Source: Prochlorococcus sp. AG-347-I19 (GTDB lineage Bacteria > Cyanobacteriota > Cyanobacteriia > PCC-6307 > Cyanobiaceae). From it: a stretch of DNA of 64,000 bases. A program made the position numbers and the translations under genes. Shown here piece by piece: positions 1-64,000 of this stretch. The stretch lies in contig QCBO01000001.1 in the NCBI GenBank assembly GCA_003279105.1, forward strand, positions 310,001-374,000, read 5' to 3'. How positions within the stretch are numbered: the stretch's first letter is position 1; each line of letters begins with the position of its first letter. Below the pieces are notes generated by a model. The model ran no database searches and had not been told where the DNA came from. It was given only the letters and a program-made list of their open reading frames with translations.

Positions 1-12
1 ATTAAATAAAAC

Positions 13-597
13 ATGTCTACAACTCAAGAAAAAAGAAATTCAATACTAAAGGATTTAAAAAATCTTTTAATCTGGATATCTATAGCACTAATTATACGAT
101 GGCAGGTTGTAGAGCCAAGATGGATCCCATCAGGTTCAATGCTTCCAACTCTTCAAATACAAGATAAAATTCTTGTTGAGAAGGTAACCCCCAAAATCAC
201 TTCCAAATCAAATCTTTCAAAATTAAAAAATAAAATAGTTGTTTTTAACGTTCCGCAACAATTAATTAATGCTGGTTATGAAGCAAATACTGCACTAATA
301 AAAAGAGTAATTGGAATACCTGGAGACAAAGTAGAAGTTAGAGACGGTAACCTTTACATAAATGATATTGCTCAAAAAAAATACGTTTTTGACAAAAATA
401 TTAATTATTCTATAGGGCCTTTTATTGTCCCAGAAGAGTCATTATGGGTGATGGGAGATAATAGAAATAACAGTATGGACTCACATATTTGGGGATTTTT
501 ACCCTATGAAAAGGTTATTGGTAAAGCTATTTTTAGATATTGGCCGTTTAATAAAATTGGACCTATTCGGTTCCCTGCCCTTAATAATTTAGATTAA
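13..597 (+). CDS. lepB: Signal peptidase I
   Basis: Membrane-bound serine protease that removes signal peptides from exported proteins. One N-terminal membrane segment lies at about residues 17-30. The Ser/Lys dyad is visible: Ser42 in the S-G-S-M box (residues 40-43) and Lys97 in A-L-I-K-R, followed by the conserved G-D-N-R-N-N-S box near residues 147-153. At 194 residues it has the length of the short cyanobacterial or Gram-positive type with a single membrane anchor. The ATG at 13 leaves a complete protein even though only 12 bases precede it. The DUF760 gene follows after 45 bp on the same strand. Confidence 0.95.
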   Translation: MSTTQEKRNSILKDLKNLLIWISIALIIRWQVVEPRWIPSGSMLPTLQIQDKILVEKVTPKITSKSNLSKLKNKIVVFNVPQQLINAGYEANTALIKRVIGIPGDKVEVRDGNLYINDIAQKKYVFDKNINYSIGPFIVPEESLWVMGDNRNNSMDSHIWGFLPYEKVIGKAIFRYWPFNKIGPIRFPALNNLD

Positions 598-642
598 TGG
601 GTACTTGATGTTGTAGGGTTTTTATATCTTGAAGTTGTAGAA

Positions 643-978
643 ATGTTTAATCCAGAATTTCTTGCTACTGAAAATAATGATCCAAACGATGAGAATGATT
701 TAATCCAATATTTACAAAAACAATCTCCAGAAGTTTTGCAAAGAGTAGCAAAATCTGCTAGTGAAGATATTCAAGAAATTATTAGACATAATGTTCAAGG
801 TCTTCTTGGAATGCTTCCTTCAGATCAATTTGATGTAAAAATTACATCTTCAAAAGACAACATTGCTAATTTATTATCTTCTGCAATGATGACAGGATAT
901 TTCTTAAGACAAATGGAGCAAAGAAAAGAGTTGGAACAAACTCTTAAAAATGATGAGAACATGTCTATAGAAGAATAA
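643..978 (+). CDS. DUF760 family protein
   Basis: A 111-residue soluble protein that I place in DUF760, a family shared by cyanobacteria and chloroplasts. The central part (about residues 20-100) is predicted helical, with the family-like stretch around V-Q-G-L-L-G-M-L-P followed by A-M-M-T-G-Y-F-L-R. Its function is not known to me. In plants, DUF760 proteins are associated with plastid protein turnover, but nothing in this sequence shows an activity. Its stop lies 6 bp from the stop of the convergent DUF4336 gene, leaving no room for a terminator. Confidence 0.75.
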   Translation: MFNPEFLATENNDPNDENDLIQYLQKQSPEVLQRVAKSASEDIQEIIRHNVQGLLGMLPSDQFDVKITSSKDNIANLLSSAMMTGYFLRQMEQRKELEQTLKNDENMSIEE

Positions 979-984
979 ATGTTT

Positions 985-2157
985 TTAAAGATTTACTTCT
1001 TCAGGAATTATTCCTAGTTCAAACAACTTTTTATATAAACCCATCAAAAATTTATTATCCTCAGGAAGTTTGTCCCACTTTTGGGAATTAATTTCATTAA
1101 TTAATTTTTGACAATCTTCTATTGTAAATTTTATAGGGGCCGTAAAATGAGCTGGAATTAAATATTCCATATCTTCAAAACACTTAATATTTTCTAACCA
1201 TTTGAGTAAAACTTCTTTTGAACGCGGAAAAATTAATTTCTGTAAAACTGGCGCAATTTGAATCTTAGGAGTATCTTTACCCATTATCTCAACAAGAGAA
1301 GATTCCCAATCTTCGTCCCATAAAAAGGGATAAATACCGAAATGAGATCTCCAATTCCTCATATCTTTTTTGAATGAATACTTAAATATTTTTTTTAAAG
1401 GTGGAATATTTAATTTACCTGGTTTTAAAAAAGATGAAAACAAGACTAACCTTTTCCATCCTTTTTTTCTATGTTCGATGGAGTCAATCAAAGGTTCATC
1501 TCCTCTCTCTCTAGAATGAAAAAGAAGTGGAGTTGGATCAAAATCAAATATCTCAGGGGGAGTGGAGTCTATTCCGACTATTGCGTCTGTCACATGAAGT
1601 GTTTTCGTAGGATAATGGAAACAGCTTATCTCCTGATATCTTCCAAGTCCTAAATTCAGAGGGCCTAGTGAAGACCATTTAAAGTAGTTTGAATGTGGAG
1701 TACCTTCCTCAAAGAGTATTCTTGATCTTTTTGATGGAATTCCTAAGAAATCGAGTGGTAGATTTATGGGGAAACTCCATTGTCCAGGACAAAGCCAAAT
1801 TTCTGCATCTTGAAAAGTTCTTGAAAGAGCTGGCAGTCCGATTTTATGTTCTAGTCCAGAGGCACTCGGTAGAATTATTGTTTTCACTTTGCCATGAATC
1901 ACAATTAATTTTTCTAACTCATTTATTAATTCTTTTGTCGGAGGCAGTGGATTTATTAGCATCAATCCATTATCAACCTTTATTACTGTCATTCTTATTG
2001 GGACCGCAACATAATAAAGTCCCTGTATCTGTTCCAAGGACCATATTTGATCAGTAATTAATTCTTTTAAAATTGTTTTCTTTTTTCCATAAGGATATAA
2101 GGGGAATAATGGCCACCAATTCCACTTTTTATTTAAAGTTTCATCTACCACAATCAT
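985..2157 (-). CDS. DUF4336 family protein
   Basis: A 390-residue protein resembling DUF4336, a family with a metallo-beta-lactamase-like fold. The early strands V-D-N-G-L-M-L-I-N-P-L (about residues 61-71) and the later A-H-F-T-A-P (about 337-342) fit that fold. The classic H-x-H-x-D-H metal box is not visible, so I do not claim hydrolase activity. The start overlaps the upstream permease stop by 4 bp (ATGA), implying translational coupling. It is therefore the last gene of the manganese transporter operon. A link to metal homeostasis is inferred from that position only. Confidence 0.65.
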   Translation of the reverse strand: MIVVDETLNKKWNWWPLFPLYPYGKKKTILKELITDQIWSLEQIQGLYYVAVPIRMTVIKVDNGLMLINPLPPTKELINELEKLIVIHGKVKTIILPSASGLEHKIGLPALSRTFQDAEIWLCPGQWSFPINLPLDFLGIPSKRSRILFEEGTPHSNYFKWSSLGPLNLGLGRYQEISCFHYPTKTLHVTDAIVGIDSTPPEIFDFDPTPLLFHSRERGDEPLIDSIEHRKKGWKRLVLFSSFLKPGKLNIPPLKKIFKYSFKKDMRNWRSHFGIYPFLWDEDWESSLVEIMGKDTPKIQIAPVLQKLIFPRSKEVLLKWLENIKCFEDMEYLIPAHFTAPIKFTIEDCQKLINEINSQKWDKLPEDNKFLMGLYKKLFELGIIPEEVNL

Positions 2158-3026
2158 TTATACCCAGCAAATAATTTCTTTAACTTAAATATTCCGTATC
2201 TAGGAGCGAATAAAAAAGCAAATAAAAATATAAAAGTTTGTGCTAAGACAATTGATCCACCTGTTTCAAGATCAAACCAAAAACTTACATAGATTCCTAT
2301 AAGGCTTGAGATGATTGCACTTAATACTGAAATTACTGTCATATTATCAAACTTATCCGTGAGTAAATATGCTGTAGCCCCTGGCGTAATCAACATTGCA
2401 ACTACCAAAATAATTCCAACAGACTGCAACCCCACAACAGCTGCCAAAGATAAGCATGTGAGGAGTAAATAATGAAGAAAAAATACATTAATCCCGACTG
2501 TTTTTGCATGCCTAGGATCAAAACAATAAAGCATTAAATCTTTTCTGAAAATTGATAAAAGGATTACTACCAATAAAGAAATGAATATAGTTTGTTTTAC
2601 ATCTGAAAGTGATATTCCTAATGGACTACCAAAAAGAATAGAGTGCAGATCAATATTACTTTTAATCTTAGAAACCAATACTATTCCAAGAGCGAAAAAT
2701 CCAGTAAATACCAACCCAATAACAGTATCTTCCTTAACTCTAGATTTCTGTTTAATAAACCCTATCAAGGCTACAGAACCAACTCCGAAAATAAATGCCC
2801 CTAATGAGAAAGGAAGACCTAATGCATAAGCAACCACAACACCAGGCATTACCGAATGTGACACTGCATCTCCCATTAAAGCCCATCCTTTAAGAGTCAA
2901 ATAACTTGATAGAAAACCACAAACAGCTGCAACTAATGAACTCATAAGAAGTGCTTTTCTCATAAAGTCATGAGTTAAAGGATCTGTGATGAATGAATCT
3001 AAAGTTAAAAATGAACAGAGCTCCAT
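2154..3026 (-). CDS. mntB: Manganese ABC transporter permease
   Basis: A 290-residue ABC-3 family inner-membrane permease with about eight or nine hydrophobic segments. It forms the membrane channel of the importer made with the ATPase just upstream (13-bp gap: 3026 to 3039) and the binding protein before that. The family feature G-D-A-V-S-H-S-V-M-P-G (about residues 52-62) is present; its histidine-bearing loop is typical of Mn/Zn/Fe importers of this class. The manganese assignment comes from the ligand set of the partner binding protein; the permease alone would not separate Mn from Zn. Confidence 0.88.
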   Translation of the reverse strand: MELCSFLTLDSFITDPLTHDFMRKALLMSSLVAAVCGFLSSYLTLKGWALMGDAVSHSVMPGVVVAYALGLPFSLGAFIFGVGSVALIGFIKQKSRVKEDTVIGLVFTGFFALGIVLVSKIKSNIDLHSILFGSPLGISLSDVKQTIFISLLVVILLSIFRKDLMLYCFDPRHAKTVGINVFFLHYLLLTCLSLAAVVGLQSVGIILVVAMLITPGATAYLLTDKFDNMTVISVLSAIISSLIGIYVSFWFDLETGGSIVLAQTFIFLFAFLFAPRYGIFKLKKLFAGYK

Positions 3027-3038
3027 ATAAATTAAAAT

Positions 3039-3803
3039 TTAGGATTCAGGTCCAAACAAGAAATCAGGTGAGATCCCTCCAAAAGTGGTTGTAATATTTT
3101 CAGGGGTAAACACTTCAGAGGTTTCACCATAAGCTACAACAGTTTTATTTATTAAAAGAACCAAATCACAAAATTCACGGACATGAATCATATCGTGCGT
3201 TGATAATAATATGGTTTTCCCCTCATTTTTAAATTGAATAAATAATTCCGAGATAAGTTTTTCAGTTCTTATATCAACACCTGAAAAAGGCTCATCAAGA
3301 AGAAGTATTGATGCTCTTTGAGCAATTGCTCTAGCTAAAAAAGTTCGTTTTCTCTGACCTCCAGATAAGTTTCCAATAGGTGTAGATAAATGATCAGTAA
3401 GATCAACTCTCTCAATAGCATCTCTAACCGCCTGAACATCAGACTCTCTAGGACACCTAAAAATATTCATCGAACCATATCTTCCCATCATCACTACATC
3501 CCAAACACTTATTGGAAATTGATTATCAATTCCCTCATTTTGAGGAACATAAGCAATAGTCTGATCTTTTTGAGCAGATCTTACAGACTCTCCATTTATT
3601 CTAATTTTTCCCTTTGAAATATTTACAAAGCCAGTTAAAGCATTAAAAAAAGTTGTTTTACCAGCTCCGTTCATCCCTACTAACCCACAAATCTGGCCAG
3701 GTTGCAATCTTAAATTGGCATCATACAAAGCCACCTTACCGTTGTAATCTACGCAAATATTCTCTGCCTCAATCCTAAAGTTTTGATAATTGATTGTTTC
3801 CAT
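3039..3803 (-). CDS. mntA: Manganese ABC transporter ATP-binding protein
   Basis: A 254-residue ABC ATPase that powers metal import. Walker A is G-M-N-G-A-G-K-T-T at about residues 43-51. The signature L-S-G-G-Q-R-K-R lies near 149-156, and Walker B I-L-L-L-D-E-P-F near 170-177, followed by the switch histidine in L-S-T-H-D. It begins 3 bp after the binding-protein stop and is followed after 12 bp by the permease, so the three are one operon. The naming follows the Synechocystis mntCAB convention. Confidence 0.9.
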   Translation of the reverse strand: METINYQNFRIEAENICVDYNGKVALYDANLRLQPGQICGLVGMNGAGKTTFFNALTGFVNISKGKIRINGESVRSAQKDQTIAYVPQNEGIDNQFPISVWDVVMMGRYGSMNIFRCPRESDVQAVRDAIERVDLTDHLSTPIGNLSGGQRKRTFLARAIAQRASILLLDEPFSGVDIRTEKLISELFIQFKNEGKTILLSTHDMIHVREFCDLVLLINKTVVAYGETSEVFTPENITTTFGGISPDFLFGPES

Positions 3804-3806
3804 AAT

Positions 3807-4715
3807 TCAAAAAAGCCCTTTTTTTATCAAATCCAAATTATGCTCAAGCATTTTTATATAGGAACTGGCAGGCCCATTATCATCAGATAATGAATCAACA
3901 AAAAGATTTCCTCCAAAACTAGCTCCAGTTTCGTTTGCAACAACCATTTGAGATTCGTTACTTACAGTACTTTCGCAAAATACAGATGGAACATTTTTTT
4001 CTTTAACAAGTGAGATTGTTCTTGCCATTCTTTTTGGAGTAATTTGACTCTCAGCATTAACTGGCCACAAATAAACTTCCTCTAATCCATAATCATTTGC
4101 TAAATATGAAAAAGCACCTTCACAACTTACTAGATACCTCCTGTCTTTATTTAAGTTATTAATAAAAAGTGAGAATTCTTTATCTATTTTAGATAGTTTA
4201 TCTTTATAAATTTTTCCATTTTCTTCAAATAATGCCCTTTTGGATGGCCTCAATTCTGATAAAGAATCCACCAGAATATCTACGTATAGGATTCCTCTTT
4301 TTGGAGAAATCCAGGCATGAGGATTGGGTTTACCTTTATAAAAATCTTCACTGATAAAAATAGGATCTAAATCTTCTGCGACAGTAATTCTTTTAACTTT
4401 TAAATTAGAAACAAATTTTTCAGCCCATAATTCAAATCCAAATCCATTATCAATAAAAACAAAAGCATTAGAGGCATTTACCAAATCGCTTGGAGTTGGT
4501 TGGTAGCCATGAACTTCAACTCCAGGTTTCGTTATTGATCTAACAATAAAATCATCTTTAGCGACATTACTAATTATGTCGGCCAAAACAGTAAAACTTG
4601 CAAGTATTACTTCTTTAGTTTTATTTTTATTTGATATTCTTTTACATGATCCTGAAGCAAGAGAAAGTAGAATTATCAAACTTAAAAAAAGAATATTTTT
4701 TTTCATATTTAACAT
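3807..4715 (-). CDS. mntC: Manganese-binding lipoprotein of ABC importer
   Basis: A 302-residue solute-binding protein with an N-terminal hydrophobic export segment ending in a lipobox-like S-G-S-C (Cys24), so probably a lipoprotein. Four candidate metal ligands are His69 (V-H-G-Y-Q-P-T-P), His133 (N-P-H-A-W), Glu199 (C-E-G-A-F) and Asp274 (F-V-D-S-L). Their spacing matches the His/His/Glu/Asp set of Synechocystis MntC almost exactly. Zinc-specific ZnuA proteins use histidine at the third position and have a His-rich loop, which is absent here, so manganese is favoured. The start could also be the ATG three codons downstream. It lies 11 bp after the DUF697 gene. Confidence 0.88.
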   Translation of the reverse strand: MLNMKKNILFLSLIILLSLASGSCKRISNKNKTKEVILASFTVLADIISNVAKDDFIVRSITKPGVEVHGYQPTPSDLVNASNAFVFIDNGFGFELWAEKFVSNLKVKRITVAEDLDPIFISEDFYKGKPNPHAWISPKRGILYVDILVDSLSELRPSKRALFEENGKIYKDKLSKIDKEFSLFINNLNKDRRYLVSCEGAFSYLANDYGLEEVYLWPVNAESQITPKRMARTISLVKEKNVPSVFCESTVSNESQMVVANETGASFGGNLFVDSLSDDNGPASSYIKMLEHNLDLIKKGLF

Positions 4716-4726
4716 CCATTCTTGGA

Positions 4727-6061
4727 TTATAAACCAAAAGATAATTTCATAAGTGGTTTTCTAAGATCAGAAATAAATCCTTTCCAATTTATTTTTTCTT
4801 TTTCAAAAGCTTTTTCAACAATTTTCTCAGAATTTTTCTTTATAAAATCCAAATCAGGTTCCTCTACTCCTTTTGTTATTGCCATAAAATCAGCCAAAGA
4901 ACTTGATACTACTCTTGTTAAATAAGCAGCACTGACAGCCTGAAATGTTCCAGAGACAAGCCAATTTGGGCCATGTAATTTTGTTATGCCAATTAGAGTC
5001 TGTCCACTCCATTCAATAACTCCCTGAGCAATTGCAGTCTTTAAAATCTCTTTGGATACTTTATCCAAAATTTCAGGAGACCATTTACATCCCCATATAG
5101 ACTTAATTTCTTTAATCATTAAAGAATTTAGTACTGTCATTGCCATAACATCAATTGATGGGATAGGAGACAAGAAAATAGTTGTTGCTACAAGAATTTG
5201 ATTTTTTCTTTGTATACCTTTTAACTGCATTCTTCTTATCCCTTCAATTTCAGATTGCCAGGCAACATGAAGTTCTTTCAAGAGTCTTTTTTTTGTATTT
5301 TCAATATTTCTTGATGAACTTATAAAAAACTTCCTTAACGAAAAAGGTATGTTTGTTATTTCATTCTTAATAATGTCAAAAGTAATAATTTTATTTATGA
5401 AGTCATTTGAAATTTGAGACTTTAGATCTTCTATCTGATTTTTGGCTTCTATTTCACTAGAAGTTAAAGCTACCAACCAGATTGGCATATTTTTAGGAAA
5501 TTTTTCCAGCCACAAAAAATCATTTGCTGACAAAGGCAAGTTTATAAAATACAAGATTGCATCACTAGTCAAAGCTTCTTTTGGAATAATTTCAGAAGAA
5601 TTGTATTTAGGCAGTTTTTCGTACAAATCAAAGTCAAACTTATCTGCTTTAAAATTACTTTTCAAAACAGATTGAAAACTTTGATAATCTTTTTGTCCAA
5701 TGCAACTTATTTTTTCTTTTCCACATCTTTTAAGAATCGATTCAAATATTTTTTGTCTTTTTGAATTCTGTTTTTCTAATTCATTTGTCGCTTCAAGTTC
5801 TTCAAAAAAATTTAAATCTTCATTACATAAATTTATCCAACCATCTAAATTATTTGGCTCATTAAATTTAGGTTTATCATTCTTCAAGTAAAAATATCCC
5901 CCTAAACACAACCCAAAAAATCCTATTGAGCCTCCTGCAAAATGAATTAAATCACTGACAAACCATTCCCCAAAACCTAACAATAATAAAATAAAAAGAA
6001 GATTTTTTTTTGGAAACTTTATGGAATCCTTTAAGAGGTTGTCTTTACTAATATCAAACAC
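4727..6061 (-). CDS. DUF697 membrane protein, degenerate GTPase-like
   Basis: A 444-residue protein. Two hydrophobic segments lie near residues 22-55. A middle region (about 110-255) looks like a GTPase fold, and the C-terminal part (about 270-420) resembles DUF697, with V-A-T-T-I-F-L-S-P-I-P-S-I-D as its most recognisable piece. Related cyanobacterial proteins carry a Ras-like G domain, but no G-x-x-x-x-G-K-S/T loop exists here. Around C-I-G-Q-K-D-Y-Q (about 120-127) there is only a remnant. It starts with GTG, since no in-frame ATG lies nearby. It is the first gene of the leftward run into mntCAB, 11 bp ahead. Confidence 0.6.
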   Translation of the reverse strand: MFDISKDNLLKDSIKFPKKNLLFILLLLGFGEWFVSDLIHFAGGSIGFFGLCLGGYFYLKNDKPKFNEPNNLDGWINLCNEDLNFFEELEATNELEKQNSKRQKIFESILKRCGKEKISCIGQKDYQSFQSVLKSNFKADKFDFDLYEKLPKYNSSEIIPKEALTSDAILYFINLPLSANDFLWLEKFPKNMPIWLVALTSSEIEAKNQIEDLKSQISNDFINKIITFDIIKNEITNIPFSLRKFFISSSRNIENTKKRLLKELHVAWQSEIEGIRRMQLKGIQRKNQILVATTIFLSPIPSIDVMAMTVLNSLMIKEIKSIWGCKWSPEILDKVSKEILKTAIAQGVIEWSGQTLIGITKLHGPNWLVSGTFQAVSAAYLTRVVSSSLADFMAITKGVEEPDLDFIKKNSEKIVEKAFEKEKINWKGFISDLRKPLMKLSFGL

Positions 6062-6226
6062 AATACATTATTTTTCTAATTTTATTTTAATGCAAGATGT
6101 GAATGAGAAAAGCAAAACATCATAAGTCGTTAATCAAAAGATAAAAATTTAAGTTTTTTAAAAAGACTTATTGCATAACAAGATGCTAAGTTAATAGACT
6201 ATTTAAATAACTTAAGAAACATCAAG

Positions 6227-6649
6227 ATGTCTAATTCAAATTTCAGCAATAATCCTAGACAAGAAACTTACAGAGGTCGTTCTAATAATGAAAGATCTAA
6301 TTTCAGAGATAGATCGGGCGGCAGAAGAGATGGAGGAGGATTTCGCATAAGATTGAGTGATAATGAAATGAAAGCTGTTAAATCAATACAAGAGACCTTT
6401 CAATTAACTTCTACCGTTGCAGTTCTGGGTTTCTCTGTTAGAACACTTAGCGAAATGATCAAAGATGAAAAATTGATTGAATCAATCACTGAATATGCAA
6501 AAAACAATAAAAACTCTTCTCCGAGTAGACAATCACAAAATTCACATGAAGAACAGACAAAAACAGCACCTAACCCTTTTGCAAGACCAGTAAAAAGTAT
6601 ATCAACTGAAAAGATCCAATCTAGCGAAGTAGAAGAGGATGGCAAATAA
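6227..6649 (+). CDS. Arg/Gly-rich small protein of unknown function
   Basis: A 140-residue protein I do not recognise. The first 45 residues are disordered and rich in Arg, Gly, Ser and Asn, with R-S-G-G-R-R-D-G-G-G-F-R resembling RNA-binding RGG tails. A compact helical core follows (about residues 45-90: I-R-L-S-D-N-E-M-K-A-V). The C-terminal third is again polar and low-complexity. Its stop overlaps the trpS start by 11 bp in another frame, and trpS has its GAGG ribosome site inside this gene, so the two are probably coupled. RNA binding is inferred from composition only. Confidence 0.7.
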   Translation: MSNSNFSNNPRQETYRGRSNNERSNFRDRSGGRRDGGGFRIRLSDNEMKAVKSIQETFQLTSTVAVLGFSVRTLSEMIKDEKLIESITEYAKNNKNSSPSRQSQNSHEEQTKTAPNPFARPVKSISTEKIQSSEVEEDGK

Positions 6650-7655
6650 AAAAAGAATTCTTTCGGGAGTTCAACCAACTGGTGATTTACATATTGGGAA
6701 TTGGCTTGGAGCCATAAATAATTGGGTTACGCTTCAAGAGCAATATGAAACATTCCTATGTGTTGTTGATTTGCATGCAATAACAGCCTCATATAATCCC
6801 AAAGAATTATCTAAGAACACTATTTCTACTGCGGCTTTGTACGTCGCTTGTGGGATAGATCCCAATATATGCTCAATTTTTGTCCAAAGTCAGATTTCAG
6901 CGCATTCAGAACTTTGTTGGATACTAAATTGCATGACCCCAATAAATTGGATGGAAAGAATGATTCAATTCAAAGAAAAATCCATACAACAAGGTAATAA
7001 TGTTTCTATTGGATTATTTGACTACCCAATACTTATGGCTGCAGACATCCTTCTTTATGATGCTGACTTCGTACCAGTAGGTGAAGATCAAAAACAACAT
7101 CTTGAACTTGCAAGAGATATTGCACAACAGAGAATTAATGCCAGATTTAGTAAGGATAAAAATATTTTAAAGATCCCTCAACCAATCATCATGAAAAACG
7201 GTTCAAAAATAATGAGTTTAGTTGATGGTTCAAAAAAGATGAGCAAAAGTGATCCTAATGGGGGCAGTCGAATTAACTTATTAGATCCTCCTGAAATAAT
7301 CACAAAAAAAATTAAAAGAGCAAAAAGTGACAGTTCTATTGGAATTGAATTTAACAACCCTGAGAGGCCAGAATCTAAAAATCTTTTGATGATTTATTCA
7401 ATATTATCTGGCAAAGAAATTTCTCAATGTGAAAATGAATTCTTAGAGACTGGATGGGGGACATTTAAAAAATTAATTACTGAACAACTTATTGAATCAT
7501 TAGAACCTATTCAGAAAAAATATAAATTATTAATTAATGATCCTTATCAACTAAATAAAATCCTTGATGAAGGAAAAGAAAAAGCTGAATATTTAGCAAA
7601 TCAGACTTTAAAAAGAGTTAAATCAAAATTGGGATTCTTTGAAACGGAGAAATAA
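6639..7655 (+). CDS. trpS: Tryptophanyl-tRNA synthetase
   Basis: Class I aminoacyl-tRNA synthetase charging tRNA-Trp. It has the HIGH-type box H-I-G-N at residues 18-21, preceded by P-T-G-D-L, and the K-M-S-K-S loop at residues 200-204. The length of 338 residues is normal for a bacterial TrpRS. The start lies within the preceding gene, with GAGG immediately in front of the ATG, suggesting translational coupling. thrS begins 3 bp after its stop. Confidence 0.97.
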   Translation: MANKKRILSGVQPTGDLHIGNWLGAINNWVTLQEQYETFLCVVDLHAITASYNPKELSKNTISTAALYVACGIDPNICSIFVQSQISAHSELCWILNCMTPINWMERMIQFKEKSIQQGNNVSIGLFDYPILMAADILLYDADFVPVGEDQKQHLELARDIAQQRINARFSKDKNILKIPQPIIMKNGSKIMSLVDGSKKMSKSDPNGGSRINLLDPPEIITKKIKRAKSDSSIGIEFNNPERPESKNLLMIYSILSGKEISQCENEFLETGWGTFKKLITEQLIESLEPIQKKYKLLINDPYQLNKILDEGKEKAEYLANQTLKRVKSKLGFFETEK

Positions 7656-7658
7656 ATT

Positions 7659-9575
7659 ATGCCAATAATCACCTTGCCTGATGGTTCAAAAAAGGTTTTC
7701 GAAAAATCAGTAACAATTCTAGAAATTGCCCAGAGTATAGGGGCTGGATTAGCTAAAGCAACAATTGCTGGGAAAGTAAATGATGTTCTTCTTGATGCAA
7801 CAATTCCTATAAATAAAGATTCTAAAGTTGTAATAATAACATCAAAAGATAAAGAAGGAATTGAAATAATAAGACATTCCTTCGCTCACCTTATTGGTCA
7901 TGCAGTTAAACAAATTTACTCTGATATTAAAATGGCGATTGGACCTGTAATTGAAGATGGTTTTTATTACGATATTTTCTCTGAATATAGATTCACTCCC
8001 GAAGATTTAAAAAAAATCGAAAATAGAATTAATAAATTAATAAAAACAAACTATGACGTTGAAATTACACAAGTTTCTAAAGAAGAGGCAATTAAAACTT
8101 TTAAAGAAAGAGATGAGACTTTTAAATTAAGAATAATTGAAGAAATTCCTGAAGAAGATCTCATCAATTTATACAAGCACGAAGAATACATCGATATGTG
8201 TAGAGGGCCTCACGTCCCTAACACTAGACATTTAAGACACTTTAAATTACTTAAATTATCAGGTTCATATTGGAGAGGTAATAGTGAGAATGAATCATTA
8301 CAGAGAATATATGGAACTGCATGGGCAAAAGAAAAAGAACTCAACGACTACTTAACAAGAATTGAAGAAGCGGAAAAAAGAGATCATAGAAAACTTGGTA
8401 AAAAACATTCACTATTTCATATACAAGAAGAATCTCCAGGAATGATTTTTTGGCATCCAAATGGATGGACAATCTACCAAGTACTGGAAAAGTACATAAG
8501 AGATATACTCAAAAAAAATGATTATTTAGAAATTAAAACCCCACAAGCTGTTGATAAATCTCTTTGGGAAAAATCTGGTCATTGGGAAAAATTTAGAGAC
8601 GATATGTTCACTACTGCCTCAGAAAATCGAACATATGCAATTAAACCAATGAATTGTCCGTGCCATATTCAAGTATTTAATCAGGGTCTAAAAAGTTATA
8701 AGGATTTACCTATTCGTCTTGCCGAATTTGGTTCTTGTCACAGAAATGAGCCCTCTGGAGCACTACATGGCTTAATGAGAGTAAGAAACTTTACTCAAGA
8801 TGATGCGCACATATTTTGCACAGAAGAGCAAATTCAAGAAGAAGTATCTATTTTTATAGATCTTGTTTTCGAGGTTTATAAAACTTTTGGTTTTGATGAA
8901 ATCATTATCAAATTATCAACTCGACCTGAAAAAAGGGTAGGTAGTGAAGAGATTTGGGATAAATCAGAAGAGGCTCTTACCAAAGCTTTAGATAATAAGA
9001 ATCTAAAATGGGAACTTCAACCGGGGGAGGGGGCTTTTTACGGTCCAAAAATAGAATTTTCGTTAAAAGATTGTCTTAATAGAGTTTGGCAATGCGGAAC
9101 TATTCAGGTTGATTTCTCAATGCCTATTAGATTGAATGCAACTTATGTAGATATTGATAATGAAAAAAGAAATCCAGTTATGCTGCATAGAGCAATTTTA
9201 GGATCATTTGAGAGATTTATAGGAATATTAATTGAACAATATGAGGCAAAATTCCCAATTTGGCTTGCGCCTTATCAAATAATTTTATTAAGCATTACTG
9301 ATAGAAATATTAAAAAGTGTTTAGAGTTTAATGAATTAATAAACAATAGTGGTTACCGATCAAAAGTTGATATAAGGAATGAAAAAATAGGATATAAAAT
9401 AAGAGAGGCAACTCTCGGCAGAGTTCCTTTAATTGCGGTTATTGGAGATAAAGAAGAGGAAATTGATTCAGTCGCCTTAAGAGCTTTAAATGGGAAAAGT
9501 TTAGGAATTTTCAACTTACCTACTCTATTCAAATTAATGGAAGAACAAATTCAAAAAAAAGGGAGAACAGAATAA
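7659..9575 (+). CDS. thrS: Threonyl-tRNA synthetase
   Basis: Class II synthetase charging tRNA-Thr, 638 residues, the usual bacterial length. It has an N-terminal TGS domain (about 1-62). An editing domain follows with His77 and His81 (H-L-I-G-H) and the downstream C-R-G-P-H box. The catalytic domain includes the zinc-site M-N-C-P-C-H, and the C-terminal anticodon-binding domain begins near residue 535. The TGS and editing regions are intact, so proofreading of Ser-tRNA-Thr should be retained. It is packed 3 bp after trpS and 10 bp before glk. Confidence 0.97.
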
Positions 9576-9585
9576 TTTCTAATAT

Positions 9586-10620
9586 ATGAATTTTCTGGCT
9601 TGTGATTTAGGAGGTACAAAGGTTTTATTAGGAATTTTCGAAAAGGAAAATAATAATAATTCGCCCAAGCTAATATTCAAAAAGAAATATATATCGTCTG
9701 ATTGGAGTTCTTTTGAACTGATCCTAGAAGATTTTCTCAAAAAAGAATGCAAACATTTTAATCATCCTTCTTCTGCATGTTTCGCAGTAGCTGGTCCTAT
9801 ATCTAACAACAACGCAAAAATCATTAACTTGTCATGGAATATTTCTGGAAACACATTACAAAGGAAATTTAATTTTAAAAGCTGCGAGCTAATAAATGAT
9901 TTCGCTGTACAGATTTATGGAATACCTTTTTTAAAAAAAAATCAATACTCTACAATACAAAATGGATCCCATGCTGAAGGAGCTAATAATGATTTGCATG
10001 CCATTGTTGGAGCTGGAACTGGCTTGGGTATCGCAAGAGGAATAATATCAGGGAAAAAGGTAAAAGTCTTAGCTAGTGAAGGTGGTCATGTTGAGTACTC
10101 CCCAAAGTCAAAATTAGAATGGGAATTAAAAATTTGGCTTCAGAATTATCTAAAAGTTGAAAGGATATCTTGTGAAAGAATTATTAGTGGCACTGGTTTA
10201 TCAAGAATTGCCGAATGGAGGCTAAGCAAACCTGATGCCCAAAACCATCCTCTACAACACTATCTAAAAAAAATTAAAAATTTTGATGCTGCGAGAAAAG
10301 GACTACCTGAAAAAATTTGTAACCTTTCTAAAGAAGGGGATCAGCTAATGATTGAAGTTGAGAGGATTTGGTTAGGCGCTTATGCCTCTTTATTGGGAGA
10401 TGTTGCTCTTCAAGAATTGTGCTTTGGCGGCTTATGGATTTCTGGGGGAACAGCATCAAAACATTTCAAAAACTTTAAATCAGACTTATTTTTAAAACAA
10501 TTTTTCGACAAGGGAAGATTAAAAGATATTCTTAAATCAATACCAATGAAAGTAATTTTAGATGAAGAGTTTGGACTTTTTAGTGCAGCCTGTAGAGCAA
10601 AAATGCTTTTAAAAACTTAA
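9586..10620 (+). CDS. glk: Glucokinase
   Basis: Phosphorylates glucose to glucose-6-phosphate. The N-terminal phosphate-1 motif is L-A-C-D-L-G-G-T-K at about residues 4-12. A G-A-G-T-G-L-G-I-A stretch and the catalytic-region I-N-D-F-A follow, typical of the bacterial Glk family rather than the ROK family. No zinc-binding ROK cysteine motif is seen. 344 residues is a normal length. It sits in a rightward run, 10 bp after thrS and 6 bp before thrB. Confidence 0.9.
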   Translation: MNFLACDLGGTKVLLGIFEKENNNNSPKLIFKKKYISSDWSSFELILEDFLKKECKHFNHPSSACFAVAGPISNNNAKIINLSWNISGNTLQRKFNFKSCELINDFAVQIYGIPFLKKNQYSTIQNGSHAEGANNDLHAIVGAGTGLGIARGIISGKKVKVLASEGGHVEYSPKSKLEWELKIWLQNYLKVERISCERIISGTGLSRIAEWRLSKPDAQNHPLQHYLKKIKNFDAARKGLPEKICNLSKEGDQLMIEVERIWLGAYASLLGDVALQELCFGGLWISGGTASKHFKNFKSDLFLKQFFDKGRLKDILKSIPMKVILDEEFGLFSAACRAKMLLKT

Positions 10621-10626
10621 AAACAA

Positions 10627-11574
10627 ATGTCTATTCCTGAAGTAGGTAAAAAAATAAGGGTTACAGTGCCTTCCACAACTGCCAATTTAGGGCCTGGATT
10701 CGATTGTCTTGGAGCAGCATTAGATTTATATAATGAGTTTATTTTTACAAGAATTGAAGGTGGTGGAGATAGATTTGATTTAATAATGGAAAGTACAGAT
10801 GGTAATCATTTAAGAGGTGGACCCGAAAATTTAGTTTTTAGAGCAGCTCAGAAAGTATGGGAGAGCGCAAATATGGATCCTTTTGCGCTTGAAGCAAGAG
10901 TTAAGTTGGCAGTGCCGCCTGCACGAGGGCTTGGAAGTAGTGCTACAGCAATAGTTGCTGGATTAATCGGAGCAAATTCAATAATGAACTCTCCATTGTC
11001 CAAAGAAAAACTCCTTGAACTTGCCATTGATATAGAAGGTCATCCTGATAATGTAGTTCCCTCTCTTCTGGGTGGACTTTGTTTGACAGCCAGGTCCTCT
11101 TCTCAAAGATGGAGGATCATTAGATGCGATTGGCACGATTCAATTAAAGCTGTTGTAGCAATACCTGCAATTCGTCTAAGCACAAGTGAAGCAAGAAAGG
11201 TTATGCCCAAGAATGTACCCATATCTGATGCAGTTACAAATATGGGGGCACTTACTTTGTTATTAAATGGCTTAAAAGCAGGTAATGCGGAACTTATAAA
11301 AGAGGGAATGTTTGATAAGTTACATGAACCCTATAGATGGAAACTTATTAAGGGTGGATTAGAAGTTAAAGATGCCGCACTAAATGCAGGCGCTCTAGGA
11401 TGCGCAATTAGTGGAGCCGGGCCAAGTATCTTAGCTTTGTGTAAAAAAGAAAATGGTAAAAACGTTAGTCAAGCCATGGTTAAAGCATGGGAGAAGTCAG
11501 GTGTAGCTAGCAGGGCACCGTTCTTAAACGTTCAAACAATGGGCAGCCAATTTAGCACTATCTCAGATAAGTAG
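10627..11574 (+). CDS. thrB: Homoserine kinase
   Basis: GHMP-family kinase phosphorylating homoserine on the way to threonine. The signature P-P-A-R-G-L-G-S-S-A-T (about residues 97-107) is the ATP-binding loop. The N-terminal P-S-T-T-A-N-L-G-P-G-F-D-C box and the C-terminal A-I-S-G-A-G-P-S box complete the family pattern. 315 residues is normal. Co-directional with thrS upstream; both concern threonine, though the operon order looks like compaction rather than a pathway unit. Confidence 0.95.
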   Translation: MSIPEVGKKIRVTVPSTTANLGPGFDCLGAALDLYNEFIFTRIEGGGDRFDLIMESTDGNHLRGGPENLVFRAAQKVWESANMDPFALEARVKLAVPPARGLGSSATAIVAGLIGANSIMNSPLSKEKLLELAIDIEGHPDNVVPSLLGGLCLTARSSSQRWRIIRCDWHDSIKAVVAIPAIRLSTSEARKVMPKNVPISDAVTNMGALTLLLNGLKAGNAELIKEGMFDKLHEPYRWKLIKGGLEVKDAALNAGALGCAISGAGPSILALCKKENGKNVSQAMVKAWEKSGVASRAPFLNVQTMGSQFSTISDK

Positions 11575-11653
11575 TTTTACTTAGGCATTTTTGATGTTAT
11601 AGTCTCAAGCTAGTACTACTTCAACTAGAATAAATAAATTATTCATTATATAA

Positions 11654-13195
11654 ATGAATTTAGAATCTTTTCCTTGGCTATCATCTATTGTTTTACTACC
11701 TTTAATTGGGGCATTAATAATGCCTTTCTTAAGTTCAAAAGAAGGAGAAGATAATTCACTCCCTAGAAATATCTCATTAAGTTTTTTATTTATAGATTTT
11801 TTACTAATAATCGGCGTCCTTTTTCAAAAATTCAATACTTCAGATAGCTCTTTACAACTGGTAGAGAGAGCTTCCTGGTTACCATCTATAGGCTTAGAGT
11901 GGTCTCTTGGCGTAGATGGCTTATCTGCTCCATTGGTTGCTTTAAGTGGTTTAATTACATTTTTATCAGCTGCAGCTAGCTGGAAAATTAAGAAAAAATC
12001 TAATCTATATTTTTCTCTTTTATTGGTACAAGCATCAGCACAGGCACTTGTTTTTCTTTCTCAAGATTTCCTATTATTTTTCTTGGCATGGGAACTTGAA
12101 TTAGTTCCGGTATATCTTCTTATTGCGATTTGGGGAGGGAAAAAGAAATTATATGCGGCAACTAAATTCATTCTTTATACAGCTTTAGCTTCTTTGTTAA
12201 TACTCATAAGTGGGTTAGCACTTGCCTTGAGTGGTGATAGCTTTACTTTGAATATTACAGATTTAACCAATAAACATGTAACTGGTAGCCTAGCTTTATT
12301 ATCTTACTTAGGATTTTTAATTGGTTTTGGAGTAAAACTTCCTATCTTTCCATTACATACTTGGTTACCCGATGCACATGGAGAGGCTAATGCTCCAGTT
12401 TCAATGTTACTAGCTGGAATACTCTTAAAAATGGGAGGTTATGCTCTCTTAAGATTCAATGTTCAAATACTACCTGAAGTACATCTTCAAATTGCACCTG
12501 CTTTAATTATTCTTGGAATCATTAATATAATTTACGGGGCTTTGAATGCATTTGCACAAGATAATGTCAAAAGAAGAATTGCATGTAGCTCTGTGAGTCA
12601 TATGGGTTTTGTTCTGTTAGGGATTGGAGCAGTAGATGCTCTAGGCATAAGCGGAGCAATGCTACAAATGATCAGTCACGGACTTATAGCTGCAGCTATG
12701 TTCTTTGTTACGGGCTCATTCTATGAAAGAACAAATACTCTTTCCATACCAAATATGGGCGGCTTAGCAAAGGTCTTGCCTATAACTTTTGCTTTTTTCT
12801 TAGCAAGCTCATTGGCCTCTCTAGCACTACCTGGTATGAGTGGTTTTATAAGTGAAATAACTGTATTTTTAGGTATCACTAGTCAAGAAGGATTTAGCTC
12901 TATCTTTAGATCAATCACTATTCTAATTGCAGCCATAGGATTAGTTCTAACGCCAATATACTTATTATCAATGTGTAGAAGAGTATTCTTTGGCCCTAGA
13001 ATTCCAGCACTAGCTACAGTTAAAGAGATGAATGGTAGAGAATTGACTATTGGTTTCAGTTTATTATTGCCTACATTGGTAATAGGGTTTTGGCCCAAAA
13101 TCGCCATAAATTTATACGAATCTTCAACCAATGCTCTCAGTCAGCAGCTTACTTTAGCTAAGTTAGTTGGATTAATACCAACTTTAGTTAATTAA
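11654..13195 (+). CDS. ndhD: NDH-1 subunit 4 (NdhD), proton-pumping
   Basis: A 513-residue polytopic membrane protein of the antiporter-like family, with about 14 transmembrane helices. It is the NuoM/NdhD subunit of the thylakoid NDH-1 complex, which drives cyclic electron flow and respiration. Key family residues are visible: the glutamate in W-E-L-E-L-V-P-V-Y (about residues 145-153), the H-T-W-L-P-D-A-H box and [13 protein letters not shown]. The respiratory/cyclic NdhD1 type seems more likely than a CO2-uptake type (D3/D4), but that needs a tree. The 79-bp gap upstream allows its own promoter. Confidence 0.93.
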
Positions 13196-13208
13196 ATTAT
13201 CTTAATAA

Positions 13209-15296
13209 ATGGATACCTCAATTTTTAAATATGGAGAGTTACCACAATTTAAAGAATTTACTCCCGAAAGTATAAGTAAACAATTTCCAGTAGTTCTAGA
13301 AAATATAACTGAAGAATTTAAAAACATAGAAAAAAATTTATCTAATTATTTGGGTCAAAATGATTTAAATTGGGATAAAGTAATAAGTCCTTTAAATGAA
13401 GTAAACGAAATTCTTAGATGGAGTTGGGGAGTAATAAGTCACCTTAATGCTGTAAATAATTCTGAAAGTTTAAGAGATATTTATTCAAAATTTCTTCCAG
13501 AGATTATTAGCTTGAGTAATAAATTCGGACAAAGCAAAATAATTTACAATTCTTTAGTCAAGCTTAAAGAAACAAATAACTTTGATCAAATTAAAAACAG
13601 AATTTTAGATAAAGAAATTCTTGAGATGCAACATAGAGGAATTTCATTACAAAAAAATGATCAAGAAGAATTTAACAAAATTTCAGAAAAACTTGGAAAG
13701 CTGTCAACTGAATTCAGTAACAATGTTCTTGATGCCACTAACGAATGGTTTTTAATATTAAGTAAAAAATCTGAAGTCGATGGTCTTCCTGAGCGAGTAC
13801 TTGAATTGATGGCAATTTCTGCACACAATCACTTAAAAAAAGATGAAGAAGTTGATATTAAAAATGGTCCTTGGAAATTAGGTCTAGATATTCCAACTTA
13901 TACTTCGTTCATTACATATGCTACCGATCGTAATCTTAGAGAAAAACTATACAAGGCATTCGTTAGTAGGGCTTCTCAAGGAGAAAAAAATAATTCTCAA
14001 ATCATTGAAGATATTCTATCTCTTAGAACTAAACAAGCTAATCTTCTCGGTTATAAAAGTTGGGCAGAACTAAGTTTGTCAACGAAAATGGCGAAAGAAA
14101 TTAAAAATGTAGAAAACCTTTTAGAAGAATTGAGAGAACCAGCATTCAAAACCGCAAAAATTGAATTAGAAACGCTCGATAAGTTTTCTAAAGCTAATGG
14201 GTTTCCAAAATCGCAGAATATTGAGCCATGGGATATCAGTTATTGGTCTGAACTTCTTAGAAAGGAAAAGCTCAATTTGGATCAAGAGTCCTTGAGACCT
14301 TGGTTCCCACTAAATGATGTTTTGAAAGGTTTATTTAAATTAAGTGAGAAGCTTTTTGAAATTAAAGTAGTTGAGGCGACTGATGAGGCTCCTCTATGGA
14401 ATGATGACGTCTTATTTTTTAATATCCTCAATAAAGAAAATAAGAAAATAGCATCTTTTTACCTAGATCCATATTCGAGGCCTGAATCTAAGAGAGGAGG
14501 GGCTTGGATGGATGAATGTTTGAATAAAAATAATGTTGGCAAAAAGACCCTTCCTGTAGCTTATCTCGTTTGTAATCAGACTCCACCATCAAAAGATAAA
14601 CCTAGTTTGATGAGTTTTGAAGAAGTTCAGACACTTTTCCATGAATTTGGTCATGGTCTTCAACACATGCTTACTACTGTAAATCTTCCTCAAGCAGCTG
14701 GCATCAACAACGTTGAATGGGATGCAGTAGAACTTCCAAGTCAATTTATGGAAAACTGGTGTTTTCATAAAAATACACTTATGAATATTGCTAAGCACTA
14801 CAAAACTGGAGAAAAATTATCAGATGAGAATTTTGAGAAGCTCCTAAAGAATAGAACTTTTAATTGTGGCATGGCTACTCTTAGACAACTACATTTTGCA
14901 ATTACAGACCTCAGATTGCACAGTAGTATTGATAAAAACGAAGGTAAAACAGCAGATGAAATAAGAAGAGAAATTGCAAAACAAACTACAGTTATTGAAC
15001 CAATTCAAGATGATCACTTTCTTTGTTGCTTTAGTCATATATTTGCAGGTGGTTATTCTGCAGGATATTACTCATATAAATGGGCTGAAGTTCTAAGTGC
15101 TGATGCATTTTCAATGTTTGAAGAAGCTGATCTAGAAAACTCTGAAGATTTAAAGTTAATTGGGAAAAAATTCAAAGATACAATACTTAGCTTGGGTGGG
15201 AGCTTACCTCCCTTAGACATATTCAAACTATTCAGGGGAAGAGAGCCACAAACAGATTCCTTAATAAGACACTTAGGCTTATCTGGAGCTACATAA
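13209..15296 (+). CDS. prlC: M3 family oligopeptidase (oligopeptidase A type)
   Basis: A 695-residue cytosolic zinc metallopeptidase that degrades short peptides. The zinc site H-E-F-G-H is at residues 478-482, and the third ligand glutamate lies downstream in V-E-L-P-S-Q-F-M-E-N. Length and architecture fit the M3A family (thimet oligopeptidase, oligopeptidase A). It starts 13 bp after ndhD. The last 8 bp overlap the end of the convergent lipase-like gene, so mRNAs from the two strands must overlap. Confidence 0.93.
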   Translation: MDTSIFKYGELPQFKEFTPESISKQFPVVLENITEEFKNIEKNLSNYLGQNDLNWDKVISPLNEVNEILRWSWGVISHLNAVNNSESLRDIYSKFLPEIISLSNKFGQSKIIYNSLVKLKETNNFDQIKNRILDKEILEMQHRGISLQKNDQEEFNKISEKLGKLSTEFSNNVLDATNEWFLILSKKSEVDGLPERVLELMAISAHNHLKKDEEVDIKNGPWKLGLDIPTYTSFITYATDRNLREKLYKAFVSRASQGEKNNSQIIEDILSLRTKQANLLGYKSWAELSLSTKMAKEIKNVENLLEELREPAFKTAKIELETLDKFSKANGFPKSQNIEPWDISYWSELLRKEKLNLDQESLRPWFPLNDVLKGLFKLSEKLFEIKVVEATDEAPLWNDDVLFFNILNKENKKIASFYLDPYSRPESKRGGAWMDECLNKNNVGKKTLPVAYLVCNQTPPSKDKPSLMSFEEVQTLFHEFGHGLQHMLTTVNLPQAAGINNVEWDAVELPSQFMENWCFHKNTLMNIAKHYKTGEKLSDENFEKLLKNRTFNCGMATLRQLHFAITDLRLHSSIDKNEGKTADEIRREIAKQTTVIEPIQDDHFLCCFSHIFAGGYSAGYYSYKWAEVLSADAFSMFEEADLENSEDLKLIGKKFKDTILSLGGSLPPLDIFKLFRGREPQTDSLIRHLGLSGAT

Positions 15297-15900
15297 TAAT
15301 TTCACCGATTATTTTATCAACCACAGATTTATTTCTTACAAGATTTCTATGTTTATATACTTTTACTGATATTTTTTTCCCAAAATTTAAATTTGTCCAC
15401 CAGCTAGGGAAAACCATCAAATCCCAATAAGTAAAGAAATTTATACACTCAATATCATCAAGAAAAAAATCATTATTAGCGAGTCCTCTCAAAAACTTAC
15501 TATTTATTTTCATTTCTGATATGCCCTTAAAAGGGTATTTAGGTATTAATTGAGCCATCAAAGTTCCTTTGTGAGGAGAACCTATAGATATTAATCTTCT
15601 TGTTCTTTTATATCCATTAAATTTTTGAAGCCAGTGCCTACCAATTATTCCTCCCATAGAAAATCCCAAAATATCTATTTCTTTTTCTAAACCGTATTTC
15701 TCTAAAATTAATTCGTTTAATTTATTAGTCAAATCAAGAATTGAAGTCATTCCATATGAATGCTCAAGAGTTGGGGCAAAATATTCAATACCAATATTAT
15801 CAAGTAGTGGGGTAATAGAAGAAAAAATACTTGAAGTATTCCATAGGCCATGAATCAATATGATAGGATTTCTTCTTTCCAAAACTTTAATTATTTTCAA
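15289..15900 (-). CDS. Alpha/beta hydrolase, lipase-like
   Basis: A 203-residue alpha/beta hydrolase. The oxyanion-region H-G-L-W is at residues 17-20, and the nucleophile elbow G-F-S-M-G-G gives Ser81. The following I-G-R-H-W-L-Q resembles bacterial triacylglycerol lipases. The acid and histidine are less certain in this short form. The start is TTG and overlaps the folB stop by 14 bp, so translation is likely coupled to folB. The substrate is unknown. The 3' end overlaps the convergent M3 peptidase gene. Confidence 0.75.
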   Translation of the reverse strand: MKIIKVLERRNPIILIHGLWNTSSIFSSITPLLDNIGIEYFAPTLEHSYGMTSILDLTNKLNELILEKYGLEKEIDILGFSMGGIIGRHWLQKFNGYKRTRRLISIGSPHKGTLMAQLIPKYPFKGISEMKINSKFLRGLANNDFFLDDIECINFFTYWDLMVFPSWWTNLNFGKKISVKVYKHRNLVRNKSVVDKIIGEIIM

Positions 15901-16249
15901 GAATTCTCACTATTGACACCTTTCCATCGAAACCTGTGATTGGAGGATTACATTTTGTCAAAATAATTTTAATTTTAGAAATCTTAAATTCCTGATCAAT
16001 GATTTCTAAAATTGAGTTGGAATACTTTTCGATTGTATAACAATATATTTTCTTTGATTGATCTTTTAAAATATGAACTAATTTTGAATAGTCAACTGTT
16101 TTTTTTATATCATCATTTACTGTACATTTTTCAAAATCAGTCCACAAAAATATATCTAAAATAAATAGTTGTCCTAATTCCCTTTCTTCATCAAGCACGC
16201 CAACTCTAGCCCAAAGTTGAATATTCTCAATTTTTAAAAAAGTATCCAT
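15887..16249 (-). CDS. folB: Dihydroneopterin aldolase
   Basis: Cleaves dihydroneopterin to hydroxymethyl-dihydropterin in folate synthesis. The 120-residue length, the opening I-x-L-W-A-R-V-G-V, the E-R-x-x-G-Q segment and the late K-C-N-P-P-I box fit the FolB/FolX family. It lies 11 bp after proA and overlaps the lipase-like gene by 14 bp, forming a compact leftward proA-folB-hydrolase unit. Confidence 0.9.
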   Translation of the reverse strand: MDTFLKIENIQLWARVGVLDEERELGQLFILDIFLWTDFEKCTVNDDIKKTVDYSKLVHILKDQSKKIYCYTIEKYSNSILEIIDQEFKISKIKIILTKCNPPITGFDGKVSIVRILENN

Positions 16250-16260
16250 CTTTAAAAGTT

Positions 16261-17571
16261 TTAAAGATCTTTATGCGTATAGATAGCCTTTCCTGATGAA
16301 AAATCATCAACTATATTCCCTTCACCTTTTAGGAAATATTTATAAGTTACCAAACCTTCTAGACCTACAGGTCCCCTTGGTGGAAGAGTTTGGGTAGATA
16401 TACCAACTTCAGCTCCGAATCCATATCTAAACCCATCTGCAAATCTAGTAGAGCAATTATGAAAAACACCTGCACTATCAACTACATTCATAAATTTATT
16501 GGCAGTATTTGAATTTTCAGTAATTATTCCATCTGTATGTTTTGAACTATATTTTTGAATATGTGTGATTGCTTCCTCGAGATCATCAACAATTTTTATC
16601 GATAAAATTAAATCCAAATATTCAGTTTTCCAATCTTCTAGACTAGCCTCATACTTTAACCCTAATTCAAGTGATCTCTTGTCTCCAATTAATTTAACAT
16701 CATTAGAATTAAACAAAGGGACGGCCTGCTCTAAAAAAGCTGGCGCGATATCTTTATGGACTAATAAAGTTTCGATAGCATTACATGCTGCCGGATATTG
16801 AATTTTGCTATCCAAAGCGACTGATAAAGCCATCTCTATATTTGCCTCAACATCTATAAACAAATGACAAATTCCATCAGCATGGCCTAGCACAGGAATT
16901 CTTGTATTCTCCTGAATAAATTTAACTAATTCATTACTTCCTCTTGGAATTATTAAATTAATGTATTTCTCAAGATTTAACATCGCCATGCTATCTTTTC
17001 TGCTTGTTAATAAACATATTGCATTTTTATCAAGACCTGATTCATTTAAACCTTCATGCAACGCTTTCACTATTGAAGTATTTGTTAAATTAGCTTCACT
17101 ACCGCCTTTTAGCATTACTCCATTACCTGATCTTATTGCTAATGAACTAATCTGCATCACGGCATCTGGCCTTGATTCAAAAATAACACCCAAGACTCCG
17201 ATTGGCACGGTTTTTCTTTCTAAGATCAATCCCTTTGAAAGCTCTCTTTTAATTTGAACTTGATTGACTGGATCAGCTAAGTCTCCAACTTTTCTTACTC
17301 CTTCAATTCCTGAATTTAATTTTGCTTTTGATAACTTTAATCTAGAAAGTAAAGCCTTAGAAATACCCTTTTTTTGTGCACTTGAATAATCCTCATTATT
17401 CGCCGCTAATATTTCTTTAGAATTTTTTTCTAGATAATCAGCCATATAATTTAAGGCTTTAATTCGATTTTGATTTTCAGTCTGACTTATTTCTATGGAT
17501 GCCAAACGAACTTTATCAGCTTTTTCTAAAAGATCATTACCTGGTTGAGGAACTTCAAAGATATTAGCCAT
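16261..17571 (-). CDS. proA: Gamma-glutamyl phosphate reductase
   Basis: NADPH-dependent reductase of the proline pathway, converting gamma-glutamyl phosphate to the semialdehyde. It is an aldehyde-dehydrogenase superfamily member of 436 residues. The catalytic cysteine lies in Y-P-A-A-C-N-A-I-E-T-L-L (about residue 259), and the family boxes E-S-R-P-D, L-K-G-G-S-E-A and I-P-R-G-S-N-E-L are all visible. The ATG start is well supported. First gene of the leftward proA-folB-hydrolase unit. Confidence 0.95.
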   Translation of the reverse strand: MANIFEVPQPGNDLLEKADKVRLASIEISQTENQNRIKALNYMADYLEKNSKEILAANNEDYSSAQKKGISKALLSRLKLSKAKLNSGIEGVRKVGDLADPVNQVQIKRELSKGLILERKTVPIGVLGVIFESRPDAVMQISSLAIRSGNGVMLKGGSEANLTNTSIVKALHEGLNESGLDKNAICLLTSRKDSMAMLNLEKYINLIIPRGSNELVKFIQENTRIPVLGHADGICHLFIDVEANIEMALSVALDSKIQYPAACNAIETLLVHKDIAPAFLEQAVPLFNSNDVKLIGDKRSLELGLKYEASLEDWKTEYLDLILSIKIVDDLEEAITHIQKYSSKHTDGIITENSNTANKFMNVVDSAGVFHNCSTRFADGFRYGFGAEVGISTQTLPPRGPVGLEGLVTYKYFLKGEGNIVDDFSSGKAIYTHKDL

Positions 17572-17637
17572 AATATTTTTTAGTTAATTTAATAATAATT
17601 CAAATTAAAGATTCTTTAAAGTAAATTTCTTTCTGAG

Positions 17638-20600
17638 TTAATATCTAAAAAATAACTGAACTTGGCTTTTCCAATCCCCATTGGAATCATAAGAACCTAA
17701 TAGTTCTAAGTTTGGATTTGCCTGAAAAGTCAAAATTCCTAAAGGTGAAATATCATCTCTACCTGGAACGGTTTGGAAGGCTAAATTTATCGCATCAGTA
17801 ATATCAAGCCCTATTTCGGCTACCCAAGCTTGAGAAGAAAATTGCTCATTAGAAGATGATTGACCATCATTCTCTATATCTAAATTTTCATTGGAAAAAA
17901 TATTATTTAATGAATCATTATTTTCTATTATCGCTGGATATAGAGATAACTGAAATCTTTCACTAAATGCATCAGCATTATTAAGTTGAGAAATAAATGC
18001 TCTATTGATTAAATTTGCAGAGTTGCCTCCAATCAAGCCAATTATTTGTGATCTGTTATAACTTGGAGTGCTCCTTAATTGGATTCTTCTATTTTCATCA
18101 GCAAAAGATAATTGATCTAAAAATCCTTCATAAGATGCTTCAATTTTGATAAGCCTTGAATTACCAATACCAAATGATCCCAAACCACTAGAATTCGCAT
18201 TTACATCAAGATCACCTGAGATGTTTGAATCCTGATTATTTTCACTTATAGGTATTATAGAATCTGGAACTTTACTAACCAGAGAAAAATTAATAAATGG
18301 AACAACGCCACTTCTTGATGCAAATAAAATATAATTATCTTTATTTTTATCAAGTTTAAATGGAGTGGTATAAAGATTAGCTCTACCTTTTTCAAGGTAA
18401 ATTAAACCTCTAGCATTTAAATCTTTACCCACCTTTCCGTTTATATTAAGGTCTAATTTGGTATCTAAATAAGCTTGAATTAATTCTGAATATTGAAGTT
18501 TAAAATCTGGACCAAGTTTTAATTTAAGATTATTAAAACTCAAATTATCCAAATAATTAGGCAAAGTTTCTCCCAAAAAAACTGAGTTCAAAATTGTTTC
18601 ATTTGATATAATTTCAATATTTTTTTTATTATTCCAATAGAGTTCTGGCCACTCTTTTTTATCCTGTTTTCGTATGCGATTATTTTCTTTTTTGCTATTT
18701 TGATTGGCGTTATTGAAATTAATAAATCCATTATTAAAAGATAGAGAGCCTCCCAAAACAGGACTTTCGAATGAGCCACTTAAATCTATATCTGAATCTA
18801 TTAAAAAATTAAAATTATCTTTTTCTAAAGTGAACCTATTTGTTTTCAAATTAATTTTTGTCTTGTCGAAATTATTCTTACTGTAAAAAGGCAAAGACCC
18901 TTTTATAAAAATTTCCCCAGAATCTTCACCCTTTGCTTTTAGATTATTGATCTCTAAAGAATCAAAATCAAAAATTATTATGCTATTAATATCTTTTATT
19001 TTAGTATTGAAAAAATCAATTTCAGAATCGTTAATTACGATAAATCCATTTAATAGAGGTTTATTTAAGGTGCCTTTTAGAATCATTCTAAGATTCACAT
19101 CACCTTCTTTGAAGGTAAAATATTCATCAGCAAAAATATCTATTAACTCAATAAATTTTCCATGCCCAATCAATCTTAGATCTAAGTTATCTGATTTATC
19201 TATAGGTATTGAGCCTACAATATTAATTGGGATTTCAGAATCATTTATTAGAATGGAAAAATCAATATCAAAAATAGAATTATCAAATTGAACTAGTCCT
19301 TTATCAAATATTATTGTTTTATTTTTAATTGATGAATCATTGGAAGAAATTTCACTAGAGAAAGATTTTGTATCAAGATCATAGAATAAATTCATATCTA
19401 TCCCTCCAAGAAAATCTCTTGGCTTATTTAAAAAGATATTTGCAGCACTTATTGGTAATTTATTAATTCTTAAAGAACCTTTCCCCGTTAATAATCCTCC
19501 TTCCAAATCAATAGAAAATTCCTCTTTATTATTCTTGTAGTCATCTTTAGGTATATCAAGATAGCCATTTAATTTTGCATTCAATTTATAATTTACTGGT
19601 CTGTCGCCTTGAATAGCAATTTTCCCATTATATCTGCTTCTAAATTTATTTAAATATTTTTGCAAATTAAATTTGTCCACTAGCACATTTCTATTTTCAA
19701 TAAAGTTATTTATGAAATCGATCCTCTCTTTAAATGATTTATTTTGATTATTTATTTCCAAATCATTCAAAATATTCGTTTTACTTATGGGAATAACTTT
19801 TTTATTATCAAAGCTAAAAATATCTACAGCGGTAAGAATAGTCCAACTAGTGCTTATGTCTTTAAATTCTGAATTAATTAAATTATTTTTACTAGAATCA
19901 TATTCGACTTCAATTACTCCTCCATCAATTGGATAAAGTGAAGAATTTATATAAAAATAATTATTTTTGAAACTGAAATCAAATAATGAATTAGCTAGAT
20001 TAATATTCCTATATTTACCTAAACTCCAACCAAGTCGGCCAACTACGGATGACTGGTCTGACGAAATTGATCCTTCACCATTAATAATTCCATCAATTTT
20101 ATCAAATTGATTTTTGTATAAAGATAATTCAAGTTCATCAAGAGGAAAATTATCCGCTCGCCAGTTATAACTATCTTCCTCTTTGACAATTCCTACAGTC
20201 CCTTTATTTGAGTTAAAAACTCTTATAAAATTTGCATTATCTAGTTTAAGATCAGAATCAAACTTAATTGAAAGAAATGAAGGGATTGGAGAATATCTAT
20301 TTTTCATATTTAGCAGAAATTCATTATTTTCATTTTTAATATCTCCCTCCCATGTTTCTCTAATTCGGATACCTTTATAGTGCGGATAATCAACATTAAA
20401 TTTTATAGAAATATCAGGATCAGTAATTTTTCCTTTTAATTCTCCTTTAGCAGTAATGAAACCCCTTATATCATTTTTTCGGAAAATATTTAAATTAGAT
20501 AATTGTGTTCTATTTATTTTGAAACTAGTATCTATATCACCAAAATTAATACCTTTTTTATCAAACCAATAGGGAATATTACCCGATAATTTAATATCTG

Positions 20601-21597
20601 GATTCAGGCTATTTATGTATCCAATACTTCCTATTAGATTAATATTATTGGAACTTTTATTAAATGGTACATTGAGATTAAAATTCGAAGTCAAAGTTCC
20701 ATAATTTAATTTTTCTGTATTACCAATTAAATTATTATCTTTACAAAAAAACCTAGTTGAATATGAATTTATATTCTCTGCGAAATCTTCTGGTTTTATT
20801 TTTAAATTAGAAAAAGAAAATCTTCCTTCACAAAATGTACGGTTTGATGATTTATTAAATTTAAAGTTAGATTTAAAGGTACCCTTTTTAAAGCTAATTT
20901 TTCTTTTACCAATAATATATTCAGAATTCTCAAGATCTAAACCCTTAGAAAATAAATCCAGTTTTAAAAAGTCTTGATTTAACTTTGCATTAAATTTAAG
21001 TTTTAAAAAACCCTTTTCACCAAAATTTGATTTTACATTTGCAATGATTTGTCTATTTCTTGGCTTGTAAATAACATTACCTTTTACTTTTGTTTTTAAT
21101 CCTGCTTTATTAAACTTCAGGTCTGAATATTTGTTTAAGTTAAAGCTAAATTCATACTTTGATTGTGATTTTTTTGTAATTCGATCATTTTTATAAGATT
21201 CGTCTTTTTTTAAAAAATCTCTATCTACATTTATAGATGCTTCCTTGGGACTAATTTTAACAATCCATTTTTGTTTTAAAAAAGATCTAAAAGGCATAAT
21301 GCCCACATATACATTTTTGGCTGTAATTTCAGAATCTATATTTTTTTTATCGTTAATTTTTGAATTACCTAAAGAAATACCTAGAAATCTAATCCCGACA
21401 TAATCACCTAAATCAACATTTTTATCTAAAATATTCTCAATACTTTTTTCTAATTCTAATTTCCTAGAACTATAAGTTTCTTTTAAAAAATTATTTAATA
21501 AAAAAGTGCCTAAAAAACCTAAAGGTAAAAGCATCCCTACCAAAAGAATCTTAGTATTTAATTCTAGAGATCTAATTTTTTTCAATTTAGAACCCAA
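17638..21597 (-). CDS. tamB: TamB-like / DUF490 envelope protein
   Basis: A 1,319-residue protein with one N-terminal membrane anchor (about residues 13-33). A long beta-rich body follows, full of N/K/D-rich strands with repeated patterns such as I-x-G-x-x-x and L-x-x-K-G. The C-terminal DUF490 region (about 950-1319) resembles TamB, a groove-shaped periplasmic protein bridging inner and outer membranes. TamB-class proteins assist outer-membrane protein insertion or lipid transfer; in cyanobacteria and plastids the relatives are TIC236-like. The start is TTG. It is divergent from ycf51 with a 52-bp shared upstream region. It is the largest gene in the window and strongly AT-biased in codon use. 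Confidence 0.85.
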   Translation of the reverse strand: MGSKLKKIRSLELNTKILLVGMLLPLGFLGTFLLNNFLKETYSSRKLELEKSIENILDKNVDLGDYVGIRFLGISLGNSKINDKKNIDSEITAKNVYVGIMPFRSFLKQKWIVKISPKEASINVDRDFLKKDESYKNDRITKKSQSKYEFSFNLNKYSDLKFNKAGLKTKVKGNVIYKPRNRQIIANVKSNFGEKGFLKLKFNAKLNQDFLKLDLFSKGLDLENSEYIIGKRKISFKKGTFKSNFKFNKSSNRTFCEGRFSFSNLKIKPEDFAENINSYSTRFFCKDNNLIGNTEKLNYGTLTSNFNLNVPFNKSSNNINLIGSIGYINSLNPDIKLSGNIPYWFDKKGINFGDIDTSFKINRTQLSNLNIFRKNDIRGFITAKGELKGKITDPDISIKFNVDYPHYKGIRIRETWEGDIKNENNEFLLNMKNRYSPIPSFLSIKFDSDLKLDNANFIRVFNSNKGTVGIVKEEDSYNWRADNFPLDELELSLYKNQFDKIDGIINGEGSISSDQSSVVGRLGWSLGKYRNINLANSLFDFSFKNNYFYINSSLYPIDGGVIEVEYDSSKNNLINSEFKDISTSWTILTAVDIFSFDNKKVIPISKTNILNDLEINNQNKSFKERIDFINNFIENRNVLVDKFNLQKYLNKFRSRYNGKIAIQGDRPVNYKLNAKLNGYLDIPKDDYKNNKEEFSIDLEGGLLTGKGSLRINKLPISAANIFLNKPRDFLGGIDMNLFYDLDTKSFSSEISSNDSSIKNKTIIFDKGLVQFDNSIFDIDFSILINDSEIPINIVGSIPIDKSDNLDLRLIGHGKFIELIDIFADEYFTFKEGDVNLRMILKGTLNKPLLNGFIVINDSEIDFFNTKIKDINSIIIFDFDSLEINNLKAKGEDSGEIFIKGSLPFYSKNNFDKTKINLKTNRFTLEKDNFNFLIDSDIDLSGSFESPVLGGSLSFNNGFINFNNANQNSKKENNRIRKQDKKEWPELYWNNKKNIEIISNETILNSVFLGETLPNYLDNLSFNNLKLKLGPDFKLQYSELIQAYLDTKLDLNINGKVGKDLNARGLIYLEKGRANLYTTPFKLDKNKDNYILFASRSGVVPFINFSLVSKVPDSIIPISENNQDSNISGDLDVNANSSGLGSFGIGNSRLIKIEASYEGFLDQLSFADENRRIQLRSTPSYNRSQIIGLIGGNSANLINRAFISQLNNADAFSERFQLSLYPAIIENNDSLNNIFSNENLDIENDGQSSSNEQFSSQAWVAEIGLDITDAINLAFQTVPGRDDISPLGILTFQANPNLELLGSYDSNGDWKSQVQLFFRY

Positions 21598-21649
21598 AAA
21601 TAGAGTAGGCTTACAAAATATAAGAAATTAATCAGGTCAAAGCCACTAA

Positions 21650-22093
21650 ATGTCTTTTTTTGAACTATTAGAGAATACACCCAAAATTTTTGGATTCTTT
21701 GGAATATTTCTTTTCATTTGCACAATTGCAGCTTTTATATTTAATTTTGGATTTAAATTTCGAATAATTGGAGCAACTATCTTTTCATTATTGCTTTCTT
21801 TGAGTAGTTGGGCATTTATACAAAGTTACTCAGAAAATGTTGTAATAGAAGGTGCAAAATATGTTCCAATTGTTTATGACAATGGGTTCGATTTGATTAT
21901 TGCTAAAGCAGATGATGACTTTCCAGAGGAATCTATTGAACCAACTTTAGAACAATTATCGGAAAACATAATGAAAGGTAGCAGATCTGGTGCGAATGTA
22001 AAAATAAAAATAAGAAAACTTGAAAAAATTTCAGATGGTGTAAGCAAACCAGTGGTTATAGGCGAAATTCAGAAAAATGTCAAAATGAATTAG
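21650..22093 (+). CDS. ycf51: Ycf51 family protein
   Basis: A 147-residue membrane protein with two hydrophobic segments (about residues 14-32 and 37-58), then a soluble domain with the segment G-A-K-Y-V-P-I-V-Y-D-N-G-F-D. This matches the Ycf51 family (DUF2518) found in cyanobacteria and some algal plastids. Its function is unknown to me. It is divergent from the tamB-like gene and 11 bp upstream of a small helix-hairpin-helix gene. Confidence 0.8.
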   Translation: MSFFELLENTPKIFGFFGIFLFICTIAAFIFNFGFKFRIIGATIFSLLLSLSSWAFIQSYSENVVIEGAKYVPIVYDNGFDLIIAKADDDFPEESIEPTLEQLSENIMKGSRSGANVKIKIRKLEKISDGVSKPVVIGEIQKNVKMN

Positions 22094-22104
22094 TCTTTTA
22101 AAAA

Positions 22105-22521
22105 ATGGAAAGTAAAACGTTTTTAGATTTTTTGCCAACTAATTTTAGACATGAGAAATCTTTTTTTATTCAAAATAATCTAACTGACTTTGAAAAATTA
22201 AGTAATCTTTCGGACTTACATATAAATGAGATTCAAAGAAAATCTTCACTATGTACATTGAATAATCTAAAGAAAATTAGAGCTATAGCTATTTTTAAAA
22301 AAGAAATTGGAATTTCTCCACCGCAAGCATATCTACTTTTACATTGCGGTATATCTTCTCTTAAATCATTATCACTATCTACCCCTTACGAATTAGAACG
22401 CAAAATTGGTAGATTAGAAAGAATTCATAGAGTAAAAACTGAGACAGATACAACTTTTACTCTTTTAAAAGAATGGATTAAAAAAGCTAGTCAAATCGAG
22501 AAATCTATTGGAAATCTTTGA
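22105..22521 (+). CDS. DUF4332-like helix-hairpin-helix protein
   Basis: A 138-residue mostly helical protein. The middle (about residues 30-110) has repeated L-x-x-L-x-x-L and a late segment I-G-R-L-E-R-I-H-R-V, reminiscent of the DUF4332 / helix-hairpin-helix fold that binds nucleic acids or serves as a scaffold. The assignment is by pattern only. It lies 11 bp after ycf51 and probably shares its transcript. Confidence 0.55.
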   Translation: MESKTFLDFLPTNFRHEKSFFIQNNLTDFEKLSNLSDLHINEIQRKSSLCTLNNLKKIRAIAIFKKEIGISPPQAYLLLHCGISSLKSLSLSTPYELERKIGRLERIHRVKTETDTTFTLLKEWIKKASQIEKSIGNL

Positions 22522-22565
22522 TAAAAAAATTTTTTAATGTAGAATTTAGGAAAAAGTAAGTGATA

Positions 22566-22832
22566 ATGAAATCTTTGTTGTTTTTTTTATTTTTGTTTTC
22601 CAACTCTTTATACCCTGTTTTAAGTCAATCTAACTTATTGGAAACTGTAAAAAAGAATCCAAATGAAGCTAGGATTTTATGTAACAAGTTTAGAGAATTT
22701 AATTCAAAAGGGATTTCAGCTAGTTCAGATAAAGCTATAGAGTATGTATCAAACAAAAAAAAGTTAACTCCCGTTAACGCAGAGATCTTTTCAATTTACG
22801 TCATTGGGCTGCACTGCCCAGACATTATCTAA
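22566..22832 (+). CDS. Small secreted protein with two cysteines
   Basis: An 88-residue protein with a clear Sec signal peptide (about residues 1-21, K then a run of L/F, cleavage likely around V-L-S-Q). The mature part holds two cysteines, one in I-L-C-N-K-F and one six residues from the C terminus in L-H-C-P-D. They could form a disulfide in the periplasm or lumen. I place the start at the ATG at 22566 rather than the GTG at 22560, because the hydrophobic signal begins there. I do not recognise the family. The next gene begins 7 bp later. Confidence 0.65.
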   Translation: MKSLLFFLFLFSNSLYPVLSQSNLLETVKKNPNEARILCNKFREFNSKGISASSDKAIEYVSNKKKLTPVNAEIFSIYVIGLHCPDII

Positions 22833-22839
22833 AGCCTAA

Positions 22840-24414
22840 ATGTCTGGTTCAAGATGGTTTGACAAGTCTCTAGTACTTAGAGATGGAGTAAGACTTATAT
22901 CCAGAATTTGGTTACCTAATAGTAATGGGCCATGGCCTGCGTTATTAATGAGACAACCATATGGCAGGGAAATAGCTTCAACTATTACCTATTCTCACCC
23001 AGAATGGTGGGCAACCAAAGGATATATGGTAATAATTCAAGATGTTAGAGGTATGGGTTCTTCTGAGGGAGTTTTTAAAGGTTTTTCTCAAGAGGCTAAC
23101 GATACTTCAGAAACACATGAATGGGTAAGGTCTCTAAAAGAATGTAATGGAAAACTTGGCTTATATGGTTTTTCATATCAAGGATTTACTCAACTAACTG
23201 GTGAATTAAATTCAAAACCACCCGATTGTTTATCTCCAGCAATGACTGGTATGAATATTAAGGATCATTGGTGCTCTGATGGAGGAGCCTATTGGTGGCA
23301 TAACAATATTGCATGGGGACTTCAAATCGCAGCACTAAAAATGAAAAGAGAAAATAAATTTCTTGAGTGGAAAAAGATAAGATTAGCCTTAGAAAATAAA
23401 AGTTATTTAATTGAAGGAATTGATACTTTAAAAAAATATGATCCTAATAGCTTTGTTTTGGAATGGCTTAAAAATTTAAATAATGCTTGCCCATTTGAAG
23501 AATTTAAACCAATTTCAACATGGATTAAACAACCTATGTTAATTATTGGAGGACTTTGGGATCCTCATTTAAAAGGTGCCTTTGATCTTTATAAAAAATC
23601 TAAAAAAGCTGGTGGAAGCCCGGAGATTATTATTGGGAATGCTACACATCTAAATTGGTGGGAGGGATCACAAGAATCTTTATTAAAATTTTTTGATAAA
23701 CATTTAAAATCAGATGAAAAATTTAATTCTAAGAACTTTAAAGACGAGAAAAAAATATGGAATATTTCATTAAATAAATGGGAAGAATTAGATAATAAAT
23801 TTCACCCTGAATTTATTTTTGGGCTCAAAAGCGATGGCACAGCAAATGTAGAGGTTGAAGATGGAAGTCTGACCATAAATTCAAAAGGATCAGGATGGTT
23901 CACAATTGTTAATGACCCATGGAGACCTACTCCATCTGACGGTGGTCATTTAGGTCCAAATCCAGGAAAGTTTAATAGAAGTATTATTGATAGACGCATG
24001 GATGTAGGCGTTTTTCAAACCAATTCTTTTGAAGAAGATCAATATTTAAGAGGGGTTCCAAAATTAGAAATTCAAGTAAAAAGTGATCAGCCCAATTTCG
24101 ATATCTGCCTTGCTTTATCTTTAGTTGAAGAAGGTAATGAAAAGGTGAATCAATTTTCAACCGGATTCTTAAGGGTTAAAAACTCCAAAATAAGTGAAGA
24201 ATGCATTTATCAAATCACAATGCAACCAACAAATATTTGTTTGATTAAAGATAGCAAGCTTCGCTTATCTATATCTGCAGCAGCTTATCCCGCTATTGGA
24301 GTTAATCCTGGATTTGGGGAGGGAAATATTGGATCTCCTTCAGCAAATCATAGAGTTATTACTCTAAGTTTTAGCCTTGATAAAACATTTATGAAAATGA
24401 CCCCTTTTTTTTAA
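22840..24414 (+). CDS. CocE/NonD family serine hydrolase
   Basis: A 524-residue hydrolase of the X-Pro dipeptidyl-peptidase / cocaine esterase family. The alpha/beta core has the nucleophile elbow Y-G-F-S-Y-Q-G (Ser112). Candidate aspartate L-W-D-P-H and histidine A-T-H-L-N-W-W follow near residues 247 and 268. The C-terminal part (about 310-524) is the beta jelly-roll typical of this family. There is no signal peptide, so it is cytosolic. The natural substrate is unknown. Confidence 0.85.
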   Translation: MSGSRWFDKSLVLRDGVRLISRIWLPNSNGPWPALLMRQPYGREIASTITYSHPEWWATKGYMVIIQDVRGMGSSEGVFKGFSQEANDTSETHEWVRSLKECNGKLGLYGFSYQGFTQLTGELNSKPPDCLSPAMTGMNIKDHWCSDGGAYWWHNNIAWGLQIAALKMKRENKFLEWKKIRLALENKSYLIEGIDTLKKYDPNSFVLEWLKNLNNACPFEEFKPISTWIKQPMLIIGGLWDPHLKGAFDLYKKSKKAGGSPEIIIGNATHLNWWEGSQESLLKFFDKHLKSDEKFNSKNFKDEKKIWNISLNKWEELDNKFHPEFIFGLKSDGTANVEVEDGSLTINSKGSGWFTIVNDPWRPTPSDGGHLGPNPGKFNRSIIDRRMDVGVFQTNSFEEDQYLRGVPKLEIQVKSDQPNFDICLALSLVEEGNEKVNQFSTGFLRVKNSKISEECIYQITMQPTNICLIKDSKLRLSISAAAYPAIGVNPGFGEGNIGSPSANHRVITLSFSLDKTFMKMTPFF

Positions 24415-24473
24415 TAAATAATTATTTTTTTGGTTAATCATTTGATATTATTAATCGTTAATATATACCAGTC

Positions 24474-26738
24474 ATGATCGAGACAATTCAAGCAGACTGG
24501 ATTAAATCAGAAGCTATCAACCTAGAAAATTGTTGCAATGATAATCCATTAAAAATATTAGGTCCTCATTTTTATAAAGAACAATGGGTAATTAGGGTAT
24601 GGATGCCTGAAGCCGACGAAGTTAAAATAAATTTTAAAAACAATACCTATAAGGCGGAAAGCATTAACCATAAATGGCTTTTTGAAGCTATTCTGCCTGA
24701 AAACCCGAATTCTAATTACGAAATAAATATTTCACGAGGAGGGATCACACATACACAACATGACCCTTGGTCATATAGAGAAGAGTGGATGGGAGAAGTT
24801 GATAGACATCTTTTTGCAGAGGGTAATCATCATCATATTTGGGAAAAAATGGGAGCACATCTCATTGAAGAAAAGAATCAAAAAGGAGTAATGTTTTGCA
24901 TTTGGGCTCCAAATGCAAAATCAATCTCGATAATAGGAGATACAAATTCTTGGGATGGAAGACATCATCCAATGCAAAAAAGATTAGGGGGAATTTGGGA
25001 ACTATTCATGCCAACAATGCAAGAGGGGGACACATATAAATACGAAATAAGAACACAACAAGGTCATATTTATGAGAAAGCTGATCCATATGGTTTCCTT
25101 CATGAAATCAGACCTCAAAATGGTTCAATAGTTTCACAATTGAAAAACTTTAATTGGAATGATAGTTCTTGGATTTCAAATAGAGATTCTTCTAGTCAAA
25201 TTAACAAGCCAATTTCAGTTTATGAAATGCATTTAGGAAGTTGGCTCCATGAATCAACAGATAATAAATATTTGGAGGACAATGGTGAACCAAGAGACCC
25301 AGTGCCTGCAGCCGATTTAAAACCTGGAACAAGATTATTAAATTATCCAGAATTAACCGAGAAACTCATCCCTTACGTAAAAGAGAGAGGCTTCACTCAT
25401 ATTGAACTAATGCCAATTTCTGAACATCCTTTTGATGGTTCATGGGGATACCAAGTTACAGGCTGGTATGCTCCAACAAGTAGATTTGGCACCCCAAATG
25501 AATTTAGAGAGTTTGTAAATAAATGTCATGAAGAGGGCATAGGCGTAATTCTTGATTGGGTGCCTGGTCATTTTCCAAAAGATAAGCATGGTTTGGCATT
25601 TTTTGATGGTTGCCATCTTTATGAACATGGGGATACACGCATAGGTGAACACAAAGAATGGGGAACCCTAATATTTAATTACAGCAGAAACGAAGTAAGA
25701 AATTTCTTAGTAGCCAACCTCGTTTATTGGTTTGAAGAGTTTCATATTGATGGCATAAGAGTAGATGCAGTAGCTTCAATGCTTTACAGAGATTATCTAC
25801 GTCCAGATGGAGAATGGATACCCAATGAAAATGGTGGGAATGAAAATATAGAAGCCGTTAAATTTCTTCAACAGGCTAATCATGTACTCTTCCAACACTT
25901 CCCAGGTGCACTTTCTATTGCAGAAGAATCAACAACTTGGCCAATGGTAACCAAACCAACTGACATGGGAGGGCTAGGGTTTAACTTGAAATGGAATATG
26001 GGATGGATGCACGATATGCTTGATTATTTTGAAATAGATCCTTGGTTTAGGCAATTCCATCAAAATAGTGTAACTTTCTCAATTACATATAACTATACAG
26101 AGAACTTTATGCTTGCACTTAGTCATGATGAGGTTGTTCATGGAAAAAGTCATCTTTTACATAAGATGCCTGGTGATGACTGGAAGAAATATGCAAATAC
26201 TCGAGCATTACTAACTTATATGTGGACCCACCCTGGTAAAAAAACGATATTTATGGGAATGGAATTTGGGCAAAGACAAGAATGGAATGTTTGGGATGAT
26301 CTGCAATGGGAGTTACTAGAATTTGAGCCTCATAAAGGTATCAGGAACTTGATTGATGACCTAAACGTTATTTATAAAAATGAACCTGCATTATGGAAAA
26401 ATGACTTTGATCCTTATGGATTCCAATGGATTGATTGTAATGACAAATCCAATTCGGTTATAAGTTTCATGAGAAGAGAAAACGATACTAATGAGTGGCT
26501 TGTTATTGTTGCTAACTTTACACCTAATACTCATGGGTCATATAAAGTAGGTGTTCCTGTGGAAGGATTCTATAAAGAAATATTTAATTCAGATGGCTCT
26601 AGATACGGGGGCAGTAATAAAGGGAACATGGGTGGTAAAGAAACTATAAATTACAATATTCATGATTATCAAAATGCTCTAGAACTTGCTTTGCCCCCAT
26701 TAAGCGTGTGTATCTTCAAACATCAATCAAAAAAATAA
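24474..26738 (+). CDS. glgB: 1,4-alpha-glucan branching enzyme
   Basis: Introduces alpha-1,6 branches into glycogen. It has an N-terminal CBM48-type region, a central GH13 barrel and a C-terminal beta domain, 754 residues in all. The nucleophile is Asp431 ([10 protein letters not shown]) and the acid/base Glu484 (A-E-E-S-T-T-W-P). Their spacing of 53 residues equals that in the E. coli enzyme (405/458). The conserved H-D-E-V box is also present (about residue 550). It has its own 59-bp upstream gap. Confidence 0.96.
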
Positions 26739-26853
26739 GAAGGCTCATTTAACTTAGTGCTTCATATAAATGTTCATATAACGCTTTTGCTCTGCTTTAC
26801 ATTGTAAGATTTTTAAGTTGGATATTAATTTTTTAAAAATATCGAATTTAAAA

Positions 26854-27894
26854 ATGGGTCAAGATTTACCACTACTACTTTCTGCCGCACTAGGTAAAAA
26901 AGTAAATAGGCCTCCAGTATGGATGATGAGGCAAGCAGGAAGATATATGAAAATCTATAGAGATTTAAGGGAGCGTTACCCAAGCTTTAGAGAGAGGTCT
27001 GAGAATCCAGAACTATCATATGAGATTTCAATGCAACCTTTTCATGCTTTCAAACCGGATGGTGTGATCCTTTTTTCAGATATTCTCACACCTCTTCCAG
27101 GGATGGGAATAAATTTTGAAATAATAGAAAGTAAAGGTCCAATCATTGAGGACCCAATAAGAACACTTAACCAGATAGAAAATTTAAAAGAATTAAATCC
27201 AAGCGAGAGTTTAGGTTTTGTTGGGCAAGTTCTTACTTCACTAAAAAAAGATGTGAATAATAAGGCAACAGTTTTAGGTTTTGTTGGTGCACCTTGGACT
27301 CTTGCTGCATATGTAGTTGAAGGTAAGAGCAGTAAAAATTATTCCTTAATAAAATCAATGGCTTTTAATGAACCAGATTTACTTCATAAACTTCTTGATC
27401 ATTTTGCGAAATCTATTGGTGAATATCTTAAATACCAAATAAAATCTGGAGCGCAAGTAGTACAAATTTTTGATTCATGGGCAGGTCAACTAAGTCCACA
27501 AGATTATGATATCTTTGCTGGGCCGTATCAAAAAAAAGTTGTTGAAATTGCAAAAGCGGAATACCCTGAGACGCCAATAATTCTTTACATTTCAGGAAGT
27601 GCTGGGGTACTGGAAAGAATGGCAAAAACTGGAGTAGATATAATTTCATTAGACTGGACAGTAGATATTGAAGAAGCTTGTAAAAGAATCCCCATGGGGA
27701 TTGGAATTCAAGGTAATGTTGACCCTGGCATTTTATTCGGAAACAAAGAATCAATAAAAGAAAGGATAGATAATACTTTCAATAAAATTAAACACAGGAA
27801 ATATATTCTTAATTTGGGTCATGGGATTTTACCGGGGACTCCAGAAGAAAATGCTCAAACATTTTTTGAACATGGGAAAAAACTCACTTACTAG
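26854..27894 (+). CDS. hemE: Uroporphyrinogen decarboxylase
   Basis: Decarboxylates uroporphyrinogen III to coproporphyrinogen III, common to heme and chlorophyll synthesis. The N-terminal signature [12 protein letters not shown] is about 20 residues from the start. A later G-F-V-G-A-P-W-T box is also typical. I take the ATG at 26854 (346 residues) rather than the in-frame TTG at 26818, because the family opens close to this methionine. The epimerase gene follows after 8 bp. Confidence 0.95.
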
Positions 27895-27902
27895 TCAAAG
27901 TC

Positions 27903-28886
27903 TTGGCATATAAAAACTTATTAATAACAGGCGCTAATGGATGTGTTGGCCAATATTTAGTTGATTGGTTTTTGAAAAACACAAAATTCAGGCTTTATCT
28001 CATGGTAAGAGACAAAAGTAAGTTACCAATTTCTGTTCAAGAAAATAAAAAAGTCAAGTTAATGGTGTGCGATATCAGGGAATCAAATAGGTATAAAAAG
28101 GAAATTAGTCAAATTAATTACCTAATACATACTGCTACAGCTTGGGGAGATCCAAAAAGAGCCTATGAAGTAAATATTAAAGCTTTTGAAGAATTACTAG
28201 AAATGCTTGATATTGAAAAGTTAGAAAAGATTATTTATTTTTCAACAGCTAGTATTCTTGATACCCAAACAGAATTAATGAGGGAATCATTGATTTATGG
28301 AACAGAGTACATTCAAACAAAATATGAATGTTTCCAGAGACTTAGAGAAAGCTCATTTGCAGAAAAAACATTCGCTGTTTTCCCTACCTTAGTTTTTGGA
28401 GGGAATCTTGGAGAGAAAAGTAAATATCCTGTAAGTTATTTAACTAGTGGATTGAAAGAAATTGGGAAATGGCTTTGGTTAGCAAGATTTTTAAAACTCG
28501 ATTCTAAATTTCACTTCATACACGCAAATGATATCGCCCAGATCTGCGGGTTTCTAATTAAAAATCATGAAGAAGAGCAATACCAAGGCTTTAGAAAATT
28601 TGTGCTAGGTCAAAAATTCATTTCAATTGATGATGCCATAATTACACTGTTAAAAAGACATAATATGAGGAGATTTTTTGCGATACCGCTTACAAAAAAA
28701 ATTCTAAAAATATTATTAAGAATTCTCCCCATCCAAACTACACCTTGGGATAGCTTCAGTATCAAAAAATATGACTTTAATCATGTCCCCATCACTAATC
28801 CTGAGACTTTTAAACTTAAAAGTTATGCCAAGTCACTGAATGATATTTTAAGGTTATCAAAGTTACCAAGCTGTAATAACAATTAA
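27903..28886 (+). CDS. NAD-dependent epimerase/dehydratase family protein
   Basis: A 327-residue extended short-chain dehydrogenase. The Rossmann loop G-A-N-G-C-V-G is at about residues 9-15, and the catalytic Y-I-Q-T-K pair (Tyr and Lys four apart) near residue 136. The start is TTG, as the glycine loop lies only nine residues in and no nearby ATG is in frame. It is placed directly after hemE. The substrate (nucleotide sugar or other) cannot be told from sequence. Confidence 0.8.
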   Translation: MAYKNLLITGANGCVGQYLVDWFLKNTKFRLYLMVRDKSKLPISVQENKKVKLMVCDIRESNRYKKEISQINYLIHTATAWGDPKRAYEVNIKAFEELLEMLDIEKLEKIIYFSTASILDTQTELMRESLIYGTEYIQTKYECFQRLRESSFAEKTFAVFPTLVFGGNLGEKSKYPVSYLTSGLKEIGKWLWLARFLKLDSKFHFIHANDIAQICGFLIKNHEEEQYQGFRKFVLGQKFISIDDAIITLLKRHNMRRFFAIPLTKKILKILLRILPIQTTPWDSFSIKKYDFNHVPITNPETFKLKSYAKSLNDILRLSKLPSCNNN

Positions 28887-28897
28887 AATTCTCGCAG

Positions 28898-28909
28898 TTG
28901 GGTTCCCAA
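28898..28909. repeat. 12-nt palindrome upstream of plastocyanin gene
   Basis: TTGGGTTCCCAA, two perfect 5-bp arms around TT, 38 bases before the petE start codon and 12 bases past the epimerase stop. It sits just upstream of the candidate -10 region (TAATAT at 28917-28922) and could be an operator. It is too short for a terminator, and chance occurrence is possible. Confidence 0.3.
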
Positions 28910-28946
28910 AGCCTTGTAATATGTAAAGATAAGCAAATTTTTTATT

Positions 28947-29297
28947 ATGTTACGTTCAATCTTTGCAGGGTTATTTGCAATAGTTTTAACTCTAGGTGTA
29001 GGTATTTCATCAGTTTCAGCTAAGACTGTTGAAGTAAAACTTGGAACAGATGCCGGAATGCTTGCATTTGAACCAAGTACAGTAACCATTAGTGCTGGTG
29101 ATACAGTTAAATTCGTCAATAATAAACTTGCCCCTCACAATGCTGTTTTTGATGGGCATGATGAATTAAGTCATGCGGACCTAGCTTTTGCTCCAGGAGA
29201 GTCTTGGGAAGAAACATTTGATACTGCTGGAACTTATGATTACTATTGCGAGCCACACAGAGGCGCTGGAATGGTAGGTAAAGTTATTGTTGAATAA
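28947..29297 (+). CDS. petE: Plastocyanin
   Basis: Type I copper protein carrying electrons from cytochrome b6f to photosystem I in the thylakoid lumen. It has a signal peptide of about 25 residues ending S-V-S-A, then a 91-residue cupredoxin domain. All four copper ligands are visible: His64 (P-H-N), Cys101 (Y-Y-C), His104 (E-P-H) and Met109 (A-G-M). The 60-bp gap from the epimerase contains a short palindrome and a possible -10, so petE is probably transcribed on its own. That is expected for an abundant protein. Confidence 0.97.
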
Positions 29298-29364
29298 ATC
29301 TTCTAAATAGTTAAACACCCTTTTTGACTTAATATTTATTACTGTTATATCCAATTTTTGATTG

Positions 29365-31947
29365 ATGAAAATAGTTCCAAGCGAATTCTCAAATTCTGCT
29401 TGGAACTGTTTTGTTTTTGCCAAAGAATTTGCTTATAAAAATTATCAACAAAATGTAGACTCTGATAATTTATTATTAGCTCTTATAAAAAATGACAATA
29501 TTACACAAAAGATTTTTAAAAAAAATAATGTAAATCTAAAAGATCTTCAGAAAGAAATAATTTCTTCATTAAATGCGAAGGCAAAAATGAAAAATAAACA
29601 AGATAATTTATATATTGGTGATACTCTTCACAAAATATTTTTGAAGGCGAATGATATTAAAAATACTTTAAATGATGTAGTGATATCAACAGAACACTTA
29701 GTTTACAGTTTCACTTATGATAAAAAATATGGATTTCAAATTTTAAATCAAAAAGGTATTCCAGAATTTCTTGAAATTATAAAGAAAATGAAGTCAGATC
29801 CGGCAGTAAAAAATGAATTTAATAGTTCTAATGAGTCTTTGGAAAAATATGGTATTGATCTAACTCAATCTGCACGAAATGGGGTTTTAGACCCTGTTAT
29901 TGGTAGGGATGAAGAGATTAGAAGAACAATTCAAATATTGAGTAGAAGAACAAAAAATAATCCAGTTCTTATTGGAGAACCTGGGGTTGGGAAAACAGCC
30001 ATTGTAGAAGGGTTAGCTCAAAGAATTATTAATGGCGATGTACCTTCTGCGCTACAAGATAGGAAACTAATTTCATTAGATATGGGTTCACTTTTAGCTG
30101 GAGCAAAATATCGTGGAGAATTTGAAGAAAGAATAAAAAATATTCTAAAGAAAGTGAAAGAATCAGACGGTAAGATTATTCTTTTTATTGATGAAATTCA
30201 TACGGTAGTTGGTGCAGGAGCTAGTGGAGGTTCTTTAGATGCAAGCAATCTATTAAAACCAATGCTTGCAAGAGGAGAACTTAGATGTATTGGTGCTACA
30301 ACTATTAATGAACATAAACAAAATATAGAAAAAGATCCTGCTTTAGAACGAAGATTTCAAAAGATAAAAGTTGATGCTCCTTCAATAGAAGATACTGTAT
30401 CAATTTTAAGAGGATTGAGAGAAAGATACGAAGTTCATCATAGTGTGAGAATCTCTGATAATGCTTTAGTTGCTGCTGCAACCCTTAGCGAAAGATATAT
30501 TAACGATAGATTTCTGCCTGACAAAGCAATAGATCTAATCGATGAAGCAGCCTCAAGATTAAATATGGTCATAACTTCCAAACCTGAAGAAATTGATGAG
30601 ATTGATCGAAAAGTTCTACAGTTTGAGATGGAAAAATTATCTTTAAAAAGAGAAACGGATGATTTTTCTATAGAAAGATTAAAAAAAATCAATAATGAAC
30701 TCATATCCCTTAAAGATAAACAGGCAGAATTAGGCGCTCAATGGAAAAAAGAAAAAGATGAAATTGATGAGATTAGCACCGTAAAAGAAGAAATTGAATC
30801 TGTTCAATTGCAAATAGATCAAGCCAAAAGGAGTTTTGACCTCAACAAAGCAGCAGAATTAGAATTTGGAACCTTAAATTCTTTGCAAAAAAAATTGAAA
30901 GAAAAAAGTGAGTCCCTTGTAAATTCTCAAAAAAATGGAGATACAAGTCTTTTAAGACAAGAGGTAACTTTTGATGATATTGCAGAAGTTGTCTCAAAGT
31001 GGACCTCTATTCCAGTACAGAACTTAAACCAGTCAGAAAAAGATAAACTCTTGAGCCTCGAGTCAATCCTTAAAGAAAAAATTATTGGTCAAGATATAGC
31101 AATTAGGGCAGTTGCAGATTCCATTAAGAGATCAAGGACTGGTCTTAATGATCCAAGCAAGCCATTAGCCAGTTTTCTCTTTTTAGGTCCAACTGGTGTT
31201 GGAAAAACAGAGCTAAGTAAAGTAACAGCCAAAATAATATTCGATTCAAATTCTTCAATTACAAGACTAGATATGTCTGAATATATGGAAAAGCATTCAG
31301 TGAGCAAAATTATAGGTGCGCCTCCTGGATATTTAGGTTTCGAATCAGGCGGTCAACTAACTGAGGCTGTACGCAAAAATCCTTATTCATTAATACTCCT
31401 AGATGAAATAGAGAAAGCTCACAAAGATATTTTAGATATTCTCTTACAGGTTCTTGATGATGGAATCATTACTGATGGTCAAGGTCGTACAATCAATTTC
31501 AAAAATTCAATCATTGTTCTCACAAGTAATTTAGGAAGTCAATCAATAAATGATTTATCAGTTAGAAAAGAAGATACAAATGAAATTAAAAAAGTTGTAG
31601 ATAATGAAATTAAAAAATTTTTCAAGCCTGAGTTTTTAAATCGACTTGATGAAATAGTTATTTTTAATAATTTAGAATTAAATGATATAAAAGAAATTGC
31701 AAAAATACAGCTTCAACATTTAGAAAAAAGACTTAACAAAAAAAACTTAAAATTCAAAATTACGGATGAAGCAATTAACAAACTTATCGAAAATAGTTTC
31801 GATCATGTCTATGGTGCAAGGCCTTTAAAAAGAATTATTCAAAAACAAATTGAGACAAAAATTTCAAATAATATATTGAATAATCATTACCTTAATAAAG
31901 ACGAGATTAATATTTATCTTATTAATGGAGAGATAATTGTTGATTAA
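29365..31947 (+). CDS. clpB: ClpB-type AAA+ disaggregase, divergent paralog
   Basis: A Hsp100 chaperone of 860 residues with a Clp N-terminal domain, two AAA+ modules and a coiled-coil middle domain (about residues 405-540). Walker A boxes are G-E-P-G-V-G-K-T-A at 204-212 and G-P-T-G-V-G-K-T-E at 608-616. No ClpP-binding I/L-G-F/L tripeptide was noticed, favouring ClpB over ClpA/C. The N-terminal domain (for example W-N-C-F-V-F-A-K) diverges from that of the canonical ClpB, so this may be the second ClpB that many cyanobacteria carry. The start is the ATG at 29365; a TTG precedes it directly. Confidence 0.88.
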
Positions 31948-31995
31948 ATATCTAATTAAAGAATCCTATATGACTTTAAAATTAACAACTTTAAT

Positions 31996-32466
31996 CTAAG
32001 ATTTGAACCAATCAGGAATTTCCTCAAAACTTGCTTTATTCGATTTATTTTCCTTTGATTCTGTTTTCCAACAACATGTTCTGCCCTTATCCTTATCCTG
32101 TAAGTATTCATTAGCCCATCTCCAAATTAATTCAGAGGTGAACTCCATTCCCACATTATCCATAATTCTCAGATCTAAAGCATCTAAGTCATGTAATTTT
32201 TCCCAGTAATTCAGCAAAGGATCATCTTTATTTATTAGAAAAGTATGGTCAAATTGCTCCTTTAGTCTATTTTCTAGGGGCTTTAGACTTGAAAAATCGA
32301 CAACAAAACCATTTAGGTCTAATTTTTTTGCAGTGAACCAAAAGGTGAAAGATCTTGAATATCCATGCACAAATCTGCAGTGGCCTTCATGGCGCCATTG
32401 CCTATGTGAACAAGGAAAATCCTCGTAACTTTTGCTGCATGAAAATTTCAGAGAATGAATATACAT
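31996..32466 (-). CDS. 6-pyruvoyl-tetrahydropterin synthase-like (QueD superfamily)
   Basis: A 156-residue T-fold protein. The family core is recognisable: an H-C-R-F-V-H-G-Y-S stretch (about residues 28-36) aligns with the C-x-x-x-H-G-H box holding the catalytic Cys and zinc ligands, and F-D-H-T-F-L (about 71-76) with the conserved D-H-x-x-L. The second histidine of H-G-H is tyrosine here, and the usual A-A-H-R-L is replaced by a C-S-H-R-Q-W segment. Metal site and reaction may therefore differ from QueD. The ATG at 32466 is preferred to the TTG one codon earlier. It is convergent with clpB and divergent from hisIE. Confidence 0.7.
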   Translation of the reverse strand: MYIHSLKFSCSKSYEDFPCSHRQWRHEGHCRFVHGYSRSFTFWFTAKKLDLNGFVVDFSSLKPLENRLKEQFDHTFLINKDDPLLNYWEKLHDLDALDLRIMDNVGMEFTSELIWRWANEYLQDKDKGRTCCWKTESKENKSNKASFEEIPDWFKS

Positions 32467-32529
32467 CAATTAACTGTTAGGATAATTTTTAATAAAACAT
32501 ATTGAGTAGGATTTAACATAACGAACATA

Positions 32530-33189
32530 ATGACTTATTCAACTAATTTTTCGATAGAGGATCTACGCTTTGATAATTATGGATTAATACCTGCAATAGC
32601 ACAAGATTGGCTTGACGGATCAATTCTCATGCTTGCTTGGATGAACAAAGAATCTTTGACAATGACACTTGAAACCAAAAACGTTCATTATTGGAGTAGA
32701 TCAAGATCCGAAATTTGGAGAAAAGGAGCTACAAGTGGAAGCACCCAAATACTTAAGGAGATAAGATTCGACTGCGATAATGATGCACTAATCCTGTTGA
32801 TTGAACAAAATGGTTCAGGAGCATGTCACACTGGGGAAAAAAGTTGTTTTTTCAACGAAATCCAAATTAATCAAAGCGATAAAAAAGAGAAAAAAACAAC
32901 TCCCTTCTCAAATGTTTGCTCTGATTTATTCAATACAATTAACGAAAGATCAATAAATCCCTCAGAAAAAAGTTACACAAATCATTTATTAACAAAAGGC
33001 AGTAATACTATTTTGAAAAAAATAGGAGAGGAATCTGCAGAATTTATAATGGCTTGCAAAGATAATGATAAGAATTCAATCTCAAATGAAGCTGCCGATT
33101 TAATTTATCATCTGCAAGTAGCCCTTATGCATAAAGGCGTTGAGTGGAGAGATGTACTTGCTGTTCTAGAATCAAGAAGAAAAAATTAA
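32530..33189 (+). CDS. hisIE: Bifunctional phosphoribosyl-AMP cyclohydrolase / phosphoribosyl-ATP pyrophosphatase
   Basis: Catalyses steps 2 and 3 of histidine synthesis. The N-terminal HisI domain (about 1-115) has M-L-A-W-M-N, the metal site D-C-D-N-D (Asp-Cys-Asp-x-Asp) and G-A-C-H-T-G. The C-terminal HisE domain (about 130-219) has G-E-E-S-A-E and E-A-A-D-L-I-Y-H. 219 residues fits a fused HisIE. It is divergent from the PTPS-like gene over a 63-bp spacer. Confidence 0.95.
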   Translation: MTYSTNFSIEDLRFDNYGLIPAIAQDWLDGSILMLAWMNKESLTMTLETKNVHYWSRSRSEIWRKGATSGSTQILKEIRFDCDNDALILLIEQNGSGACHTGEKSCFFNEIQINQSDKKEKKTTPFSNVCSDLFNTINERSINPSEKSYTNHLLTKGSNTILKKIGEESAEFIMACKDNDKNSISNEAADLIYHLQVALMHKGVEWRDVLAVLESRRKN

Positions 33190-33245
33190 ATAATTAAAAT
33201 TTACAATATATTGTTTTAAAAAATTTTTAATTTTCAAAAATAATG

Positions 33246-33270
33246 TTAATTAATTATTAATTAATTATTA
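33246..33270. repeat. 11-bp AT tandem repeat before sigma factor gene
   Basis: Two exact head-to-tail copies of TTAATTAATTA (33246-33256 and 33257-33267), followed by the first three bases of a third. It lies in the 140-bp gap between hisIE and the sigma-factor gene, about 30 bp upstream of the candidate -10. The period is close to one helical turn, as in intrinsically bent AT DNA. Function unknown. Confidence 0.5.
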
Positions 33271-33296
33271 CATGTATGGCTTATTACTGAATTGAC

Positions 33297-33332
33297 TATA
33301 AGTTAAATATATTAACAGTGAGGTAAATCGTG
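33297..33332 (+). promoter_or_regulatory. Candidate -10 and Shine-Dalgarno of the sigma factor gene
   Basis: TATAAG at 33297-33302 resembles a -10 element. GAGGT at 33320-33324 is a good ribosome site, ending 5 bases before the GTG start at 33330. Most genes in this window lack such a site, so it helps fix the GTG start. I saw no convincing -35. Confidence 0.4.
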
Positions 33333-34253
33333 AGTTCATTAAGCGATTTTCTTGGTGAAATAGGTCGTCATCAACTTTTGACTCCCGAAAGAGAACTCAC
33401 AATGGGCAGAAAAGTCCAAGAAATGGTTGTACTAATTAATAGATGTCAAGAGGCAGGAGGGAAAGGCCCTGCTTGTGAATACTCCGAAGCTGAGAGAAAA
33501 AAGATCAAAATTGGTGAAAAAGCTAAAAACGAGATGATAACAGCCAACCTAAGGCTAGTTGTCAACCTTGCCAAGAGATACCAGGGGAAAGGATTAGAAT
33601 TACTTGACTTAATTCAAGAGGGAACATTAGGTCTTACAAGGGCTGTAGAAAAATATGATCCCTCTAGAGGGCATAGATTTTCTACCTATGCTTATTGGTG
33701 GATTAGGCAAGGTTTAAATAGAGCATTGTCAACTCAAAGTAGAACGATAAGGATTCCTGTTAACATTAATGAAAAACTTACAAAACTAAGATCAGCAAAA
33801 TCAAAGCTTATGCAACTTAAGGGTATTCCACCCAATAGTGATGAGCTAGCTGAGGAAATGAAAATAACCAAAGAGGAAATTGACGAACTCCTTTCTTGTG
33901 AATTGAGAAGCATCACAGTTAGTCTCCAAGGTACTGTTAAATCAAAATCAGATCCTTCCGAATTAGTTGATATTCTTCCAAGTGATCAAACTCCCCCAAT
34001 GGAATTAGCCGAATTAGCCGAAAGGACAGCCTCGGCTTGGAAGTTATTAGATAAAGCAAATTTAACTGAGAAAGAAAGAAAGATAGTAAGCCTAAGATTT
34101 GGTTTAGACGGCTCAAATGAGTGGAGAACTTTAGCTGAAGTTGCGAGACATATGAGTTGTAGCAGGGAATATTGCCGACAAGTTGTTCAACGTGCTTTAA
34201 GAAAACTTAGAAAAGCAGGAATACAGAATGGATTAGTTGATAGTATTAGCTAA
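33330..34253 (+). CDS. Group 2 RNA polymerase sigma factor (sigma-70 family)
   Basis: A 307-residue alternative sigma factor. Regions 1.2, 2, 3 and 4 are present but not the long acidic 1.1 of the primary sigma. Region 2 is clear: D-L-I-Q-E-G-T-L-G-L, then Y-A-Y-W-W-I-R-Q (about residues 90-132), and so is the region 4 helix-turn-helix with S-R-E-Y-C-R-Q-V (about 275-282). It begins with GTG, supported by a GAGG ribosome site. Cyanobacterial group 2 sigmas control stress, light and circadian responses; which one this is cannot be told here. YkvA and HTH genes follow on the same strand. Confidence 0.92.
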   Translation: MSSLSDFLGEIGRHQLLTPERELTMGRKVQEMVVLINRCQEAGGKGPACEYSEAERKKIKIGEKAKNEMITANLRLVVNLAKRYQGKGLELLDLIQEGTLGLTRAVEKYDPSRGHRFSTYAYWWIRQGLNRALSTQSRTIRIPVNINEKLTKLRSAKSKLMQLKGIPPNSDELAEEMKITKEEIDELLSCELRSITVSLQGTVKSKSDPSELVDILPSDQTPPMELAELAERTASAWKLLDKANLTEKERKIVSLRFGLDGSNEWRTLAEVARHMSCSREYCRQVVQRALRKLRKAGIQNGLVDSIS

Positions 34254-34291
34254 AAATTCTATTAAAAATATTTTAAATTTCATTTATAAGG

Positions 34292-34660
34292 ATGAAAGAG
34301 AATTACAAAACCCAAGAAAAAATCTATGATGCCGAAGTTTTAGAGAGTTCAACATTTGATGAAAATATCATTATCAAGATTCTTATTAAAGCAGGAAGAA
34401 CAATTGCCAAGCCTGCCTTAGAAGTTTTGGAGATGGCTATAGATCCTTATACTCCAGCACAAGCAAGAGTTTCATTAATGGCTGCTCTAGCATATTTGAT
34501 TATGCCATTTGATCTTTTCCCTGACTTTATGCCCCTAGTTGGTTTTAGTGATGATTTTGTAGCTCTCACAGCAGTACTCAGTATATGGAGCAAATACATG
34601 ACTCCCTCAATAAGAGCAAGAGCAGAAAATAAGCTTAATAAGTTGTTTCCTTTCTATTAA
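34292..34660 (+). CDS. YkvA family (DUF1232) membrane protein
   Basis: A 122-residue protein whose second half holds the DUF1232 core, A-Y-L-I-M-P-F-D-L-F-P-D-F-M-P (about residues 68-82), followed by a hydrophobic D-D-F-V-A-L-T-A-V-L. The first 40 residues are polar. DUF1232 proteins are small membrane-associated proteins of unknown role. It is downstream of the sigma gene by 38 bp, and its stop codon directly abuts the ATG of the next gene, so those two are surely cotranscribed. Confidence 0.8.
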   Translation: MKENYKTQEKIYDAEVLESSTFDENIIIKILIKAGRTIAKPALEVLEMAIDPYTPAQARVSLMAALAYLIMPFDLFPDFMPLVGFSDDFVALTAVLSIWSKYMTPSIRARAENKLNKLFPFY

Positions 34661-34981
34661 ATGAGTAAATTATCTATACAGGAAGAAAAAGAACTAGTCT
34701 CCTTCATTAAAGATTGGTTAAAATCGCATGGATTTACCCAAAAAGACTTAGCAAATGAATTAAATATTAAATCGAGCAGAACCTCGGAGATTATTCTCAA
34801 AATTAAAGAATTATATAAAAAAGGGGGCATGTTCAATATTGCAAAAAATCTTATAAAGATTGAGCAAAAATGGTTAAACAATATCAATAACGATTATCGA
34901 GAAACAAAACAAACGCCACCATATAATCAATTAGATATCGACTCATTAGTAAACCAGATGAATCAAGATACTAATAAATAA
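34661..34981 (+). CDS. Small helix-turn-helix protein
   Basis: A 106-residue soluble protein, not assigned to a named family. Residues 13-45 (W-L-K-S-H-G-F-T-Q-K-D-L-A-N-E-L) look like the first part of a helix-turn-helix, with S-S-R-T-S-E-I as recognition helix. The rest is helical, with a polar N/Q-rich tail. It starts with no gap after the YkvA gene. DNA binding is a pattern-based inference. Confidence 0.6.
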   Translation: MSKLSIQEEKELVSFIKDWLKSHGFTQKDLANELNIKSSRTSEIILKIKELYKKGGMFNIAKNLIKIEQKWLNNINNDYRETKQTPPYNQLDIDSLVNQMNQDTNK

Positions 34982-35166
34982 ATTTTATTTAAAATATTAT
35001 ATTTTTAATTAAAAAAGATATGAGCTCTTAAAACTAATCTTTAAATTAATATCGTTTTAACTCCTAGATATGATATTTAATTGAATTATTAAAGCAAAAA
35101 TATTATCTATTATTGGTTCTTTTTAATTAATAGTTAATAATTACTAAATTTTTTCATAAATCATAT

Positions 35167-35436
35167 TTAAAATGCCTGAATCCAGGGGTAAATATCATAA
35201 TTAATCCATATACCTTTTTCCCAATATATATCCCCCTCAATGAGATCTTTCAACTCATTTACATCATTAGCATTAAAAATTCCAAACAAATATTTGGTAC
35301 ATTTTGTTGGCCCTAATGTAACTAAAATATCTTGATCTTTTAAGTTTTTAAGTCTATTAAGATGTTGTTCACGAAATGGTTCCCTTTTAGAAATTGCATC
35401 TTCACAGTACCTTCCAAAAACTACAAACTTTTCCAT
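35167..35436 (-). CDS. YCII-related domain protein
   Basis: An 89-residue single-domain protein of the YCII family (ferredoxin-like fold). Features are F-V-V-F-G-R-Y near the start, R-E-P-F-R-E-Q-H-L (histidine about residue 25), a central D-I-L-V-T-L-G-P, and the closing D-P-W-type segment D-I-Y-P-W-I. I start at the ATG at 35436 because the additional upstream residues in frame are hydrophobic and unlike the family. Biochemical role unknown. About 185 bp of AT-rich sequence before it (34982-35166) holds nothing I can identify. Confidence 0.75.
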   Translation of the reverse strand: MEKFVVFGRYCEDAISKREPFREQHLNRLKNLKDQDILVTLGPTKCTKYLFGIFNANDVNELKDLIEGDIYWEKGIWINYDIYPWIQAF

Positions 35437-35533
35437 TTTTAAATATAAATAATAGAATAAATACATACTAAATAATTGCATATATTACACGCAAATTGCT
35501 ATGTTATTTAATACAACTTTCTTATAATTAATT

Positions 35534-35890
35534 ATGCTAACTGGAAGCGATCTCCTTGCAAAAGTTAAAGAACTTGGTGATGTTAGCAAATCTGAGCTAG
35601 TTCGCGCCTGTGGTTATGTTTCCACTAAGAAAAACGGAAGTGAACGCTTAAACTTTACCGCATTCTATGAAGCACTTTTAGAAGCAAAAGGGGTTAATCT
35701 TGGTGACTCTGGAGTTGCGGGTATTGGGAAAGGTGGAAGAAAACTTAGTTATATAGCTACAGTACAAGGCAATGGGAATCTTCTGATTGGGAAAGCATAT
35801 ACAGCACTTCTTGATTTAAAAGCAGGTGATGAATTCGAAATTAAGCTTGGAAGGAAGCAAATCAGATTATTACCTACAGAAGAATCTTAA
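35534..35890 (+). CDS. CyAbrB transcriptional regulator
   Basis: A 118-residue cyanobacterial AbrB-like DNA-binding protein. The N-terminal half (L-L-A-K-V-K-E-L-G, then L-V-R-A-C-G-Y) and the C-terminal swapped-hairpin-type half (A-L-L-D-L-K-A-G-D-E-F-E-I-K-L-G-R-K-Q-I) fit the family. CyAbrBs adjust carbon/nitrogen balance genes, including inorganic-carbon uptake, in model cyanobacteria. A TATAAT at 35523-35528 lies only 5 bases before the ATG, so the mRNA might be leaderless if that is the -10. It is convergent with trpA. Confidence 0.9.
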   Translation: MLTGSDLLAKVKELGDVSKSELVRACGYVSTKKNGSERLNFTAFYEALLEAKGVNLGDSGVAGIGKGGRKLSYIATVQGNGNLLIGKAYTALLDLKAGDEFEIKLGRKQIRLLPTEES

Positions 35891-35977
35891 AGACAAAAAA
35901 ACAAATTGGTTATATTATTTTTTTAATTATTTTTCAATAATTAATTTTTTTAATTAATAAAAAAAAGTATCTTTCAT

Positions 35978-36820
35978 TTATTTTTTTTGATCAGCAGCTA
36001 AACGCATTTCTTTACAAAATTCACCAACATGATCGACAACATCTTTTTCACTAGAACTAGAAATTCGTTTTACAAATGCACTCCCAATAATTACCCCATC
36101 TGCTCCCCACTCACGAACTTTATTAACATGTTCTGGAGTGGATATTCCAAAACCAACAGCAATTGGATTGCTATTTACATCTTTTAATTTAGAGATAAGA
36201 CTTTCTACTCTATTTTCCATTTTGTTTCTCTCTCCAGTGACACCAGTAACACTTACTAAATAAGTAAAGCCTTTTGTATGATCTGATATTTGTTTCATTC
36301 TTTCAAAAGGAGTAGTTGGAGCTACCAATAAAATTAAGTCCATAAAATGGCTACTTACTATTTTAGAAAATTTATAAGCTTCCTCTAAAGGGAGATCAGG
36401 AACTATTAGGCCAGAGACTCCAGCATTAGATGCCATCTCACAAAACTCTTCAAAGCCAAAACATAGTAATGGATTTAAGTAAGAAAAAAGGATGATGGGA
36501 ATATTTAATTTACCTTTTAAAGACTCTAAAAGTTTAATTACTTTTCTTAGGCTAGTGCCTGACTTTAAGGCGCGAGAGGCCGCCACTTGAATAACTGGTC
36601 CGTCTGCAAGTGGGTCACTGTAAGGGATACCTAATTCAATAAGGTCAGCTCCATTTTCTTGTAACTTTAATAAAATCTCAGACGTTATTTCAATATTGGG
36701 ATCCCCAGCCATTATAAAAGGCATCAAAGCTAATTTTTTTTTATTTTTTAACTCACAAAACATCTCATCTACCTTAGATAAAGATTCATTTTTAGTAATT
36801 TGCATTTTTTTATCTTTCAT
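35978..36820 (-). CDS. trpA: Tryptophan synthase alpha subunit
   Basis: Splits indole-3-glycerol phosphate to indole and glyceraldehyde 3-phosphate. The catalytic glutamate lies in L-I-E-L-G-I-P-Y-S-D-P-L-A-D-G-P (about residues 55-70), and the second acid D in L-I-V-P-D-L-P-L-E-E. It has 280 residues; the ATG five codons downstream is an alternative start. It lies 27 bp downstream of the DUF3007 gene and probably shares the ndhL transcript. Confidence 0.95.
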   Translation of the reverse strand: MKDKKMQITKNESLSKVDEMFCELKNKKKLALMPFIMAGDPNIEITSEILLKLQENGADLIELGIPYSDPLADGPVIQVAASRALKSGTSLRKVIKLLESLKGKLNIPIILFSYLNPLLCFGFEEFCEMASNAGVSGLIVPDLPLEEAYKFSKIVSSHFMDLILLVAPTTPFERMKQISDHTKGFTYLVSVTGVTGERNKMENRVESLISKLKDVNSNPIAVGFGISTPEHVNKVREWGADGVIIGSAFVKRISSSSEKDVVDHVGEFCKEMRLAADQKK

Positions 36821-36847
36821 AATTTTTAGATATCTTCTATGAAAAAT

Positions 36848-37168
36848 TTATATATTTTTTTCTAAATCTTCCATTAGTTTTTGCTGCTCTTCCCTTGACA
36901 ATGAGTTGAATTTGGTTTCTAGTTTATCATTAACAACTTTTTCATACTCTGTTCTATAACGCTTCCTTTGTTCCATAAAAGTCATTTTCCCATTTATAAC
37001 TCTATAAACATAAGATGTGACCCAAGTAATAACAATCAAAATCAAGATACAACTTGAGATAGTAGTGGCTGTAAAATTGTCGATCCCAATTTGCGGTGCA
37101 AATTTATAACCAATTAATCCTATTAATGAAAAAAATAAACCTAATTGTAAAACTTTTCCTTTTGTCAA
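36848..37168 (-). CDS. DUF3007 membrane protein
   Basis: A 106-residue protein with two membrane segments (about residues 8-25 and 32-52) and a charged C-terminal tail rich in K/E/R. It matches the DUF3007 family of cyanobacteria and plastid-bearing organisms. The start is TTG, 4 bp after the ndhL stop, so it is expressed with ndhL. A role in thylakoid complex assembly would fit the neighbour but is not shown by the sequence. Confidence 0.75.
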   Translation of the reverse strand: MTKGKVLQLGLFFSLIGLIGYKFAPQIGIDNFTATTISSCILILIVITWVTSYVYRVINGKMTFMEQRKRYRTEYEKVVNDKLETKFNSLSREEQQKLMEDLEKNI

Positions 37169-37172
37169 TTAT

Positions 37173-37406
37173 TTACCCTTTACCACTTCCTTTTAGTCTG
37201 AGATTTAAAAACGGAGAAAATAAAATTAAACCTGGAAAGAAAAGAAATACAAGGCCATAAATTCCGAATCTTTCAAATTTGCCCATAATATTCCATCTAT
37301 TATTCATCCAGTAAAATAGTAATAATGGAATAACTAATAAATAGGTAGAAATAATTCCAATGTAAGCAATTAAAGTAGCGGATGAATTATTGAAAAAACT
37401 TTCCAT
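37173..37406 (-). CDS. ndhL: NDH-1 subunit NdhL
   Basis: A 77-residue membrane protein with two hydrophobic segments (about residues 10-30 and 46-66) around the loop [19 protein letters not shown]. This loop is the hallmark of NdhL (formerly IctA), a cyanobacteria/plastid-specific subunit needed for NDH-1 function and inorganic carbon uptake. It leads a short operon with DUF3007 and trpA. The upstream gap holds tRNA-Leu on the same strand. Confidence 0.88.
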
Positions 37407-37464
37407 TTTGATTTATGGTTGCTTAGTTAAAACATAACAACTATTGGAAGTTATCGTCAGAACT

Positions 37465-37474
37465 AAAAAAAAAA
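37465..37474 (-). terminator. T10 run downstream of tRNA-Leu
   Basis: Ten consecutive T residues on the minus strand, beginning 11 bases after the 3' end of the tRNA-Leu gene and ending about 58 bases before the ndhL start. It could end the tRNA transcript with the tRNA structure acting as the hairpin, separating it from ndhL. No independent GC stem precedes it, so the call is tentative. Confidence 0.35.
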
Positions 37475-37485
37475 TAATTAAGTAA

Positions 37486-37571
37486 TGGGAGTGGGGGGAC
37501 TTGAACCCCCACGAGCTAAATCGCTCGACGGATTTTAAGTCCGGCGCGTCTACCAATTCCGCCACACTCCC
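37486..37571 (-). tRNA. tRNA-Leu (UAA)
   Basis: An 86-nt type II tRNA. The 7-bp acceptor GGGAGTG/CACTCCC closes perfectly with discriminator A. It has a D-arm with G-G-T-A-G-A, an anticodon loop CTTAAAA with anticodon TAA (37535-37537), a long variable arm CGAGC-ATTTA-type GCTCG stem, and a GGGGG/CCCCC T-stem around TTCAAGT. The CCA end is not encoded. The anticodon loop is uninterrupted, so the group I intron found in this tRNA in many cyanobacteria and plastids is absent. Confidence 0.97.
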
Positions 37572-37671
37572 ATAAGGAATTTGCGCTTTCTAATCGTAGC
37601 CGAAAGAAACCCATTTAACCAAGAAAAATTGGAATATTTACACTTTTAATTGTCCGATTAAATCTAATTTT

Positions 37672-38721
37672 TTAATTTACAATCCCTCCTACTTGCCATC
37701 GTAAAGTTTCACCTGCATGAAATGGTTTTATTTGGCCGACAATATTTTTTTCTTCAACAACATCAATAAATTCTTTAATTTTATTAGGTCTGGACACTAA
37801 TTTTAATTTTTCTTTATTTGGAGGCAAATTATAAAAATTAGGGCCATTCAAACTTGCAAACTTTTCAAAATTATCTAGAGCATCCTCTTCTTCGAAAACT
37901 GTTAAGTAGCTTTCTATTGCTACTGGCGAATTAAAAATACCTGCACATCCACAAAAAGCCTTCCACTTCATAAGATGTGGAGCAGAGTCAGTTCCCAAGA
38001 AAAAACATTTTTCCCCACTTGTTGCCGCTTTCCTTAAAGCGAGTCTATTATATTCCCTCTTAGCAACTGGTAAGCAGTAAAAATCACTATTTAAGCCTCC
38101 AAAAAACATTGCATTTCTATTTATATGCAAATGATGAGGAGTGATAGTAGCTCCAATATTATTTTCTTGAACAAAATTCACTGCATAAGAGGTAGTTATA
38201 TGTTCTAAAACGATTTTTAATTTTGGAAATCTTTTAGTGATTTGAGAGAGTTCTTTATCTATAAACACTTCTTCTCTATCGAATACATCTACTTCAGAAT
38301 CAGTCACTTCCCCATGAATTAAAAGAGGCATTCCAGAATCTTGCATTAAATCAAAAATATTATATAGATTTTCTATTTTCCTAACTCCATGACTGGAATT
38401 TGTTGTGGCATTAGCAGGATATAATTTTGCTGCAAAAAAAGCATTATTTTTGAAACCATTTATTAATTCCTCTTTATCAGTCTCATCTGTAAGATAAATT
38501 GTCATTAGTGGTTCAAACTTAGAACTTTCTGGTAAAGCATCAAAAATAGATTTCTTATAAGAAATAGCGCTATTAATTGATGTTATGGGACTTTTAGTGT
38601 TTGGCATGACAATTGCTCTTCCAAAATATTCTGAAGTAAAGTGAATAATATTTTTTAATACAAGACCTTCTCTTAAATGTAAATGCCAATCATCAGGTTT
38701 TATTATGGTTAGAGTCTTCAA
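37672..38721 (-). CDS. pyrC: Dihydroorotase
   Basis: Cyclises carbamoyl aspartate in pyrimidine synthesis. The metal-binding pair is His13 and His15 in D-D-W-H-L-H-L-R-E, and the carboxylated lysine lies in A-A-K-L-Y-P-A (about residue 98). Further histidines lie in L-I-H-G-E, V-L-E-H-I-T-T and H-H-L-H. 349 residues matches the class II (E. coli-type) enzyme. The start is TTG. It is divergent from the exchanger gene. Confidence 0.95.
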   Translation of the reverse strand: MKTLTIIKPDDWHLHLREGLVLKNIIHFTSEYFGRAIVMPNTKSPITSINSAISYKKSIFDALPESSKFEPLMTIYLTDETDKEELINGFKNNAFFAAKLYPANATTNSSHGVRKIENLYNIFDLMQDSGMPLLIHGEVTDSEVDVFDREEVFIDKELSQITKRFPKLKIVLEHITTSYAVNFVQENNIGATITPHHLHINRNAMFFGGLNSDFYCLPVAKREYNRLALRKAATSGEKCFFLGTDSAPHLMKWKAFCGCAGIFNSPVAIESYLTVFEEEDALDNFEKFASLNGPNFYNLPPNKEKLKLVSRPNKIKEFIDVVEEKNIVGQIKPFHAGETLRWQVGGIVN

Positions 38722-38840
38722 AATTTTTTCTATTTAATCAATTTTAACAACAAATTAAAATTGACAATAATTTATAGATATTCCAGGATAGTTTATTAAC
38801 CAATTATGAAAATTTTTATTATCTAAATAAAAGCCTAAAT

Positions 38841-39920
38841 ATGAATGAATTTTTATTCCCCATAATAGAAATAGTTTTAGGTGTAGTTCTACTTTTTACT
38901 GGAGGAGAGTTCTTTATTCAAGGAGCAATATTTTTATCTTTAATTTTAGGAATACCTCAAATAGTAATTGGTTTGACAGTTGTTTCTCTTGGTACAAGCT
39001 CTCCAGAATTGTTAGTAAGTTTGAGTTCACTTTTAAAAGGTAGTGATTCGCTTGCGGCAAGCAATGTAATTGGAAGCAATATTTTTAATGTTCTCGTTGT
39101 TTTGGGCATAAGCTCATTGATAACACCTCTTAAGGTAAAAAGCAGAATAGTCAGAAGAGATGTGCCTCTTTTAATGGCAATTTCTTGTGCAGTTTGGGCT
39201 ATGTCATCAACAGGCTTATTAACATTGCAAGCAGGGGTATTTCTAATATTTTGTTTAATCTTAAATACAATTTGGGAAATTAATACCATCAATGAGAAAG
39301 GAGAGGAAACAAAAGATGCTGAACCAGAGATAGAAGAATTAAAAGATAACTATAAAGGGAAATTTAACATTTTACTAAAGTTAATATTGGGAATATTTCT
39401 TTTAAGCTTTGGTTCAAATATTTTAGTAAATGGTTCTCAAACACTTGCGACTCTTTTGGGTGTAAATGAAATTGTTATTGGTTTAACTATCGTCGCAACT
39501 GGGACATCTTTACCAGAATTAGTAACTTCAATAATTGCTGCATTTAAAGGCAAAACAGATCTTGCGATTGGGAACGTAATAGGAAGCAATTTACTCAATC
39601 AACTTTTAATCCTTGGAAGTTGCAGTATTTTTTCAGGATTTAAAGGTTTAGTAATTGAACAAAGTCTAATAAAAGTTGACTTACCTTTTATGGTCTTAAC
39701 TACCTTTGCATGCTTACCAATTTTCTGGAGCAAAGGGAAAATCACAAGAATTGAAGGATTTATTTTGCTTAATCTTTATATTTTCTACATTCTCGATAAG
39801 ATACTTTTTCTGAATGGATTTAACTTCCTTTCTGAACTAAGGATAGGTTTATTTATTTACTTTGCGTTACTTATAGTGTTTCTGATTGTTCAAGAAAAAT
39901 TAAAATTTTCTAATTCATAA
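38841..39920 (+). CDS. Calcium/sodium antiporter (CaCA family)
   Basis: A 359-residue membrane exchanger with two homologous five-helix halves. Both alpha repeats are plain: G-T-S-S-P-E-L-L-V-S with S-N-V-I-G-S-N-I-F-N (about residues 51-80), and G-T-S-L-P-E-L-V-T-S with G-N-V-I-G-S-N-L-L-N (about 221-255). The acidic glutamates in P-E-L bind the cation. A charged cytoplasmic loop (about 152-175) separates the halves. It ends 2 bp from the convergent gor stop. Confidence 0.93.
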   Translation: MNEFLFPIIEIVLGVVLLFTGGEFFIQGAIFLSLILGIPQIVIGLTVVSLGTSSPELLVSLSSLLKGSDSLAASNVIGSNIFNVLVVLGISSLITPLKVKSRIVRRDVPLLMAISCAVWAMSSTGLLTLQAGVFLIFCLILNTIWEINTINEKGEETKDAEPEIEELKDNYKGKFNILLKLILGIFLLSFGSNILVNGSQTLATLLGVNEIVIGLTIVATGTSLPELVTSIIAAFKGKTDLAIGNVIGSNLLNQLLILGSCSIFSGFKGLVIEQSLIKVDLPFMVLTTFACLPIFWSKGKITRIEGFILLNLYIFYILDKILFLNGFNFLSELRIGLFIYFALLIVFLIVQEKLKFSNS

Positions 39921-39922
39921 TT

Positions 39923-41287
39923 TTATCCATACATAGTCACAAATTCTTCTGAAATTGTTGGGTGCAAAGCCATAGTACTATCAAAGTCTTCTTTTGTTAT
40001 CCCTGCATTTAATGAAATTGATACCATTTGAATAATCTCAGACGATGTTTCTCCAAACATATGACAACCTAGGACTTTGTCAGTAAGCTTATGAACTACA
40101 ATCTTCAACATACATTTTGATTTATTTTTTTTAAAGGTATTAGACATAGGGGTGAATTTGCATTTGAAAATTTTTATATTTTTTTCAGAATAAATCTCTT
40201 TAGCTCTTTTCTCACTTAAGCCAACTGTTGAAATTTCTGGAATGGTAAAAACAGCCTTAGGTATACATTCATAATTTACTTTTCTTTTTTGGTCATTAAA
40301 AAAATTATCCGAAAAAACTCTCCCTTGTTCTATCGCTACTGGAGTTAAGTTTGGTTTATTTATTATATCTCCAACAGCAAAAATATTTGCGTTACTTGTT
40401 TGATTAAGTTCATCAACATCTAAATATTGGCCATCCATCTTTAGATTTAAAAAATCTAAATTTAAAGGCAAAAGATTTGGTTCTCTTCCTGTAGCAATAA
40501 GGATATTATTAGTTAGGAGTTTATCCCCCGAGTCTAGGGTAGATTCCAGATTTCCATTTACTCTGTTTATAGACTTCAATTGAGTATTGGAGATTATATT
40601 GATTTCAGTAAAAGTAGGTGATTCTTCTAGGCATGAAGAAAGATCCTCATCAAAACCTTTAAGTAAATGTTGACCCCTAATTAATTGAGTTACTTCAGTA
40701 CCTAAATTTCTGAAAATAGAAGCAAATTCGCACGCAATATATCCACCTCCTACTATTAATATTGATTTAGGAAACTTTTCTAATTCAAAAATATCATCAC
40801 TAGTCCATGCCAAATCTATCCCAGGAATATTTAATTTCTTTGGTTTACCTCCAACTGAAATAAGAATTTTTTTTGAACTTATTTTGTTTTTAATTTTCTT
40901 TGTATTTGAACAAATAATTTCTAATTCATTTTGAGTAATAAATCTTCCTAAGCCTTCAAAAATAGTTATATTCAACTTTTTTAAAGAATTTCTATGTAAA
41001 TTACTTAATCTAGAAACCTCCTCCCTAACATTCTTCAACAAAATATTTGATTCAAAATTAATACCTTCATTTTTTAATCCATATCCTTCAGAAGAATCCA
41101 TATTTTTTTTACTTTTAGCTGCATAAACCATTAATTTCTTAGGCACACATCCCCGCATAACACAAGTTCCCCCTATTTGATTTGCTTCTATTATTGCGAC
41201 TTTTGCTCCATAACTAGCCGCACGTTTAGCCGCCGCGAGTCCTCCTGATCCAGCGCCAACAACAATTAAATCAAATTCAAATTCCAA
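39923..41287 (-). CDS. gor: Glutathione-disulfide reductase
   Basis: FAD enzyme that reduces oxidised glutathione with NADPH. It has an FAD loop G-A-G-S-G-G (about residues 11-16) and the redox pair Cys42 and Cys47 in G-G-T-C-V-M-R-G-C-V-P. An NADPH loop G-G-G-Y-I-A follows near 174, and the C-terminal His-Glu pair is in H-P-T-I-S-E-E. 454 residues and this C-x4-C box fit Gor rather than lipoamide dehydrogenase or mercuric reductase. The start is TTG. It is divergent from a GST-like gene over 52 bp. Confidence 0.92.
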   Translation of the reverse strand: MEFEFDLIVVGAGSGGLAAAKRAASYGAKVAIIEANQIGGTCVMRGCVPKKLMVYAAKSKKNMDSSEGYGLKNEGINFESNILLKNVREEVSRLSNLHRNSLKKLNITIFEGLGRFITQNELEIICSNTKKIKNKISSKKILISVGGKPKKLNIPGIDLAWTSDDIFELEKFPKSILIVGGGYIACEFASIFRNLGTEVTQLIRGQHLLKGFDEDLSSCLEESPTFTEINIISNTQLKSINRVNGNLESTLDSGDKLLTNNILIATGREPNLLPLNLDFLNLKMDGQYLDVDELNQTSNANIFAVGDIINKPNLTPVAIEQGRVFSDNFFNDQKRKVNYECIPKAVFTIPEISTVGLSEKRAKEIYSEKNIKIFKCKFTPMSNTFKKNKSKCMLKIVVHKLTDKVLGCHMFGETSSEIIQMVSISLNAGITKEDFDSTMALHPTISEEFVTMYG

Positions 41288-41339
41288 GACTTTTTTTAAT
41301 CAATTATTATAACGTTAGTTTATAGCTTTAATTCAAATA

Positions 41340-42572
41340 ATGAATGGGATTTTGACATGGGATGATTTAAATAAATTTGAAGTTGAAGATCTTGATAGAG
41401 TCCATGGTATAAATAATTCCTACTCAAATTTAAGATTATTTGGACATAGTGAAAATGATGTATTAGTTACCCTCTATAGGGATAGGCATTCTTGGTGTCC
41501 TTACTGTCAGAAGATATGGTTATGGCTTGAATTTAAAAAAATTCCATACAGAGTCAAGAAAATAAATATGTTTTGCTACGGCCAAAAAGAAAGTTGGTTT
41601 CTTGAAAAAGTTAGATCGGGGAAATTACCTGCAATTGAATTTAAAGGGCAAGTTATAACTGAAAGCGACGATATCATAGCTTTTTTAGAAAATGAATTTG
41701 GAGTACTTGGATCTTTTATAACGTCTAGTCACCTTATCAAAATTCGAGAGTTAGAAAGAGAAATTTTCAGATCCTGGTGTAATTGGCTCTGCCGAGAAAG
41801 CTTTAATTTTATAGATAACTCTTTTAGAAAAAAAAGATTTAAAGAATCCATTTCTAAACTCGATGAAATCTTAAGTAGCTCAAAATCAGGGTTTGTTGAT
41901 CCATCAGTTTCTAACAAGGGTGATATAGAGCCTGGTGTTGGAGATATAATTTTTATTCCCTATATGGAGAGAATAAATGCATCACTTATTTATTATAAAG
42001 GGTTTAATTTAAGATCTAATTACCGTCATGTAGATAACTGGCTTACCCTTTTTGAAGGGACAAGTGCTTATAGAGGCACTCAAGGAGATTTTCATACTCA
42101 TTCTCATGATTTACCCCCACAAATGGGAGGATGCTATAAAGAAAGCAATGAACAACAGATTACTTTCTCTAAGCTAATAGATACTGGGGAGGGTTTGGGT
42201 AATTATGAATTTAACCAAAATTATGAGTCAAAATATTATGCAACAATTGCTCTTAAAAGAGTAATAAAGCATAAAGACAATTTACTAAAGGTAAACCCAT
42301 ACAATAAAGAATCCTTTGACGAATCATTGAGATCAGCTTTGAGCCATATGATCACAGGTGAAGTATTAATCCCTAAAAAACTTTCTGGAATCTCTCTAAG
42401 ATACTTAAAAAATAGAATCTCAGTTCCAAGAGATATGCCAATTATTTCAGCAAGGTTATTAAGGCAATCATTAAATAAAATTGAATCGCTTAGTGATATG
42501 AATGAAATAGATAAGATACCTTTCAGGCATAGATATGATCAAGATCCTATAAATTTCATTTCTAGTTATTAG
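41340..42572 (+). CDS. Glutathione S-transferase-like protein, extended
   Basis: A 410-residue protein with an N-terminal thioredoxin-fold GST domain. The C-P-Y-C box is at residues 53-56, then the cis-proline L-P-A-I-E-F and the E-S-D-D-I glutathione site (about 99-112). The helical GST C-terminal domain follows. The last ~170 residues, including H-T-H-S-H-D-L-P-P-Q-M-G-G-C, are not typical GST and make it about twice the usual length. It is divergent from gor, which fits a shared glutathione theme. The active-site cysteines suggest reductase or dehydroascorbate/omega-type activity rather than classic conjugation. Confidence 0.8.
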   Translation: MNGILTWDDLNKFEVEDLDRVHGINNSYSNLRLFGHSENDVLVTLYRDRHSWCPYCQKIWLWLEFKKIPYRVKKINMFCYGQKESWFLEKVRSGKLPAIEFKGQVITESDDIIAFLENEFGVLGSFITSSHLIKIRELEREIFRSWCNWLCRESFNFIDNSFRKKRFKESISKLDEILSSSKSGFVDPSVSNKGDIEPGVGDIIFIPYMERINASLIYYKGFNLRSNYRHVDNWLTLFEGTSAYRGTQGDFHTHSHDLPPQMGGCYKESNEQQITFSKLIDTGEGLGNYEFNQNYESKYYATIALKRVIKHKDNLLKVNPYNKESFDESLRSALSHMITGEVLIPKKLSGISLRYLKNRISVPRDMPIISARLLRQSLNKIESLSDMNEIDKIPFRHRYDQDPINFISSY

Positions 42573-42577
42573 TAAAA

Positions 42578-43972
42578 CTACAAATTTTTTCTTGAATCTA
42601 TTTGAAGTAAATCTCTTATTTTTTGAACTTGACTTGCAATATTTGGATCAATAGATAATTTTTTTTCAACTTGTTCAATAGCATACATAACTGTTGTATG
42701 GTCCTTACCCCCAAACTCATCTCCAATTCTTGGTAGGCTTAGATCCGTACCATGTCTCATAAGATACATACCTATTTGTCTAGCTTGACTTACTGGTTTT
42801 CTCCTACTTGAACTGATCAATTCATCAGTAGAAACTTTAAAGAAATCTGACACTTTATTAATAACTTGTTTTGGAGTAACAACTACTCCAACACTATTAG
42901 GATCAAGCATTGGAGCAATTGATTGAACTGTCATTGGCAAGCCTGTTATTGATGCAAATGCAACAGCTCTAGTAAATGCTCCTTCCAATTCTCGAATATT
43001 GGAAGTGAATCTTCCTGCTATAAATTGAATTAAATCTCTTGGAAGACTCATCCTCTCTTGTTCTGCCTTTTTTTGAAGGATGGCTGTCCTCGTCTCAAGG
43101 TCAGGTGATTGAATATCTGCGGTCATACCCATTGAGAACCTAGAAATTAATCTCTCTTGAATTCCCGATAATTGATTTGGTGGTCTGTCACTTGCAATAA
43201 CTATTTGACTTCCTGATTCGTGAAGTGCGTTAAAAGTATGAAAGAATTCTTCCTGTGTATACTCTTTGCCTTCTAAGAACTGTATATCGTCGATTAAAAT
43301 CAAATCTACATTTCTATATTTGTCTCGAATAGCTGTCATTCCATCTCTTCGAATACCACTAATAACATCATTTGTAAAAGTCTCTGTAGATACATATTTA
43401 ACTTTTGCTTCTGGATCTATTTCTACTCGATAATGACCTATTGCTTGCATTAAATGAGTCTTACCAAGACCCACTCCTCCACAAATAAATAATGGATTGA
43501 ATTCTCTTCCAGGAGATTCGGCAACGGCTAAAGCGGCGGCATGAGCCAACCTACTATTTGGACCTACAACAAATCTTTCAAATACGTAGCGTAAATTTAA
43601 ACCATTAGGATTTTTGAATTGATTTTTTGAAGAAATTTTTTGGTTATTACTAGAAATAGATCTTGTTTTATGATGAACTTTCTGTTCGTTAGATTTATCT
43701 TCATTTGTTAAATCGCTGCTGGTATTCGATTCAGATTTAAAAACAACTTTTACATCATGACCGCAGATTTCCTTTGCAGCTTTTTCAATAGTTTCACAAT
43801 AATTCTTTCTCAACCAATCACTAGAAAATGTATTTGGGGCGATTAAAGTTAATAAGCCATTTTCAAAACAATTAAATTTAGCTGGCCTTATCCATGTCTC
43901 AAATGAAGGCTTACTTAAAGTTTTTTGGAGTGATTTTTGAACTTCCGCCCAAATAGGATTAGTTGCTTGCAA
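42578..43972 (-). CDS. dnaA: Chromosomal replication initiator DnaA
   Basis: A 464-residue AAA+ initiator that opens the replication origin. Domain I spans about residues 1-80, a polar linker about 81-125, and the AAA+ domain has Walker A G-G-V-G-L-G-K-T near 165-172 and Walker [10 protein letters not shown]. The C-terminal DnaA-box-binding helix [11 protein letters not shown] is near 434-444. The start is TTG. It is not beside dnaN or gyrase genes, as in other marine cyanobacteria. A 17-nt palindrome lies 12 bases upstream. Confidence 0.96.
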
Positions 43973-43983
43973 AGTTTTATTCT

Positions 43984-44000
43984 CTAGATTATTAATCTAG
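43984..44000. repeat. 17-nt palindrome in the dnaA upstream region
   Basis: CTAGATTA-T-TAATCTAG: perfect 8-bp arms with one central base, 12 to 28 bases upstream of the dnaA TTG. It may be an operator or a hairpin in the dnaA leader. It does not resemble a DnaA box (TTATNCACA type). Unexplained by any gene. Confidence 0.5.
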
Positions 44001-44113
44001 TTGGAATTTAATAATTGGCCATTATCAAATCACAAGATCACGACAAATTTAAAATTATGCAACAAAGTATCGACTAAATTTATAAAAATAAATTTTATAT
44101 TTTTTAATAGGCA

Positions 44114-44119
44114 TATAAT
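44114..44119 (+). promoter_or_regulatory. Candidate -10 box (TATAAT) for the TIGR04282-like gene
   Basis: A perfect TATAAT 22 bases before the TTG start at 44142. It lies in the 169-bp divergent space between dnaA and the DUF2064 gene, and it rules against the long upstream reading that would start at 44001. No -35 is obvious. Confidence 0.5.
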
Positions 44120-44141
44120 TATCTTAAATTTTACTAAATTA

Positions 44142-44777
44142 TTGGATAAAGCATTACTTATTATCATGGCGAAATGGCATGGTTTTGGAAGATGCAAAAC
44201 AAGATTATCTAAGGATATAGGTAAAAGTAATTCTGCAAAAGTTCAAAGCGTAATGACCAAACACACTATTTCAGTGGCAAAATTTCTCCAAGAAAATAAA
44301 TTAATTGATATTTCGATTGCTATATCTGGTCTGGGGGTAGGTAATTGTAGAAGATGGACAAGAGAATTAGGTATCAAAAAATTTAATTTACAGGGGAAAG
44401 GCTGCTTGGGAGAAAAAATGAAACGGCAAATAATTATCAACAAAAAATTTTGTGCAAGACATAAGATCAAAAATATAATTTTTGTTGGTACTGACCTTCC
44501 AGATTTATGCCATCAAGATTTATTGAATACTCTAAAAGAGCTTCAACATAATGATCTTATTTTAGGTCCATCTAACGATGGAGGATATTGGCTTATTGGT
44601 TTATCAGAAAAAATAATGTTATCACATATATATTTACCTTTTATCAACATAAAGTGGGGGACAGAAAATGTTCTTCAAAATACAATAGATAATTTTGCTT
44701 CTAAAAAATTAAAATATAAGTTTTTAGATAAAAAAATAGATATAGATACAATTATTGATATTGAAAATAGAAAGTAA
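44142..44777 (+). CDS. TIGR04282 / DUF2064 glycosyltransferase-like protein
   Basis: A 211-residue GT-A-like protein of the DUF2064/TIGR04282 family (nucleotidyl- or glycosyltransferase fold). The first strand and phosphate loop, L-L-I-I-M-A-K-W-H-G-F-G-R-C-K-T-R-L, correspond to the family pattern A-K-x-P-x-x-G-x-x-K-T-R-L. A later G-T-D-L-P-D and the G-P-S-N-D-G-G-Y-W-L box are diagnostic. I choose TTG at 44142 because it gives the complete first strand and lies after a TATAAT. TIGR04282 is linked by name to arsenosugar synthesis. Its partner TIGR04283 follows after 5 bp. Confidence 0.8.
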   Translation: MDKALLIIMAKWHGFGRCKTRLSKDIGKSNSAKVQSVMTKHTISVAKFLQENKLIDISIAISGLGVGNCRRWTRELGIKKFNLQGKGCLGEKMKRQIIINKKFCARHKIKNIIFVGTDLPDLCHQDLLNTLKELQHNDLILGPSNDGGYWLIGLSEKIMLSHIYLPFINIKWGTENVLQNTIDNFASKKLKYKFLDKKIDIDTIIDIENRK

Positions 44778-44782
44778 TCGAC

Positions 44783-45466
44783 TTGCCAAAAATTTCAATT
44801 ATCATTCCAACAATTAATGAAGCTAGTAATTTGCCATTATTACTTTCAGACTTGTCAAGTATTCAGAAAGATGGCGAAATCATAATTGTTGATTCTGGAA
44901 GTGAAGATAAAACTATTGATGTGGCAAATATTTATGGAGCGAAAGTATTTATATCCAAAAAAAGGAATCGAGGTTTACAATTAGATATTGGAGCTAAAAA
45001 TTCAAAAGGAGAGTGGCTCATATTTTTACATGCAGACACAAGATTAACTCATGATTGGTTTAAAAAAATAAATTCATTTTTAAAAGGAAACAAGAATAGT
45101 ATTTACTATTTTGAATTCAAAATTAATCACAAAAAGATAATTTATAGAGTTCTCGAAATTCTCGTGAATTTTAGAAGTAAATTTTTTAAACAACCCTATG
45201 GTGATCAAGGTTTGATAATTCATAGAACTACCTACTTTAAGAATAATGGTTTTAGAAAGATACCTTTGATGGAAGATATAGATTTTTTAAGGAGATTAAA
45301 CAAAAAAAAAGATTTAAAACAATTAAATTTACCTATTTTGATAAGTTCAAGAAAATGGGAAAGAACTAATATCTTTCTCCAAGCAATTAAGAACTGGCAA
45401 TTTAGAAGAAGATGGTTAAAAGGCGAATCGTTAAAATCTATATATTCTGACTACTACAAAAAATGA
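44783..45466 (+). CDS. TIGR04283 family glycosyltransferase
   Basis: A 227-residue family 2 glycosyltransferase. The N-terminal I-S-I-I-I-P-T-I-N-E-A strand binds the nucleotide; V-D-S-G-S-E-D-K-T and the metal-binding L-H-A-D-T-R-L (D-x-D-like) follow, and D-Q-G-L-I-I and M-E-D-I-D-F-L-R-R-L complete the TIGR04283 pattern. The start is TTG, two codons before the first strand. It ends exactly at the base before the convergent GNAT gene's stop. Paired with the preceding TIGR04282 member. Confidence 0.85.
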   Translation: MPKISIIIPTINEASNLPLLLSDLSSIQKDGEIIIVDSGSEDKTIDVANIYGAKVFISKKRNRGLQLDIGAKNSKGEWLIFLHADTRLTHDWFKKINSFLKGNKNSIYYFEFKINHKKIIYRVLEILVNFRSKFFKQPYGDQGLIIHRTTYFKNNGFRKIPLMEDIDFLRRLNKKKDLKQLNLPILISSRKWERTNIFLQAIKNWQFRRRWLKGESLKSIYSDYYKK

Positions 45467-45997
45467 TTAATTTGCATACCAAAAAGCACATTTAGAGCCT
45501 CTAGGTTCTAATATCCAACCTTGTCTTTTGTAAAATGAAACCACTTCGGCATCAGCAAAAAGGGTTACTTTAGAAATCCCAATATTTTTCAATTCTTTTA
45601 GGACATATTTCATTAACTCTTTCCCCAATCCAAGTCCTTGATAGACAGGATTAATAGCCACATCCCAAACTGTTGCTTCTAGAATTCCATCGCCAGTGCA
45701 TCTTGCAAATCCCACTAGTCTGGGGAATTTATCATCATGACGCCATAACCCAACCACCAAAATACTGAAATCTAAAGCTCTTTTTACTCTCCTTATAGGT
45801 CTTCTGCTCCAACCAACAGTTTGCAAAAGTTGATCTAGTTCTATTAGATCTAAATCTTTATTTTTACTACATACAAATATTTCTTCTTTATTTGTTTGAG
45901 TGAACTCATAAGAATTTAAACCATAGAGATCTATCAGCTCTTCCCTAGATAAAGTGTTTGATTTTTTTATTAAAGTACCTTGGTTTCTAAAAATCAT
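45467..45997 (-). CDS. GNAT N-acetyltransferase (Ycf52-like)
   Basis: A 176-residue GNAT-fold acetyltransferase. The acetyl-CoA loop is Y-Q-G-L-G-L-G-K-E-L (motif Q/R-x-x-G-x-G/A) near residue 125, preceded by D-V-A-I-N-P and followed by F-Y-K-R-Q-G-W. The pattern resembles the plastid/cyanobacterial Ycf52 (NSI/SNAT) group, some members of which acetylate serotonin or thylakoid proteins. The substrate is not evident. The start shares one base with the upstream ABC exporter's stop (TAATG). Confidence 0.8.
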   Translation of the reverse strand: MIFRNQGTLIKKSNTLSREELIDLYGLNSYEFTQTNKEEIFVCSKNKDLDLIELDQLLQTVGWSRRPIRRVKRALDFSILVVGLWRHDDKFPRLVGFARCTGDGILEATVWDVAINPVYQGLGLGKELMKYVLKELKNIGISKVTLFADAEVVSFYKRQGWILEPRGSKCAFWYAN

Positions 45998-47793
45998 TAA
46001 AAATTCACGAATCCTTTTTGTTGAAGCTCAGAGAGCTGAAAATATAAACCCTTTTTCAGTCTCAATTCACTATGTGTTCCCTCTTCAACTAATGATCCCC
46101 CTTTTAAGACTAAAATCTTATCAGAACTTTCAATAGTAGCTAATCTGTGAGCTATTACTAAAGCTGTTCTTTTTGACAGAATCCTCTCAAGATCTTTCTG
46201 CAAAGTAGCTTCTGTAGAGGGATCCATAAACGCTGTTGCTTCGTCCATTATTAAAACAACAGGATTTCTAATCGCTACTCGAGCTACTGAAAGAAGTTGT
46301 CTCTCTCCAGAAGAAAGATTTCCCCCTCTTTCTCTTAGTAAAGTGTTCAAGCCTTCTGGTAATTTTTGTAATAAATTATCCAACCCTAATTCGTTACAAA
46401 GATTTTCTAATTCAAGATTGTCTAAATTGGAATTTAGTCTTAAATTATCTGCGACATTTCCACTAAAGATAAAGGTATCTTGCAAAACTACTCCCAACAT
46501 ATTTCTAAGAGTTGCAATAGGAATATCTTTGATGTCTATGTCGTCGATTAAAATTTGGCCTGACTGAGGCTCATACAATCTACATAAAAGTCTTATTATG
46601 GTGGTTTTACCTGAACCAGTTGGCCCTACAAAAGCCACATGCTCGCCTGGATTGATCTTGAAAGATAAATTTTTTATAATATGTTCTCCTTCGTTGTAGA
46701 AAAAATTAACATTCTTGAACTCTATTTTGCCCTTAAATTTTTTATTTAAATTTTTAGAATTTTCTAAAAAATGTTTTGCGGAAGTAGAGTCCTTAATCTG
46801 TATTTCTTCATCCAATAATTCGTTTATTCTTTCTACAGCTGTTAAACCCCCTTGTATTTGAGTAAATCTTTCTGCAAGCTGCCTAAGAGGTTCAAAAAGT
46901 CTTTGGGAATATAAAATAAAAGTTGTTAATGTTCCTAAACCAATATTTCCAGAAGTAACAAGATAACCTCCAACTGCCAAAACCAAGGAAACTGCTGCGA
47001 GAGAAATCCACTCTATAAATGCCGAAATACTGCTGTCATAAAATATTGTTCCATTAACTGCTTTCTTATAAGCAACTCCAGTTTTGGAAAATTTCTTGCT
47101 ATTAAAAGCCTCTCTTCTGAACATCTGAACGACTTCTAAACCTTGAAGGTTCTCTTGAAAATCAGAGTTGAGTTGAGACAATTCTTCCCTTACTTGATAA
47201 TTGGCTCTTCTGTAACGTTTTTGAAGCCAAATAATAAAATATGAAACTGGGACTTGAGTCAAAAGCAATAAAATGGCAAGCCCTCTATCAATTGAAAGCA
47301 TTGTCAAAGAAATTACTATCAGACTGACGAAGTCAGCAATGACTCCAACTGCCCCACTACCAAAAACCTCGGCTAAAGCATCAACATCATTTGTTAATCT
47401 CGTTAATAATTTCCCTACAGGCATTTTATCGTGATACTTAAGAGATAAAGATATTGAATGATCAAAAAGCTCTCTTCTGATTCTTGCTGTCAAACGTTGA
47501 CCCACTGCCTGGATATTATAAGTTTGGTATCCTTGCAGAACCAATCTAAAAAGAACAGTTATAAATAAAGTGAAGATTATGGCATTTATTGATTGCCCAA
47601 AAAAAGTTTTACTTAGCCAAACATCTGTAGTTTCGTTCTTGAGAATTGTAATTGCTTGACCAACTAATAATGGTTGAATGGCTCCAGAGAAAGAAACAGG
47701 CAACAAAACTATCAAGATTAGATAGATTGTTTTTTTATCTTTAGTTAAATATTTACCTAACTTTTTAATTCTTCTAAAATCTTTAAAAAACAT
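45997..47793 (-). CDS. ABC exporter, fused membrane and ATPase domains
   Basis: A 598-residue half-transporter of the MsbA / multidrug type. Six transmembrane helices span about residues 22-310. The ATPase has Walker A G-P-T-G-S-G-K-T-T (about 390-398), the signature L-S-S-G-E-R-Q (about 493) and Walker B V-V-L-I-M-D-E-A-T (about 513). It likely works as a homodimer; lipid or drug export is possible. It is 12 bp downstream of hisG and shares a TAATG junction with the GNAT gene. Confidence 0.9.
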   Translation of the reverse strand: MFFKDFRRIKKLGKYLTKDKKTIYLILIVLLPVSFSGAIQPLLVGQAITILKNETTDVWLSKTFFGQSINAIIFTLFITVLFRLVLQGYQTYNIQAVGQRLTARIRRELFDHSISLSLKYHDKMPVGKLLTRLTNDVDALAEVFGSGAVGVIADFVSLIVISLTMLSIDRGLAILLLLTQVPVSYFIIWLQKRYRRANYQVREELSQLNSDFQENLQGLEVVQMFRREAFNSKKFSKTGVAYKKAVNGTIFYDSSISAFIEWISLAAVSLVLAVGGYLVTSGNIGLGTLTTFILYSQRLFEPLRQLAERFTQIQGGLTAVERINELLDEEIQIKDSTSAKHFLENSKNLNKKFKGKIEFKNVNFFYNEGEHIIKNLSFKINPGEHVAFVGPTGSGKTTIIRLLCRLYEPQSGQILIDDIDIKDIPIATLRNMLGVVLQDTFIFSGNVADNLRLNSNLDNLELENLCNELGLDNLLQKLPEGLNTLLRERGGNLSSGERQLLSVARVAIRNPVVLIMDEATAFMDPSTEATLQKDLERILSKRTALVIAHRLATIESSDKILVLKGGSLVEEGTHSELRLKKGLYFQLSELQQKGFVNF

Positions 47794-47805
47794 TTAGCTA
47801 ATCTT

Positions 47806-48444
47806 CTATAAAGCATTAGTCGATTCTATTGATAAAATAGTATCTCTGAGATGATTATCATCTAACCTCATAGATAAAGGATTTCCAATTAATCTTGCAG
47901 TTGAGTAAAAAAGATCTTCTATTTTAATTAAACCATTCTCTTTAAGAGTCTTTCCGGTTGCTACCAAATCAACTATTGCCTCTGCCATACCTGTAATAGG
48001 ACCAAGCTCGACTGATCCTGTCAAATGAACAATTTCTACAGGGATATTTAATTCTTCAAAATAAGATCTTGCTGTCTTTATAAATTTACTTGCCACTTTA
48101 CAATTCGCAGGAAGATCAGTTGGTTTTGAATAATTGCTATTTTTCTTAACCGCCAACGACATATGACAACCCCCAAATCCTAAATCGAGTAACTTTGCGA
48201 CTTTTAATTCAGATTCTCGTAAAACGTCATACCCTACAATACCCAAATCAGCCTGACCATAACTTACATAAACGGGGACATCTCCATTTCTTACTAATAA
48301 AGCTTTAGCCCGTTTGCAATTTGATTCAAAGGTTAATGATCTATTATTTTCGTCCAACGCGTCAGAGAAATCTAACCCAGCTTTTTTAAAAGTTGAAATT
48401 GAATCTTTTAACAAAGCTCCTTTTGGTAAAGCTATAGTAAACAT
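47806..48444 (-). CDS. hisG: ATP phosphoribosyltransferase, short form
   Basis: First enzyme of histidine synthesis. At 212 residues this is the short HisG form, which lacks the C-terminal regulatory domain and needs HisZ as partner. The [10 protein letters not shown] segment and the PRPP-binding region [13 protein letters not shown] (about residues 162-174) are clear. HisZ is not in this window. It heads a leftward unit with the ABC exporter and GNAT genes. Confidence 0.95.
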
Positions 48445-48484
48445 AGATCAATTTCTTCCAACGATTCTTCATTCTAAGTTAATA

Positions 48485-49225
48485 ATGGAATTTAATAAAG
48501 CTCGAAATATAATTGGACTCAGAGTTTTAAGTGATAACGTCATTTGGTTGTGGGTAAAAGATAAATCCGTTGTAGTTGTAGATCCATCTGTTCACGAACC
48601 AGTAATTAGATATATAGATGAAAACAATTTTCACTTAAAAGCTATTTTGCAAACTCATCATCATTCAGACCATATTGGAGGTACGAAGTCTCTTATTGAA
48701 AGATGGCCAAATGTAAAGGTGATTGCTTCCTCCAAAGAAAAAAAGCGAATACCTTTTCAAAATATATCTGTAGAGGATGGAGAAACTTTGAATATTCTAG
48801 GAGAAGAAGTAAAAATAATTGAAGTATTAGGGCATACAAGCTCACATATTGCCTTCTTTTTTAATGGGAAAAATCCTGTTCTTTTTATTGGTGATACATT
48901 ATTTTCTGGAGGCTGTGGAAGAATTTTTGAAGGGACTTATCAACAAATGTATTCTTCACTAGAAAGAATCAAATCTTTACCAAAAAATACTCTCATATAT
49001 TGTGCACATGAATATACTAAAGCAAATATATTGTGGGCATTGAATCTCAAGCCTAAAGATCAAGATATAAAAAATAAACTTTCGGAAGTTGAAAAAAAAC
49101 TTTCTCTTAATGAATTGACAATTCCATTTTTACTTGATGAAGAGATGAAAATAAACCTTTTCTTAAGAGCAAAAAATTTAGAAGAATTTACTTTTTTAAG
49201 AGCAAATAAAGATTTATGGGTTTAA
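48485..49225 (+). CDS. gloB: Hydroxyacylglutathione hydrolase (glyoxalase II-like)
   Basis: A 246-residue metallo-beta-lactamase-fold hydrolase. The dinuclear metal box T-H-H-H-S-D-H (His58, His60, Asp62, His63) is followed by the G-H-T-S-S-H and [11 protein letters not shown] boxes that mark glyoxalase II, then C-A-H-E-Y-T. It hydrolyses S-lactoylglutathione. I take the ATG at 48485: the longer in-frame extension would overlap hisG head to head and does not resemble the family. Confidence 0.92.
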
Positions 49226-49249
49226 ATAGATAGGTATCTTCTTAAACAA

Positions 49250-49642
49250 ATGTCCCCCAAACAAGTAATCAAAACATCAAATGCTCCAGATCCAGTCGGA
49301 CCTTACAATCAAGCAATAAAAGCTGGGGATTTTATCTATTGTTCTGGACAAATTGCTATAGACCCAGTTTTAAATGAAATAACATGTTTAGGTGATATAG
49401 AGAAGGAAACTATTCAAGTTTTAAAAAATCTCGCAGCAGTTCTTAAATCTGGTGGAGCAAAAAAAGAGGATGTAATTAAAACAACTATTTACTTAACCGA
49501 CTTAAGTAATTTTAAAATTGTCAACAAAATATATAGTGATTTTTTTAATATAGAGAATCCTCCAGCCAGGGCCTGTGTGGAAGTTTCATCTCTACCAAAA
49601 GGAGTTTTAGTTGAGATAGATTGCGTCGCATTTCTAGATTAA
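49250..49642 (+). CDS. ridA: RidA/YjgF family deaminase
   Basis: A 130-residue trimeric RidA-type protein that hydrolyses reactive enamine/imine intermediates from PLP enzymes. The signature near the end, R-A-C-V-E-V-S-S-L-P-K-G-V-L-V-E-I, contains the substrate-binding arginine (about residue 106), and the early G-P-Y-N-Q-A is typical. It is 24 bp after gloB, on the same strand. Confidence 0.95.
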   Translation: MSPKQVIKTSNAPDPVGPYNQAIKAGDFIYCSGQIAIDPVLNEITCLGDIEKETIQVLKNLAAVLKSGGAKKEDVIKTTIYLTDLSNFKIVNKIYSDFFNIENPPARACVEVSSLPKGVLVEIDCVAFLD

Positions 49643-49727
49643 TTTCTAATTATTGAGAAATTTGAAATATGCACCTATTGTGCACCATAGTTGTATAGAT
49701 TATTAGTTGATAATTCATCTTTGATCT

Positions 49728-49955
49728 ATGTCAGCAGCAAAGCTTAATATAGATGAACTAGAAGCAGGTTATCCTTTATTTTGCAAAGCTCTAAGACTAT
49801 TAATTTTAAAAGGTAATTCAGTAAAAGATATAGAAAAGACCGTTTGTTGGAGTCATCTTGAAACTTTAAATAGATGTCTACCTGGTAGATATAAAGCCCC
49901 CACATATTTAATGGCTTTAATCAAAAGAGATATTGCAAAGCCAAATAATTATTAA
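49728..49955 (+). CDS. DUF3136 family small protein
   Basis: A 75-residue protein matching DUF3136, known from marine picocyanobacteria. It is helical, with W-S-H-L-E-T-L-N-R-C-L-P-G-R-Y-K-A-P as its most distinctive segment; the D-I-E-K-T-V-C-W-S pattern before it hints at a helix-turn-helix. Function unknown. The 85-bp upstream gap holds two TGCACC copies 11 bp apart (49670 and 49681). It is convergent with the carboxysome assembly-factor gene, 6 bp apart. Confidence 0.7.
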   Translation: MSAAKLNIDELEAGYPLFCKALRLLILKGNSVKDIEKTVCWSHLETLNRCLPGRYKAPTYLMALIKRDIAKPNNY

Positions 49956-49961
49956 AAAGAA

Positions 49962-50201
49962 CTAATCTTCTAAATAAAATTTATCAATATCCTTTGAAAA
50001 GTTTTTTTCCTTTTCTGATATTTCTTTATTATCTAAAAAAATTGAAAGACTTACAAAATTTTTACCGAAGCTGATATTTGGATAGACATCCCTTTCTTTA
50101 CATAATTTCTCAATTTTCACCATGAATCTACTAATTTTTGAGTATTGCTCAAATTCAAATCTTTTTTCAATCCTTAAAGGTGATTCTCTTTCATTCCACA
50201 T
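49962..50201 (-). CDS. Pterin-dehydratase-like RuBisCO assembly factor (acRAF)
   Basis: A 79-residue protein with the fold pattern of pterin-4a-carbinolamine dehydratase, at the end of the alpha-carboxysome operon. Genuine dehydratases carry a His-His-Pro type catalytic box; here the matching place reads V-Y-P-N (about residues 40-43), so enzyme activity is unlikely. Such inactive homologs in carboxysome operons are known as acRAF and help RuBisCO folding or assembly. It lies 74 bp after csoS4B. Confidence 0.8.
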   Translation of the reverse strand: MWNERESPLRIEKRFEFEQYSKISRFMVKIEKLCKERDVYPNISFGKNFVSLSIFLDNKEISEKEKNFSKDIDKFYLED

Positions 50202-50275
50202 TAAATTTTTTAATCAAAACTTATTACACTATACCTTCAACAAAGTTTCTCAATAAATTTTTGAAGTTAAAATTT

Positions 50276-50524
50276 TTAGTCACTCTCCCAATAATCAATA
50301 ATACCTCCTATAGTTAAATCGGTTTGAATTTCTGGATTAGGGCAAGCAAATCTAGCGGCAGAGCCACTAGAAGTAAAAACCCAGTTACCTTCTCTGGCAC
50401 CAACTGGATCAACAGCAACTAATTTCTTCCCTTTATTATTTTCTAAAATTCGTAAATTCATATATCCTAAGCCAGCGACTCTTTGAGTACAAACCATCCT
50501 TCCTAATACCTTCATAATTTCCAC
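50276..50524 (-). CDS. csoS4B: Carboxysome vertex pentamer CsoS4B
   Basis: An 82-residue EutN/CcmL-type bacterial microcompartment vertex protein, which caps the twelve corners of the icosahedral shell as a pentamer. The A-G-L-G-Y-M-N-L-R-I-L and A-V-D-P-V-G-A-R-E-G segments are typical. The start is GTG at 50524: a strong GGAGG lies 9 bases before it but 18 before the next ATG (50515). It follows csoS4A after 18 bp. Confidence 0.93.
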   Translation of the reverse strand: MEIMKVLGRMVCTQRVAGLGYMNLRILENNKGKKLVAVDPVGAREGNWVFTSSGSAARFACPNPEIQTDLTIGGIIDYWESD

Positions 50525-50542
50525 AATTTCTATCCTCCTTTT

Positions 50543-50794
50543 TTATGAATTATCAGGATCCCAATGATCAATTATTCCAACAATCGTCAAATCACTTGGA
50601 TAAGATTTGCTTCCCGCTGCTTCCCTAGCAGCAGAACTTCCAACACAAATAACCCAATCTCCTGGCTTACAACCAACAGCATCTACCGCAACCTTACTTG
50701 AAGAACCATCTAAAACAACCTGTAGATGTTTATGTTCAAAACCAGGAATCCTATTGGTAGAAACAAGTGGTTTTACAACCTTGCAAATTAACAT
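50543..50794 (-). CDS. csoS4A: Carboxysome vertex pentamer CsoS4A
   Basis: An 83-residue paralog of CsoS4B, with which it shares the K-V-x-x-x-L/V-V-x-T-x-R pattern at the start, V-A-V-D-A-V-G-C-K-P-G-D-W-V in the middle and D-L-T-I-V-G-I-I-D-H-W at the end. It forms pentamers sealing shell vertices. A GGAGG site 10 bases before the ATG lies within the end of csoSCA, whose stop is 2 bp upstream. Translation of csoS4A is thus probably coupled to csoSCA. Confidence 0.94.
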   Translation of the reverse strand: MLICKVVKPLVSTNRIPGFEHKHLQVVLDGSSSKVAVDAVGCKPGDWVICVGSSAAREAAGSKSYPSDLTIVGIIDHWDPDNS

Positions 50795-50796
50795 AA

Positions 50797-52326
50797 TTAG
50801 TGAGCCTCCTCTGTTTTTTTATCTAAAGACATTCCAATAATTTGGGCGGAATGAATGTTGTCTCTATCTCTAATAGTAGAGCAAGTATGTAACAACCCTT
50901 GATCAACTAAATTTTTATACCTAATTGATATCGCATTATTAACCCTTTCACAATCTTTTATTGCCCTCTCTTTTGCGCCGGGTACTTTGCCAGAGTAATC
51001 AAATCTTATTACTACTGGGATAGGTAGATCTTGAGACACATTTAGTCCAGTAAAAATCTTCACTCCTACATCTAAATCTGGAGCCCCTTCTTCGACTGTA
51101 TCTAAATGAGCAAAATAAGTTAAATTTCTGAGATGTACTTCTTTAAAACCTATACCTACTCCAATAAACCTCTCTGCATGTCCAATATCTTCATAAGAAC
51201 CATTATGAAAACTCTTTACATAATCAATTTGAGAAATATTATTGACAATTAATTTATACATAAATTTTTCCAGTCCACCGAGTTTATCTTTTGAAAATTG
51301 CTTAGAAATTGTCTGACAAATTTCTCTTTCCGCATCCTCTTTTGAAAAGTTTATTGTTGAATTATAAATTTCTAAAGTAGAAATAGTTTTTTCTAAATCA
51401 ATACCTCCATCACTTGTTGGGATATGTATTTTTAATGAATCAGTGTCTGTATCAAGTCCAATTAACATTAAATCCACAGAAGCACCACAGCAAAAGCTAT
51501 TCTCTACAGCCTCTTTAAAAGCATATAGTTTACTTCTGCCTTCTTCCGCAGCTAACTCGTCATTACTCCCATGAGCTGCGCATCCCTGATGCAAAGGATC
51601 TACAGAACTAAAATGATAAGTTACAACTTTTAAGTACCTAGTATCTTTATGGGCTTCATTAGGGATATTCTCTCTATATCTTTTATGTTCAGTTTTTACC
51701 CATCTATTTACTGTATTTTCAATATCAAAAAGTGCACCAGCGTGAGATCTTCTTCTTACTGAACTAAAAGGTATTCTCATTACATATGCTACTGAATGAG
51801 CTAATCTACCATCCGAACAAGGAGTTATATCAAGTAAATGTATTCCACAATCTAAAAGGAATTTTTCAAAATCTTCCGCACCTCTACTTCCTGAAGCCCC
51901 TTCAAGAGGATCATTTTTAAAAAAATTGTCACTAAGTTTCTCATGTTGTTTAAAAGCACACCATGCATATATAGCTCTCATATCGAGAGGTTTAACCCAA
52001 GATTTATCTAATACATGAAGAGGAAGCTCTATTCCCAAATTTTTTCTTGATATTACCTGAGCTTTACTTATAAAATCTTCATGATGTTGTATTCGAGCAA
52101 TTTCCTTTAAAGTAGGAACAATTTCATCAAAATCACTTTTTATTTTGCTTTCATACCTATATAGATTTTCATTCTGGATACTGTTAGTTAATTTATGAGA
52201 TTTTCCAGATTTACCTAAATCAATTGATTTTTTAGTTTGTGTATGAATATTTTCCGTAAAAGTTTTCATTGGAGCTGTAGGCCCCAATGTGAAGTTCTTG
52301 GCTTTTGCCAGTCCTCTTAAAGGCAT
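50797..52326 (-). CDS. csoSCA: Carboxysomal carbonic anhydrase CsoSCA
   Basis: A 509-residue shell-associated beta-type carbonic anhydrase that turns bicarbonate into CO2 inside the carboxysome. Zinc ligands are Cys170 (T-P-C-S-D-G-R), His238 (T-Y-H-F-S) and Cys249 (Q-G-C-A-A-H), with the Asp172/Arg174 dyad between. The N-terminal ~55 residues are unstructured, as expected for the RuBisCO-binding tail. The C-terminal domain is a degenerate second copy. It starts 7 bp after csoS2. Confidence 0.95.
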   Translation of the reverse strand: MPLRGLAKAKNFTLGPTAPMKTFTENIHTQTKKSIDLGKSGKSHKLTNSIQNENLYRYESKIKSDFDEIVPTLKEIARIQHHEDFISKAQVISRKNLGIELPLHVLDKSWVKPLDMRAIYAWCAFKQHEKLSDNFFKNDPLEGASGSRGAEDFEKFLLDCGIHLLDITPCSDGRLAHSVAYVMRIPFSSVRRRSHAGALFDIENTVNRWVKTEHKRYRENIPNEAHKDTRYLKVVTYHFSSVDPLHQGCAAHGSNDELAAEEGRSKLYAFKEAVENSFCCGASVDLMLIGLDTDTDSLKIHIPTSDGGIDLEKTISTLEIYNSTINFSKEDAEREICQTISKQFSKDKLGGLEKFMYKLIVNNISQIDYVKSFHNGSYEDIGHAERFIGVGIGFKEVHLRNLTYFAHLDTVEEGAPDLDVGVKIFTGLNVSQDLPIPVVIRFDYSGKVPGAKERAIKDCERVNNAISIRYKNLVDQGLLHTCSTIRDRDNIHSAQIIGMSLDKKTEEAH

Positions 52327-52333
52327 TATTTAA

Positions 52334-54619
52334 TTACCCTCGTGCACCACCTGAAAAGGTAACAAGTTGACCTTCACGAGTATTACCACTTGATCCAGTT
52401 ATCAAGAAATCTGGCTCTTTCATTTCGTCATTCCTTTTTATATCCATCACTGGCATTGCACTCGTCATGCCTGGTCTTGTAGGATTTCTTTTTCTTGCTG
52501 AAGCTCCTTCAGTACCTGTTACCCTGTTTCCTCTTGCCCAATCATCGCCTGTTATCTTCAACCCAGCAGATTGACCCTCGCCAGTAATTCTGGATTGTGC
52601 TCTCTCTTTTGAAGAATCAAATTCCTTTAAATCTTTTTTTGGGGTAAGTAGGGAATTTTTGTTTTTATCAAACCTAAATTGTTCTGTCCCTGTTACTGTG
52701 TCCATAGCCATATCGAATGGGCCTGTAATCCTTGAGCCATTTTCATACTCATTGCCTGTTACACCATCTCTTTTTTTATCAGAGTATTTATCTCTAGAGG
52801 GAGAATTTACAGAAAATTCTTCCCATGAGCTTGAATTTTTTCTTTCACTATTGGCATAATTTTTTTCGGATGAATGATTGGAACAATTATTACCTAACTG
52901 ATCTCCGCCAACATAAGGGGTGCCTGTTGGATTTAGACAAGCACCTTTGCCTGCTCCAGTCATACTTCCTCCGATACCAGGTTGTATACCAGTAAGACGT
53001 GCATTTGAACTACCTCCTAAATAAATCTTTCCTTTATCTTTTAATTCAGTTATTAAGTCAGAATTACAATTTTCCTCAACTTGATCTAATCCAGCATATG
53101 GTGTCCCAGTTACATTTTTGCAAGTTCCAGGTTCATCGCCAGTAACTTTCTCAGATCTTCCAGTTAAGGTGCCACTAATTTCATTAGCGTTATTTGAGAG
53201 ACTAATACCAACCTTCATTGCTTCAGGTTTTGGTTTGGATTTACAGAATGACTCGTATTGTTGGGAACCAATATATTCATCGCCAGTTACATTTTTACAG
53301 CTTCCTGGTTCATTACCAGTAACGAATTCAGACCTCCCTACTCCTGTACCAGTTAATGCATTGCCATTTAATGTATTGTATTCCCCGACTTTTTCATGAG
53401 ATCTCCCTTTAGGATTAGTTTCTGAACCAAGATATTGATCGCCTGTTAATTGATGACCAGATCCTGACTCATCGCCAGTTACAAGTGCAGATCTCCCAGG
53501 TAAAGACCCAGATACTTTTAATCCGTCAGCTGTATTACTATGTTTAACCTTTGAGGGATTTTTAGGAACTTCCCCACAATATTCCTTTGACTGATTTGCA
53601 GAACTATATTCAGTACCAGTTACATTTTTGCAAGTTCCAGGTTCATCGCCAGTAACTTTCCCAGATCTTCCGACCTCATTACCTGTAACTTTATTTCCAG
53701 CTGATGTTGAAGTTACTGAGGATCTAGTTGGCTGTTTATATTCAGGTTGATTTTGGCAAAATTGATTAACTACTTCGGATCCCAAATATTGTGTACCTGT
53801 GACGCTTCTACATGTACTAGCTTCATTACCAGTAGTTTTTAACGATCTATTAGCCTGTGTTCCAGTTACTGTTTGTCCAGAATTAGTTTCACTTTTACCA
53901 ACTTTCCAACTTGCATCAGCAATATTCATTTTTGATCCATTTTTATTTGGACCACATGGTCTACATTTACCATTTCCTTTTTTTGAGGTTGCTCCAGTTT
54001 TACTTCTTAATTCCCTAACTCTTTGAGATATTTCTCTGCTTGATAAATCTGGATCTCCTCTTCTAGCTAAAGATGCTGCACTAGTATTTTGTTTAGAAGC
54101 TGATTTGCCATGTTTAGATTGAGCTTCTCTTCTTGCCAAAACAATATCTCTACTTGTATTGGTGATAGGTTTTCTTTTTTGAGTTACCCTTCTTTTAATT
54201 TTAGTATTAAGAACTTTATTCTCTGAATTACCAGAATTTGATAAGTCTGGGCCTTTATCTGAAGTTATTTTAATTTCATTTACTTGGATCTTTTTATTAG
54301 CTTCTGTACGAGTTCTATCAGATGAACTTATGGCTGATTTGCCATGAGTTGACATTGCTTTCCTTCTTTCAATTACAAGTTCTTTGCTGGATAAATTTTT
54401 AGAAAAGGATTTTTTATTCATTTTTGCTGTTGAAATATGTTTTTTTGCAGTATTTGTACTATTTGTATCAATAGAAGATTTTATCCCAGAAATTTGCATA
54501 TCATCATATGTGCGAACCCTGTCTTTAGTAGTAGAAGAATTGGCAACAGCTTTTTTTCCGCTATCACTCATAGCTTTTCTTCTCTCTAATGCAATTTCTC
54601 TACTAGTTTTCATTGACAT
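52334..54619 (-). CDS. csoS2: Carboxysome scaffold CsoS2
   Basis: A 761-residue intrinsically disordered scaffold that links RuBisCO to the shell. Four N-terminal repeats of the E-R-R-K-A-M-S-x-x-G-K type bind RuBisCO. A middle region follows with about six repeats built on V-T-G-D-E-P-G-T-C-K-N-V-T-G, with paired cysteines. The C-terminal region ends in V-T-F-S-G-G-A-R-G, the shell-binding peptide. I start at ATG 54619 (M-S-M-K-T-S-R-E), as homologs begin M-S-x-T-S-R-E; ATG 54613 has the better-spaced AAGG site. No internal frameshift is needed, so only the long form should be made. Two 45-bp identical stretches occur inside. Confidence 0.94.
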   Translation of the reverse strand: MSMKTSREIALERRKAMSDSGKKAVANSSTTKDRVRTYDDMQISGIKSSIDTNSTNTAKKHISTAKMNKKSFSKNLSSKELVIERRKAMSTHGKSAISSSDRTRTEANKKIQVNEIKITSDKGPDLSNSGNSENKVLNTKIKRRVTQKRKPITNTSRDIVLARREAQSKHGKSASKQNTSAASLARRGDPDLSSREISQRVRELRSKTGATSKKGNGKCRPCGPNKNGSKMNIADASWKVGKSETNSGQTVTGTQANRSLKTTGNEASTCRSVTGTQYLGSEVVNQFCQNQPEYKQPTRSSVTSTSAGNKVTGNEVGRSGKVTGDEPGTCKNVTGTEYSSANQSKEYCGEVPKNPSKVKHSNTADGLKVSGSLPGRSALVTGDESGSGHQLTGDQYLGSETNPKGRSHEKVGEYNTLNGNALTGTGVGRSEFVTGNEPGSCKNVTGDEYIGSQQYESFCKSKPKPEAMKVGISLSNNANEISGTLTGRSEKVTGDEPGTCKNVTGTPYAGLDQVEENCNSDLITELKDKGKIYLGGSSNARLTGIQPGIGGSMTGAGKGACLNPTGTPYVGGDQLGNNCSNHSSEKNYANSERKNSSSWEEFSVNSPSRDKYSDKKRDGVTGNEYENGSRITGPFDMAMDTVTGTEQFRFDKNKNSLLTPKKDLKEFDSSKERAQSRITGEGQSAGLKITGDDWARGNRVTGTEGASARKRNPTRPGMTSAMPVMDIKRNDEMKEPDFLITGSSGNTREGQLVTFSGGARG
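53106..53150. repeat. 45-bp exact repeat in csoS2, copy 1
   Basis: Identical at the DNA level to 53616-53660, 510 bp (170 codons) away in the same frame. After one mismatch, nine further bases also match. It encodes the middle-repeat core around V-T-G-D-E-P-G-T-C-K-N-V-T-G. Exact synonymous identity suggests recent duplication or gene conversion. Confidence 0.85.
53616..53660. repeat. 45-bp exact repeat in csoS2, copy 2
   Basis: Second copy of the csoS2 internal exact repeat (see 53106-53150). A third, diverged relative begins near 53284. Confidence 0.85.
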
Positions 54620-54649
54620 AACCTTCAATTGTGAAACTTTTTAAAAAGA

Positions 54650-54677
54650 CTTTCTCCAAAAAATTTTTTGGAGAAAG
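54650..54677 (-). promoter_or_regulatory. Perfect 28-nt inverted repeat between cbbS and csoS2
   Basis: Two exact 14-nt arms with no loop bases: CTTTCTCCAAAAAA and its complement. It lies in the 80-bp spacer after the cbbS stop. In RNA the A6/U6 centre would open to give an 8-bp stem CUUUCUCC/GGAGAAAG with a 12-nt loop. A second palindrome, CTTTTTAAAAAG, follows at 54637-54648. It is a plausible partial terminator or mRNA-stability element separating the very abundant RuBisCO subunits from the scaffold. No long U-run follows, so full termination is unlikely. Confidence 0.65.
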
Positions 54678-54699
54678 ATATTAACTACGATAAGTAGCT

Positions 54700-55041
54700 T
54701 TAACGTCCTTGGAAAACTACAAAAGCTGTTCCTTGACTTTGAGTGTAAGCATCGTATCCGATGATTCTTACATGATGATCAGGGTATGCTCTATGGCATG
54801 CCTCTAATTCGCTCACGATCAAGTTAAGATCTTTTTCCCCAAAGAATGGGAGTTTCCAATAAGACCAATAAGTTTGCATACATCCACTTGGATGAACATG
54901 CTCAATAACTGGACTCCAACCTTGAGCAATTATGTACGCAATTTGGTCATATATTTCTTCCTGGGTCATCGGTGGTAAGAAACCGAATGTTTCCAGGGTT
55001 GCAACTGTTTGATAGTCGCTTACTGTGCTCTGGAAAGGCAT
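54700..55041 (-). CDS. cbbS: RuBisCO small subunit (form IA)
   Basis: A 113-residue small subunit capping the L8 core. It opens with the conserved region around T-F-G-F-L-P-P-M-T-Q-E-E-I. The Y-W-x-x-W-K-L-P-F-F-G segment and the closing R-I-I-G-Y-D-A-Y-T-Q-S-Q-G are typical of alpha-cyanobacterial and proteobacterial form IA. It lies 89 bp after cbbL, with hairpins in both flanking spacers. Confidence 0.97.
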   Translation of the reverse strand: MPFQSTVSDYQTVATLETFGFLPPMTQEEIYDQIAYIIAQGWSPVIEHVHPSGCMQTYWSYWKLPFFGEKDLNLIVSELEACHRAYPDHHVRIIGYDAYTQSQGTAFVVFQGR

Positions 55042-55067
55042 AATTAATCAAAATGTGAATGTAATTA

Positions 55068-55116
55068 CTCGTAAAAACGAGATTTTAATAAGTTTGAGGA
55101 GAATTAATCTCCTCAA
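55068..55116 (-). promoter_or_regulatory. Two hairpins in the cbbL-cbbS spacer
   Basis: The first has 9-bp perfect arms TTGAGGAGA / TCTCCTCAA with loop ATTAA (55094-55116), starting 14 bases after the cbbL stop. The second has 5-bp arms CTCGT / ACGAG with loop AAAA (55068-55081). Neither is followed by a U-run. Position and shape suit a 3'-end stabiliser for cbbL or a processing site before cbbS. The RNA function is inferred. Confidence 0.6.
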
Positions 55117-55130
55117 TTTCGAAACTTGAG

Positions 55131-56546
55131 TTAACCCTGAACATCAAGCTTGTCGACAGTGTCAAACTCGAACTTAATTTCCTTCCAAGTTTCTAGAGCA
55201 ATAGCTAATTCAGGACTATGCTTAGCAGCTTCCATAAGAATGTCTCTACTCTCTTTTTCGATTTCGCGACCAGCATTACGAGCTTTTACACAAGCTTCTA
55301 AAGCAACTCTGTTAGCTGCAGCTCCAGCAGCTGAACCCCATGGATGACCATGTGTTCCTCCACCGAACTGAAGGCAGGAATCATCCCCAAAGATCGCTAG
55401 AAGTGCAGGCATATGCCAAACATGGATACCACCTGATGCGACTGCAAATACTCCAGGCATTGAACCCCAATCTTGATCAAAGAAGTTACCTCTTGATCTA
55501 TCTTCAGGAACAAATGACTCTCTTAAGTTGTCAATATAACCAAGAGTTGTTTGACGATCACCTTCTAGTTTTCCAACCACGGTTCCAGTATGTAATTGGT
55601 CTCCTCCAGATAGTCTCAAACATTTTGCAAGAACTCTGAAGTGAATTCCATGCTTTGGATGTCTATCAATAACAGCATGCATAGCTCTGTGAATATGCAG
55701 AAGCATGCCATTTTTACGACACCAATTAGCTAATCCAGTATTTGCAGTAAAACCACCAGTTATATAATCATGCATGATGATTGGCATATCTAGCTCTTTT
55801 GCAAATTCAGCTCTTTCATAGAGTTCTTCAGGAGTGTTAGCAGTACAATTTAGATAGTGACCTTTAACTTCTCCAGTTTCTCGCTGAGCAAGCTTAACTG
55901 CTTCTGCAACAAACTCAAATCTTTCTCTCCAACGTTGGAATGGTTGAGAATTAATATTCTCATCATCCTTCGTTAAATCAAGACCGCCTCTAAGACATTC
56001 ATATACAACTCGACCATAGTTTTTACCAGATAATCCTAATTTAGGTTTAATGGTACAACCAAGTAGAGGTCTTCCGTATTTGTTAAGTCGATCTCTTTCA
56101 ACTACGATTCCATTTGGTGGACCACCGCAAGTTTTAATGAAAGCAATTGGGAATCTAATATCTTCTAGACGTAAATGTCTTAGAGCTTTAAATCCAAAAA
56201 CGTTTCCTACAAGAGATGTTAATACGTTTGTAATTGACCCTTCTTCAAAAAGATCTAAAGGATATGCAATAAAAGCATAGAAAGCTTCAGGATCTCCAGG
56301 AACGTCTTCTATTCGATAACAACGTCCTTTATAAAATTCTAAGTCTGTAAGTAACTCGGACCAAACTGTTGACCAAGTACCTGTTGAAGATTCAGCGGCA
56401 ACAGCTGCTGCAACTTCTTCTCTTGGAACACCTTCTTGACCTGTACATTTGAAACAGGCTAGTAAATCGGTGTCTAGGGGTACATATTCTGGAGTCCAGT
56501 AGGTATCTCTGTACTCCTTTACCCCTGCGTCATACTTCTTACTCAT
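55131..56546 (-). CDS. cbbL: RuBisCO large subunit (form IA)
   Basis: Carboxylates ribulose-1,5-bisphosphate. The 471-residue protein has the catalytic lysine box [10 protein letters not shown] (about residues 167-176). The carbamylated lysine lies in [15 protein letters not shown], the loop-6 lysine in V-V-G-K-L-E-G-D-R, and a phosphate-binding [10 protein letters not shown]. It is followed by cbbS and scaffold genes, so it is packed into alpha-carboxysomes. No activase gene is in the locus as seen here. csoS1 is 69 bp upstream. Confidence 0.98.
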
Positions 56547-56615
56547 AAGGATAAATTTAGGTCTGTGTAGGGAAAATAATTATTGTGCAAAATTTATAAA
56601 TCTTGCTTTAATTAA

Positions 56616-56927
56616 TTAGTCCTTTTGACCAAGAAATTCACCGTTACCTAGAGCGGGCTCAACTTCTCTATGAGGACGAGCAATAATGTGAGCTGCAACT
56701 AAACCGTCACCAACTCTTTCACAAGCATCAGCACCAGCTCTTACAGCTGCGTTAACTGCGCCTGTTTCGCCTCTAACTAATACTGTGACATAACCGCCAC
56801 CAACGAATTCACGACCAATTAGGCGAACTTCTGCTGCCTTTGTCATTGCGTCTGCTGCTTCGATTGCAGGTACAAGTCCGCGTGTCTCGATCATGCCGAG
56901 AGCGATACCCATTGTTTCTGTAGCCAT
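56616..56927 (-). CDS. csoS1: Carboxysome shell hexamer CsoS1
   Basis: A 103-residue BMC-domain protein forming the hexameric facets of the shell. It shows G-I-A-L-G-M-I-E-T-R-G-L-V-P-A-I-E-A-A-D-A and the G-G-G-Y-V-T-V-L-V-R-G-E-T-G-A-V pore-side segment. It is first in the leftward operon. Only one such hexamer gene is present beside the operon, plus csoS1D. A candidate -10 lies about 56 bases upstream. Confidence 0.97.
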   Translation of the reverse strand: MATETMGIALGMIETRGLVPAIEAADAMTKAAEVRLIGREFVGGGYVTVLVRGETGAVNAAVRAGADACERVGDGLVAAHIIARPHREVEPALGNGEFLGQKD

Positions 56928-56945
56928 TGTCTACTAAATACTAAA

Positions 56946-56959
56946 TGTGGAATGTTCAA
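56946..56959. repeat. 14-bp repeat TGTGGAATGTTCAA, copy 1
   Basis: Exact match to 57177-57190, same orientation, 231 bp apart. Copy 1 lies 19-32 bases upstream of the csoS1 ATG, within its probable mRNA leader, where it is transcribed as the complement TTGAACATTCCACA. Confidence 0.75.
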
Positions 56960-56982
56960 TTCGAAGAATGCTTCATTAAGTA

Positions 56983-56988
56983 CTTATA
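56983..56988 (-). promoter_or_regulatory. Candidate csoS1 -10 element
   Basis: TATAAG on the minus strand, inside the palindrome ACTTATAAGT. A start about 7 bases later would give a leader of about 49 nt carrying the 14-bp motif. No good -35 is visible. Because the box is within a palindrome, it reads TATAAG on both strands. Confidence 0.35.
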
Positions 56989-57034
56989 AGTCAAGCGTTT
57001 TCGACAAAATCTCCATTAATGTTTTTTCTATCAT

Positions 57035-57053
57035 TGATAAGTTAAACTTATCA
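57035..57053. promoter_or_regulatory. 19-nt palindrome upstream of csoS1, candidate operator
   Basis: TGATAAGTTAAACTTATCA: perfect 9-bp arms around one central A, about 110-125 bases upstream of the csoS1 start. The half-site GATAAGT/ACTTATC recurs as ACTTAT at 56982 and 57079 and as ATAAGT at 56986. A dimeric regulator site, perhaps LysR-type, is a reasonable reading; which protein binds is unknown. Confidence 0.5.
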
Positions 57054-57153
57054 CCCTTGGTACTATTGATATGTCAATACTTATGCAAATTAGTTAGTGC
57101 ATCAAAACATACTGTTGTGTTAAGAAAAAATTTACATTATGTTATTTTCGTAC

Positions 57154-57203
57154 GAGACAGGCCCTGTCTACACAGGTGTGGAATGTTCAACCTTTCCTGT
57201 CTC
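57154..57203. ncRNA. Candidate structured RNA element with 14-nt exposed motif
   Basis: The outer stem GAGACAGG (57154-57161) / CCTGTCTC (57196-57203) is perfect over 8 bp. Inside is a hairpin CCTGT (57163-57167) / ACAGG (57172-57176) with loop CTAC, then an unpaired stretch 57177-57195 that contains the second copy of TGTGGAATGTTCAA. On the plus strand a weak -10 (CATTAT, 57135-57140) would start RNA near 57148. On the minus strand TATTAT (57225-57230) could make the block part of a long csoS1 leader. Direction is unresolved, and no factor-independent terminator follows. Confidence 0.45.
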
Positions 57204-57223
57204 TGTATCAAGCTTTGAAGTAA

Positions 57224-57229
57224 GATAAT
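57224..57229 (+). promoter_or_regulatory. Candidate rdgB -10 element
   Basis: GATAAT, five of six matches to TATAAT, 26 bases before the rdgB TTG start. Overlaps on the other strand with TATTAT, a possible leftward -10. Confidence 0.4.
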
Positions 57230-57255
57230 ATTCACAATAAATTTTTAACTTTATT

Positions 57256-57840
57256 TTGAACCTTCCAGTTCTAACCATTGCGAGTGGCAATCAAAGAAAA
57301 GTATCTGAAATTTCAGAGATGCTGGATGTTTTGTCCTTAAAGGTTGAGAAGCAACCAGAATATTTAAATGTCGAAGAAACTGGGAAAACATATTTTGAGA
57401 ATGCACTACTTAAAGCCAAGGCAGCTTCTCTAGAGACAAAAACTTGGGCATTAGCTGATGACTCGGGTCTTGAAGTAGATGTTTTAGATGGTCGACCAGG
57501 AATTTATTCTGCTCGATATGCCAAAAATAATGATGAGAAAATTAAAAAATTAATTAATGAACTTTCTGATAGTCCTTATAGGAGTGCAAGATTTATAAGT
57601 TGTATGGTTTTGTGCGATCCCTCAGGAAACTTAGTTAAAGATACAACAGGAATATGCTGGGGAGAAATTCTCAAGAACCCCAAGTATCCTAATGGGGAAT
57701 TCGAATCTATTTTTTGGGTTAAGGAAGCTAATTGTGTTTACGGTGAGCTCTCACAATCACAACTAAATAAATTAGGTAGTAGAGGTAAAGCTGCAAAAAT
57801 TATGTCACCTTTTTTAAAAAAAGAGATAGGTTTAAATTAA
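57256..57840 (+). CDS. rdgB: RdgB/HAM1 inosine/xanthosine triphosphatase
   Basis: Removes deaminated purine nucleotides (ITP, XTP) from the pool. The 194-residue protein has the family opening I-A-S-G-N-Q-R-K (about residues 8-15) and the acidic site L-A-D-D-S-G-L-E-V-D (about 72-81). A D-G-R-P-G-I-Y-S-A-R-Y box and a late S-R-G-K-A-A-K-I box are also present. The start is TTG; the first strand begins right after it. It is inserted rightward between csoS1 and csoS1D, and its stop is 22 bp from the csoS1D stop. Confidence 0.93.
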   Translation: MNLPVLTIASGNQRKVSEISEMLDVLSLKVEKQPEYLNVEETGKTYFENALLKAKAASLETKTWALADDSGLEVDVLDGRPGIYSARYAKNNDEKIKKLINELSDSPYRSARFISCMVLCDPSGNLVKDTTGICWGEILKNPKYPNGEFESIFWVKEANCVYGELSQSQLNKLGSRGKAAKIMSPFLKKEIGLN

Positions 57841-57862
57841 AAAAGGTTTAAATAAAAAATTC

Positions 57863-58633
57863 TCAATAATTTGAAATTTCATCAATTGCTCTTATAGCGG
57901 CAGCTGCTGCTTCTTCTACATCTCCTTCTTTTCCTGCGAGAGTTAATCTACCAAAAGCACCAACTGCTTTTACATCAACAACAGTTATATTTGATGCTTT
58001 TTCTGCTTCATTTGCTGCTTTTAAAACATAACCAGCCGGTTCAGTTTCTAATATAAACATACTCATTCCAGATTGAATCATTGATCCACTTCTGTTTTGT
58101 CTATTTATTAAAACAGCATGATCTGGAGTAATAGCTCGAATAACTTCTGTCCAACTTGTTGAAGGTTTAGTTCTTTTTCTAACTTCGCTCCCAATAGCAT
58201 CTAGAACAACATCTCCAGAATGTAAAACCGTGCTTTGATCTTTATGGTAAAGGGCAAGAGATCCAAATGCTCTTTCAACAATCATCTGACCAAGTCTTAC
58301 ATTACTTGCTTTTAGTGCAATATCAGTGACTCTATGAACAGCCATCCCGGGTGAAACTTCCATCCAAAGACATGAATCACCAGGAATAGGTAAAAAACCT
58401 CTACTAACAGTTCCCATATATGCGGCTAATTGAGGCTGCAGAGAATCTAAAAAAACATATGTTCTTAACTCAATTTGCTCAACTTGACTTGCTTGTCTAG
58501 ATACCAGAGACTTTTCTGAATCAGTAGTAATAAAACAGCTAGCACCACTGGCCTGAGATTGCACCTCAGATCCAGTGACTAGAGAACTCCCTTTTTTTCG
58601 TTCCCCTCTGTTTAAGCTAGAAGTTGGTTCCAT
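57863..58633 (-). CDS. csoS1D: Tandem-BMC shell protein CsoS1D
   Basis: A 256-residue pseudohexameric shell protein with two BMC domains (about residues 50-150 and 155-256), which stacks into a double layer with a gated pore for larger metabolites. The second domain ends in [18 protein letters not shown]. About 45 N-terminal residues are flexible. I start at ATG 58633 (M-E-P-T-S-S); the longer in-frame extension to 58726 adds unrelated residues and removes the promoter space. It is separated from the main operon by the rightward rdgB. Confidence 0.93.
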
Positions 58634-58730
58634 TGAGGCGACTATAACGGATAACGGTTCATTTTTTCTATTAAATTTACTTGCATGCTTACCACAAAAC
58701 GATAACTTCAAGTAAAAGATATGCATTTTT

Positions 58731-59099
58731 ATGGGAACTTCTCAAAAAAAAGAACCAAATGTTTCTGGTACTGAAAAAGAATTAACTCCTGATCAAACTC
58801 TTGGATTAGTTAGCCTAAGCTTGATGCAAAAACTTTCTCAGAAAGACCCATCTTTTAGTTGGTTAGAAGAAGATAAAATTGAGAAAGTAAATCTTAAGAA
58901 CCTTAGAGATAGACTGGAGTTAACCCAATTAGCTATAAATACTGGAGCACCTTTGACCACCTCAGAAGTGGCAGCTCTAATTGGAGCTAAGCCAGGCAAA
59001 TCTAAGTTAGAAAGAGCAGGATTATTAGCTACGAAAATAGCTAGAAATGTATGGAAGCTTTCAAAAACAAGTCAAGGAAATTCCTTCTATAGGAATTAG
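58731..59099 (+). CDS. Conserved cyanobacterial-type protein, possible winged helix
   Basis: A 122-residue protein I cannot name. The first 20 residues are polar, including N-V-S-G-T-E. Residues 22-65 are helical. The last 50 residues, with [15 protein letters not shown] and K-I-A-R-N-V-W-K-L, look like a small DNA-binding winged helix (S/T-x-x-E-V-A-x-L-I-G is a common helix-turn-helix pattern). It is divergent from csoS1D over 97 bp and 157 bp upstream of chlN on the same strand. Confidence 0.65.
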
Positions 59100-59247
59100 A
59101 ATATACCCTAAAAATAATTTTCATAATTCCCATTTAAGTATTTAAACATTCATATAAGTTTTTTAAATGTGTTCATTTTGTAAGAGAACTTATTAATTAC
59201 TTTCTTAAATTAAAAAGTTTATGCAAGCTTGAAATATACGCTCTTGA

Positions 59248-60513
<1,266 letters not shown>

Positions 60514-60519
60514 AAGAAT

Positions 60520-62091
60520 ATGGAATTAACTCTATGGACATATGAAGGCCCACCACATGTTGGTGCGATGAGAATTGCCTCTTCAATGAAAGATATACAT
60601 TATGTACTTCATGCACCTCAAGGAGATACATATGCAGATCTTCTTTTTACAATGATTGAGAGGAGAGGGCAAAGGCCTCCAGTAACTTATACAACTTTCC
60701 AGGCTAGAGACCTCGGAGGCGATACAGCTGAATTAGTTAAGAAAAATATTAAGGAAGCTGTAGATCGATTTAAACCCAAAACTCTTTTAGTGGGAGAAAG
60801 TTGTACAGCAGAACTTATCCAGGACCAACCTGGAGCACTTGCAAAAGGTATGGGGTTTGATATGCCAATTGTTAATCTTGAATTACCTGCTTATAGCAAG
60901 AAAGAAAATTGGGGAGCTTCAGAAACTTTTTATCAATTAACAAGAACTCTTTTAAAAGAGAAAGTAAGTTCTTCAGAAAAAATAAGTCCTCTAAGGTGGA
61001 AGGAATTAGGTCGCAGACCAAAAGTCAATATACTGGGACCTTCATTACTGGGATTTAGATGCAGGGATGATGTTATTGAAATCCAACGTATACTCTCAGA
61101 ACAAGGAATAGATACAAACGTTGTTGCTCCATTAGGCGCTAGTCCAGAAGATATTGAAAGATTAATTGATGCTGAAGTAAATATTTGTCTTTATCAAGAA
61201 ATTGCTGAAGCATCATGTGAATGGCTTAGAAGGAACTTTGGAATGGAATATACTAATACTATTCCAATTGGAATAAAAAATACAATTGAATTTATCAATG
61301 AAGTTCATAACAAGTTGGATCTCCCTTTGACTAATAAAGAAGAATTAGAACACAAGTCAAAACTTCCTTGGTACTCAAAATCAGTTGATTCTAATTACTT
61401 AACTGGCAAAAGGGTTTTTATTTTTGGTGATGGAACACATGCAACCGCGGCCGCAAAAATTGCCCAAGAAGAATTAGGTTTTGAAGTAGTTGGTCTTGGT
61501 ACATACAGTAGGGAAATGGCAAGACAGGTAAGAGCAACTGCAAAAGATCTTAATTTAGAAGCTCTGATAACCAACAATTATCTAGAAGTAGAAGATGCCA
61601 TGAAGAAAGCCGCCCCTGAACTAGTTTTAGGGACTCAAATGGAAAGGCATAGTGCCAAGAGGCTAGGCATTCCATGCTCCGTAATTAGTACTCCAATGCA
61701 TGTTCAAGATGTTCCTGCAAGATACAGCCCTCAAATGGGATGGGAAGGGGCGAATGTGATTTTTGATGACTGGGTGCATCCTCTAATGATGGGCTTAGAA
61801 GAGCATCTTATTGATATGTTCAAACATGACTTTGAATTTGTTGATGGTCATCAAAGCCATTTAGGACATACAGCTACGCAAACAAAGGACTTTTTAAATT
61901 CTGACGAAAAAAAAGAAAAAAATAGTAAAGAAGGAATTATCTGGACTGAATCTGGTAGAGCTGAATTAACAAAAGTTCCATTTTTTGTAAGAGGTAAAGT
62001 CAAAACAAATACTGAAAAATACGCAATCTTGAGAGGAATTCCAGAGATAAGCGATGAAACTCTTTATGATGCTAAAGCATATTTCAGTTAA
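60520..62091 (+). CDS. chlB: Dark-operative protochlorophyllide reductase subunit B
   Basis: A 523-residue partner of ChlN. Asp36 (Q-G-D-T-Y-A-D) is the aspartate that completes the NB cluster in known DPOR. Other family boxes are L-V-G-E-S-C-T-A-E and [10 protein letters not shown], and the C-terminal domain has the [13 protein letters not shown] segment. It is cotranscribed with chlN. Confidence 0.97.
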
Positions 62092-62177
62092 TTTATCTAC
62101 TAATAAACTATAATTAAGTCATGAGTATTTTCACTTATAATTTAATAGATTTCATTCTGAAAATTGAGTTATAAGAA

Positions 62178-62259
62178 CATATTTCCCACTTTTAATACAA
62201 TTAAATACATATTTGTTTAGAAACATATTTCATGTGTATTTACGCTGCAACAATATAAA
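62178..62259 (+). promoter_or_regulatory. chlL upstream repeats and candidate -10
   Basis: The 193-bp gap between chlB and chlL holds three ACATATTT copies at about 62177-62184, 62207-62214 and 62223-62230. The first and third extend to AACATATTTC. A possible -10, TATAAA (62254-62259), would give a short leader of about 18 nt before the ATG at 62285. It suggests chlL has its own promoter apart from chlNB. Low sequence complexity makes chance repeats possible. Confidence 0.35.
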
Positions 62260-62284
62260 TAATAATGTGTTTTTTAAGCTTTAA

Positions 62285-63172
<888 letters not shown>

Positions 63173-63178
63173 TCTAAA

Positions 63179-64000
63179 TTAATCTAATCCAACCAATTGG
63201 CTTGTTAAATCATAAGTTTGTTTAGAGGTCTTCGTATCAATTATTCTTTTTGACAACTTTTGAGAAAAAGCTTTTCTGCCAGATTTTTGACGATTTCCCC
63301 AGCTCCAATGAACTGATGGTTTAGCAAATTCTTTATAAGTTGCCACTTGAGCGACCCTCTCTCCTGCCAGTCTTTGTGAAACATATCCTTTTGTTATGAA
63401 TTTTTGAAATATAGGGAAAAGGAATCTAAATAACCAAGGTGTGTCTCTAAAAAGTTTTGTATCTGCAACACATCCAGGATATAGAGAATTTACAATAATC
63501 TTCTCTGCAGGATATCTTTTTGATAATTCCTGAACGGTAACCATATTGCAAAGCTTACTATCCTTATAAGCCTTCCCAGGTTTAAATTTCTTTCCATTCG
63601 CCATACTTATTGGAGATAAAAAACCATTTTTGAATCCAGATAAATCTCCCAAATCAGCTGGGGCAGGAATGGGGATCCTTCCTCCAAGTTCTGAATAATT
63701 AGCAGTAACAGTTCCTAATACTGTAATTCTTGGCTTGAATACAGTTGATTTGCCATTTAAAACAATTTCTCTTTCAGAAGATAAAATATTTTCCATAAGT
63801 AGATTTATCATAAAAAAATGCCCAAAATGATTTACTGCCATAGAGTTTTCAAACCCCTGAGCAGACCTTTCAGGTCTCTTTAGTCTCGGTTTATAAACTG
63901 CTGCATTACAAATAAGAGAATTTATTGGCTTTTTAAATCTTTCTAATATTTCATTGCAACCTTTTCTCACATCATCCAAGTTAGAAAGATCTATTTCTAT
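63179..64000 (-). CDS. por: Light-dependent protochlorophyllide oxidoreductase (5' end outside window)
   Basis: A short-chain dehydrogenase reducing protochlorophyllide with light and NADPH. At least 273 residues are visible; the reading frame stays open through position 64000, with I-E-I-D-L-S-N-L-D-D before the visible I-C-N-A-A-V-Y box. The N-terminal Rossmann loop is therefore cut off. The catalytic Y-K-D-S-K (Tyr-x-x-x-Lys) is present, with the POR-type M-A-V-N-H-F-G-H-F and N-S-L-Y-P-G-C-V. It is convergent with chlL. Confidence 0.95.
   Translation of the reverse strand: MEIDLSNLDDVRKGCNEILERFKKPINSLICNAAVYKPRLKRPERSAQGFENSMAVNHFGHFFMINLLMENILSSEREIVLNGKSTVFKPRITVLGTVTANYSELGGRIPIPAPADLGDLSGFKNGFLSPISMANGKKFKPGKAYKDSKLCNMVTVQELSKRYPAEKIIVNSLYPGCVADTKLFRDTPWLFRFLFPIFQKFITKGYVSQRLAGERVAQVATYKEFAKPSVHWSWGNRQKSGRKAFSQKLSKRIIDTKTSKQTYDLTSQLVGLD

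Follow-up and report, generated by a model that had tools for sequence, protein, structure and literature searches.

Prochlorococcus and marine Synechococcus have few regulatory proteins, and how they control the amounts of carboxysome shell and RuBisCO is little known. Does the gap between the shell gene csoS1 and the divergent gene rdgB encode an RNA that acts on the carboxysome operon? We addressed this question in a stretch of 64,000 nucleotides from Prochlorococcus sp. AG-347-I19 (contig QCBO01000001.1, positions 310,001 to 374,000), hereafter called the window, in which the gap contains a structured element as well as the csoS1 leader (Table 1). The computation supports a conserved structure, a strand preference, and a conserved complementarity between the element and the leader. 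We consider it likely that a small RNA from the plus strand pairs with the 5′ end of the csoS1 mRNA, a reading in which transcription, both start sites, and pairing in the cell are inferred.

Table 1. Features of the csoS1-rdgB region, in window coordinates
Feature	Position	Strand	Remarks
csoS1	56616-56927	-	BMC domain; proposed target gene; precedes rbcL
rbcL	55131-56546 (frame)		Listed open reading frame
rdgB/HAM1	57256-57840	+	Ham1 family; divergent from csoS1; downstream neighbor of the element
Structured RNA element (span of the R1 match)	57150-57207	+	R1 score of 63.9 bits
Outer stem, 5′ arm	57154-57161	+	Pairs with 57196-57203; two-sided changes in 8 of 8 helix pairs
Outer stem, 3′ arm	57196-57203	+	Same covariation evidence as the 5′ arm
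Inner hairpin CCTGT-CTAC-ACAGG	57163-57176	+	Fold of the window; two-sided changes in 5 of 6 pairs of the model's inner hairpin
Core GGAATGTTC	57180-57188	+	Unpaired or weakly paired; complementary to the leader of csoS1; unchanged in 42 of the 47 thinned loci
Candidate -35 of the element, TTGTGT	57115-57120	+	By eye; 17 nt ahead of the candidate -10; missed by the consensus scan
Candidate -10 of the element, TATGTT	57138-57143	+	By eye; many lineages have TANNNT ahead of the stem
Target GAACATTCC in the csoS1 leader	56949-56957	-	Complementary at positions 0 to 8; leader core exact in 44 of 47 loci
Candidate -10 of csoS1, CATTCT	56965-56970	-	CATNNT pattern conserved (by eye)
Candidate -35 of csoS1, TTGACT	56989-56994	-	TTGAC conserved (by eye)

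A repeated motif and a folded element

The 14-mer TGTGGAATGTTCAA is present at 56946-56959 and again at 57177-57190, in the same orientation, and the 1.46-Mb genome holds only three exact copies, these two in the csoS1-rdgB gap and one upstream of rpoD. The second copy overlaps the exposed stretch of the element, GGAAUGUUC, whose core is left unpaired by the centroid fold of the window sequence. The 5′ end of the element is predicted to lie at about 57150-57154. The single-sequence fold is modest, with z scores of -1.7 on the plus strand and -2.9 on the minus strand, and one sequence alone would therefore not settle the structure. A consensus scan of 56900-57300 found neither a promoter nor a terminator; by eye, TTGNNN recurs about 17 nt above TANNNT ahead of the stem in many lineages. 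On the far side of rdgB, the minus-strand frame at 57863-58726 is one that we take to resemble the shell protein CsoS1D.

Conservation, covariation, and strand

A 171-nt piece of the gap is present in 201 of the 266 genomes of the genus. The covariance model R1, built from 31 sequences and used with a cutoff of E ≤ 0.001, matches 290 of 399 genomes in the order and 33 of 44 genera, almost always once per genome (the match list shows two matches in 3 of the 290). Within a sample of the phylum, five of 146 genomes carry a match, all five in the window's family; G269, another listed genome of this family in the sample, has none. Loci L119 to L228 were selected by their R1 match, while L039 to L118 are the 80 named loci nearest by CsoS1, mostly from Prochlorococcus and chosen by CsoS1 alone; some genomes belong to both sets. 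Among the 80 CsoS1-chosen loci, both 14-mers are found with at most two mismatches in 52, and the nine-base core GAACATTCC occurs at both places, with at most one mismatch, in 77. The block was recovered in 187 of 191 loci, being truncated in L078 and L099, degenerate in L098, and missing in L117. Greedy thinning of the 187 left 47 loci, in a few of which the automatic choice of the stem was shifted or doubtful.

The stems covary. In a MAFFT alignment, two-sided changes affect 10 of the 14 pairs; shuffling gave 3.3 such pairs, and no slid control exceeded 7. When the 47 thinned loci were aligned to the model, the figure rose to 13 of 14 pairs, with 96 two-sided cells, whereas shuffles gave 26.5 and slid controls no more than 24; this alignment had been fitted to the structure beforehand. 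RNAalifold, rerun on the 47-locus alignment, recovered the outer stem and some of the inner hairpin, along with a small hairpin inside the core. Pairing of the outer stem is held across many different sequences, such as GAGACAGG/CCTGTCTC, GCAGCGGT/ACCGCTGC, and GGAACCGG/CCGGTTCC, and the fold of the marine-type Synechococcus record L108 comprises a closing stem and two hairpins, including GUGG-AAUGUUCAAC-CCAU. That a conserved structured RNA is encoded at 57150-57207 is, in our view, very likely, in the absence of any expression evidence.

The mismatches in the outer stem carry information on the strand. Read on the plus strand, its 376 cells in the 47 loci comprise 16 G.U, 4 A.C, and 17 other mismatches. 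Since a minus-strand RNA would exchange G.U for A.C, the 16:4 ratio (binomial p = 0.006, kinship ignored) favors transcription from the plus strand, divergent from csoS1.

Complementarity to the csoS1 leader

The csoS1 leader shows TTGAC, CATNNT, and then GAACATTCC about 30 nt ahead of the ATG. Because transcription is expected to start 7 to 8 nt past the -10, the mRNA is inferred to begin at or next to the G of GAACATTCC (56957). The palindrome GATAAGTTAAACTTATC lies at 57036-57052, about 80 bp upstream of this predicted start; it takes the form GATAAG-spacer-CTTATC in many relatives, and we take it to resemble a LysR-type (RbcR/CbbR-like) operator.

The original prediction had placed a 14-base motif twice upstream of csoS1, two stems at 57154-57161/57196-57203 and 57163-57167/57172-57176, and a pairing between element and leader over 17 positions. 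The motif and its coordinates were confirmed, the stems are present, and 57174-57190 does pair with 56943-56959 through 15 Watson-Crick and 2 G-U pairs. However, the complementarity shared by the family begins at the G of GAACATTCC and runs from 56957 downward, not from 56959; positions 56958-56959 match in some lineages only. Indeed, each of the leader positions 0 to 8 is complementary in 45 to 47 of the 47 loci, and the position one base upstream (-1) is A.C in 40 of them and complementary in 7.

Differences between the two copies at positions 0 to 15 are G.U compatible in 35 cases and A.C in 15, to which base composition may contribute. Loops paired with their own leaders reach -26.6 kcal/mol, compared with -24.5 kcal/mol when partners are swapped (0 of 5000 permutations, kinship ignored). 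Both partners carry an identical change in L100, L218, L225, and L226, which may represent one event. Of the marks of a trans-encoded base-pairing small RNA, the element shows complementarity that is conserved toward a target lying at another site; a discrete transcript and an effect of pairing on target expression are inferred. It lacks the mark of a cis-encoded antisense RNA, overlap with the target gene, the predicted starts being divergent and about 195 bp apart.

The window's csoS1 leader alone is unfolded. By eye, the leader CTCCTCCAGGAG ahead of the start codon in L230, L216, and similar loci may fold back onto its own Shine-Dalgarno-like AGGAG.

Neighboring genes and the separation of element and target

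At 33 of the 191 loci, csoS1 was not recognized in the stretch; all 33 have rdgB, with sbtA on the other side of the element (Pfam Sbt_1 was confirmed for the one sbtA checked). In the 32 genomes compared, csoS1 lies on the same contig, 1531 to 1880 bp from the element; in G444, it is on a different contig. Leaders could be read in 30 of these 33 sbtA-adjacent genomes, and GAACATTCC is exact in all 30. Since the separated leaders keep it, the target stays with csoS1, while the element stays with rdgB.

Between the element and the csoS1 cluster, the 33 loci (e.g., L160, L196, and L245) carry sbtA and a following sbtB-like frame; the genera in which sbtA adjoins the element are ones that we take, as a guess, to be freshwater. 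We rejected sbtA as a target: in 33 of 33 loci, the element itself is the only place within 420 nt upstream of sbtA that resembles GAACATTCC with no more than one mismatch.

These loci bear on the opposite direction of transcription, in which both copies would sit in one long csoS1 leader and form a tandem-motif switch. In its favor, the fold of the window's minus strand has a somewhat better z score than that of its plus strand (-2.9 against -1.7). Against it, the G.U and A.C counts favor the plus strand, sbtA occupies that side instead in all 33 loci without csoS1 in the stretch, and the 30 separated csoS1 leaders retain a promoter-like pattern of their own. We therefore regard a leftward leader as very unlikely.

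A second alternative is that the structure belongs to the rdgB mRNA as its 5′ leader, acting in cis, or is such a leader that also acts on csoS1. Indeed, in all 187 loci with the block, rdgB follows it in the same direction, 38 to 682 nt away (median, 67 nt), and the scan found no terminator. However, a CANAAT/GACAAT box precedes rdgB in 36 of the 47 thinned loci (counted by hand) and in 10 of 10 loci lacking the element, and the exposed core matches the csoS1 leader, with the match ending at the predicted csoS1 start. Because this box resembles a -10 of rdgB itself, which we take it to be, a separate gene is favored and an rdgB leader appears unlikely, albeit read-through or a double role remains possible.

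Of the two orientations offered by the original prediction, a rightward RNA pairing with the csoS1 leader is thus favored by the covariation, the plus-strand G.U pairs, the promoter pattern seen by eye, and the target kept despite sbtA, with transcription itself inferred; the leftward tandem leader is disfavored. The prediction would have fallen had relatives shown no conserved stem or motif, or had the rdgB promoter alone explained the conservation. Neither holds.

Exceptions and natural deletions

Some loci depart from the pattern. The core reads GGACTGTTC in L182, L208, L211, and L212, and also in L377; leaders were read for three of the first four genomes, and none of the three is changed. 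Other loop changes without a matching leader change occur in L075, L107, L201, and L224, and in L152, the leader is altered and the loop is not.

No R1 match at E ≤ 0.001 was obtained in 109 of the 399 genomes of the order, some of which are incomplete. Thirty R1-less genomes, all at least 90% complete, gave a best E value of 0.038 under relaxed limits. Among the csoS1 loci of these 30, L356, L376, and L377 have a copy of the core 261 to 325 nt upstream (with one change in L377), and ten rdgB-adjacent loci (L348 to L355, L357, and L358) have lost the element or hold a degenerate remnant, while keeping rdgB and the CANAAT box. The other 17 show no core within 1500 nt, the element being perhaps beyond sbtA or absent. 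The ten element-less loci amount to natural deletions and offer a useful comparison: the leader core is exact in 44 of the 47 thinned loci with the element versus 6 of the 10 without it (Fisher p = 0.014, kinship ignored). That six of ten still keep it suggests that the leader sequence has a use of its own or that the losses are recent.

Persistence of the leader core in these six loci, together with the repetition of an identical sequence in the same orientation, would also suit an operator pair, in which both copies are sites for a DNA-binding regulator. Such a pair leaves the covarying stems and the G.U/A.C asymmetry unexplained, and the spacing of the copies is not fixed, since a gap of 1.5 to 1.9 kb separates them in the 32 genomes compared. 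We find this explanation very unlikely.

Proposed mechanism

In the small-RNA reading, the block would be a gene with its own promoter, lying between csoS1 and rdgB and transcribed rightward into an RNA at least about 60 nt long. This RNA would fold into a closing stem enclosing the inner hairpin and the exposed GGAAUGUUC. This stretch, often extended at its 5′ side by GGGU or similar, would pair with the first 9 to 16 nt of the csoS1 mRNA, the start codon lying about 30 nt beyond the paired 5′ end. Covering the mRNA 5′ end may hinder the loading of ribosomes or alter 5′-end-dependent decay, and the outcome would be to set the output of shell protein and RuBisCO. The sign of this regulation is inferred, and our preference is a matter of judgment: a brake on the csoS1 mRNA is as easy to believe as to doubt, and we lean slightly against the possibility that the RNA protects it.

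We speculate further, with a confidence only modestly on the favorable side, that one small RNA controls the operon for shell and RuBisCO through the first nucleotides of its mRNA, expression and regulation being inferred. The same bolder reading would make the RNA a dedicated post-transcriptional regulator tied to cyanobacteria with alpha-carboxysomes and retained by even the most reduced Prochlorococcus genomes. If true, a large share of oceanic carbon fixation would have its own post-transcriptional regulator, and carbon fixation in very abundant phototrophs would gain a level of control at which RNA acts; this would be relevant to the transfer of cso operons into other hosts without the neighboring RNA. 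The candidate is precise: its pairing site and its target site are both specified, and some natural genomes carry the element while others lack it. This makes the question directly testable.

Relation to known RNAs

At gathering scores, Rfam 15 finds only a tRNA (37486-37571) in the whole window. A search of 56850-57300 at E values of up to 5 returned only RAGATH-11 (E = 4.7; 14.3 bits versus a gathering score of 79.4). The closest earlier listing is cluster 87 of Axmann et al. 2005 (PMC1242208), a structured region upstream of rbcLS in MIT9313 and WH8102 (Z = -4.24 and -3.64; 336 columns), untested and unnamed, with the comment that it contains a conserved promoter, citing Vogel 2003. It is very likely that this cluster includes the present element, but the table proposes neither a target nor a strand for it.

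In Table 1 of Steglich et al. 2008 (PMC2518516), which lists Yfr8 to Yfr21 of MED4, neither csoS1 nor HAM1 is among the neighbors, judging by names and PMM numbers; for this check, we took PMM0548/PMM0549 to be the MED4 numbers of the csoS1-HAM1 locus. The main text of that paper contains no occurrence of csoS1, rbcL, or ham1. Yfr1, Yfr2, and Yfr10 are likewise conserved base-pairing small RNAs of cyanobacteria, and csoS1 and csoS2 are named as Yfr10 targets (Lambrecht et al. 2019, PMC6778093). However, they lie at another locus and appear to use another pairing motif, and the element has no Rfam match. The conserved Yfr1/Yfr10 motif contains UCCU and is placed in an unpaired stretch; in the element, UCCU occurs at 57195-57198, largely within the paired 3′ arm, and the exposed core is GGAAUGUUC.

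Control of RuBisCO genes by RNA is also reminiscent of RblR of Synechocystis (PMC5306279), but RblR is antisense to its own target gene, while the element and its target do not overlap on the DNA. FasX, a small RNA of an unrelated bacterium and with an unrelated sequence, likewise acts at the 5′ end of the mRNA with which it pairs. The terms "sRNA" and "small RNA" are absent from a 2026 review of CO2-concentrating mechanisms (PMC13249358). Within the literature searched, the element is likely to be an undescribed regulator of carbon fixation; its expression is inferred, and an earlier listing is not excluded.

Other occurrences of the motif

A phage collection gave no match. A degenerate 19-mer of the core was found on four viral contigs, in whose available DNA tblastn detected neither rdgB nor csoS1 and R1 had no match (best, 13.3 bits, E = 0.28). 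By our own estimate, a few such viral 19-mer matches would be expected by chance.

The third exact 14-mer copy lies in a 171-nt noncoding piece upstream of rpoD (L003:1470-1640), found in 50 of 61 genomes of the genus at 91 to 100% identity. Among 38 rpoD-upstream loci read, 34 carry GAACATTCCA and 4 carry GAACATTACA. In other genera, the motif (at most one mismatch) is absent from up to 600 nt before the rpoD frame in 18 of 18 genomes, and rpoD was therefore rejected as a second conserved target. Something other than the motif may be conserved in the 171-nt piece. A further copy of the 14-mer, with one mismatch, is found in L004 at the end of an ABC-transporter-like frame.
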